Source of the DNA: Gammaproteobacteria bacterium
GTDB taxonomy: Bacteria; Pseudomonadota; Gammaproteobacteria; Enterobacterales; Psychrobiaceae
Assembly: GCA_013214965.1 (NCBI GenBank)
Contig: JABSRU010000012.1
Span: 1 to 39,468 of the forward strand
DNA: 39,468 bases
Direction: 5' to 3'
Positions 1 through 39,468 of this stretch are shown here, one piece after another. Position 1 is the stretch's first letter. Every line of letters begins with the position of its first letter. The notes under the pieces were generated by a model that had not been told where the DNA came from, searched no databases, and saw nothing but the letters and a program-made list of their open reading frames with translations. The translations under genes were made by a program, and so were the position numbers.

Positions 1-184
1 CGACGGACAGTGGCTGAGCCAGATAGTTTTTAACGTTATCGTCAAACTCTAAGTGATAACAAAAATCTGCTTCTAAGGGGCTTTCGGTGTAGGTAATTGT
101 GTCTAAAGATTTTTGCCCGTTAAAAACATTAATGCTTTTGGACATTAGGTGGGATATTTTTCTACGTGCTTTTTGTTTTGCCAT
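1..184 (-). CDS. TnsA-like transposon endonuclease, N-terminal fragment (runs off left edge)
   Basis: Sixty-one codons are visible from an ATG at 184-182, preceded by GGAG about 10 bases upstream. The frame stays open to the window edge. The segment around residues 34-58 carries ESPLEADF, then LEFDDNV, then a YLAQP motif. This resembles the N-terminal nuclease domain of TnsA, the Tn7-family endonuclease that cuts the 5' ends of the element and works with the TnsB transposase. Position supports the call: the gene starts just inside a set of TnsB-type repeats and reads away from parE, as tnsA does relative to glmS in Tn7. The catalytic core is mostly outside the window, so activity cannot be judged. 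The identity is inferred from a short segment plus context. Confidence 0.72.
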   Translation of the reverse strand, partial: MAKQKARRKISHLMSKSINVFNGQKSLDTITYTESPLEADFCYHLEFDDNVKNYLAQPLSV

Positions 185-185
185 T

Positions 186-223
186 GTTATATAACTCCAA
201 TCCTTTATATGAAGTTATATAAC
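186..223. promoter_or_regulatory. Two copies of palindrome GTTATATAAC (possible operator pair)
   Basis: The 10-bp perfect palindrome GTTATATAAC occurs at 186-195 and again at 214-223, with centres 28 bases apart. The upstream copy covers the predicted -10 of tnsA and the downstream copy covers the ribosome-binding region. Paired dyads in this position suit a dimeric repressor. No repressor gene is visible in the window. Confidence 0.4.
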
Positions 224-240
224 ATTTTTAAACATGTCAA
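214..240 (-). promoter_or_regulatory. Predicted tnsA promoter
   Basis: On the minus strand a perfect TTGACA (240-235) is followed after 15 bases by TATAAC (219-214). The spacer is short but usable, and transcription would start near 207, about 23 bases before the tnsA start codon. The -10 overlaps a perfect 10-bp palindrome and the -35 lies in TnsB site 3, so both an element-encoded repressor and TnsB could affect it. This is a sequence-only prediction. Confidence 0.45.
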
Positions 241-249
241 GTTATGATT
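235..249 (-). repeat. Putative TnsB-binding site 3, overlapping a -35 box
   Basis: The minus strand reads AATCATAACTTGACA, a variant of sites 1 and 2. Its last six bases are a consensus TTGACA that could serve as the -35 element of the tnsA promoter. A weaker fourth copy may lie at 209-222. Confidence 0.55.
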
Positions 250-257
250 TATAAATG

Positions 258-272
258 CGACACCTTATGGTT
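258..272 (-). repeat. Putative TnsB-binding site 2
   Basis: The minus strand reads AACCATAAGGTGTCG, matching site 1 at AACCATAAG and more weakly in the second half. It is offset by 21 bases from site 1, about two helical turns, as expected for adjacent transposase protomers. Confidence 0.6.
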
Positions 273-278
273 CGTATA

Positions 279-293
279 TGTCAACTTATGGTT
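279..293 (-). repeat. Putative TnsB-binding site 1 (terminal)
   Basis: The minus strand reads AACCATAAGTTGACA here, 9 bases inside the proposed transposon terminus at 302. It overlaps the last codons and the stop codon of parE. Sites 2 and 3 repeat the motif with mismatches at 21- and 23-base spacing. Confidence 0.65.
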
Positions 294-2194
294 AAGTCAA
301 CATCTGATGTTTGGGCTAAATTTCCTTTGGTTTCTAACCAATGACGGCGATCTGGTGATCGTTTTTTTGCGAGCAACATATCCATGGTTTCGACCGTTTC
401 GTCAACATTGTCTAGCGTAAGCTGTACTAAGCGACGGGTATTAGGATCCATGGTTGTTTCACGCAGTTGTAACGGATTCATTTCACCCAGCCCTTTAAAG
501 CGCTGCACGTTAATTTTTCCGCGTTTCTTCTCCGCTTCGATTCGATCTAAAATCCCTTGTTTCTCGCCTTCATCGAGAGCATAAAAGACATCTTTACCAA
601 TATCGATACGGTATAACGGCGGCATTGCCACATAAACATGCCCTTGCACCACTAGCTCTCTAAAATGCATCATAAACAAAGCACACAACAACGTCGCGAT
701 GTGAAGACCATCGGAGTCAGCATCAGCCAAAATACAGACTTTATCGTAACGCAACTGTGACAAATCGTTGGAGTCGGGATCTAAACCAATCGCTACTGAA
801 ATGTCATGAACTTCTTGCGACGCTAATACCTGAGTTGATTCAACTTCCCACGTGTTTAAAATTTTACCACGCAGTGGCATCACCGCCTGAAATTCACGAT
901 CTCGCGCTTGTTTCGCTGAACCACCAGCGGAATCACCTTCCACTAAGAACAATTCGGCCCGAGAAGGGTCTTGCCCGGTACAATCGGTTAACTTACCCGG
1001 TAATGCAGGGCCTGAAGTCACGCGTTTACGGGCTATTTTCTTGCTGGCTTTTAATCGGCGCTGAGCATTGTTAATACACAACTCTGCTAATTGTTCTGCG
1101 ATTTCAGTGTGTTGATTAAGCCATAAACTAAAAGAGTCTTTAACCACGCCCGAAACAAATGCGGCGCATTGACGCGATGACAAACGCTCCTTTATTTGAC
1201 CAGCAAACTGTGGATCGAGCATTTTAACAGACAACACGTAACTACATTTGTCCCAAATATCATCAGGGGTCAGCTTAATGCCACGAGGGAGTAAGCTCCT
1301 GAATTCGCAAAATTCACGCATTGCATCCAACAAACCAGCACGTAGACCATTAACATGGGTACCACCCTGCACCGTTGGGATTAAGTTAACGTAGCTTTCA
1401 CTTAAACCTTCGCCACCTTCAGGCTGCCACACGACCGCCCAATCAACCGCTTCGGTTTTACTCGAAAGCGAACCGGTAAAAGGCTGTTCTGGCAACAACG
1501 GCCATTGCTTAACGGTATCGAGTAAATAATCCTCTAATCCCGCTTGGTAATGCCACTCTTGAACATCTTTAGTGATTTTATTGGTAAATTTAATCCGTAA
1601 GCCCGGGCTTAATACCGCTTTTGAACGCAGTAAATGAAATAAACGGGACACCGAGAACTTATAAGAATCAAAATAAGAAGCATCAGGCCAAAAACGAACT
1701 CGAGTACCCGTATTGCGTTGACCACAAGTGCCAGTAACGCGCAAATCTTCTACTTTATCGCCATGTTCAAAAGCAATATCATACACGTTGGCGTCGCGAC
1801 GGATCGTCACTTCCACTCTGGTCGATAAAGCATTAACCACCGAAATGCCAACACCGTGCAAACCACCTGAAAATTGATAGCTTTTCCCCGAGAATTTGCC
1901 ACCAGCATGCAACTTACATAAAATAAGTTCAACACCACTCACGCCTTCTTCCTGATGAATATCTACCGGCATACCACGGCCATCATCTATCACTTCTAAT
2001 GATTGATCTTCATGTAAAATCACTTGAATATAACTGGCAAATCCGGCCAAAGCTTCATCGACACTATTATCGATTATTTCCTGCCCAAGATGATTGGGTC
2101 TGGTTGTATCGGTATACATACCAGGACGACGCTTAACGGGATCTAACCCATTGAGAACCTCAATCGCATCCGAATTGTATTCTTGATCACTCAC
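281..2194 (-). CDS. parE: DNA topoisomerase IV subunit B (ParE)
   Basis: This is the ATPase and TOPRIM subunit of topoisomerase IV, which decatenates daughter chromosomes together with ParC. The GHKL ATPase motifs are clear: NSVDEALAGF near residue 43, DDGRGMPVD near 70 and GGLHGVGISVVNAL near 110. The TOPRIM domain has LVEGDSAGGSAKQARDRE and DADSDGLH. The 637 residues align throughout with E. coli ParE (about 630). The start is GTG at 2194, with AGG upstream. The last six residues (VDLTIS) and the stop codon lie inside the proposed transposon end at 281-302, so the native C-terminus has been replaced. It is the last gene of the nudF-yqiB-cpdA-yqiA-parE run, the same order as in E. coli. Confidence 0.97.
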   Translation of the reverse strand: MSDQEYNSDAIEVLNGLDPVKRRPGMYTDTTRPNHLGQEIIDNSVDEALAGFASYIQVILHEDQSLEVIDDGRGMPVDIHQEEGVSGVELILCKLHAGGKFSGKSYQFSGGLHGVGISVVNALSTRVEVTIRRDANVYDIAFEHGDKVEDLRVTGTCGQRNTGTRVRFWPDASYFDSYKFSVSRLFHLLRSKAVLSPGLRIKFTNKITKDVQEWHYQAGLEDYLLDTVKQWPLLPEQPFTGSLSSKTEAVDWAVVWQPEGGEGLSESYVNLIPTVQGGTHVNGLRAGLLDAMREFCEFRSLLPRGIKLTPDDIWDKCSYVLSVKMLDPQFAGQIKERLSSRQCAAFVSGVVKDSFSLWLNQHTEIAEQLAELCINNAQRRLKASKKIARKRVTSGPALPGKLTDCTGQDPSRAELFLVEGDSAGGSAKQARDREFQAVMPLRGKILNTWEVESTQVLASQEVHDISVAIGLDPDSNDLSQLRYDKVCILADADSDGLHIATLLCALFMMHFRELVVQGHVYVAMPPLYRIDIGKDVFYALDEGEKQGILDRIEAEKKRGKINVQRFKGLGEMNPLQLRETTMDPNTRRLVQLTLDNVDETVETMDMLLAKKRSPDRRHWLETKGNLAQTSDVDLTIS

Positions 2195-2257
2195 ATGATT
2201 ACCTGCGGTAGTTAAATTTTTATTAGTGTAACGAAAATATCGTCATGATTTAAGTGC

Positions 2258-2860
2258 TTAGTTGGGTATATCAAACAAATATTCGACAATCGGATTTAAA
2301 AAGCGTGAAAAACCAACAAAACCGTGATCGCCCTCAGGCTCAATGGTCATTTTAGCGCCATCATAGGCCGTAACCGCCAATCGGTAATCAAGGGTTTCGT
2401 CGCCTTGCTGCAACAATAACCAAAAATTTTCAACCTGGTTCACCGATATCCAATCTAAACTGGCTAATTGACTAAGCTCAAGATCACCAACCTCATATCG
2501 TATATTTAACTCAGAATGAAGATGCTGACCTTTGATAATATCCCCAATCAAATGAGGCCGAACAGCAGGGTTAACCAGCACCGCCTTGCCACCATATTTA
2601 TTGGCTAAAATAGTAGAGAAGAAACCGCCCAGCGAACTGCCGACAAAACCAATTTGATGTTGTTGATATGGACCACTGCGATAGTGCGCAACTAACTGAT
2701 CGAGTTGCTGCCATGCCTCGTCGGGTATTAATGCAATTTGCGGCATCACTAATTCAATATTAGGATAATTTAAAGACAAAAAATCGCGCATTTGTTGCGC
2801 TTTCGCTGATTGAGGAGAGCTATTAAAACCATGGAGATAAATTAGAACACAAGCTGACAA
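2258..2860 (-). CDS. yqiA: YqiA-family alpha/beta-hydrolase (esterase)
   Basis: Small alpha/beta-hydrolase of the UPF0227/YqiA family, described in E. coli as an esterase with acyl-CoA or short-ester activity. Visible features are LIYLHGFNSSP at the N-terminus (oxyanion region), the nucleophile elbow GSSLGGF near residue 75, VNPAVRPH, and a C-terminal EGDHGFVGF carrying the catalytic His. The length of 200 residues is normal for the family. The only start codon after the preceding in-frame stop appears to be TTG at 2860. The gene lies between cpdA and parE, as in enterobacteria, and is probably co-transcribed with them. The physiological substrate is unknown. Confidence 0.9.
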   Translation of the reverse strand: MSACVLIYLHGFNSSPQSAKAQQMRDFLSLNYPNIELVMPQIALIPDEAWQQLDQLVAHYRSGPYQQHQIGFVGSSLGGFFSTILANKYGGKAVLVNPAVRPHLIGDIIKGQHLHSELNIRYEVGDLELSQLASLDWISVNQVENFWLLLQQGDETLDYRLAVTAYDGAKMTIEPEGDHGFVGFSRFLNPIVEYLFDIPN

Positions 2861-2916
2861 AGTGATTCTCGGTATTCAAATGAATCTAGATTACCGAAAA
2901 TTCAGATTAATGACAA

Positions 2917-3741
2917 TCAATACCCATTGGGATCAAAGTCAGCAACGAACTTGCCGTCTTTAACACGATGGACCTTTGTTTTAATCTTGCCGTTAGCCAA
3001 TAATTCTAAAAATCGAAAACCCGGTTGCTGCGTATCAACATTAAACTCATCAACATTTGGCGTAAATTGCACGCTAGTTGATGGCACACCCAGCACTCGA
3101 ACATCATTTTTAATCAGATTAACTTCTTGGTGAACATGACCAAAAATAATTGACTTAACCTGCGGTACTTCTGACACCACTTGCCACAATTGCGCTTGAT
3201 TCATGAGTCGGTGGTTATCAATCCATTCACTGTTCATCGGGACAGGATGATGATGCATCACTAGCATTAAATGGTGATCGGGATAATCGATGGCTGCTTG
3301 CTTAATCGATTGCAATTGGTCCTGATTAATTTCACCAAAAACTTTACCTGCGACCTGGGAGTTTAATAATAACAACTGCCAATGACGAAACACTATCCGT
3401 TTAGTGGTACTAATGGCTCCTTGGTTCAAAAACTGCTGCTGCATTGCAACATCATCATGATTGCCAGTAATCCACGCAACAGGATGAGGTGAGTTACGAA
3501 AAATCTCAGCACACTTTCGATAGGACGTTTCACTATTATCTTGTGAAATATCACCAGTTAACAACGTTACACTTATTTGATGATATTGCGCAGCTAATGC
3601 TTTTACTGCCGCAAAGCTTTCATCACAGTTAATACCCATTAATTCATCACGTTCAGACAAATGTAAATCACTAAACTGTAATATTTGCGGATTGGTGTGA
3701 TTTAACCTAAGTACAGCTTCATTTGTTACCACTTCGTTCAT
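2917..3741 (-). CDS. cpdA: 3',5'-cyclic-AMP phosphodiesterase (CpdA)
   Basis: Calcineurin-like class III phosphodiesterase that hydrolyses cAMP to AMP and so tempers CRP signalling. All metal-binding blocks are present: SDLHLSE, LTGDISQD, WITGNHDD, VMHHHPVP and FGHVHQE. An upstream GTG-type frame extends to 3786. The ATG at 3741 is preferred because it follows AGGG at good spacing, forms an ATGA overlap with the stop of yqiB, and gives 274 residues against 275 in E. coli. The overlap implies translational coupling. Confidence 0.93.
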   Translation of the reverse strand: MNEVVTNEAVLRLNHTNPQILQFSDLHLSERDELMGINCDESFAAVKALAAQYHQISVTLLTGDISQDNSETSYRKCAEIFRNSPHPVAWITGNHDDVAMQQQFLNQGAISTTKRIVFRHWQLLLLNSQVAGKVFGEINQDQLQSIKQAAIDYPDHHLMLVMHHHPVPMNSEWIDNHRLMNQAQLWQVVSEVPQVKSIIFGHVHQEVNLIKNDVRVLGVPSTSVQFTPNVDEFNVDTQQPGFRFLELLANGKIKTKVHRVKDGKFVADFDPNGY

Positions 3742-4202
3742 AAAATCCCTTGTCCATGAGGTAAAACGCGACCGTCTATACAACAATATTTAAGCCATTC
3801 GCTTAAATATTTATTAATTTGGTATTTCTCATCTGGTTGTTGCATCAAACGATTGGGATAATCATAACTCGATTTGAAATAACGAATCTGTCGACTGGCT
3901 AACACTTCTGCCATTTCAGCGTCGTGATACATCCTTACTTTTATCTGAGGTGTGAGGTGGTTAGCACTTTCATCAACACAGACATTAGTGGCGATGGTTT
4001 CGATAGCAATAACACTGGTGTAGCGAGTTTTCTCAAGCACTTCTAACTGAAAACAAGCGCTATCGAGGTGATAAAAGAAATAACGACCGGTATCAAGTTC
4101 AGGGACTAATTTGAGTAACATGGTATAATTTAAGCTGCAACAACGGTGTAAAGCCACGATATCTGGTTGATATTTAGGTTTAATATAGAATGGGTTATTC
4201 AT
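3738..4202 (-). CDS. yqiB: DUF1249 protein (YqiB)
   Basis: A 154-residue soluble protein matching the YqiB/DUF1249 family, seen in blocks such as TRYTSVIAIET, VRMYHDAEMAEV, YDYPN and DEKYQINKYL. Its function is not established. It overlaps nudF by 8 bases (ATGAATAA junction) upstream and cpdA by 4 bases downstream, so it is tightly coupled to both. Conserved synteny between an ADP-sugar pyrophosphatase and a cAMP phosphodiesterase hints at nucleotide metabolism, but that is inference from context only. Confidence 0.92.
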   Translation of the reverse strand: MNNPFYIKPKYQPDIVALHRCCSLNYTMLLKLVPELDTGRYFFYHLDSACFQLEVLEKTRYTSVIAIETIATNVCVDESANHLTPQIKVRMYHDAEMAEVLASRQIRYFKSSYDYPNRLMQQPDEKYQINKYLSEWLKYCCIDGRVLPHGQGIL

Positions 4203-4827
4203 TTTGTTGCCATTGCTGCAGCCGTTGATAATTTAAAGCCAACCATTGAATCCCTATAATAGAAGCGCCATTGCATATATCCCCCTGATCTACGGCTTGC
4301 ATCGCCGCTTCACGACTCATCACAAAAACCCGAATATCTTCACCTTCCTCGGCGAGACCAGCGAAGTTTTCGATATTAGCACTATCGATCTGAGCGATGA
4401 ATAATTCGATTTGTTCAGACATTCCACCGGGGCTCGACAAAAATTCTAAGACCTTATAACAATCGACAGCCTGCAAACCCGTTTCTTCAAGCAGCTCACG
4501 ATGTGCAACGGCCAACGATGTTTCACCCTCATCAATGACGCCAGCCACTAACTCGACCAGCCAGGGATTCATGTTATGGTCGAAGGTGCCCACCCTAATC
4601 TGCTCAATCATCACCACACAATCATTAACAGGATCGTAAGGGATCACCACCACAGCGTGACCACGTTCGAACATTTCCCGTTCAATAACCTTGCTTTCGC
4701 CGCCCTTGAAGAGTTGGTGCGTAAAGCGGTATTTAAGAATCTTAAAATATCCTTGCCATTGAGTTTTACGAGAAATAACCGTGAGATCAGATTTATCAAA
4801 TGTCGTTAATTTACTCATTTTAATCAT
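4195..4827 (-). CDS. nudF: ADP-ribose / ADP-sugar pyrophosphatase (Nudix, NudF)
   Basis: Nudix hydrolase that cleaves ADP-ribose and related nucleoside diphosphate sugars. The Nudix box fits the GX5EX7REUXEEXGU pattern exactly and begins GVIDEGE near residue 100, with HRELLEETGL completing it. The flanking FLSSPGGMSEQ and AEEGEDIRV segments are those of the NudF subfamily. The length is 210 residues against 209 in E. coli. Two starts are possible, ATG at 4827 or ATG at 4818, and neither has a strong ribosome-binding site. It is the first gene of the leftward operon and diverges from tolC. Confidence 0.93.
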   Translation of the reverse strand: MIKMSKLTTFDKSDLTVISRKTQWQGYFKILKYRFTHQLFKGGESKVIEREMFERGHAVVVIPYDPVNDCVVMIEQIRVGTFDHNMNPWLVELVAGVIDEGETSLAVAHRELLEETGLQAVDCYKVLEFLSSPGGMSEQIELFIAQIDSANIENFAGLAEEGEDIRVFVMSREAAMQAVDQGDICNGASIIGIQWLALNYQRLQQWQQNE

Positions 4828-5015
4828 TCATGATGTTTAATGGCTAATAGCTTACCAAAATCTGACAATGCTATAAATTTTATTTATCGAAATCTAATTA
4901 TTACTTTACTATTAAGATACAAACAAACTGTTACACTTACGTACTAGATGTCTGATTAAAAAACGCTTAAATTAGACTCAACAAAATTTATTTGACGTTT
5001 ATATTAGGAAACCCC

Positions 5016-6326
5016 ATGAGCACAAAACTTAACAAGCTACTAATTTCTGTTAGCTTGGGCCTTATTTCATACGGTGCCAGCGCAGATAACCTTCATCAAA
5101 TTTATCAGCAAGCATTGCAAGGTGACCCACAAATTAAGCAAGCACAAGCCAATCGTGATGCTAAGTTTGAAGCAATCAATCAAACTCGTTCAGTCTTGTT
5201 ACCACAAATTAGTGGTTCAATTAGCCTCGGTAATGGCGCAGTAGACACAGCAAACGATTCGATGGGTTGGCAAGAAGGCAAACATTGGGGTGGCAGCGCT
5301 GGGATCAGCTTAAGTCAGCAAATTTATGTCCACGGTTCTTGGCTAAACCTGAGCTTGTCAGAAAAAGCGGCGTCACAAAGTGATGCACAACTGGCACAAG
5401 CACAACAAGGTTTGATCCTGCGTGTTGCGAATGCTTATTTCGACGTACTAAAAGCACAGGACGATTTGTCATTCGCACAAGCGGAAAAACGCTCGATCGA
5501 ACGTCAACATGAACAAACAAAACAACGTTTTGATGTGGGTTTAACCAATATTACCGACTTACACGAAGCTCGAGCCCAACTTGACTTATCAATCGCCGGT
5601 GAAATTTTAGCCAACAACACCGTTGAGAACAGTTATGAAGCACTGTCTGAAATCACCGGTCTAAAACACATCAATCTTGACACCCTTAACACCAAAGCAT
5701 TTGCGCCGTCATTGCCGACGCCTAACAGTGCTAGAGATTGGGTAAAGTTAGCGGAAGAAAACAACCTAAGCCTATTAAACCAGCGTTTAAGTGTTGATAT
5801 TGCAAAGCAACGAATTAATCTCGCCAAATCGGGCCACTTACCAACATTAGGCGCGACAGCATCGCTCGCTCATTCATATAATCCATATATATCAGACACC
5901 GCTAGCATCGGCTTACAACTTAACGTGCCAATTTATTCTGGTGGCAGCGTTGTATCACAAACCGAACAAGCACGCTTTGGCTATGTCGCGAGCGCACAAG
6001 TACTAGAGCAAGAATACCGTAAAGTCGTTCGCAGCATCCGCAACAACTTTAACAACGTTCACGCTTCAATTAGCTCAATCAAAGCTTACAACCAAGCCGC
6101 TAAATCGGCCGACAGCGCATTAGAAGCAACCGATGCCGGGTTCCAAGTTGGAACACGTACTATCGTTGACGTTCTAAACAGCACGCGTCAGGTTTTTAAC
6201 GCCAAAAAGCAACTATCAAACGCGCGTTACAGCTACATTCTATCAATCCTAAACTTAAAGCAAACAGCCGGTACATTAACCGAGAATGACATTGCCTTAA
6301 TCAGCAACAGCCTGAAAAAAGCCTAA
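5016..6326 (+). CDS. tolC: TolC-family outer-membrane efflux channel
   Basis: Trimeric outer-membrane channel used by RND efflux pumps and type I secretion. ATG at 5016 is preferred over the upstream TTG at 4992 because AGGAAA lies just before it and a clean signal peptide follows, with likely cleavage after YGASA near residue 23. The 436 residues show the two-fold repeat of the family, with coiled-coil-rich halves. Family-typical segments are LPQISGSISLG, the RFDVGLTNITDLHEA turn in the first half and the GFQVGTRTIVDVLNSTRQ turn in the second. It diverges from nudF, the same arrangement as in E. coli. A hairpin follows the stop. Confidence 0.96.
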   Translation: MSTKLNKLLISVSLGLISYGASADNLHQIYQQALQGDPQIKQAQANRDAKFEAINQTRSVLLPQISGSISLGNGAVDTANDSMGWQEGKHWGGSAGISLSQQIYVHGSWLNLSLSEKAASQSDAQLAQAQQGLILRVANAYFDVLKAQDDLSFAQAEKRSIERQHEQTKQRFDVGLTNITDLHEARAQLDLSIAGEILANNTVENSYEALSEITGLKHINLDTLNTKAFAPSLPTPNSARDWVKLAEENNLSLLNQRLSVDIAKQRINLAKSGHLPTLGATASLAHSYNPYISDTASIGLQLNVPIYSGGSVVSQTEQARFGYVASAQVLEQEYRKVVRSIRNNFNNVHASISSIKAYNQAAKSADSALEATDAGFQVGTRTIVDVLNSTRQVFNAKKQLSNARYSYILSILNLKQTAGTLTENDIALISNSLKKA

Positions 6327-6333
6327 GCTCATC

Positions 6334-6356
6334 GATGAGGCCTAACCCGCCTCATC
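6334..6356 (+). terminator. Hairpin downstream of tolC (possible terminator)
   Basis: GATGAGGC (6334-6341) pairs perfectly with GCCTCATC (6349-6356) around a 7-base loop, 8 bases after the tolC stop. It is followed by C-rich sequence and then CTTCTT rather than a clean T-run, so it may be a weak terminator or only an mRNA-protecting hairpin. Confidence 0.45.
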
Positions 6357-6363
6357 CCCCTTC

Positions 6364-6380
6364 TTGGACAGACACAAATT
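6364..6380 (+). repeat. GGACAGRCAC repeat, copy 1
   Basis: TTGGACAGACACAAATT, between tolC and the transposase gene. Together with copy 2 it forms a direct pair with a period of 31 bases. Confidence 0.75.
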
Positions 6381-6390
6381 CCTCTTCCTT

Positions 6391-6412
6391 TATATTGGAC
6401 AGACACAAATTT
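6391..6412 (+). repeat. GGACAGRCAC repeat, copy 2
   Basis: TATA followed by TTGGACAGACACAAATTT. The preceding CCTCTTCCTT makes the match to copies 5-7 longer on the pyrimidine-rich side. Confidence 0.75.
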
Positions 6413-6585
6413 ATTTAGCAGTTTTAACGAATGGATAATTTTTTCAAAACTATTCGTCATAATTTAGTGAAAATATTCAATGTTTGATGGGTGTTTTAGG
6501 AGATTTCTAATGTGTATTTTTACTATTGGCAATGAAAATCCATGCCTTCAAATAAAAGCATAAATATTTAATGTCAAATTGATAG

Positions 6586-7581
6586 TCAACCGGTGCCTTT
6601 GTGCCAACTATGGCCATGAGCGAGTGCAAAATGGCGTAAAGCATTTTGGGAACCAGCAAAACTGCCATATTGTCGTCTAAAATTTAGCACTGACTCAATC
6701 CATTCATCCTCGTCAATCTGCAAAGCGTCAATAATTTTAGGCTCATTAGCGGTTATGTACCCCTCCTTTAATAAATCTATATGCCGCCCACTCCAATCAA
6801 CTAACTCAAGGTAATCTTTTAAACCAAAAGGAATGCCATCGTCTGAATTATCTGCCCCAATAAAGCTTAGTAAAGATTCTGGTTGCTGTTGAATTGAAAA
6901 ATCAGGCTTAGCCTTAGGATTATTAATATTTTTTTTATGAGCGCTATGTTGGATAATTCTCTCTTGAATAGAAGTGAAATCACTGGTTAATAGCGAGTGA
7001 CATTCGCCTGCTCTAACAGGGTTTAAGTCGACATATGCCATGCAGCTCAACAAAGCATTATTATCTAACAGTGCTTGAGACTTAAAACGACCTTCCCAAA
7101 ACTTACCAGTGCAATCATCTTCTTTATTAGATGATCTGGCAATAAACTCATTTAACGACTTCATAAACCAGGAAATATCATGCAATCTAGCGCGCCATCT
7201 TTCTGAAATGTTGATAACGGTATCCAGTTGCTGAGAGGTTTGCACTTTACCCTTGAGATATTCATCAACAAGAATATTACCGTTAAATAGTTTATACCAA
7301 CGGCTTATCACTTCATCTCGGGACCATTTCAAAGCTCGCCGCTTATCGACATGCAACACCAAATGGTAGTGATTACTCATCACTGCGTAAGCTGCTATGT
7401 CTATTGAATAAATTTGAGATAACAACTTAAATCTATCGATTAATAGCTGCCGCCGATGGTCATAATTCTTACCAGTAAACCTGTCTTCACCACACAAGTA
7501 ACTACGCCTGACACATCGATTAATCACATGATAATAAGGCGTTTCAGCCAAATCTATTAAAGAATTCCTAGCTCTAGTCAT
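6586..7581 (-). CDS. REP-associated tyrosine transposase (Y1/HUH family, IS200-like)
   Basis: Single-strand DNA transposase of the Y1_Tnp / REP-associated (RAYT) group. The N-terminal PYYHVINRCVRRSYLCGE block, the HUH metal motif in VMSNHYHLVLHVD near residue 90, and a downstream MAYVDLNPVRAG block that carries the likely catalytic Tyr are all present. The ATG at 7581 is chosen over TTG at 7593, giving 331 residues, longer than minimal IS200 transposases because of a C-terminal extension. The gene sits between tolC and the exopolysaccharide locus and is flanked by short repeats that recur nearby. The reading frame is intact. Whether it mobilises itself or only the short repeats is not shown by sequence. 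Confidence 0.88.
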   Translation of the reverse strand: MTRARNSLIDLAETPYYHVINRCVRRSYLCGEDRFTGKNYDHRRQLLIDRFKLLSQIYSIDIAAYAVMSNHYHLVLHVDKRRALKWSRDEVISRWYKLFNGNILVDEYLKGKVQTSQQLDTVINISERWRARLHDISWFMKSLNEFIARSSNKEDDCTGKFWEGRFKSQALLDNNALLSCMAYVDLNPVRAGECHSLLTSDFTSIQERIIQHSAHKKNINNPKAKPDFSIQQQPESLLSFIGADNSDDGIPFGLKDYLELVDWSGRHIDLLKEGYITANEPKIIDALQIDEDEWIESVLNFRRQYGSFAGSQNALRHFALAHGHSWHKGTG

Positions 7582-7655
7582 CTCAGTCACCAATTCAGAA
7601 ACTTAATGCACTCGAGATTTTAGTCTAAAATTTGGATATTACAAATTTAAGCTGT

Positions 7656-7680
7656 ATTTTATGTCTGTCCAATTAAAGAG
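7656..7680 (-). repeat. GGACAGRCAC repeat, copy 3 (inverted relative to copies 1-2)
   Basis: The minus strand reads CTCTTTAATTGGACAGACAT followed by AAAAT. It forms the right inverted boundary of the transposase unit and abuts the stop codon of the gene ending at 7681. Confidence 0.65.
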
Positions 7681-8112
7681 TTAATCAAAAAAATCTTTAA
7701 ACCAAGCCCATACACCAAAAGAAAAATTAGGGAATATATCGATACCAAGAGCCGATTTAATCAAATACAGCACCAACACGCCAAGCACAGAACAAAATAG
7801 CAAAAAAACAGTAGCGAAAGATGCATGCATCAATAGCCCCAATCGCCTTTCTCGGCGAGTTAATTCACGACGATTTCGCCCAGCGACAAAGACATAATAA
7901 TATCGATAACGAAAAAATTTAACCGTACTTCGAACATCAATGGCATGGCTACCCCACGTTCGCGCACTAATGGCTATCTTAATATTGGCCAGTTGTTCCT
8001 CGGTAAAACTGTCTTGAACCTCTTTAGGCATTCTATCCAACAATTTACGTAAACCAGTGTCTTTAGTCAGTTTATTACGAAGCCTTGCGTTTTCTTGAGC
8101 TAGCGTTTCCAT
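7681..8112 (-). CDS. Uncharacterised membrane protein of the exopolysaccharide locus
   Basis: A 143-residue protein of unknown function. Residues 1-50 are charged and helical with a METLAQENARLRNKL start that could form a short coiled coil. Next comes a conserved-looking ARTWGSHAIDVRSTVKFF segment and a very basic GRNRRELTRRERR stretch. One strong membrane helix or hairpin follows at about residues 92-120, then a short aromatic tail. The basic stretch before the helix suggests an inner-membrane protein with a cytosolic N-terminal part. It is the last gene of the export block, 24 bases after vpsP, so a role in polysaccharide production is inferred from position only. Its stop codon touches a mobile repeat. 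Confidence 0.8.
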   Translation of the reverse strand: METLAQENARLRNKLTKDTGLRKLLDRMPKEVQDSFTEEQLANIKIAISARTWGSHAIDVRSTVKFFRYRYYYVFVAGRNRRELTRRERRLGLLMHASFATVFLLFCSVLGVLVLYLIKSALGIDIFPNFSFGVWAWFKDFFD

Positions 8113-8136
8113 AAATATAAGTCCTTTTATACCATA

Positions 8137-8832
8137 TTATTTATTGGCGCAATATTTCATAAAATAGTTATGCTGACGATACTTAGCGTAAGCATCGTCA
8201 GTTAGCATTTCATCGCATAAAACACTTTCTTTATCTAAATCTTTAGCAAATTTTAACAATTCCAACAGCACCTTAGACTCCTGCGCTGATTTTCCCAATT
8301 GCTCAAACATCGAATTCACTTCATCTTCAGTCAAAACCTCCCAATAAAACAGATAGACTTTAACCACTGCAACAGTCACTGCATTCATGTATGGACCTGC
8401 AATTTGTGCCTGTCCAATATAATGCTTGGTTTCGTCATTTAAGCCATAAATACTGTTACTCAACATAACCAAATCAACCCAAGGTTCTGGCCATAAAGGC
8501 CTGAGAGATGTTGCCAATAAATACCAGTTTTTGACATCCTCTAACGTCATATCTAGTTCATAACCCATTGAAATTCCCCAATGAGTAATCCGACCAACCA
8601 TATGAGCATAATGAGGATGACCGGGATCTAATTGCTGCGCCTTCACCACGGCAGTAAGCGCATCAACATAATCTTGATCACTAACTTCTGCCCCTTTTTC
8701 ATTCCATTGTTGCAAAGCAAAGTCAGCTTGATAATACCAAGCACTGGCAGTGCCGCGCACCCAAGATTGATAAAGACCATAACAACATAATGCTGCCAAG
8801 AAGAACGCAGTAACATTACGAAAGAATCGCAT
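8137..8832 (-). CDS. VpsP-like polysaccharide biosynthesis protein
   Basis: A membrane-anchored protein resembling the VpsP family encoded in vibrio and alteromonad exopolysaccharide loci; the biochemical role is unknown. The N-terminal helix (FFRNVTAFFLAALCCYGLY) is a signal anchor. The body has a TPR-like look, with AVVKAQQLDPGHPHYAHMVGR near residue 70 and WYLLATSLRPLWPEPW near 105. The frame extends to an ATG at 8865, but those extra 11 codons lie wholly in a mobile repeat. I therefore start at ATG 8832, giving 231 residues. A second repeat copy lies in frame inside the gene (8399-8424) and encodes YIGQAQI. Confidence 0.75.
   Translation of the reverse strand: MRFFRNVTAFFLAALCCYGLYQSWVRGTASAWYYQADFALQQWNEKGAEVSDQDYVDALTAVVKAQQLDPGHPHYAHMVGRITHWGISMGYELDMTLEDVKNWYLLATSLRPLWPEPWVDLVMLSNSIYGLNDETKHYIGQAQIAGPYMNAVTVAVVKVYLFYWEVLTEDEVNSMFEQLGKSAQESKVLLELLKFAKDLDKESVLCDEMLTDDAYAKYRQHNYFMKYCANK
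8399..8424 (-). repeat. GGACAGRCAC repeat, copy 4, inside the vpsP-like gene
   Basis: The minus strand carries TATATTGGACAGGCACAAAT in frame, translated as YIGQAQI in the context KHYIGQAQIAGPYM. It has the same reading frame as copy 7 in the phosphatase gene. Confidence 0.8.
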
Positions 8833-8861
8833 TTTTGTGCCTGTCCAATAATAAGGGAGGG
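8832..8861 (-). repeat. GGACAGRCAC repeat, copy 5
   Basis: The minus strand runs CCCTCCCTTATTATTGGACA and on into GGCACAAAAA. It lies immediately before the preferred start codon of the vpsP-like gene and repeats copy 6 with a 36-base period. Confidence 0.8.
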
Positions 8862-8867
8862 TCATTA

Positions 8868-8897
8868 AATTTATGCCTGTCCAATAATAAGGAGGGG
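8868..8897 (-). repeat. GGACAGRCAC repeat, copy 6, forming the end of the phosphatase gene
   Basis: The minus strand runs CCCCTCCTTATTATTGGACA and on into GGCATAAATT. In the phosphatase frame it encodes PLLIIGQA and then TAA, so the C-terminus and the stop codon of that gene come from the repeat. Confidence 0.8.
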
Positions 8898-9599
8898 ATT
8901 AGTGTGGAACAAAGATTGTGCTGTAGCCTCACCGTGAAGTTCAGTGACTTTGGCGCGCGCTTCGCTAAGCACTGGTGGACGGCGTTTGATGTTGTGTGCG
9001 TCAGTCGCAACCACGTCAATAATGCCCTGCGCTAAGTAATCTAGCGCTAGCACTTGGCATTGCTCGCCAAACTTGCCAGTGATCGAACCTGCCGTTAATT
9101 GCAACATGCAGCCTAGGCGCACAAACGGTTTAATCTTATTTGGCGATTTTAGCAAATCTCGGTTTCTTTCAGGGTGCGCAATAATCGGAATGATATTTTG
9201 ACTAATTAAATACTTAATCAGCATATCACTACCCGGCGGAATATGACTGTGGGGAAACTCCAACAGCATATAATTTTTGCGGCAAATTTGTGCCTGTCCA
9301 ATATAGAGAGGGAGGGAGTGGTTGTCGACCAACTGTAGTATGAGTGCGTCGAGGCGGACTTCGGCGGCGAAGCTTAGTTTTACTTTGATGCCGCGTTCGA
9401 TAACTGCGGCTTCAAAAATCGCGAATTCACGTTCGATAACCGATTTAAAGTTTTCGAAGCGGCCAAAATGCAAATGAGGCGTCAGCACCACATGCGTAAT
9501 GCCGTCATCGACGGCCATTTGCAGTAGTGTTAACGCCTCATCCATATCTTGGGCACCATCGTCGATGCCTGGTAAAAGATGACAATGAATATCAATCAT
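8871..9599 (-). CDS. PHP-domain tyrosine-protein phosphatase (CpsB/YwqE type)
   Basis: Metal-dependent phosphatase of the PHP fold that dephosphorylates BY-kinases such as the Wzc-like protein encoded just upstream. Metal ligands are seen in MIDIHCHLLPGIDDGA at the N-terminus, LTPHLHFG near residue 40, IPIIAHPERNRD near 140 and VVATDAHNIKRRPP near 195. The 242 residues are normal for the family. Two mobile-repeat copies lie inside the frame: copy 7 gives LPLYIGQAQICRKN near residue 100, and copy 6 provides the last residues IIGQA and the stop. None of the metal-binding motifs is touched, so the enzyme may still work. It replaces the low-molecular-weight phosphatase found in many such loci. 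Confidence 0.88.
   Translation of the reverse strand: MIDIHCHLLPGIDDGAQDMDEALTLLQMAVDDGITHVVLTPHLHFGRFENFKSVIEREFAIFEAAVIERGIKVKLSFAAEVRLDALILQLVDNHSLPLYIGQAQICRKNYMLLEFPHSHIPPGSDMLIKYLISQNIIPIIAHPERNRDLLKSPNKIKPFVRLGCMLQLTAGSITGKFGEQCQVLALDYLAQGIIDVVATDAHNIKRRPPVLSEARAKVTELHGEATAQSLFHTNPLLIIGQA
9283..9316 (-). repeat. GGACAGRCAC repeat, copy 7, inside the phosphatase gene
   Basis: The minus strand reads CCCTCCCTCTCTATATTGGA and continues CAGGCACAAATTTG. It is translated as part of LPLYIGQAQIC in the PHP phosphatase, between the metal-binding motifs. Confidence 0.8.
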
Positions 9600-9612
9600 A
9601 TCAATGCCTATA

Positions 9613-11832
9613 TTAACTGTCTTTGCTTGCTACATCGTCGCCATAAGAATAATCATTATAGTAACCGTGGTAATAATCACTTTGATCCATCTTCTTGGTA
9701 TCAATTTGATTTAACACAACCCCAGCTATCTTAACATTGGTTTGCAACAAGCGCCCTAAGCCACTTTGCACCACACCAATGCGAGTATCATCACTCTTAA
9801 CCACATAAATCACCGTATCAACATGCTGAGCTATCACCAACGAATCACTCACGGCTTGAATCGGTGCAGTATCAATCACCACACGATCATAAGTCTTTTT
9901 AAGCGCCGCTAAAATTTCAACAAAACATTTAGACGCCAGCAACTCCAACGGATTCGGTGGCAATTGCCCACAAGGCATCACCGTTAAACCCGACTCTTCA
10001 TCATGATAAATACAATCTTCAAATTTCTCAGTGCCCGCAATATAATTGGCCAACCCAGGATGATAAGGCGGAATATCAAAACGCTTACACAAACTTGGCT
10101 TGCGCATATCGCCATCAATCAAAATAGTTTTATCCATTTGAGCCAACGCAAACGCTAAGTTACAAGCAATAGTCGTTTTACCCTCACCTGGCAACGACGA
10201 CGTCACCTCAATTAATTTAGCATCGCTATTCAACTGAGTTAACACAAAGCTAGTACGCAAGGTTCGCACCGACTCAGCGAATTTTTTGCCATCGGCAGAA
10301 AAGTAATGATGCAAGTCCATCGGTGCACCCTTCTTACCAGCCACCAAGGGCAACATCCCTAACATCCGTTGCGATAACTTATTCTCAACATCACGAGCCG
10401 ACTTAAACGTATCGTTCAACGCTTCAATCACAAAAGCAAACACCACACCTAAGCCCAACGATGCAACAAAAGCCAAAATCACAATCAACGGTTTGTTTGG
10501 TTTCGACGGACGACTAGGTCTATAGGCACGGTCAGTAAAACGTGCAACCGCTGAATCAAAATCGCTGGTTACTTCAGTCTCTTTAGAACGCGAGAAGAAC
10601 GTGTCATAAATTTTACGATTGGTTTTCACTTCACGCATTAACTTACGATATTCATATTCTTTACCGGTAACCATTTGAAATTGTGCTTTAATCCGCACTA
10701 ATTCACGCTCTAGCGCCTCAACATTACTAGTATTAGTCTTTAATTCTTTTTCAACGCCAGTTATCAAACGGCGAATTTGAGTCGACAGGTTTTTCTTCAC
10801 TGTTACTAACTCAGCTTGAGCCGCAATCATTTTAGGATGCTTAGGACCATAAACCTGTGATAGTTCCGACACCTTTAATTCAACAGTAATCAGTGTTTGC
10901 TTAACATCTTGAATCACTTTATGAGAGGTAATTTCAGTAATCGATTCAAGCATCGCAATATTGTCACGACCGTATTCGTTAATCACCCGGACAATGCTTT
11001 GTAACTTGTTTTTCTCGTTACGCGCCACCACTAATTGCTGTGAAGTTTGTTCTAGTTCTTTAGACACCAAACCCAACACGCCTTCAACATCGATCAAGTT
11101 TTCGCGTTCGCGATAAACCTGCAATTTCGACTCCGACGCATCCAAACGAATTCGTAAATCAGACAACCGGGTGGTTAACCACCCCGCCGCTTTTTGAGTC
11201 AAACCCATTTTCGCGGTTAAGTGCTGCTCAATATAAACCTCACCTACCGTATTCGCTACCAACGCCGCTAATTTAGGATCAGCACTCTCATAGGTAATTT
11301 TCACCAACTGAGTTTTACGCACCGGACTAATCGTTAAACGCTTAGCAAAAACATCAACCAGCGCTTGCAACTCAAACTCTTGCTGCTCAGCAGCTGACAA
11401 AACCATCGGAACTTTTTTAGGAATAAACGGAATAGCCGCTTTAAGTTCAGCAATCATCGAAGGTTTAGCTTCAAAATCAGGATGATCTTTCAAATTAAGC
11501 TTAATCACCACCGCTTCAGCAATTTTGCGCGACTTTAAAATTTCAAACTGGGTTAAATAATATTCTTTACGATTAGAATCCAGGCCATAAATTTCATCAA
11601 AAGAAACCGCTTTAGCCTGCTGTGCCTCAATCAATAACACCGCCGTTGCACGATATTTAGGGGTTAGATTTAACGCCACTACCGCCGCCAAACACGCCAC
11701 CACAACCGCCAAAAAAGCAATGCGCCATTTGTACTTATTAATCACCGAAAAATATTGTCGCAAATCGATAACTTCTTCAGTTTTAGGCGCGTTATTGTTA
11801 GTGCCTATCTCAAATTTTTCCATAATCGTCAT
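9613..11832 (-). CDS. Wzc-like polysaccharide co-polymerase / BY-kinase (VpsO-like)
   Basis: Inner-membrane chain-length regulator fused to a bacterial tyrosine kinase. An N-terminal helix lies at about residues 34-54 (WRIAFLAVVVACLAAVVAL). It is followed by the Wzz domain, a long coiled-coil GNVR-type periplasmic region (about 220-420) and a second helix near 455. The kinase domain has Walker A SSLPGEGKTTIACN near 545, Walker A' ILIDGDMRKPS and Walker B VVIDTAPI. The C-terminus ends in a tyrosine cluster, DYYHGYYNDYSYGDD, the site of autophosphorylation in this family. ATG at 11832 follows AAAGG and directly abuts the stop of the export gene. The PHP phosphatase downstream is its likely partner. 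Confidence 0.95.
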   Translation of the reverse strand: MTIMEKFEIGTNNNAPKTEEVIDLRQYFSVINKYKWRIAFLAVVVACLAAVVALNLTPKYRATAVLLIEAQQAKAVSFDEIYGLDSNRKEYYLTQFEILKSRKIAEAVVIKLNLKDHPDFEAKPSMIAELKAAIPFIPKKVPMVLSAAEQQEFELQALVDVFAKRLTISPVRKTQLVKITYESADPKLAALVANTVGEVYIEQHLTAKMGLTQKAAGWLTTRLSDLRIRLDASESKLQVYRERENLIDVEGVLGLVSKELEQTSQQLVVARNEKNKLQSIVRVINEYGRDNIAMLESITEITSHKVIQDVKQTLITVELKVSELSQVYGPKHPKMIAAQAELVTVKKNLSTQIRRLITGVEKELKTNTSNVEALERELVRIKAQFQMVTGKEYEYRKLMREVKTNRKIYDTFFSRSKETEVTSDFDSAVARFTDRAYRPSRPSKPNKPLIVILAFVASLGLGVVFAFVIEALNDTFKSARDVENKLSQRMLGMLPLVAGKKGAPMDLHHYFSADGKKFAESVRTLRTSFVLTQLNSDAKLIEVTSSLPGEGKTTIACNLAFALAQMDKTILIDGDMRKPSLCKRFDIPPYHPGLANYIAGTEKFEDCIYHDEESGLTVMPCGQLPPNPLELLASKCFVEILAALKKTYDRVVIDTAPIQAVSDSLVIAQHVDTVIYVVKSDDTRIGVVQSGLGRLLQTNVKIAGVVLNQIDTKKMDQSDYYHGYYNDYSYGDDVASKDS

Positions 11833-12357
11833 TTAAAAAAACCTTTGTTCAATGGTAATCGTATCACCAGCGTCAATGCTGTGTGCTAAAGAAGCTTTAA
11901 GCTGATTATTTTTATTACCCTCTTTAAACAAAAATATTTTACTTTTAGAAGCGCGTTCGGTTAAGCCGCCAGCCAATGCCACAGCTTGATTCACCGTCAT
12001 ACCCGGTTGATAAGGATAACCCCCTGGTTTTTTCACTTCACCGTGAATATAAAAAGGACGATATTCCACCACATTCACATAAACATTAGGATTAACCAAA
12101 TAGTCACCTTTTAAGCCCTTGCTCACTCGCTGCTCTAACTGTTTAATCGTTAGACCAACCACGGTAATTTCACCCAAAAATGGATAATTAATCTTGCCGC
12201 TATTGCCAAGCAATGTCTCAATCGACAAGTCATCTTGACCAAACACAGTAATGGCAATTTTGTCGCCGGCTCCAATGGTATAATCGCCCTTAGCAAACGC
12301 CATCGACGACATAACCACCAAAACACTCAATAACACACTATAAAAAATTTTCACCAA
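11833..12357 (-). CDS. Polysaccharide export protein, short Wza/VpsN-like
   Basis: Periplasmic polysaccharide-export protein with a signal peptide (cleavage near SMAFA, residue 22), the Poly_export domain (DYTIGAGDKIAITVFGQDDL onward) and one SLBB domain (YIHGEVKKPGGYPYQPGMTV). At 174 residues it is less than half the length of E. coli Wza. It lacks the lipobox Cys and the C-terminal amphipathic helix that forms the outer-membrane pore. The outer-membrane channel is therefore probably provided by the beta-barrel protein encoded just upstream. It lies between the barrel gene and the wzc-like gene, with no gap before the latter. Confidence 0.92.
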   Translation of the reverse strand: MVKIFYSVLLSVLVVMSSMAFAKGDYTIGAGDKIAITVFGQDDLSIETLLGNSGKINYPFLGEITVVGLTIKQLEQRVSKGLKGDYLVNPNVYVNVVEYRPFYIHGEVKKPGGYPYQPGMTVNQAVALAGGLTERASKSKIFLFKEGNKNNQLKASLAHSIDAGDTITIEQRFF

Positions 12358-12384
12358 TTATCCTTAAAATAAATCTTATACCAA

Positions 12385-13593
12385 CTACAAAGTCACAACC
12401 AAACTGACACCAATGGTATTCTTGTCATACACAATAAAACTGTCGGTCGAGTCTTGATCATAAGACTCAACATATATCTTCGCATCTAGCCAGCGTCTAA
12501 CCGCATAGGATGCCGACACACTAAATTTAGTACTGTCGTCGCGTCGATTAAGTTGGCCACCAACATAATCTTGCTTAATAAAATCACTACTCACTTGGGT
12601 ACTAAACAAACTACTCCAATGATGGACCCAATGCACGCCAACACTACTTTCTTTAACGTAATCGCCTTCGACATTAGGATCTTTAGCTTGGCGTGCCGTG
12701 TTAAAACTGACCTTTGAATAACTAAGGGGTTGCCAATCAATTTCACCAAACCAACTTAAGCCACTAAAATTCTCACGACTTTGGTCACTAAATGATTTGC
12801 GCTGATAACCCAGTTTAAACGTGCCCGATGTTAACGCGGTTGCTTGCCACTTAACCCCTGCCAATGCCGACAAATCGTTAGAGTCACGAGACGCTTGACC
12901 TGCTTCAATCAAGTTATAACGAATGACGTTACGCTTAAATTCAACAAAGGCATCGGTTCTGGAATGGGTGGTGTAATAAAAGGTAGTGCCTAACAATAAT
13001 GAGTCGGTGTTGCGACTCTGAGTCAAGGTTTTAAAATTAGAATAGTTTTTACGGCCATAATTAACCACCGCGCCGACCGAAAATTGTGAACTGGCCAAGC
13101 CATAACGATAATTTAAGCCAGCAAGTTGTTGGTTATATTTAAGTGGCTCAGCAATCAGGTTATCAATACTTGCTCGCTCGGTCATTCCGGTACCACGGTC
13201 CTCAGTTAACCACTTTGACTGCAACAACAGATCAAATTTAGATGTTTCACTGGTGCTAAAGTGGCTTTTAAGCCCTAAGTGATGATGTAAATAATCGTCA
13301 TCACTGCTGCTAAAATAATGAGCCGACTCAGCACCCACCGTCAACTTGTGCTGATTAGTACCACGGTCCAGCATAAAATCAACCTGTGGTGCCAACACAA
13401 ACACCGCACTACTTTGCTCATTCGTGGGCTGGTTTAAAATATTGTCATCAACATACAAGCGGCTATCTAACTGTGGGCGAATCAACAGCCCCGACTCAGT
13501 CAAATAACCAGAAGGAGTCACCGCCAACACGTCACCGCTCACACTACTTGCCACCACCATCACAACGGCGGCAACATAACACGATGCTTTCAT
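12385..13593 (-). CDS. Outer-membrane beta-barrel protein of the exopolysaccharide locus (VpsM/EpsL-like)
   Basis: A secreted protein of about 402 residues with alternating amphipathic strands throughout, ending in the C-terminal aromatic/hydrophobic strand GVSLVVTL expected for outer-membrane insertion. It resembles the VpsM/EpsL beta-barrel group found beside short Wza proteins. ATG at 13593 is chosen over 13617 because AAGGGAG lies 8 bases upstream and the signal peptide then starts properly (MKASCYVAAVVMVVASSVSG). Likely role: polysaccharide passage across the outer membrane. This is inferred from fold and context, since no motif proves it. Confidence 0.82.
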   Translation of the reverse strand: MKASCYVAAVVMVVASSVSGDVLAVTPSGYLTESGLLIRPQLDSRLYVDDNILNQPTNEQSSAVFVLAPQVDFMLDRGTNQHKLTVGAESAHYFSSSDDDYLHHHLGLKSHFSTSETSKFDLLLQSKWLTEDRGTGMTERASIDNLIAEPLKYNQQLAGLNYRYGLASSQFSVGAVVNYGRKNYSNFKTLTQSRNTDSLLLGTTFYYTTHSRTDAFVEFKRNVIRYNLIEAGQASRDSNDLSALAGVKWQATALTSGTFKLGYQRKSFSDQSRENFSGLSWFGEIDWQPLSYSKVSFNTARQAKDPNVEGDYVKESSVGVHWVHHWSSLFSTQVSSDFIKQDYVGGQLNRRDDSTKFSVSASYAVRRWLDAKIYVESYDQDSTDSFIVYDKNTIGVSLVVTL

Positions 13594-13620
13594 TAACCAA
13601 CTCCCTTTGACAACCAAACG

Positions 13621-15027
13621 CTAATATGCATTTTTATTTACAAACCCTTTAAAAATGGTCATGAAAATAATTTTAATATCAAACCAAACCGACCAATGTT
13701 TAATATATTGTAGATCAAATTCGACCCGTTTTTCCATTTTATACAAAGTGTCTGTTTCACCGCGCCAGCCATTAATTTGTGCCCAACCGGTAATGCCCGG
13801 TTTAACCTTGTGGCGCAACATATAAAACTGCACCTGGCTGCGATATTCTTCGTTGTGGGCAACCGCATGGGGTCTTGGGCCAACAATCGACATGCTACCA
13901 CCGAGCACATTAAAAAACTGTGGTAATTCATCAAGCGACGTTCGGCGTAAAAAGCCACCAAAAGGCGTAATCCGAACATCACTTTTAGTGGCTTGCACCA
14001 CTACATCGCTGTTTTCCATCACGGTCATCGACCTAAACTTCCACACCTCAATTTCTTCGCCGCGCAAACCATAACGACGCTGCTTAAACAACACCGGACC
14101 TTTCGAGGTTAGCTTAATGCCCGCAGCAATAAACAACATTGGCACCAAAATTAACGCTAAGATCAAAGTGCCAACTACCACATCTTCAGAACGCTTTAGC
14201 CATTGCTTAGCGCCTAAATAAGGTGATTCAAACACACTTAAAGTATCAATTTCGCCAACATGACCTATGCGGGCATGGACCAAGTTCGACATCAAAAAAT
14301 CAGGAATAATATGAACATCAACGGTGGTGTCACCCACCAAACGTAAAATATCTGCAATGCGACGATCCGCTTTTAAAGGCAGCGCAATAAACAAGGTGTC
14401 TAACTCGCCATCGCGGGCCATTTTGATAGCCGCTTGAACCTTGCCTTTAATTTTATTAGAGAGATCGCCAAAAGCGCGATCCGGATGACGATCTTCATAA
14501 ATCCCCATCATTTTAAAGCCAAGTTCATCACGAGACATAATCTCACCCAGCAATGATTCGCCCACTTCGGTGGCACCAACAATCGCCACTTTCTTAATGT
14601 TGTGACCCGCCCGACGGCGCGACTTAATATATTGCCTCTGTGCCGCACGCCACAACAGGCTGCCAAGCAAGGTACTGACAAACCATAGCACCATGATCAC
14701 GCGCGAAAAGCTTTCACTTTCTTTAAACAGAAATGACAATGCCAACAACGCAAAAAATGAAACACAAATACAGCCCCAGCTAATCAGCACCATTTGCGAT
14801 AATCGACCGACTCGCCATGAGCGATACAAAGCCATTGATTCAGCCATATACAAAAAAATCACCGACACGGTTAATGCAGCCACCAAATATTCACGGTCAA
14901 TACTGGTGCCATAAAACATCGCAACAAAGGGTAACGAACAAATGAGTACCGACAAATCGATTAAACGGTAAAGAAAAGAATAACTATTGGCATGAGAATT
15001 CGGGGAAAAGGTTTTGGTGTTCCGCAT
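13621..15027 (-). CDS. Undecaprenyl-phosphate glucose phosphotransferase (WcaJ/VpsL-like)
   Basis: Initiating enzyme that transfers a sugar 1-phosphate, most likely glucose-1-P from UDP-glucose, to undecaprenyl phosphate. Four N-terminal helices (about residues 17-125) are followed by a CoA-binding-like nucleotide fold (KKVAIVGATEVGESLL). Then comes a further helix near 285 and the catalytic bacterial-sugar-transferase domain with KQRRYGLRGEEIEVWKFRSM, RRTSLDELPQFFNVL, SIVGPRPHAV and KPGITGWAQINGWRG. The 468 residues are full length. ATG at 15027 follows GGAG. A promoter and an upstream terminator make it the probable first gene of the export transcript. GalU would supply UDP-glucose. Confidence 0.95.
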   Translation of the reverse strand: MRNTKTFSPNSHANSYSFLYRLIDLSVLICSLPFVAMFYGTSIDREYLVAALTVSVIFLYMAESMALYRSWRVGRLSQMVLISWGCICVSFFALLALSFLFKESESFSRVIMVLWFVSTLLGSLLWRAAQRQYIKSRRRAGHNIKKVAIVGATEVGESLLGEIMSRDELGFKMMGIYEDRHPDRAFGDLSNKIKGKVQAAIKMARDGELDTLFIALPLKADRRIADILRLVGDTTVDVHIIPDFLMSNLVHARIGHVGEIDTLSVFESPYLGAKQWLKRSEDVVVGTLILALILVPMLFIAAGIKLTSKGPVLFKQRRYGLRGEEIEVWKFRSMTVMENSDVVVQATKSDVRITPFGGFLRRTSLDELPQFFNVLGGSMSIVGPRPHAVAHNEEYRSQVQFYMLRHKVKPGITGWAQINGWRGETDTLYKMEKRVEFDLQYIKHWSVWFDIKIIFMTIFKGFVNKNAY

Positions 15028-15054
15028 GACAAATCTCCATATAACACAAACAAC

Positions 15055-15083
15055 ATTACAAACTAAATGCTGAATAATTCCAA
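15055..15083 (-). promoter_or_regulatory. Predicted promoter for the export sub-operon
   Basis: On the minus strand TTGGAA (15083-15078), a 17-base spacer and TGTAAT (15060-15055) lie about 28 bases before the start of the phosphotransferase gene. They come directly after a terminator-like hairpin, which makes a separate transcription unit plausible. Confidence 0.42.
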
Positions 15084-15102
15084 GTTTTTAAAAATAAACA
15101 AT

Positions 15103-15125
15103 GCCCCAACCTAACAGGCTGGAGC
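15103..15125 (-). terminator. Rho-independent terminator after the PEP-CTERM gene
   Basis: On the minus strand GCTCCAGCCT, loop GTT, then AGGTTGGGGC forms a 10-bp stem with two G-T pairs, followed by ATTGTTTATTTTT. It lies 37 bases after the PEP-CTERM stop codon and separates that gene from the export core. Confidence 0.7.
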
Positions 15126-15161
15126 ACATTGTCTTAATTACACAGCAAAACAACTAACTGC

Positions 15162-15806
15162 TTATTTAAGTTTCAGTTTTCTACGACGAGCAACAACACC
15201 TAAAGCGGTTAACAACAACAAAGCAGTTGTTGGCTCTGGTACAGTAGTAAAATTAACTTCTGTTCTATTGTCCCAATCGCCTTCAAAAAATGAAGCAACG
15301 GTCCAGTCGCCAGCAGCAAATGTGCCTAAGGTATCTTTAAAGTAACTAGTGTTTACCCAAAAATCATAACCTGTAATATTAGCATTATTAGCTTGGTCCG
15401 CTTCAATTTGATCCCAGCTAATCCAGTTGCTCCAACTTGCTGCAACGTTGCTGTTAGCATCATAAAGTTCAACCACCCAACGCAGATCATTAATTAACCA
15501 AAAGTCAGAACCCCAACTACTCCAGTCATAACCATTACCGTTATTAACGGCGTCATCTGTCGCCCAAGCTAACTCAGGAAATGAAACACGAGTCGCAAAA
15601 CGAATGTCATCATTTACCGAAAATACAGTTTGAGATGCAGGAGAATCGCCAGTTTGCTGGCTAAGTGGCGTGCGCCAACCGTAACCTTCTCCGACATAAG
15701 CATGCACACCCGGAGCGTTATCGGGATTACTCGATTGCATAACAATACCAGAATGTGCAAAAAACGCACTCGACAGTAACCCTAAACCAATCACTAGATG
15801 CTTCAT
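15162..15806 (-). CDS. PEP-CTERM sorting-signal protein, unknown function
   Basis: A 214-residue secreted protein. The signal peptide is MKHLVIGLGLLSSAFFAHSG. The C-terminus shows the exosortase sorting signal: VPEPTT near residue 189, a hydrophobic segment (ALLLLTALGVV) and a basic tail ARRRKLKLK. The mature part is acidic and rich in Trp, Asn and Asp, with no domain I recognise. In PEP-CTERM systems the exosortase (EpsH/XrtA) is often encoded with exopolysaccharide genes, but none is in this window. RBS GAGGAAG supports the start. It sits between the WecG-like and phosphotransferase genes and is followed by its own terminator. It may be a matrix-associated surface protein. Confidence 0.88.
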   Translation of the reverse strand: MKHLVIGLGLLSSAFFAHSGIVMQSSNPDNAPGVHAYVGEGYGWRTPLSQQTGDSPASQTVFSVNDDIRFATRVSFPELAWATDDAVNNGNGYDWSSWGSDFWLINDLRWVVELYDANSNVAASWSNWISWDQIEADQANNANITGYDFWVNTSYFKDTLGTFAAGDWTVASFFEGDWDNRTEVNFTTVPEPTTALLLLTALGVVARRRKLKLK

Positions 15807-15972
15807 AACTTCCTCTTTAAGTCTGTTGTTGAAATAAATTTTTAATGTAAATTAACCCTTAACGTAGACAGTTTAGTAGCCCAGTCAAAAAGCTCAAGTT
15901 ATATCTGTAATTTAATGTAATTACAGCTTTTTTTACTACCACCGACACTCAACTAATACTTTATTCTTAGCT

Positions 15973-16707
15973 CTATTTTCCAGACAATCTTTCTTTCAAA
16001 ATTAACCAAGCAAACTTGCTATTTGTCACCAAATAACGCTTCCACATTCGCCCAGGCTCTTGAATGATCCGATACAACCATTCAAGCCCGTAATTTTGCA
16101 TCCATAACGGCGCTCTTTTTACTTTGCCAGCAACCACATCAAAAGTACCGCCTACACCCATTACAAAATCGACACCGAGTTTATCTTGCCATTTATTAAT
16201 GAAATTCTCTTTTTTAGGCGAGGTAATGGCCACAAACAACAACTTAGCGCCAGATTCTCGAATTTGATTCACCACAGCTTCTTCATCATCCCAAAAGTAA
16301 CCGTGATGATAACCCGCTATTGTTAAGCTAGGATTACATCCTTTAACCTTAGCGGCCGTTTTTGCAACAATATCTTCTTCAGCACCTAATAAAAATACCG
16401 GAAAATCACGTTTAGCACTCATTGCTAACAAGTTATGAAACAAATCAACCCCTGCAACTCGCTCTGGCACTTCATGGCCACAAAAACGCGCACCAATAAC
16501 CACGCCCATGCCATCAATATTAATCACATCACAGGCTTTAACCGAATCTGCTAACACCGAATCTGTTTGCATATGAACTAATTTGGCGACGTTCACCACT
16601 ACATGCTGTAAAAATTCACCGGCCAGCAGTTTTTGTTCAATATGTTGCACCGCTTCACTCATGGTACAGCTGTCCATTGGTGAACTTAAAAATTCAATCC
16701 GTTTCAT
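15973..16707 (-). CDS. WecG/TagA/CpsF-family glycosyltransferase (GT26, VpsK-like)
   Basis: Membrane-associated glycosyltransferase of family GT26, which adds an N-acetylmannosamine-type sugar to a lipid-linked acceptor. Typical blocks are NIDGMGVVIGARFCG near residue 65, ERVAGVDLFHNLL, VFLLGAEEDIV, GYHHGYFWDDEE, LLFVAITSPKKENFI and MGVGGTFDVVAGKVKRAP. The 244 residues are full length. Since wecB and wecC in the same locus make UDP-ManNAcA, that is a reasonable donor (inference). The start overlaps the stop of the preceding gene by 4 bases (ATGA). Confidence 0.93.
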   Translation of the reverse strand: MKRIEFLSSPMDSCTMSEAVQHIEQKLLAGEFLQHVVVNVAKLVHMQTDSVLADSVKACDVINIDGMGVVIGARFCGHEVPERVAGVDLFHNLLAMSAKRDFPVFLLGAEEDIVAKTAAKVKGCNPSLTIAGYHHGYFWDDEEAVVNQIRESGAKLLFVAITSPKKENFINKWQDKLGVDFVMGVGGTFDVVAGKVKRAPLWMQNYGLEWLYRIIQEPGRMWKRYLVTNSKFAWLILKERLSGK

Positions 16708-17879
16708 TTTTTAACACTGTCCTGATTGGTATAATTATTATAAAAGGCAAAGGAGTAATACACCCAAGCTTGAGTCCAACGAATGTAGTTAATTTTGTTA
16801 GTAAAGTATTTATGCTTTTGATAGGCAAAGTGACCACGTTTTGGCAAATATAATGTACTAATAGATTTATCAATAATTTTTGCCGCCAAGGCCAAATCAT
16901 CTGGCGAACCACCAACCCTTAACAAAGTAAATATCGCCTGTGACACACAATGCATATCGAGCGGATAACGATTGTTATTATAATATTTAGCTGTGCCATC
17001 CTCTTCAAATAAATGCACTTTATAAAAAGCTAAGCCAATGGTTATCGCTTGGTCAAATTCTGTAACCTTAAGTGCCTTGCGCAACATATCGAGTGCCTCG
17101 AGATTATAACCAGTGTGAAAACCATCAATAAATTGATGATGATGGCGCGAACCGTACACCCAAGAGCCATCGCTGCCTTGCTCTTTTACCGATTGTCGAG
17201 CAACCCGTAATGCCAATTCTTTATAGTCATCATTACCAGTCACATTAGCAACAAATCCAACCCAAGCGGCACCCCACAAACTAGCATTGTGAACAAAGGC
17301 CGTTTCACCGGGAATATAAGCAAAGAACTGACGCCCATCATGCTCACAATAAAGTGTATTAACAATAAAGTGTGCAGCATCTAAAGCCGGTTCAATAAAG
17401 CGCGGCTCATCTATCACTTTACCTAAAGCGTAAAGCGCCTGCGCAACATAAATAGTGGTAATGACATTAGGCCTACCTTTAGGCACAAAAAACGCCCGAG
17501 CATTCCAGTCAAAATGATAGCCCCAACAAGCATGTTGCCACAGACTCACATCACTTTGTTGCGTTAATAGCCAATCGGCCAATTCAATAGCTTGCTCTAA
17601 ATACAACCTATCATCAGTACGCTGATAATCTTCAAGCAACCCTAAAATAAACAGCCCAATGCCTTTAGGATTTCGCATTGCTGGCACCCCTAACAACGGG
17701 CGAATATTAATAATAGAACGCTTATTTAGCTGAATCCACGCTAAGCCAAACAGCCCTTTTTTCAACCTTGGAGCAACTGAAAAAAAACGACTATTTAAGC
17801 TATCGAAAGGATCTTGACCTGTGAAGTTATTTACAGTTGCTTCAGCTAACAATCTCTGATTAATATTTTCTATTTTCAT
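16704..17879 (-). CDS. Uncharacterised alpha/alpha-barrel-like protein of the exopolysaccharide locus
   Basis: A 391-residue protein with no signal peptide and no family I can name with certainty. It has repeated helical-hairpin units with small residues and aromatic pairs, such as NVITTIYVAQALYALGK, NASLWGAAWVGFVANV, GSWVYGSRHHHQFIDGFHTGY and YPLDMHCVSQAIFTLLR. This layout is typical of (alpha/alpha)6 barrels seen in glycan lyases, epimerases and glycoside hydrolases. The conserved-looking HHHQFIDGFHTGYN stretch could be the active site. It is translationally coupled (ATGA) to the GT26 gene, suggesting action on the same glycan or precursor. It is cytoplasmic by prediction, so a secreted lyase is unlikely. 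Database names for such proteins may be misleading. Confidence 0.75.
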   Translation of the reverse strand: MKIENINQRLLAEATVNNFTGQDPFDSLNSRFFSVAPRLKKGLFGLAWIQLNKRSIINIRPLLGVPAMRNPKGIGLFILGLLEDYQRTDDRLYLEQAIELADWLLTQQSDVSLWQHACWGYHFDWNARAFFVPKGRPNVITTIYVAQALYALGKVIDEPRFIEPALDAAHFIVNTLYCEHDGRQFFAYIPGETAFVHNASLWGAAWVGFVANVTGNDDYKELALRVARQSVKEQGSDGSWVYGSRHHHQFIDGFHTGYNLEALDMLRKALKVTEFDQAITIGLAFYKVHLFEEDGTAKYYNNNRYPLDMHCVSQAIFTLLRVGGSPDDLALAAKIIDKSISTLYLPKRGHFAYQKHKYFTNKINYIRWTQAWVYYSFAFYNNYTNQDSVKK

Positions 17880-17906
17880 TCAAATACCTACAAATAAAGT
17901 TAGCAT

Positions 17907-19007
17907 CTACATACAATCTTTCATATGACAAATAATACGTTGCCCGACAACACTAGCACTGACATTTTTCTTGACATAAGCATGATTGTACGCAGCGACT
18001 TCAGCTCTAAGACTTTTATCTTCTATTATTTGATTTAATACATCAGTGAAATCTTCAGGCTCTAAAGAATCAATCATAAAACCCATTTTATCGTCAAAAA
18101 AATCAGGTATGCCACCTACAGGTCTAGTAATTATAGTTAAACCATGAGCCATCGCCTCAAATATACTTATAGGCATACCTTCGGAATAAGACGGAAACAA
18201 AAAAACATTACTTTGTAATAACAAATCTTTTTTAATTTCTTCGTTTGCGAAACCTACAAAAGTAATATTAGGGATGTGATATTCTTTTACATATTTTTTT
18301 AAAGCAGCAAGCTCATCACCGTCACCAGCAACGACAAACTTACTATTAGGCGAATGCTCTAAGTGCTTTTTAAAAGCATTAACTGCTTCATAAACCCCTT
18401 TATTTTTAACTACTCGCCCTAAAAACAATATATCTAACTGATTCTCACTAATATTATTTATGATATTTTTTGGAATAAAATCATCTTTGACAGTTGTCAT
18501 TTCTAAGTGAATTTTTTCGCAACTTACCCCCCATTCAATAAGTTTATTTTTAAAATCATTACCTAAAACAAAAACATTAGCCGCTGCATTCATTAAATTA
18601 CAGTATTTATGACGTAATTTTTCATTTGAATCTAATTTATCAGCAAAGTCCCAACTCCAACCATGAAAAAACATTGAAAATAAAATTCCATTGTCGACAC
18701 AATGTTTCGCGTAAAACATCTCCCGCATCATTGAATTTTTACCAAGTGATGGGTTTAAAAATATGTGATCCATTTTTTTAATTTTTTTTGGAAAAATCAA
18801 CATGTAATACATAATTAAAAATTTTCTTTTGACAAGTCTAAATCCCCCAAATGTACTAACAGAAGAATTTATTTTCACCTTCCCCATATGATCAAATATT
18901 TCCACATCAGAATCAGCCTCTAAATTCGAAACTATAAAATTAGATAAAAACTGAGTGACGCCACCATGTCGAGTGTACTGAGATAAAAATGGGATATATA
19001 TTTTCAC
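17907..19007 (-). CDS. Glycosyltransferase, family GT4
   Basis: Retaining GT-B glycosyltransferase. The N-terminal half begins MKIYIPFLSQYTRHGGVTQF, a typical GT4 acceptor-side loop. The C-terminal half has ILFLGRVVKNKGVYEAVNAF, VVAGDGDE, ITFVGF and the donor-binding EGMPISIFEAMAHGLTIITRPVGGIPDF. It has 366 residues and a GTG start. It is AT-rich compared with the flanking export genes. Donor and acceptor cannot be told from sequence. It probably adds one sugar of the repeat unit on the cytoplasmic face. Confidence 0.9.
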   Translation of the reverse strand: MKIYIPFLSQYTRHGGVTQFLSNFIVSNLEADSDVEIFDHMGKVKINSSVSTFGGFRLVKRKFLIMYYMLIFPKKIKKMDHIFLNPSLGKNSMMREMFYAKHCVDNGILFSMFFHGWSWDFADKLDSNEKLRHKYCNLMNAAANVFVLGNDFKNKLIEWGVSCEKIHLEMTTVKDDFIPKNIINNISENQLDILFLGRVVKNKGVYEAVNAFKKHLEHSPNSKFVVAGDGDELAALKKYVKEYHIPNITFVGFANEEIKKDLLLQSNVFLFPSYSEGMPISIFEAMAHGLTIITRPVGGIPDFFDDKMGFMIDSLEPEDFTDVLNQIIEDKSLRAEVAAYNHAYVKKNVSASVVGQRIICHMKDCM

Positions 19008-19100
19008 TTTTCATTCTCGCTAACTAGTCCTATAATTATAATAGTGCCACCCAAACGTTCTAGTGATTTTGTCTTATTATTCAAAAATTTAAAAACAATA

Positions 19101-20165
19101 CTATTGGGCATTAACTATTTCCTTTGAAAAATCCACCACAGTGATTACATTTTGTTCTCGTAATTTTTTTAAAATCCGCGGCATTGCTGAAAAAACATTA
19201 TAATCTTTAGGGTGACCAATTAGAGTAATAAACTCATTAGTGTTTGAATTAGCGTATTGTGATTTTATTTTTTGCTCAAAAAATCGAATCTCACTCCGAC
19301 TAGACAAACATAAGTCAAAATTACTATTAGCAGTAATTTCCGTACTACTTAATACAGGCACGTAATTTTTTTGAGAAAACCCAGTGCTTTTATACCTTTT
19401 GTTAACTATTTGGTTAAAAACCCTTGCGAAACTTAGTTTAGTTTGAAAAGTAGACATCATCGTCAACAAAGGCAATTGATACACGCTTCCGCTTTTCGGG
19501 TTGACAGCAGGAAACAACAAACAAATATCAGAGCCCCAATAAGAGATATAGTGACTTACTTGGGTATAGTCATATTGGCATAGTTTATCCCAAGTAAAGT
19601 AACCAGGACAAACAGATGAATCGATCATAAAACCATTATCCAGTAAAGCCTGCAGTGAATCAGGATCTGACCCTACGTTGTATCCTCCAGCTCGAAAAGC
19701 AATGCAATTGTACTCAGGGTTAACAGTTTTAATGAGTGTTTCAAGCGAGGATTTCCCTTGCTGAATCAAATCAAATTTACCAGGGGTTCCATCATCTTGT
19801 GTACGATAAGGTAACGATGAAAAACGCCACCAATTAAAATTAAGTTGCCATTTACCATCCTTATATTTAGCACCATACCACTGGGGATGAAGATGAAGCT
19901 GAACATCATGACCCCGTTTAGCTAAATCTAATACTTGATCTTTTATCATTCTTGCGTTTTTATACTCTTGGCTGTCACGCGGGTATCTATCCTGCAACGC
20001 CATAATCGCATCAAGTTCAAGTTGTTCAACAAAAAAAGTTGCTTTAACATTTTCTTTATCTAGAGCCTTTAAAATCTTATTGGTAGGATTAATTAAATGT
20101 TTTATAACACACCCTTTACCGCTACCAAACAATTCATAATCAAAGGTTAAAATGTAGTTATTCAT
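19101..20165 (-). CDS. Polysaccharide deacetylase-like (NodB/CE4 fold) protein
   Basis: A cytosolic-looking NodB-homology protein of about 354 residues. Catalytic-type motifs are YILTFDYELFG at the N-terminus (general-base/metal Asp), VKATFFVEQLEL near 45, GHDVQLHLHPQW near 98 with the metal His pair, and AFRAGGYNVGSD near 170. There is no signal peptide, so it probably acts on a precursor or lipid-linked sugar in the cytoplasm. ATG at 20165 is preferred over a TTG two codons earlier. It overlaps the GNAT gene by 8 bases, so the two are coupled. Together with the ATP-grasp gene it forms a modification module. Confidence 0.83.
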   Translation of the reverse strand: MNNYILTFDYELFGSGKGCVIKHLINPTNKILKALDKENVKATFFVEQLELDAIMALQDRYPRDSQEYKNARMIKDQVLDLAKRGHDVQLHLHPQWYGAKYKDGKWQLNFNWWRFSSLPYRTQDDGTPGKFDLIQQGKSSLETLIKTVNPEYNCIAFRAGGYNVGSDPDSLQALLDNGFMIDSSVCPGYFTWDKLCQYDYTQVSHYISYWGSDICLLFPAVNPKSGSVYQLPLLTMMSTFQTKLSFARVFNQIVNKRYKSTGFSQKNYVPVLSSTEITANSNFDLCLSSRSEIRFFEQKIKSQYANSNTNEFITLIGHPKDYNVFSAMPRILKKLREQNVITVVDFSKEIVNAQ

Positions 20166-20763
20166 CTCCAACTAACCTCACTAAATTTTGTTTTCCTAAT
20201 CTATATGTACAAATAAAAACATCTTTTAGTTCAAAACCATTTCTTATGAAAGACTTTATTGAGTTAATATTATTTACATTTGCAGATGTAAATGCGAATT
20301 TTTTTCGACTACTATATTGTTGCATAGTATAATTAATTAACTTCTTATTAATCCCCTGTGATCTAAATAATTTGTGAACAAATGTTGGGCCGATCCAAAT
20401 GCTTTCTTTCTCTTTTAGATTAACTGTTCCTACACCACCGATAACATATTTATTTAAATGCACAACTGTATAAGCAACAATAATTCCGTTAATTTTCGCT
20501 ACATATAGATGTGAACCACTCTTAAGCCATTTATCAAATCGACTTGAATTTAAATTCAGCAAATTATCCGCTTTGATATTATTAATTTTTTTTATCTCTA
20601 GACCATCCAGGTTTAAATTATCATTCAATTCTGGATGAACAGGTATTTTAACCCTTAATAAGGCTGTTATTGATTGACCATAGGTTATTCTCTTGAAAAA
20701 ACTAAAGAGGTTTCGTAGAGTATTATTAACCCCATCATACTTCACACTATTGATTAGTTTCAT
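20158..20763 (-). CDS. GNAT-family N-acetyltransferase
   Basis: A 201-residue protein whose C-terminal two thirds match the GNAT fold: YVAKINGIIVAYTVVHL (beta2-beta4), SIWIGPTFVHKLFRSQGINKKLI (the acyl-CoA pyrophosphate-binding loop, with RSQGI as the Q/RxxGxG/A variant), and SANVNNINSIKSFIRNGFEL at the C-terminus. The N-terminal 60 residues are less typical. It lies between the ATP-grasp and deacetylase genes with 1-base spacing and 8-base overlap, implying one pathway. The likely role is acylation of an amino sugar or of an attached amino acid. The substrate is unknown. Confidence 0.82.
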   Translation of the reverse strand: MKLINSVKYDGVNNTLRNLFSFFKRITYGQSITALLRVKIPVHPELNDNLNLDGLEIKKINNIKADNLLNLNSSRFDKWLKSGSHLYVAKINGIIVAYTVVHLNKYVIGGVGTVNLKEKESIWIGPTFVHKLFRSQGINKKLINYTMQQYSSRKKFAFTSANVNNINSIKSFIRNGFELKDVFICTYRLGKQNLVRLVGDE

Positions 20764-20764
20764 A

Positions 20765-21850
20765 TTATTTTTTTGCTCTAAATTGTGACAGAAATGGTTT
20801 TAAATCTAATATAGAAAACACATCGTAGCATTTGATAAACGGGATTTTAAAAAGTGCGATCACAAAGCATATAATACCTTTCTGTAATGTTGCCTTTAAG
20901 TATCGTAAGATATTTATCCACTCTACCGAATTATTCTTATTAATAGGCATTGTCGTATTATCCGCGATCATTGCCGCTACATTTTCAAATTTACCTAACA
21001 ATGCACTTGCCCAGCCACAAGGTCGGGGGTTAACTTCTAGCAAATAATATTCATTAGTTAAGCTATCAACAATAAACTCAACTTCACAAAAGCCTGTTAA
21101 TCCTACAGATTCAATAAGTCTGATAGCTACATTGGTAAGCTCTGATTTTTTATGTCCATGATATTCAGTAAGGTATGCAGTAATACCGACAGGAAACTGC
21201 AAAAGTTGTTGACCTAACATACCAAAAACATGAGAGCCTTGATTGTAATAACCAAGATAAGAGATATTACTTCCCTTACTAAGCCTTATATATTTCTGAA
21301 TGATTAATTTATTAATTGCTTCATTATCAAATATATCCACAAAGGAGACTACATCTTCTTTTGTTACTAACATTTGTGTTTTAAAGTGACTGAATTGAGG
21401 ATTAACGTTTTCTTCGTCCCATTTTAAAAAATAAGGTCCATCAAATACTAGTTCTGAGCATAAGAACTTTGTCAATTTAAGACTTGGCAATGTATTAATA
21501 CCTATATTTTTTGCTTGTATATATGTTTTTTCTTTACTTATAAAGGTAACTAACGCTTTAAGTTTATTTGGTTGAACTTTTTCACAATCAAAAATTTCTG
21601 GGCTAGTTTCTAAAACAGACTGAATCTCCATTCCCCCAGCAAAATAAATACAATATCCTGAATTAATAGCAGCTAAAAGGTAATCACTTAATTGCTTCTT
21701 ATCACTAAAAAAACTCTTTTTATTTGGTACATTTGAAAAAGTTGCAACTTTAGTATTAAGATATACGAGTTCGATTACATCAGCTATCTGCTTATAAATA
21801 TTTAACATAAAAAAGGCTTGGGGCCCAGAACCTACAATTATTATTTTCAT
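20765..21850 (-). CDS. ATP-grasp carboxylate-amine ligase-like protein
   Basis: A protein of about 361 residues with a dinucleotide-like N-terminal pre-ATP-grasp domain (MKIIIVGSGPQAFFML) and a central lobe (GPYFLKWDEENVNPQ). The catalytic lobe carries the metal-binding GFCEVEFIVDS and YLLEVNPRPCGW motifs near residue 275-300. Members of this superfamily join a carboxylate to an amine or thiol through an acyl phosphate. The ATG at 21850 (GGA upstream) is preferred over the TTG at 21856. A ligase next to a GNAT and a deacetylase suggests amino-acid or acyl decoration of a sugar amine. This is inference and the substrate is not evident. Confidence 0.82.
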   Translation of the reverse strand: MKIIIVGSGPQAFFMLNIYKQIADVIELVYLNTKVATFSNVPNKKSFFSDKKQLSDYLLAAINSGYCIYFAGGMEIQSVLETSPEIFDCEKVQPNKLKALVTFISKEKTYIQAKNIGINTLPSLKLTKFLCSELVFDGPYFLKWDEENVNPQFSHFKTQMLVTKEDVVSFVDIFDNEAINKLIIQKYIRLSKGSNISYLGYYNQGSHVFGMLGQQLLQFPVGITAYLTEYHGHKKSELTNVAIRLIESVGLTGFCEVEFIVDSLTNEYYLLEVNPRPCGWASALLGKFENVAAMIADNTTMPINKNNSVEWINILRYLKATLQKGIICFVIALFKIPFIKCYDVFSILDLKPFLSQFRAKK

Positions 21851-22151
21851 TATCAATCCATTTTAATGTTACTTTATAATTCATTTAAAATTAAATTCTT
21901 TACCAAGATTTAACTAAATTATTAATTAAAAATTAATTTTTTAAGAAATAACTTAACGCTACTGTCAGCAATAAAAATCTCCTATAAATTCTATTTATAT
22001 AGCCACAAGTATGAATATAATCTGTACCCATTTAACTACCAACATATAGCGTTTTGTAGGTTCAGTTACAACTAGATATCAAAGGGTAGGTAACAGCATT
22101 AATACACACCTTACTTATATCTCCGTAACGTGCAGAATAAATAAGGAATGT
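21851..22151 (-). other. AT-rich intergenic spacer with a possible promoter
   Basis: No credible gene was seen on either strand. On the minus strand TTGGTA (22042-22037), 17 bases, then TATATT (22019-22014) is a reasonable sigma-70-type promoter that would drive the ATP-grasp gene and those after it with a leader of about 155 bases. No clear terminator follows the preceding glycosyltransferase gene. Confidence 0.35.
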
Positions 22152-23228
22152 TTATTTGTTATTGGCAATATTATTAACAAAAACATTCAAGTTATTACAT
22201 ACATGTTCCCAACTCCATGCTTTAGACTTATCTTTAATCAATTCTGAATCATATTGACTAAATGAGAGAGAGATGATCCGTAAAGCTTCAGCAAACGATT
22301 CTGGATTATCATCACAAAGCTCGCCTAATGCTGGTGAATTAATTAGGTTAAGATGCTCACTAGTTGACGTACCTATTATTGGCATGCCTGCTGTTAAATA
22401 CTCATATGTCTTAGTTACGGGTTGTGCATCAAAATATACCGTTTTAGGTACATATGATATTCCAACATTACATTCTTCAAAAAATATTCCTGTTTGTTCA
22501 TAAGGAACACGACCATGAAATATAACATGATCTGACAATCTCAACTGATTAGATAATAACTCTAATTTCTCTAATTCATTACCATATCCATCGCCGACCA
22601 TATTCAAAACAATGTTATTTGCATCTGGTTCTTTATTCAGAAACAGGCTTAAACCGAGCAAAATATTATGCAGTTCTCTCCCTGAAAAAGTACCTATATA
22701 TAACAACGACATCTTTTCATGCTTATTAAATAACTTGTTTCTTACTTCTTTATTATGTGCTCCTAAAGGTAGTAACTGATACTCCTTTATAAGCAATAAC
22801 TTTGCCAAGGCTTGAGAAATTACAGTTTTATATTTGAAGAACTTTGATTCTGTTCTGATGAGAAAATTTTCAAGGTTTCTCCTGTGCTTATTCTTTTTTA
22901 CCGAGCCTGTACGTACATCGAATATCGCAATATCACGATATTTCATCGATAACACAGAACAAAAAAGAGAATATTTGATAAACAATACTTTTGAGTCAGT
23001 TCGTACACTTTTCTGCGCAAAAAGCATAAACTGTAGCCACTTTAGTATCCCTTTATTCTCAGTACTGAAGTAAATAACATTGACTGATTCCATCGCTACT
23101 TTTTGCTGGCCTGAATCAATACAGATATACTCTATTTGATATTCCTTCGAAAAATATTTACAATACTCAAATGTATCAGTTAAGTAACCAAACTGGTTAT
23201 AACAAACTATTGTCAGAATAGGTTTCAT
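22152..23228 (-). CDS. Glycosyltransferase, GT4-like
   Basis: GT-B glycosyltransferase of 358 residues. The N-terminal domain is divergent (LTIVCYNQFGYLTDTFEYC). The C-terminal domain is recognisable by LLYIGTFSGRELHNILLGL, LNMVGDGYGNELEKLE, VIFHGRVPYEQTGIFFEECN and TKTYEYLTAGMPIIGTSTSEH, where the usual EALACG donor loop is replaced by YEYLTAG. It overlaps the polymerase gene by one base (TAATG), so it belongs to the flippase-polymerase transcript. It probably acts in repeat-unit assembly. Sugar specificity is unknown. Confidence 0.85.
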   Translation of the reverse strand: MKPILTIVCYNQFGYLTDTFEYCKYFSKEYQIEYICIDSGQQKVAMESVNVIYFSTENKGILKWLQFMLFAQKSVRTDSKVLFIKYSLFCSVLSMKYRDIAIFDVRTGSVKKNKHRRNLENFLIRTESKFFKYKTVISQALAKLLLIKEYQLLPLGAHNKEVRNKLFNKHEKMSLLYIGTFSGRELHNILLGLSLFLNKEPDANNIVLNMVGDGYGNELEKLELLSNQLRLSDHVIFHGRVPYEQTGIFFEECNVGISYVPKTVYFDAQPVTKTYEYLTAGMPIIGTSTSEHLNLINSPALGELCDDNPESFAEALRIISLSFSQYDSELIKDKSKAWSWEHVCNNLNVFVNNIANNK

Positions 23229-24559
23229 TATTCACATTTTGCCTTTAAGGAAGTAAAAATAGACATAAATGAAATTAAATAAATAATTTGACTTATGGAA
23301 CTAGAGTGTAAAGTAGTACTATATAGCGGGTAAATTAAACTAGCGAAGAAAGCAAATAATGCAGCGGTTCGCAGATAGTACAGATAGGGACTCACTGTTA
23401 TTCTTAATAGTAAAACTGTTCTTGTTAAAAACAATAAAATAATAGAGTAGAATAATAACACCCCTATAATCCCAATATCCCATAAATATATTGAGAGTTG
23501 ACTACTAGCAAAATTAATATAGCTGCCAAATGATTCAGCTTCTACTAAATGGCTATTGGAATATTTAGATGTAGTTAAACCATAACCTATATAACTTTCA
23601 ATTGGCCACCCATTGGTATGTTGCTCTTCAATCCAGTAAATAATAGCCATGCTGCGACCAACTTCACCCGTTTCATAATTAATGACTTTTTTTTCAAAAT
23701 AGTCATTATAAACCTTCTCAACATAGTCAGATGTCGTCTGCCCTTCTGACGTATCAAATGTATTGGATTTATAAAAATTCAACATAAGAGCTACAACCAA
23801 TATCCCTAACGGTAGTACTTTACTCAACGTTGATATTCGAAATAATTGTCTTAGACTATAAACAGAAAAAATCATAAGTAAGAATAAGATGATAAATATT
23901 TTGGTTTCTGCCATTAAGATGGTAATAAATATACAAATTAAAGCGATATAATCAATTCGTTCTAATACTTGTTTCTTATATTTTATAAAAATCAATGTCA
24001 ATACGAACATTTGAAAAAGTACAAAGCCTGCACTATTGCCTCCGCCGCCATTCGAATTAAAACCAAAAGTCCCAGATATTAGATCCCAATCTACAACCCT
24101 TACTGTAGAAGAGTGCGCCTGAAAAAAGAATTGCTGAATGATAAATGGCAATTGAATTAACGAAATCCAGCGAACAAATTGATAGATATTTTTTGCTTTA
24201 TTCTCATCAATTTTAATATATAAAACTGAGAATAAAGTAATCAATGGGATAATATAATCCTTAAATGCCACTTTCTGTAGAGCTACACTTGGTGTTAGGA
24301 TAAAACAAAAAACAATAAGTATACCCATAGCTGTAATAAGAAAAAAAAGTCTATTATTTAAAGCTATGTGTAGATTGGGCACTAAAAAAGCAATAAACAA
24401 CAAACAATAAAGTGAGCGCCCCAACCATAAAAAAATATCAGCCCCTAAATAGCTAGCAAGGGGGCCAACTACGACAAGATTAAATAGAAAGACTAAAATG
24501 AAATAAAAATAACAATTACCATAAGATTTTGATTGTTTTAATATCTCTATTATATTCAT
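23228..24559 (-). CDS. Wzy-type polysaccharide polymerase
   Basis: A 443-residue polytopic membrane protein with about 11-12 predicted helices and a large central periplasmic loop (about residues 268-345, from FYKSNTFDTSEGQ to SFGSYINFASSQL), the usual layout of O-antigen/exopolysaccharide polymerases. Sequence conservation in this class is low, so the call rests on topology and position. The gene overlaps the flippase by 4 bases (ATGA) and is followed by a glycosyltransferase. It would polymerise undecaprenyl-linked repeat units on the periplasmic face, with length controlled by the Wzc-like protein. Confidence 0.83.
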   Translation of the reverse strand: MNIIEILKQSKSYGNCYFYFILVFLFNLVVVGPLASYLGADIFLWLGRSLYCLLFIAFLVPNLHIALNNRLFFLITAMGILIVFCFILTPSVALQKVAFKDYIIPLITLFSVLYIKIDENKAKNIYQFVRWISLIQLPFIIQQFFFQAHSSTVRVVDWDLISGTFGFNSNGGGGNSAGFVLFQMFVLTLIFIKYKKQVLERIDYIALICIFITILMAETKIFIILFLLMIFSVYSLRQLFRISTLSKVLPLGILVVALMLNFYKSNTFDTSEGQTTSDYVEKVYNDYFEKKVINYETGEVGRSMAIIYWIEEQHTNGWPIESYIGYGLTTSKYSNSHLVEAESFGSYINFASSQLSIYLWDIGIIGVLLFYSIILLFLTRTVLLLRITVSPYLYYLRTAALFAFFASLIYPLYSTTLHSSSISQIIYLISFMSIFTSLKAKCE

Positions 24560-25794
24560 TGTTCATTCACCCTTACAATTAAATAAATACAGACACAGAA
24601 TGAAATAAATATAGAGATACTAGCGGCAATGGAATAAAACCATACACCAGCTAACGTACTCATACTCAACCCTATATATAGTGCCATTGAAACAAAAACA
24701 GCATGAAAAATTTGCCAAATGAGATCGATTTTTTGTTTTTTCAGAATAATGTATGTATGTGTTAATGGTGAAAACACAAGTGTGACAAAAAATATAGGTA
24801 ATAATGCTATTGCATAAGATGAAGCTACAACCCATTCCTCTCCCATAACCAATAAAAGTATATCGTCTGAGAAAAAGAAAACAATGAACATAGCTATTAC
24901 TCCGAAGCACCCCGTAATAATCGCTATTTTAAGATAATTTTTTAGCCCATTAATTGGCGAAACATATATTTCTCGTTTCACGACATCTGACATCGCTGAT
25001 GTAAAAATACTTACTGGGGCAAGTAAAATTTTAGCAACCAAAGCATACATTGCTATACCCACCACCTCATTAGCAAAAAAACCACTAGTCAAAATAAAAA
25101 CATTTGCAGAATATCTATTTAAAAAATGAGCAGGGACCATAAAAAGTATTGTGTGTTTAGCCGCAAAAAAAACCTCTTTAATATTATTAAGATTAACCAA
25201 TGGGTGGTATTTAGATGGTAAATAATATCTTAGCAGAGTTATAGGTAGGATATTTGACAGTGCTAAACTCAATAATATTGAGTAAGGGGTAACAATATCC
25301 ATTAAATAAACGCTATAAAATATAATGGGCAATAAAGAGGCACGCAGCAGCCTAAACATTGCGTTAATTTTAAATTGGCCATCACGGATATTGTTCTGAA
25401 TGAAAAATTCATTAAGTGATAAGCTGTATATTACTAATGCTATTGATAGTGGTACTACAGCAGATTCTAAATTAATCCTTTCACTAAAAAACAACAAAGC
25501 AACTGTCAGCAATAAACTTCCCGAAATTGTTACCAAATGATAAACAAACGGGAGGTATCTACGTATTCTTTCATTTATCGTAAAAACCGTTAATTCCAAT
25601 TTTAAAGATGAAATCACAGCAAACATTGTAATTAATGAAAGAATATAATTATATTCACCAAATACTTCTGGTCCACTTATTTTAGCTATAAACGGAATAC
25701 TAAAAATAGCGATAAGTTGAGCACAAGCAACACCAATGCTTGTCGTCAAGTAATCTTTAAAGTTATTAATTTTAAATTTAGACTTAATACTCAT
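24556..25794 (-). CDS. Wzx-type lipid-linked oligosaccharide flippase
   Basis: A 412-residue membrane protein with about 12 helices and the MATE/MOP-like start FKDYLTTSIGVACAQLIAIFSIPFIAKISGPEVFGEYNYILSLI (residues about 12-55), as in Wzx/RfbX-type flippases. It would move the undecaprenyl-pyrophosphate-linked repeat unit across the inner membrane. It is coupled to the polymerase by a 4-base overlap and follows wecC by 18 bases. Its AT-richness matches the other locus-specific genes. Confidence 0.88.
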   Translation of the reverse strand: MSIKSKFKINNFKDYLTTSIGVACAQLIAIFSIPFIAKISGPEVFGEYNYILSLITMFAVISSLKLELTVFTINERIRRYLPFVYHLVTISGSLLLTVALLFFSERINLESAVVPLSIALVIYSLSLNEFFIQNNIRDGQFKINAMFRLLRASLLPIIFYSVYLMDIVTPYSILLSLALSNILPITLLRYYLPSKYHPLVNLNNIKEVFFAAKHTILFMVPAHFLNRYSANVFILTSGFFANEVVGIAMYALVAKILLAPVSIFTSAMSDVVKREIYVSPINGLKNYLKIAIITGCFGVIAMFIVFFFSDDILLLVMGEEWVVASSYAIALLPIFFVTLVFSPLTHTYIILKKQKIDLIWQIFHAVFVSMALYIGLSMSTLAGVWFYSIAASISIFISFCVCIYLIVRVNEQ

Positions 25795-25812
25795 AGAGTT
25801 AATTATAATAAC

Positions 25813-27063
25813 CTAAACTATCCCACGCGTATCAATCACTACTTTCTTTGCAAACTGTGCTCTATCTGCCGCTTTAAACTCTTTGTGATCCACTAACACG
25901 ACAATAACATTAGCTGTTTCTAACGCTGTTTCTAGTGAAGCGTGTTCAACACCCGCTTGCACTAGGTTATCTGGAATAGCTTGAACGTTTGGTTCAACAG
26001 CAATAATTTGACCGATATCCATTTTGACCAACTCTTCTACTATTTGTAGTGCTGGGCTTTCACGCAGGTCATCAATGTCTGCTTTAAATGCAAGGCCTAA
26101 ACAGGCGATAACTGGGCGTTTGAATTCGTCTGCTGCTTTGGTGATTTGATCGATCACGTAATGTGGCTTAGCGTCGTTAGTTAAACGGGCTTGGCGAATA
26201 ATGTTGGCTTCGTCTGGACAGCTGTCGACGATAAACCAAGGATCAACGGCAATACAGTGGCCGCCAACACCAGGGCCAGGATTTAAGATGTTAACTCGTG
26301 GGTGACGATTGGCTAATTTTACCAGTTCCCATACATTAATTTTTAGTTTGTCACAAATCACTGATAATTCATTAGCAAAGGCAATGTTGACATCACGAAA
26401 TGAGTTTTCGGTTAATTTGGCCATTTCTGCTGTACGGGCATTAGTGATGATACAATCGCCACGAACAAATGTTTTGTAGAGTTCCACTGCGCGTTCGCTA
26501 CAAGCATTTGACATGCCGCCAATCACGCGATCGTTTGAGACTAATTCTTGTAATACATAACCAGGTAATACACGTTCAGGACAATGAGCAACTTTAATGT
26601 CGGCGCTGTCACCTTTGTGTTGTGGAAAAGTAAGATCAGGGCGCTCTATCGCAAGCCAAGCAGCTAGTTTCTCTGTAGTGCCAACCGGTGAGGTTGACTC
26701 AAGAATAACGATATTGCCTTTCTCTAATACCGGGGCAATGGCTTTTGCCGCTGATTCAATATAAGAAAGATTTGGCCGGTGGCTACCATCGTCAGAGGCA
26801 TAAAATGGTGTTGGTACCGCAATCATGAAAGCTTCAGCGGCTTCTGGTATTGTCGTGGCTTTTAAATTGCCTGTCGACACAACACTGCGCACCACAATAT
26901 CGAGATCGGGTTCAACAATGTGAATTTTACCGGCATTGATGGTGTCTACTGCTTTTTGATTAACGTCAACACCAATCACTTGCAAACCTCGAGAGGCCAG
27001 CACCGCCGCTGTTGGTAAACCGATGTAACCTAGTCCGATAACTGATACTTTTTTAAAGCTCAT
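25813..27063 (-). CDS. wecC: UDP-N-acetyl-D-mannosamine dehydrogenase
   Basis: Oxidises UDP-ManNAc to UDP-ManNAcA using two NAD+. The Rossmann motif VSVIGLGYIGLPTAAVLASRG starts at residue 5. IAVPTPF, ILESTSPVGTTEKL, the LTENSFRDVNIAFANEL helix and the catalytic-Cys loop PGVGGHCIAVDPWFIV are all present, as is the C-terminal LAFKADIDDLRESPALQ. ATG at 27063 (GGA upstream) gives 416 residues against about 420 in E. coli. The frame extending to 27114 has no support. It follows wecB, forming the UDP-ManNAcA branch. Confidence 0.97.
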   Translation of the reverse strand: MSFKKVSVIGLGYIGLPTAAVLASRGLQVIGVDVNQKAVDTINAGKIHIVEPDLDIVVRSVVSTGNLKATTIPEAAEAFMIAVPTPFYASDDGSHRPNLSYIESAAKAIAPVLEKGNIVILESTSPVGTTEKLAAWLAIERPDLTFPQHKGDSADIKVAHCPERVLPGYVLQELVSNDRVIGGMSNACSERAVELYKTFVRGDCIITNARTAEMAKLTENSFRDVNIAFANELSVICDKLKINVWELVKLANRHPRVNILNPGPGVGGHCIAVDPWFIVDSCPDEANIIRQARLTNDAKPHYVIDQITKAADEFKRPVIACLGLAFKADIDDLRESPALQIVEELVKMDIGQIIAVEPNVQAIPDNLVQAGVEHASLETALETANVIVVLVDHKEFKAADRAQFAKKVVIDTRGIV

Positions 27064-27131
27064 TTTAATCCTTAAATTGTGTGCAATAAAATAGCTTGTT
27101 CTTAGATAAGCCATTCCAATAATTGTGTGTG

Positions 27132-28262
27132 TTAGCTAAATTTCTGCTTAATTTTATTGACGATGCGTTGACACGCGTCACCATCGCCGTATGGATTGTG
27201 GGCACGACTCATGCGACTATATTCTTTATCATCAGTTAGTAGCAGCTCTACCGCGTCAATAATCGTTTGTTTGTCTGTACCAACCAGTTTGACGGTTCCG
27301 GCATCAACTGCTTCTGGTCGTTCAGTGGTGTCGCGCATCACTAACACTGGCTTGCCTAAACTTGGTGCTTCTTCTTGAATGCCACCAGAGTCGGTTAAGA
27401 TAATATGTGATTGGTTCATTAAGTAAACAAACGGTAAATAATCCTGTGGTTCAATTAAGTAAACATTATCGACATTTTTTAAAATACGATTAACAGGCTC
27501 ACGCACGTTTGGATTTAAATGCACCGGATAAAGGATTTGTACATCTTGATGTTTAATCGCTATTTCAGCTAATGCCTCACAAATACGTTCGAAACCACCG
27601 CCAAAACTTTCGCGGCGATGTCCTGTTACTAGTACCAATTTTTTAGTTGGGTCTAACATTGGGAATAGTGATTTTAGGGTGCCATTAAGATCACTGTCAT
27701 TTGCAAGTTTTTGTTTAATCATAAACAATGCATCGATTACTGTATTGCCTGTGACTTCTAACAGGCTTTCACTAATGCCTTCCGCTATCAGATTATCTTT
27801 TGACACTTGAGTCGGTGCAAAATGTAACTGAGCAATCGCTGCGGTTAACTTACGATTACCCTCTTCTGGCCACGGCGAATATAAATTGCCAGTGCGTAAA
27901 CCCGCTTCAACATGCCCTACCGGGATTTGTTGATAATAAGCACCTAGGCTAGTGGCAAAAGTGGTTGCTGTGTCACCATGAACCAACACAATGTCTGGCT
28001 TAAATTGCTCTAACACCGGTTTTAGATTCAATAAAATATTAGTAGTGACTTGCTCTAACGACTGTCCTGGCTTCATGATATTTAAATCATAATCTGGGAA
28101 AATTTCAAACAAATTAAGCACTTGATCAAGCATTTCACGATGCTGTGCGGTAACACAGACTTTTGCATCAATTGCTGGATCATTATTTAAGGCATGCACT
28201 AACGGCGCCATTTTAATGGCTTCGGGGCGGGTGCCAAAGACACTTAGTACTTTAATTGTCAT
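27132..28262 (-). CDS. wecB: UDP-N-acetylglucosamine 2-epimerase (non-hydrolysing)
   Basis: Converts UDP-GlcNAc to UDP-ManNAc in the cytoplasm. Family blocks are [18 protein letters not shown] at the N-terminus, [47 protein letters not shown] and [29 protein letters not shown]. All catalytic acidic and His residues expected in these blocks are there. It has 376 residues, the family norm. It lies 16 bases after galU and 68 bases before the wecC start. Its product feeds WecC. Confidence 0.97.
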
Positions 28263-28278
28263 TTTTCATTCCGTCTGT

Positions 28279-29211
28279 TTAAGCTTTTAATTGTTGTTTT
28301 ACTGAGTTTTTAGCATCTTCAATGGCTAAATAGCTGCGCAGCGCGGCATTAAACTCATCGCCAAGGTTGCTTGATTTAAGTCCGTACTCAATATTTGCCA
28401 TCATGTAGCCAATTTTTGAGCCACAATCGTGTGACTTGCCTTTAAGGTGATAGGCTTCGAGGATTTCGGTTTCGCGCAATTGATGCAGGGCGTCGGTTAG
28501 TTGGATTTCGCCGCCAGCACCAGGTGCGGTTTGAGCTAATAGATCCCAAATTTTCGATGACAACACATAACGACCGGTAATGGCTAAGTTGCTTGGGGCA
28601 TCAATAATTTCTGGTTTTTCGACCATGTCGATAATTTTAGTGGTTTGTCCAGGTGTAATCGCGACACCGTCTAAATCGACCACACCGTATTGATTGACCT
28701 GCTCTTGTGGTACGGGCTCAACCATTATTTGGCTATGTTGTGTTTGGTCGAAGCGTTTTATCATTTCGGCTAGGTTGTCGATGCGGTGATCACTTTGATA
28801 TTTGTCGATAATAACATCGGGTAATAGCACCACAAATGGGTTGTCACCAATAATTGGTCGTGCCGTTAATATTGCATGGCCTAGTCCCAATGGTTGGGCT
28901 TGGCGCACTGAAATAACCGTGACCCCTTTTGGGATAATGGCACGTACTTCCGCCAGTAGGCTACGTTTTACGCGTGCTTCGAGGGTTGCTTCTAATTCAA
29001 AGCTTTTATCAAAGTGGTTTTCGATCGAGTTTTTGCTGCTGTGAGTCACTAAAATTATTTCTTTAATGCCAGCGGCTACGGCTTCGTTAACAACGTATTG
29101 AATAAGTGGGCGGTCGACAATCGGTAGCATTTCTTTTGGAATGGCTTTAGTGGCTGGTAGCATACGCGTTCCCAAACCAGCAACCGGTAAGACAGCTTTT
29201 TTAACGTTCAC
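28279..29211 (-). CDS. galU: UTP-glucose-1-phosphate uridylyltransferase
   Basis: Makes UDP-glucose from UTP and glucose-1-phosphate. The signature [25 protein letters not shown] begins at residue 6. Further motifs are [30 protein letters not shown] and [10 protein letters not shown]. It has 310 residues and a GTG start preceded by AAGGA. An ATG seven bases upstream is out of frame. It is the first gene of the exopolysaccharide operon and provides the donor for the WcaJ/VpsL-like initiating enzyme. Confidence 0.96.
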
Positions 29212-29704
29212 TTTTCATTTCCTTTGATAACATTGAATTACAGCCATAGGAAATAGCATGTGATTACCTATTATATCCCTATACCTATATGAAACTAGCG
29301 GCTTTCAAACCAGCTTTTCAGAAACGTAAGTATATATTAGCATTGCTTAAACACAACATTGAAAAAACAGTACTTTAGGAGTATTTTATAAAAAGCAAAA
29401 ATCAATAAGAAAGCATTTTGATGATTTTAAGCGCTACATTTTACAACTTAGGGTAAAAATAGTACCTATATAGTCTATTTTTTGGTTTCCGCATCATTTA
29501 TTAGCTCTTTTTCACCGTTATTCACTTCATTAATATACGATTAAAGTATGAGGTAATTTTTAATGATTTTGGATGTTTTATCAAAAATCACTATCATTTA
29601 TTACTTGTTTTCCTTTAGTATTAGGCTCTTAAATTATAGGGTACATTTAGTGTTCTATAATTTAAGGTGGAGTTTCTACATAAGATTGCTAACAGGATGA
29701 ATCA
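29212..29704. other. AT-rich divergent intergenic region between galU and lapD
   Basis: No gene is credible in these 493 bases. For galU, the minus strand has TATAAT at 29275-29270 with a poor -35. Near lapD lies a strong inverted repeat (separate entry). I searched by eye for a JUMPStart/ops element (GGCGGTAG) ahead of galU and found none. Confidence 0.5.
29628..29666. promoter_or_regulatory. Perfect 12-bp inverted repeat upstream of lapD
   Basis: CTTAAATTATAG (29628-29639) is an exact reverse complement of CTATAATTTAAG (29655-29666), separated by 15 bases. Each arm contains TATAAT when read outward, so the right arm could be a -10 for lapD (about 38 bases upstream of its ATG) and the left arm a -10 toward galU. 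Neither has a good -35. It may be an operator, an mRNA hairpin or a pair of back-to-back promoters. Confidence 0.5.
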
Positions 29705-31708
29705 ATGACGTCAAATCAACCCAGATCTGGAATGAGTTTACGATCACAGCTCTATGGATTGGTCATTGCCATTACGGTTGTTGCTTTTTTGGGCTCTTTG
29801 TGGGCTAGCATCTCGACCATTCGTCAATATTTAAACGATCAAATGGCCACTCATGCCCAAGACGCGGCGACGAGTTTAGGGCTGTCGATTGCCCCCTATG
29901 TTGACGAAGAAAACATTGTGATTGCCGAAACCATGATTCACGCTATTTTTGAGTCGGGTTATTATGAAGCGGTGGTGTTAACCGATCTCGATAACAAGGT
30001 GTTAGTGAGCCAACATAATGAAATGAAGATTGAAGGTGTTCCGGCTTGGTTTATTAAGCTGTTTTCTTTATCACCACCGGTCATGACTACCGAAATTAAT
30101 GATGGCTGGCGCATTGCTGGCAAGCTCAGTTTAAAAAGCCATGCGGGTACTTCTTATTTAACGCTGTGGCAGCATGCAATAAGAAACCTCAGTTCGATTT
30201 TGGTTGTTTGTATGTTTGCTTTGTTGGGGGCTTATTTTATTTTACGCTCGGTACTCGACCCGTTAGATAAAGTAGAGCATCAAGCCCTGGCGGTGTGTAA
30301 AAAAGATTTTCCGTTAATTAAAGAGATACCATCAACCCGAGAGTTGCAGGCGGTGGTGCGGGCCATGAATGCCATGGTAACTAATGTACACAAAACCTTT
30401 GATCAAATGAGCAAGCATGCCGAACGGTTGAATAAAGATGTTTATGTTGATGCCTTAACTAATTTGGGCAATCGCCGTGCCTTCGACAGTCAGTTTAAGG
30501 CCGACTGCGCTGAAATGAGCAGTGATGATACCGCTACCTTTGGTTTGGTGCAGTTGCCTTCGTTGCAAGTGATTAATAATAACTTGGGTTATCAAGCCGG
30601 CGATGAATATGTTCAGTTTGCCACTGAGATTATTAGCCGGCAGTTTAAGGAGTTTGGTAGCGCTAAAATTTATCGTGTGGCTGGCGGCTCTTTCTTCTTT
30701 ACCATTAAAGACACCTGTAGCGACGTTAAAACCATGTGTGAAGGTCTTCATGCTAAGTTTTGCGCCCTACACTCTGCTGGCTATCCCGAGGGGTTTGGTG
30801 AAATCATTGCGACTTCTTTTAATAAGCATGATTGTTCTTCTGAGCTGTTGGCACGGTTAGATACCTTGTTAACTCAGCAAACGTCGTCTCTAAAAGAAGG
30901 TGATGTTTATAATGATACCAGCTTTGCTGATTCTCATGGTTTGCACGAATGGTCGGGATTAATTGATCAGATCGTGGCTGAAAATGATGTCAAATTTATG
31001 TTTCAGCCGGTTCGTGACAGTCACAGTGATAATATTTTGTATTATGAGTTATTTACTCAGTTTTTCTCTCAACATCAGAGTGTTGCCAATAATCAACTTT
31101 ATGCGATGGCCGAGCGATTAAATAAGTCGGAGCAGCTCGATAAGTTGGTGTTAGTGGCCTTGTCTAAAATGAATTGCTTTGCCCCTGGGGTTAAGGTGGC
31201 GGTTAATTTAACCCATCAATCGCTCCATGATGATAATTTTAGGAATTGGTTGGCTCATTTTTGTTTAGATTATAGTGACCGTTTACCAAAGATTGTGTTT
31301 GAGGTGAATGAAGATGCGGTGTTGGCGTCGGTTGAGTCTAGTATGCAGTTTATTCAGATGACCAAACGTTTTGATTTCGAGATTTGTATTGAGCGCTTTG
31401 GCTCTAGTTTTACCTCGTTTAAATATTTAAAGGGCTTGGACATTGATTATTTAAAGATTGATGGCGCTTATATTCGTGATTTAGACTCTAATCCTGAGAA
31501 CAATCATTTTATTCAGGCGGTTACTCAAATTGGACATGGTGTTGGGATTAAGGTGTTGTGTAGTCATGTTGAGAATGAAACGAGCTTAAAGATGCTGGTT
31601 GAACTTAACTGTGATGGCGTGCAGGGAAATTATATTCAACCAGCTCAACATTTAATTGAAAAAGAACGACAAAAAGCGTGTATTTATTCACCAATTCAGT
31701 TAGCATAG
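29705..31708 (+). CDS. lapD: LapD-like inner-membrane c-di-GMP receptor (degenerate GGDEF-EAL)
   Basis: Transmembrane receptor that binds c-di-GMP in the cytoplasm and, in characterised systems, sequesters the periplasmic protease LapG to keep adhesins on the surface. Order: helix near residues 15-35, periplasmic LapD/MoxY-type domain (HAQDAATSLGLSIAPYVDEE), second helix near 160-180, HAMP, GGDEF-like domain from DALTNLGNRRAF, then EAL-like domain. The GGDEF motif reads AGGSFFF and the EAL motif reads YYELFTQF. The usual DDFG loop reads IERFGSSF. Both enzymatic sites look dead, as in LapD. No lapG or large adhesin is in the window. AGGA precedes the ATG. It diverges from the exopolysaccharide operon. 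Confidence 0.87.
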   Translation: MTSNQPRSGMSLRSQLYGLVIAITVVAFLGSLWASISTIRQYLNDQMATHAQDAATSLGLSIAPYVDEENIVIAETMIHAIFESGYYEAVVLTDLDNKVLVSQHNEMKIEGVPAWFIKLFSLSPPVMTTEINDGWRIAGKLSLKSHAGTSYLTLWQHAIRNLSSILVVCMFALLGAYFILRSVLDPLDKVEHQALAVCKKDFPLIKEIPSTRELQAVVRAMNAMVTNVHKTFDQMSKHAERLNKDVYVDALTNLGNRRAFDSQFKADCAEMSSDDTATFGLVQLPSLQVINNNLGYQAGDEYVQFATEIISRQFKEFGSAKIYRVAGGSFFFTIKDTCSDVKTMCEGLHAKFCALHSAGYPEGFGEIIATSFNKHDCSSELLARLDTLLTQQTSSLKEGDVYNDTSFADSHGLHEWSGLIDQIVAENDVKFMFQPVRDSHSDNILYYELFTQFFSQHQSVANNQLYAMAERLNKSEQLDKLVLVALSKMNCFAPGVKVAVNLTHQSLHDDNFRNWLAHFCLDYSDRLPKIVFEVNEDAVLASVESSMQFIQMTKRFDFEICIERFGSSFTSFKYLKGLDIDYLKIDGAYIRDLDSNPENNHFIQAVTQIGHGVGIKVLCSHVENETSLKMLVELNCDGVQGNYIQPAQHLIEKERQKACIYSPIQLA

Positions 31709-31740
31709 CCATAATTATTTTTTTGAAATGGAGATTCTCG

Positions 31741-32082
31741 ATGAAAAGACTAAATTTTGCGAGTCTATTACTCGCTGCAGTTGCCACAGCAGCAGTATCA
31801 GCTTCTGCTGTGGCAGCACCAGCAGCTCGTGTGAGTGCCGCAACAGCTAATGTTGTAAAAACAGCTCCTGCACGTGCAATCAGAGTATTGCCAACTAAAC
31901 GTTCTGCACCAAGCAGCAAAGCAAGAGCATTACCGACAAGAAGCGCAACAGCGGCAACAACTCGTTCTAGAAGTCGTGTCCCTGGTGGCCGAGTTCCTGG
32001 TGCTCCTCGCCCATTCCCAGGTGGCCCAGGTGGCGGCCCAGGTCATGGCGGCGGCTGGGGTGGTATTTCTGGCGGCTTGTAA
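31741..32082 (+). CDS. Small secreted Arg/Ala/Pro/Gly-rich protein
   Basis: A 113-residue protein of unknown function. The start ATG at 31741 follows GGAG, and a signal peptide (MKRLNFASLLLAAVATAAVS, cleavage near AVAAPA) is clear. The mature chain of about 86 residues is low-complexity and strongly basic, with many Arg and Lys and almost no acidic residues. It ends in a glycine/proline tail with GGPGGGPGHGGGWGG. It lies 32 bases after lapD and before a strong terminator, so it is probably in the lapD transcript. A cationic exported peptide could bind the acidic polysaccharide predicted for this locus, but that is speculation. Low-complexity frames in other phases here are shadows. Confidence 0.75.
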   Translation: MKRLNFASLLLAAVATAAVSASAVAAPAARVSAATANVVKTAPARAIRVLPTKRSAPSSKARALPTRSATAATTRSRSRVPGGRVPGAPRPFPGGPGGGPGHGGGWGGISGGL

Positions 32083-32103
32083 TACCCACTTTGAGGTATT
32101 GCT

Positions 32104-32130
32104 AAAAAGATCCTTCGGGATCTTTTTTTT
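32104..32130 (+). terminator. Strong rho-independent terminator
   Basis: AAAAAGATCC, loop TTCG, GGATCTTTTT and further T residues: a 10-bp perfect stem with a UUCG tetraloop and an 8-T run. A small hairpin (AATACC/GGTATT, 32081-32100) precedes it, starting in the stop codon of the small protein. Confidence 0.9.
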
Positions 32131-32171
32131 GGTTTGTTGTTGGTGATTTATTAAGTGGACTAGGGACTGGT

Positions 32172-33473
32172 TTGAACAATTTTATTTTTGGCTGTTTGTG
32201 TTTTATTTTGTTTTACGCACCTATTCCTTTAGGGGCAAATCGGATTTGGGCGAGTTCGTCGATTAGCTTTTCGGTGTTTTTGTTATTTATTGTTCATGTC
32301 TATTATTGCTTAAAACAACAACGTTCGTTGTTGCCATTGCGCCAAGCATGGCCAGTGTTAATTCCTCTGATTTCGGTTTGCGGTTGGCTAACACTGCAAC
32401 TGGGCGCTAACCTGACGTTTGATCCCTCTTTAACCCACATTATGTTGCTTAAAAGCTTAGCCTTTACTCTGTTTGCGGTGTTGGTATTTTGTTACGTTGA
32501 CTCAAGCCAGCGAGTGTTTAATTTTTCGGTGGTTATTGTCTTGTGTGGCTTGTTTCAGGCGATGTACGGCGCATGGCTTAATTTAAACCCAGGGATGCTT
32601 AGTCCAGTGTTTGGGGTGGAATATACCGACCGCACACAGGGTACGTTTATGTATCAAAACCAGATGGCCAATTATTTAGCCCTTACCTTGGGTGTTGGCA
32701 TTGGTTTGCTGGTCAGTCAATTATCGCTAAGTGCAGGCAGTACACGGTTGCGCCATCAGGTACGAGATTTAATGGCGCTGATGCTTAGCCCGAAAATGGT
32801 GATCCGCCTGAGTTTAATTATTATGATTATTGGGTTGATTTTAACCCGTTCACGAATGGGTAATTCGGCCTTTTTTATTGCGTTGGCGTTGGTAAGTTTG
32901 TTTGCATTGTTTTTTTATAATCGGCCGCCACGCAGTTTACGCTGGCTGATTGTAAGCTTTTTTGTGCTAGATTTAATTTTGATTGGTTCTATTTTTGGGG
33001 TAGAAAAAGTTAAGCAGCGTTTGGCCGAAACAAGTTTTCAGTCGGAAACCCGCGATGAAGTAGTGCGCGACTCTTTGCCGATTATTGCCGATTACCCGAT
33101 ATTTGGCACCGGTGGTGGCAGTTTTTATTCGACTTTCCCGTCTTATCATCCTGAGGTTTATTCTGGTTTTTATGATCATGCCCATAATGATTACATTCAG
33201 TTTGCGGTGGAGCTTGGTGTGCCAATGACCCTATTACTGGGGCTGATGATGTTGTATTGCTTGTGGTTGGCGTTTAAGGTGATGGTTAAACGAAAGACAC
33301 CATTATTTCAGGGAATTGCTTTTGGTTGTGCCATTGCAATTATTCATATGATTTTGCATTCGACGGTCGATTTTTCGTTACAGTCGCCAGCGATTGCGTT
33401 GATGTTTATTAGTATTTTATGTTTGGTGATTGTGGTGGCTACGCTACCTCGTCCCACGGTTAAGGATAATTAG
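32172..33473 (+). CDS. O-antigen ligase / Wzy_C-superfamily membrane protein
   Basis: A 433-residue polytopic protein with about 11-12 helices. It has the Wzy_C signature: LTRSRMGNSAFFIALAL near residue 225, then a periplasmic loop with FGTGGGSFYSTFPSYHP and FYDHAHNDYIQFAVELG near 310-345, where the His and Arg residues of WaaL-type ligases lie. The start is TTG at 32172 with AGGGA six bases upstream. The family includes O-antigen ligases, polymerases and pilin glycosylases, so the exact role is open. It is followed after 6 bases by a GT4 gene. It could be a second polymerase or a ligase serving the divergent locus. Confidence 0.85.
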   Translation: MNNFIFGCLCFILFYAPIPLGANRIWASSSISFSVFLLFIVHVYYCLKQQRSLLPLRQAWPVLIPLISVCGWLTLQLGANLTFDPSLTHIMLLKSLAFTLFAVLVFCYVDSSQRVFNFSVVIVLCGLFQAMYGAWLNLNPGMLSPVFGVEYTDRTQGTFMYQNQMANYLALTLGVGIGLLVSQLSLSAGSTRLRHQVRDLMALMLSPKMVIRLSLIIMIIGLILTRSRMGNSAFFIALALVSLFALFFYNRPPRSLRWLIVSFFVLDLILIGSIFGVEKVKQRLAETSFQSETRDEVVRDSLPIIADYPIFGTGGGSFYSTFPSYHPEVYSGFYDHAHNDYIQFAVELGVPMTLLLGLMMLYCLWLAFKVMVKRKTPLFQGIAFGCAIAIIHMILHSTVDFSLQSPAIALMFISILCLVIVVATLPRPTVKDN

Positions 33474-33479
33474 GGATTT

Positions 33480-34574
33480 ATGGTTGTGTCACAAATAAAA
33501 AAAGTTGTTATTGTTGGTCCTTTACCTTTACCTGCCGGTGGTATGGCGAATCAAACATTGCAGTTATCGAAATTTTTAGCTGAGCAAGCGATTGATGTTG
33601 ATATTGTACGCGTTAATAGTGATTACAAGCCCGCATGGGTGGCTAAACTTCCGGTGATTCGGGCATTTTTTCGGTTGTTATTTTATATCGTTTCGCTGTT
33701 TAAGCAGTTAAAAAGTGCTGATGTTGTGCACATTATGGCGAATTCTGGTTGGTCTTGGCATTTGTTTGCTGCGCCGGCTATTATGATTGCTCGCTTATAT
33801 AACCGCCCGGTAGTAATTAATTATCGGGGTGGTTATGCCCAAGATTTTTTTGATAAGTCGTGGTTTTGGGTTCATTTAACCTTGAAACATGTGCAACAAA
33901 TTGTGGTGCCCTCGCCTTTTTTACAGGAAGTGTTTGGTCGGTTTCAACAACACGCGGTTGTGGTGCCTAACGTCCTAAACCATACCTTGTTTAATCCAAA
34001 GAACCGTTGTTTATCTGCTGATAGTCCGCATATTATTGTGACCCGTAATTTAGAAGCGATTTATGATGTTACCACGGCGATTAATGCTTTTGCGTTAGTG
34101 GCTAAGCAAGTAGATAATGTCCGATTATCAATTGCGGGAACAGGCCCTGAGCAAGCGATGTTAGAGACATTGGTTGAGCAGTTGGGGTTGAGCAAGCAAG
34201 TGACCTTTACCGGTCGTTTGTCGCCTGCACAAATCGCTAATTTATATAAAAGTGCTGATGTGATGATCAACACCAGTGTGATTGATAATACGCCCAATTC
34301 AATTATTGAGTCGTTAGCCTGTGGCACACCTGTAGTTAGTACTAATGTGGGTGGTATTCCTAAGCTGGTTAACCATCAATTAGATGCTTTTTTGGTGGAA
34401 GTTGGCGACGCAGAACAAATAGCCACACATGTGTTAACGTTGCTTAATGATGAGGTGTGTCGTGAACAGATGGTAGCGACAGGTTTAAAGACCATTGAAA
34501 AGTTCTATTGGCACAATGTGTGGCAATTATTAGAAGCCTGCTATCAAGATGCAATTAAAAGCTTTAACAAATAG
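33480..34574 (+). CDS. Glycosyltransferase, family GT4
   Basis: A 364-residue GT-B enzyme. The N-terminal PLPLPAGGMANQTLQLSKFL is the GT4 glycine-rich loop. The central VVINYRGGYAQDFFDKS and VVPSPFLQEVFGRF are acceptor-domain features. The C-terminal domain has LSIAGTGPEQAMLETL, VTFTGRLSPAQIANLYKSADV and NTPNSIIESLACGTPVVSTNVGGIPKLV, with the EX7E-type donor site. It is separated from the ligase-like gene by 6 bases and is therefore co-expressed. It ends in a hairpin facing glnS. Confidence 0.93.
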   Translation: MVVSQIKKVVIVGPLPLPAGGMANQTLQLSKFLAEQAIDVDIVRVNSDYKPAWVAKLPVIRAFFRLLFYIVSLFKQLKSADVVHIMANSGWSWHLFAAPAIMIARLYNRPVVINYRGGYAQDFFDKSWFWVHLTLKHVQQIVVPSPFLQEVFGRFQQHAVVVPNVLNHTLFNPKNRCLSADSPHIIVTRNLEAIYDVTTAINAFALVAKQVDNVRLSIAGTGPEQAMLETLVEQLGLSKQVTFTGRLSPAQIANLYKSADVMINTSVIDNTPNSIIESLACGTPVVSTNVGGIPKLVNHQLDAFLVEVGDAEQIATHVLTLLNDEVCREQMVATGLKTIEKFYWHNVWQLLEACYQDAIKSFNK

Positions 34575-34584
34575 TTAAAGCTTT
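34558..34584. terminator. Possible bidirectional terminator between GT4 gene and glnS
   Basis: AAAGCTTTAAC (34558-34568) pairs perfectly with GTTAAAGCTTT (34574-34584) around a 5-base loop, across the stop codon of the glycosyltransferase. The genes converge here, and both flanks have short T-rich runs rather than long ones. Confidence 0.5.
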
Positions 34585-34600
34585 ATCCTTAAAGCAACAG

Positions 34601-36268
34601 TTACTGCTGTTTGGCCCATGAATCTCGTAGGCCAACGGTACGGTTGAACACTAGGTGTTCAGGACTGCTGTCTTTGTTGTCGGCACAGAAGTAACCTTCA
34701 CGTTCAAATTGGTAAGCCACTTCCGCTTTGGCGGTCACTAACGACGGTTCGACCATGGCATTAGCATAAACTACTAAAGATTGGTCGTTGATCACAGTGG
34801 CAAAGTCTTCGCTTGCTGCCGGGTTTGGCACGGTGAATAATCGGTCGTAGACACGAATTTCGGCTTTAACCCCTTCGCTAGCACTCACCCAATGGATAAC
34901 CCCTTTGACGCTGCGACCATCACTTGGCTTTTTGCCTAAGGTTTCTGGATCGTAACTACAGTAAATGGTGGTGATTTCGCCGTTGTCGTCTTTGTCACAA
35001 CGCAGGGCTTTAACCACATAACCATTACGCAAACGGACCTCTTTGTCGATAACCAAACGTTTGTATTTTTTGTTGGCTTCTTCTCTGAAATCAGCACGAT
35101 CGATGAATATTTCACGGGTAAACGGCACTTGGCGTGTGCCCATGGTTTCATCCTTTGGATGGTTCGGCGCAGTTAGCTGCTCAACTTGATCTTGTGGGTA
35201 GTTTTCGATAATCAGTTTGATTGGCTCAAGCACAGCCATGGCACGCGGCGCACTGCTGTCGAGATCTTCACGAATACAGCTCTCTAATGCGCCCATTTCA
35301 ATGGTGTTTTCTTGTTTGGTGATACCAATGCGCTTACAGAATTCGACAATAGATGCTGGCGTGTAACCACGACGACGCAAGCCAGATATTGTTGGCATGC
35401 GCGGGTCATTCCAATCATCAACAAGTTTGTCGGCCACTAGGGTGGCTAACTTGCGCTTTGACATAACGGTGTATTCAAGATTCAACCGTGAAAACTCAAT
35501 TTGTTGCGGATGGCATTCAAGTGAAATGTTGTCGAGCACCCAGTCGTATAATGGACGGTGATCTTCAAATTCTAAGGTACACAATGAATGGGTGATCCCT
35601 TCCAGCGCATCGGAAATGCAGTGGGTGAAGTCATACATTGGGTAAATGCACCATGCATTACCGGTTTGATGATGTTCGACAAAACGAATGCGGTAGATAA
35701 TTGGGTCTCGCATTTTGATGTTAGGCGATAACATGTCAATTTTAGCACGCAGACTGTAGGTGCCCTCTTCATGCTTGCCTTCGCGCATTTCTTTAAACAA
35801 TTGCAGGTTGTCTGCTACGCTGCGGTCACGATCGGGGCTGTTTTGACCTGGCTTGGTCAAGGTGCCGCGATATTCACGCATTTGTTCGGCATTGAGTGAA
35901 CAGACAAAGGCTTTGCCATTTTCAATAAGTTCGACGGCGTAGTTGTAAAGCGCTTCGAAGTTGTCTGAACTGTAGCGAATTTCACCAGCCCATTCAAACC
36001 CTAACCATGAAACATCTTCTTTGATTGAATTGACAAAGTCGATGTCTTCTTTTAGTGGGTTGGTGTCGTCGAATCGCAGGTTAGTTTGGCCTTGATAATC
36101 ACGACCAATACCGAAATTCAAGCAAATAGACTTTGCATGACCGATGTGTAAATAACCATTTGGCTCAGGCGGAAAGCGAGTGACAACACTGCTGCGTTTG
36201 CCACTGGCTAAGTCTTTATCAATAATATTTCGAATAAAATTCGTTACTTTTACGGCTTCTTCGCTCAT
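34601..36268 (-). CDS. glnS: Glutaminyl-tRNA synthetase
   Basis: Class I aminoacyl-tRNA synthetase charging tRNA-Gln. The HIGH motif appears in [17 protein letters not shown] near residue 33 and the KMSKS-type motif in YTVMSKRKL near 268. Also seen are the RFDDTNP motif, the [20 protein letters not shown] active-site region and a C-terminal pair of beta-barrels for anticodon recognition. I start at ATG 36268 ([17 protein letters not shown] upstream), not the GTG at 36292. This gives 555 residues against 554 in E. coli. Confidence 0.97.
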
Positions 36269-36357
36269 TTGACTCTCTAAATAAAAATACACTAGATATA
36301 TTGGACTAATATTCTCTTATTTAAGTCAATTTCACAACCGTTGTTAACGCAATTTTA

Positions 36358-39300
36358 TCATTTTTCGGTGCGCCAATACATATTCCGCGCTTTTCGTTTC
36401 GAGATTGGATAATTCTCGGTGCCAACACTAATCATATTGGTATTATCAATTGATAATAAACTAGGTTCTGGCGGTAATATCGCTGACTTTAGTTCGGTGC
36501 TACGATCATCAGTATCACAACTTACCTGACTGCAACTTTTGTTACCGTCAAGATCGCTAGGTACAGTATCTTTGTAGGTTGGCGTAGCATCGGCAATATT
36601 AAGTCGATAAATTCGCGCTGTTGATTTTTTGCGTTTACAGGCATCTATTCTCTGGCCTGGCTGATAGGTGGTAAACCATAGCGAATGCTTAAACGTTAAA
36701 CTAGACCCTAACACTTTTTCGCCTTTGCGCTTTAAACTCATGTACCAGCCTTCTTTATACTGTAATGTTCTAGTGGCCGTTAATTTTTGGCTAGTGGTGC
36801 CAACGCCAATGAAATTTTCGGTAGCGTCGTATAAATTAGATCTCTCGATTATTTTTGTTGCTGGAGTATATAATGGTTGTTTTAGCACATAAAATTCGTC
36901 ATTAATGACATCGTTATTTGGGTGTGCACGATAACCTGAGCCAATCGCAATCGCTAAGGTTTGACCATCTTTGAGCAATGATATATCCGGCGCATGGTAA
37001 AAACGGCGGTTTCCCTGTTTGTCTCCAATAGCCAATACCGCTATTTTATTACTGGTGATATCAGTCGTACCAATATCGAAACGCCAGACTTGCCCGCCCA
37101 TATCGCCAACATAAAACTGAGTAGCAATGTTATCGCCACTGGTACTGATCACTCTAACATTGGATGGCACTGAATATGCCATGTCTGTTTTAGACCAAAT
37201 AATGGCGCCTGTTTCAGCGTTAACGACATAGACTGCGCCACCTTTGGTGTCTACGGTTCGTTTAGTGACTAGGTCTTGTTGAGGATCGTAACCACCACCA
37301 AAAATCAGGACATCCTGGATTGAGCCATTGTAATTAATTTTAGCCTTAATTGGTTTAGACCATGTTTGGCCTAATTTTGAAAAACCGGGGGAATCTGGAG
37401 TAATTTCCCATTTCACTACCGGTTGATAGAAGTTAGTAATATCAAGAGCGTAGTAGCTTGAGCCACCACGGCGCATACCGCTGTAGAGGTATTTTTTACC
37501 ACCTTTTTTCCAAAACGTTAACTCACCATCCATGCCATAAATATGTTTGTTTGAAATAGTGTTTTGCGAAATTTTATGCTGATTTTTTAATAGTTCCTTA
37601 GGCATAAAGGCATATTGTTCAACACCCGTATCTGCGTTAATGGCGTGGATATAACCTTGGTTATCTCCAAAGAAGATTAACGTACCGACGTTATATGAAA
37701 CCTCAATTGGCATTGAATGCAGTGGGTCAGCCATTTTTTGTGAGGTAAGCATGCTATCGATTAAGGCATTTTTACGATGATTTGTGGTAACAGCAAAATC
37801 TTCTATACTAAAGCTATTTTTAGTACTGTCGCTTAGATTAACTGTTGTGTTAGCACCGTTGCTAACGTGATCAATGTAGATATTGCGGTAGGCTGGTAAT
37901 CTATTCGCTGCACCGCCCTTACCGACTTCCGCCCCATCAACTTCAGCACTCCACACGCTTTGGGCTGTCTCTTTAAACATTCCAGTAGCTGAGTCGATAG
38001 CAATATTGAGGTTTTTATCAATAACCTGACCTAAATCATTGATTGTGTAATGTTTTAAATTCCCAACCCAGCTATCTTTGTCACTAGGCTCAAATAAAGC
38101 ATAAAATAAGCGGCTATTATTATTCAATCGATTGTCGCTGCTAATTGACGCAGCACTGTTAGTTAATGTGGTGTTTCTCCCAACAACTGAGCCAGTGATA
38201 CTTTTAAATACTTTGAATAACTCATCACTATTATTAGCCGTTGAATAACGCTTTTCTGCTTCATCGGTTTCTTCACCTTGCTTGGCTAGCTCAATCAAAA
38301 AGGTATCGTCATTATTAAAACCAACGGTGTATAACGTCACTTTTTGTAAGTCAGTAACACCTCTCACTTTGATCCCTGCGTGCAACTTTGTTGCTAAGCG
38401 CACGCCACAGGTTTTAGGGTAACCGTTGGCACTATCAACCGATGGACAGGTTGCTGGACTAATAACGGTCTTAATTTCCTTAATCATGTTGTACCACCAA
38501 TGACCGGTGCTGTTTGAGTCCTCTTTATGGTTTGGTTCACCGTCGGTCAGTAACACGATATTGGCCGAATCATCGGAACAAGTATCGACGATTGGACTTT
38601 TATATTGTAGCGGCTGTGAAAAACCAGCATTAGTTAGGCGTTGATGGACACAAGCCTTTGAATTTAAATTTTTATTGCTACAAATATTTTGATGAGTCTC
38701 GGTGCCATTGATGTAGCTTAATTTGTGCGGGATGCGTTCATGCAGTTTGTCTTTTGTTACGCGCTCAAGCGCACTACGACTTGAGGTTAGCTGTCCGGTT
38801 AAAGAACTATCAATATTTGCACCGGCTAAATACTTGGCTGCTTCATAAAGCGTTGGAACAATTGGGGTGTGAAACGTTAATTTTTGGTTGTCGAGTGCTT
38901 CAATCATTTGTTGTCGCACACTAATTGTCCGCACTAAGCTATCTTGAAATTCGATAAATAAGGTCGGGCTGTATCTGCCCAATGCTGTTTTAATGCTAAT
39001 TTTTTTATGTTCGTCTGAGGTAATACCTGCGGTATTTAAAATTAGACTAAGATTGTTTCCTGATCGCCAGCCGGATTGATTAACAATTTCTTGAATCACC
39101 GGTGCTAAGCCATCAAGCGTATAGGTTTCTTTGTCGGCCGACCAATCTCGTATATTGATTGTTGCTGTGGCTGAAGTACTGTTTCGTTCTCTTGCGCTGA
39201 GGTTGTAATTTTGGGTGAGAAAGGCTGTTGAATTCGCGGTCTTTTCTCCTTTAATGGTGAAGGTAATTGTCTTACAGCTACCATTTTTCTTGCCACAAGC

Positions 39301-39468
39301 TCCTTGCCTGAATATTTCGACGTATGCTTTAGATATTTTTCTGCCTCTAGGGACGATGATATTGGTAAATCTTAAGCCGATATAACTGCTATCTTTTAAC
39401 GGCATATGGCTGAGTTTCATCTTTAGCACTTCAATTTTTACTTCACCATCCGATAATTGGTATGCATT
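36358..39468 (-). CDS. PilY1-like type IV pilus tip-associated protein, C-terminal part (runs off right edge)
   Basis: A large secreted protein. The frame is open to the last base of the window, so at least 1036 residues are coded and the N-terminus is missing. The GTG at 39429 is not the true start. Visible order: a beta-rich domain with YIGLRFTNIIVPRG and an ISKAYVEIF strand (about 20-165), a von Willebrand-A-like region with ANIVLLTDGEPNH and YTVGFNND, then a PilY1 C-terminal beta-propeller. The propeller has IFFGDNQGYIHAINADTGVE, VLIFGGGYDPQQD and YVGDMGGQVWRFDIG. PilY1 proteins act in type IV pilus biogenesis, adhesion and surface sensing. No pilin genes are in the window, but they may lie beyond the edge. 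Confidence 0.88.
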   Translation of the reverse strand, partial: NAYQLSDGEVKIEVLKMKLSHMPLKDSSYIGLRFTNIIVPRGRKISKAYVEIFRQGACGKKNGSCKTITFTIKGEKTANSTAFLTQNYNLSARERNSTSATATINIRDWSADKETYTLDGLAPVIQEIVNQSGWRSGNNLSLILNTAGITSDEHKKISIKTALGRYSPTLFIEFQDSLVRTISVRQQMIEALDNQKLTFHTPIVPTLYEAAKYLAGANIDSSLTGQLTSSRSALERVTKDKLHERIPHKLSYINGTETHQNICSNKNLNSKACVHQRLTNAGFSQPLQYKSPIVDTCSDDSANIVLLTDGEPNHKEDSNSTGHWWYNMIKEIKTVISPATCPSVDSANGYPKTCGVRLATKLHAGIKVRGVTDLQKVTLYTVGFNNDDTFLIELAKQGEETDEAEKRYSTANNSDELFKVFKSITGSVVGRNTTLTNSAASISSDNRLNNNSRLFYALFEPSDKDSWVGNLKHYTINDLGQVIDKNLNIAIDSATGMFKETAQSVWSAEVDGAEVGKGGAANRLPAYRNIYIDHVSNGANTTVNLSDSTKNSFSIEDFAVTTNHRKNALIDSMLTSQKMADPLHSMPIEVSYNVGTLIFFGDNQGYIHAINADTGVEQYAFMPKELLKNQHKISQNTISNKHIYGMDGELTFWKKGGKKYLYSGMRRGGSSYYALDITNFYQPVVKWEITPDSPGFSKLGQTWSKPIKAKINYNGSIQDVLIFGGGYDPQQDLVTKRTVDTKGGAVYVVNAETGAIIWSKTDMAYSVPSNVRVISTSGDNIATQFYVGDMGGQVWRFDIGTTDITSNKIAVLAIGDKQGNRRFYHAPDISLLKDGQTLAIAIGSGYRAHPNNDVINDEFYVLKQPLYTPATKIIERSNLYDATENFIGVGTTSQKLTATRTLQYKEGWYMSLKRKGEKVLGSSLTFKHSLWFTTYQPGQRIDACKRKKSTARIYRLNIADATPTYKDTVPSDLDGNKSCSQVSCDTDDRSTELKSAILPPEPSLLSIDNTNMISVGTENYPISKRKARNMYWRTEK

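Follow-up and report, generated by a model that had tools for sequence, protein, structure and literature searches.

Terminal inverted repeats of a TIRYT-like transposable element inside neighboring host genes of a gammaproteobacterium, and their possible origin by replacement of codons rather than by insertion

TIR-associated tyrosine transposases (TIRYTs) are described as having terminal inverted repeats (TIRs) with the consensus GGGGWSAS (PMC3733652). The element examined here, which lies in a 39,468-nt window (the whole stretch of gammaproteobacterial DNA that was analyzed), most resembles this TIRYT/TIRtron group. As in TIRtrons, a Y1 transposase gene lies between TIRs that contain a GGWSAS core and are set at similar distances from it, and TIR copies occur in dimers and clusters (PMC3733652). 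It differs in that the window ends read TTGGACAG, not GGGGACAG, the window core GGACAG fitting GGWSAS with TT where the GGGGWSAS consensus has its first GG, and in that copies in the window lie inside the coding frames of host genes. Its group is probably the one designated TnpAREP subclass 2.1 and RAYT group 1 (PMC6006769). Subclass 2.1 has a C-terminal HTH-like domain; here Pfam gave no HTH match at E values up to 5 for three proteins at full length and for one C-terminal piece. REP/RAYT (REPtron) systems are similar in that repeats gather near a transposase gene, an accumulation reported for some REPs (PMC2817692), but whereas a REP is palindromic with a GTAG/GTGG foot, the window repeat is present in few copies and has neither a palindrome nor a GTAG foot. 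Rickettsia palindromic elements and intragenic REPs likewise place repeat DNA in frame in unrelated proteins, with copies supplying stop codons; however, these are described as palindromic insertions, whereas the copies here appear mainly to be replacements. Lastly, template switching between imperfect inverted repeats is reported to change neighboring codons in yeast genes, with short patches homogenized between inverted repeats and several neighboring residues changed (PMC8604942), whereas at our locus the spacing is 2-3 kb and the mechanism is one that we infer. The RAYT/REPIN and TIRYT literature searched yielded no explanation of where the solo TIRs of this kind of element come from, nor was replacement by TIRs found in the titles and abstract openings listed on intragenic palindromes, RAYT/REPIN, template switching and TIRYT, and none of the papers listed for the letters of the repeat motif was on the subject.

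The transposase gene occupies 6586..7593 on the minus strand and encodes 335 aa. Weak but consistent evidence identifies its product as a putative RAYT-type (RAYT/TIRYT) Y1 HUH transposase: it scored 45.7 bits against NCBIfam REP_Tyr_transpos and 20.9 bits against Pfam Y1_Tnp, below the respective cut-offs of 80 and 23, and its translation contains HYH and YVDLNP, which we take to be the catalytic motifs of a Y1 transposase. Two paralogues in the same genome scored 27 and 18.6 bits. The left end of the element, TTGGACAGACATAAAAT (7656..7672, minus strand), has the same orientation as the transposase gene, from whose listed start codon it is separated by 63 bp on the upstream side, and is without a pyrimidine tract (tract score -9.9 bits). 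Downstream are two inverted copies, namely the right end (6381..6411, plus strand, core at 6395), which consists of a pyrimidine tract plus TTGGACAGACACAAATT, and a second right-end copy 31 bp further out (6350..6380, plus strand, core at 6364). A comparable layout was found around related transposase genes, which were hand-picked among the matches listed, with the window added and with some contigs being short. Among 62 such genes at 60 loci, the end motif GGACA was present on both sides of 46, only upstream of 11, only downstream of 3 and on neither side of 2. The upstream motif was thus found in 57/62 genes, and the median distances were 70 bp upstream and 220 bp downstream, the motif having been sought from 50 to 120 bp upstream and, in inverted form, from 150 to 320 bp downstream; simple arithmetic alone puts the chance rate of this 5-base motif at roughly 7% and 17% in these fixed ranges. 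In genome G246, seven copies show identity that starts and stops near the GGACA motif. Since relatives have the same flanking layout and identity starts and stops near the motif, the repeat is the TIR of the neighboring Y1-transposase element, and the link between repeat and adjoining transposase drawn in the first-pass annotation was therefore well placed. In its fuller form the TIR is about 30 bp (pyrimidine tract plus TTGGACAGGCACAAATT), and the element spans approximately 6350-7672. Beside the left end, a small gene at 7681-8112 has the same direction as the following vpsP and PHP genes, whereas in three of the four relatives examined, those in which the gene was found (L120, L121 and L134), it faces them, and its differing direction therefore points to a local inversion beside the transposon.

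The window contains seven copies of TTGGACAGGCACAAATT or close variants of it (≤3 mismatches), against 0.16 expected, and every one of them falls between 6364 and 9301; none of 100 shuffled sequences reached seven. Two copies are exact over 17 bases, at 8401-8417 in the vpsP frame and at 9285-9301 in the PHP frame (both minus strand); they have 21 bases in common and both read YIGQAQI, just as first annotated. A further copy at 8868-8884 (minus strand), with one mismatch, does read IIGQA followed by a stop (TAA); what had been missed is that this peptide and stop are the C-terminus of the same PHP gene (8871-9599). The 4.25-Mb genome of the organism contains 13 places with ≤2 mismatches (reversed-pattern control, 0), of which six are in the window, two are on the same contig 41 kb away, two are on contig C65 beside another transposase relative and three are on contigs C14, C61 and C118, those on C61 and C118 being taken for chance matches. 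At ≤1 mismatch, an order-wide scan returned matches in 16/394 genomes, three of them in the genus of the window (reversed-pattern control, 5 matches), which shows that the repeat is no high-copy family across the order, and there was no exact 17-base match in the other 393 genomes. An exact 19-mer scan of GTDB contigs, from which records near the window's own genome were perhaps left out, gave one unrelated record that we treated as chance. Because the copies are few and local, the idea of a DNA uptake sequence was set aside. The earlier description of the repeat as not an obvious palindrome agrees with fold z-scores of -0.75 to 1.28 for seven copies, none of which indicate a palindrome, and the unit common to the copies lacks a GTAG foot.

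Solo ends were also found to crowd around related elements, using each element's own one or two end 16-mers (≤2 mismatches, outside the element) as the query. Around 40 elements at 39 loci, there were 24, 6, 6, 1 and 0 solos at 0-1, 1-2, 2-4, 4-6 and 6-9 kb, respectively, and around 20 further elements there were 12, 11, 3, 0 and 2, with a reversed-motif control of 0 in every bin of both sets. The first set includes the second full element of L217, each of its two elements being scored as a neighbor of the other, and L218, where neither gene yielded an end motif, is absent from the counts. Overall, 62/65 of the solos counted out to 9 kb lie within 4 kb of an element. When each solo is counted once and the ends of a second full element are left out, 47 of the 56 solos within 4 kb are oriented like the nearer end (25 left, 22 right), while nine break this rule. 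Many of the solos around other elements are truncated element ends or intergenic, and coding copies are therefore unusual. Crowding has more than one cause, since at other elements several solos are part of truncated ends in head-to-tail stacks; the window solos, by comparison, were found to have no further element DNA beside them. Regarding such stacks, truncated left-end fragments of about 130 to 620 bp precede the full copy at L199, L207, L211, L212 and L214 (element-oriented positions ~8040-8900). At L199, L211 and L212, no more than a few bases separate each left-end fragment from the left end that follows it, and the rest of the fragments was not found in the DNA retrieved from the other side. 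At L217, two full elements with 97% identity and a third truncated one are arranged in tandem within 5 kb.

The PHP-type CpsB/CapC phosphatase gene (8871..9599, minus strand; PF19567, 177.5 bits, cut-off 27) hosts two copies, both with the tract. The first (9285..9315, minus strand) lies inside the gene, reads LPLYIGQAQI and, in the homologue alignment, is accompanied by a net gain of three residues. These are absent from all 22 homologues aligned, the nearest of which is 64% identical (31 loci were considered, nine of which gave no reading frame with the pattern used). At this site the window has Pro, three residues and Gly, whereas homologues have Pro, two residues and Gly, and just after the Pro-Gly stretch the homologues are two residues shorter than the window. 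The second copy (8868..8898, minus strand) is the translated C-terminus PLLIIGQA together with the TAA stop. In its two nearest relatives the protein terminates in NPYNITASLFES and NPYNITASLFKS, in the window in NPLLIIGQA; because the C-termini of the 22 homologues vary, and several are as short as that of the window, the case for a C-terminal replacement comes from these two relatives. Another solo copy with the tract (8832..8862, minus strand) is located where PHP and vpsP adjoin and immediately precedes MRFF, a possible start of vpsP (the ORF as listed begins further upstream), and the space between the PHP end and vpsP is filled by two tandem copies. The codons CTC and GGA are also concentrated in the copies, since the two copies in the PHP gene contain three of its five CTC codons and its only two GGA codons, compared to a background in the 27 other window genes of 46/1080 Leu codons (4.3%) for CTC and 59/602 Gly codons (9.8%) for GGA.

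The single copy in the vpsP family gene (8137..8865, minus strand; NF038257, 127.3 bits, cut-off 125) presents a different picture. This copy, TATATTGGACAGGCACAAATT (8401..8421, minus strand), lacks the pyrimidine tract (-1.8 bits) and leaves the length of the protein unchanged. All 27 homologues used align across the site without a gap, with Y, I/L, A, G and P common to most of them (of 30 loci considered, those left out were L177, which gave no frame, L163, which gave a wrong one, and L175, the window's own locus). The nearest homologue reads YIQQALVVGP and another YIQQAEIAGP, while the window reads YIGQAQIAGP. Since the site is ungapped and typical of the family, YIGQAQI seems to be mostly native to vpsP. 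Thus, the outcome named in the first-pass annotation as one that would refute its idea, homologues with the same residues, is largely seen in vpsP, but not in PHP. Two further GGA codons of vpsP are outside the copy. The nearest relatives found are 64% (PHP) and 42% (vpsP) identical, and the state of either gene before the event is therefore a reconstruction.

Two weaker matches, C54:50473 and 50666, read LLGQAQT and SNWTGKN in a gene that we presume to be GH63-like. They are within ~200 bp of each other and ~2 kb from another transposase relative. With a 31-bp matrix built from five clear copies, vpsP scored 27.0 bits and the GH63-like sites 21.7 and 23.6 bits, whereas the best other-genus score was 13.4 bits among ~1.30 million positions, once the top row (L175, the window's own locus) was dropped. 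At the first site, 4/10 homologues are five residues shorter beside it. The conservation of both sites is below the median of the protein (7th and 22nd percentile, 10 homologues), and the gene uses the codons CTC (8/79) and GGA (9/56) more freely. At L078, the GH63-like gene and another relative of the transposase (9584-10585) are convergent and 24 bp apart, and no right end was found where others have one.

We see an even chance that these observations reflect the TIR of a TIRYT/TIRtron-kind element whose local solo ends overwrite codons at sites that are already similar, rather than arriving as intact insertions. Solo ends would accumulate within a few kb of an element, most often oriented like its nearer end, and in coding DNA an end would replace a short native stretch at a partly similar site. 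In vpsP this would have altered about two residues with no change in length, in the middle of PHP a short segment would have been exchanged with three residues added, and at the PHP end the last residues and the spacer would have been replaced and a new stop provided. The coding copies would accordingly be products of the element's activity through short-patch copying. Two routes could be envisaged, either template switching from one imperfect inverted repeat to another or annealing of end DNA that the transposase has released in single-stranded form. In three of the four window solos, the tract matches the right end (6395) at 9, 9 and 10 of 14 positions and the left end at only 4, 4 and 3, even though these three solos are on the left side and inverted relative to the right end. 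The vpsP tract does not discriminate between right and left (7 vs 6), and the GH63-like tracts point both ways, one site favoring the left end (8 vs 6). Taken together, the match to the right-end tract, the inverted orientation and the ungapped patches suggest that sequence was copied from one imperfect inverted repeat to another, or that end DNA freed by the transposase annealed.

A somewhat unlikely alternative is that the transposase inserts whole end units of ~30 bp, after which small deletions and selection restore length and frame. The net gain of three PHP residues fits this, as do units of ~23-30 bp that end near the same element position and recur as solos at L086, L089, L217 and L211; furthermore, intragenic REPs are described as insertions and REP ends as often giving stop codons (PMC3733652). 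However, there is no gap at the site in vpsP among its 27 homologues, nor at either GH63-like site against four same-genus homologues, and residues conserved in the families survive inside the copies. Alignment to homologues, which had been proposed as the means to separate insertion from replacement, therefore gives a split answer, with a net gain in PHP and none in vpsP.

We find it rather improbable that only the PHP and junction copies derive from the element, with the match in vpsP, and perhaps those in the GH63-like gene, having drifted from codons that already specified YIxQAxI. A repeat-free vpsP gene already matches 13/17 core bases, the vpsP site is as conserved as is usual for the protein (72nd percentile), and one-mismatch matches arise about once per 30 genomes in other genera (13 in 385 genomes), with xxQAQI or nearly so in the longest open frame of 9/13, although these 13 include two pairs that seem to be orthologous and one match whose open frame is just 77 codons long. 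Drift is nonetheless difficult to reconcile with a vpsP copy ~0.7 kb from the element when an exact 17-base match was seen in none of the other 393 genomes, with the probability of 0.0016 for the repeat's codons given YIGQAQI, and with the proximity of the two GH63-like matches to each other. The same background bears upon the shared peptide. The repeat can be read without a stop in each of its six frames, and 9/28 examined genus sites are inside a covering open frame of ≥90 codons, three in the xGQAQ frame, three reading WTG and three antisense; the PHP C-terminal reading at 8868 is outside these nine, as its stop falls within the site. A proposed frame bias toward YIGQAQI thus amounts to 3/9 coding sites in the genus, and because 9/13 near-matches in other genera use that frame, we rejected it as evidence of frame selection. 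The shared peptide is no evidence of a selected module. If codons are overwritten, the xGQAQI frame would simply be what ordinary coding sequence already favors.

It is highly improbable that the repeat is a mobile element which codes for a peptide and was inserted, in the manner of the Rickettsia palindromic elements, in a frame that tolerates it, and this reading was rejected: unrelated proteins do carry in-frame copies, but the repeat is no palindrome, vpsP contains no clean insertion, the frame preference does not exceed background and the genome has only 13 places at ≤2 mismatches. Of the first-pass annotation, what stands is the link to the transposase, the location inside two coding frames and their tolerance of it, whereas the frame-preferring peptide module and the Rickettsia likeness do not.

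Returning to the replacement of codons by solo ends, a broader and quite doubtful possibility is that transposon ends act as local writers, which, when unpaired at the replication fork, would pair with similar sequence in neighboring genes and edit codons without inserting. The end sequence would be copied by template switching or short single-strand exchange, and left-side solos resembling the inverted right end, along with ungapped in-frame patches, would therefore be expected. Of the 295 genomes of the order that were searched, 98, or a third, have a relative of the transposase (E≤1e-30), and the many related loci make overwriting testable. If ends do overwrite rather than insert, they would be a source of clustered amino acid changes near such elements, and such changes could be mistaken for signs of positive selection or for mobile peptides.
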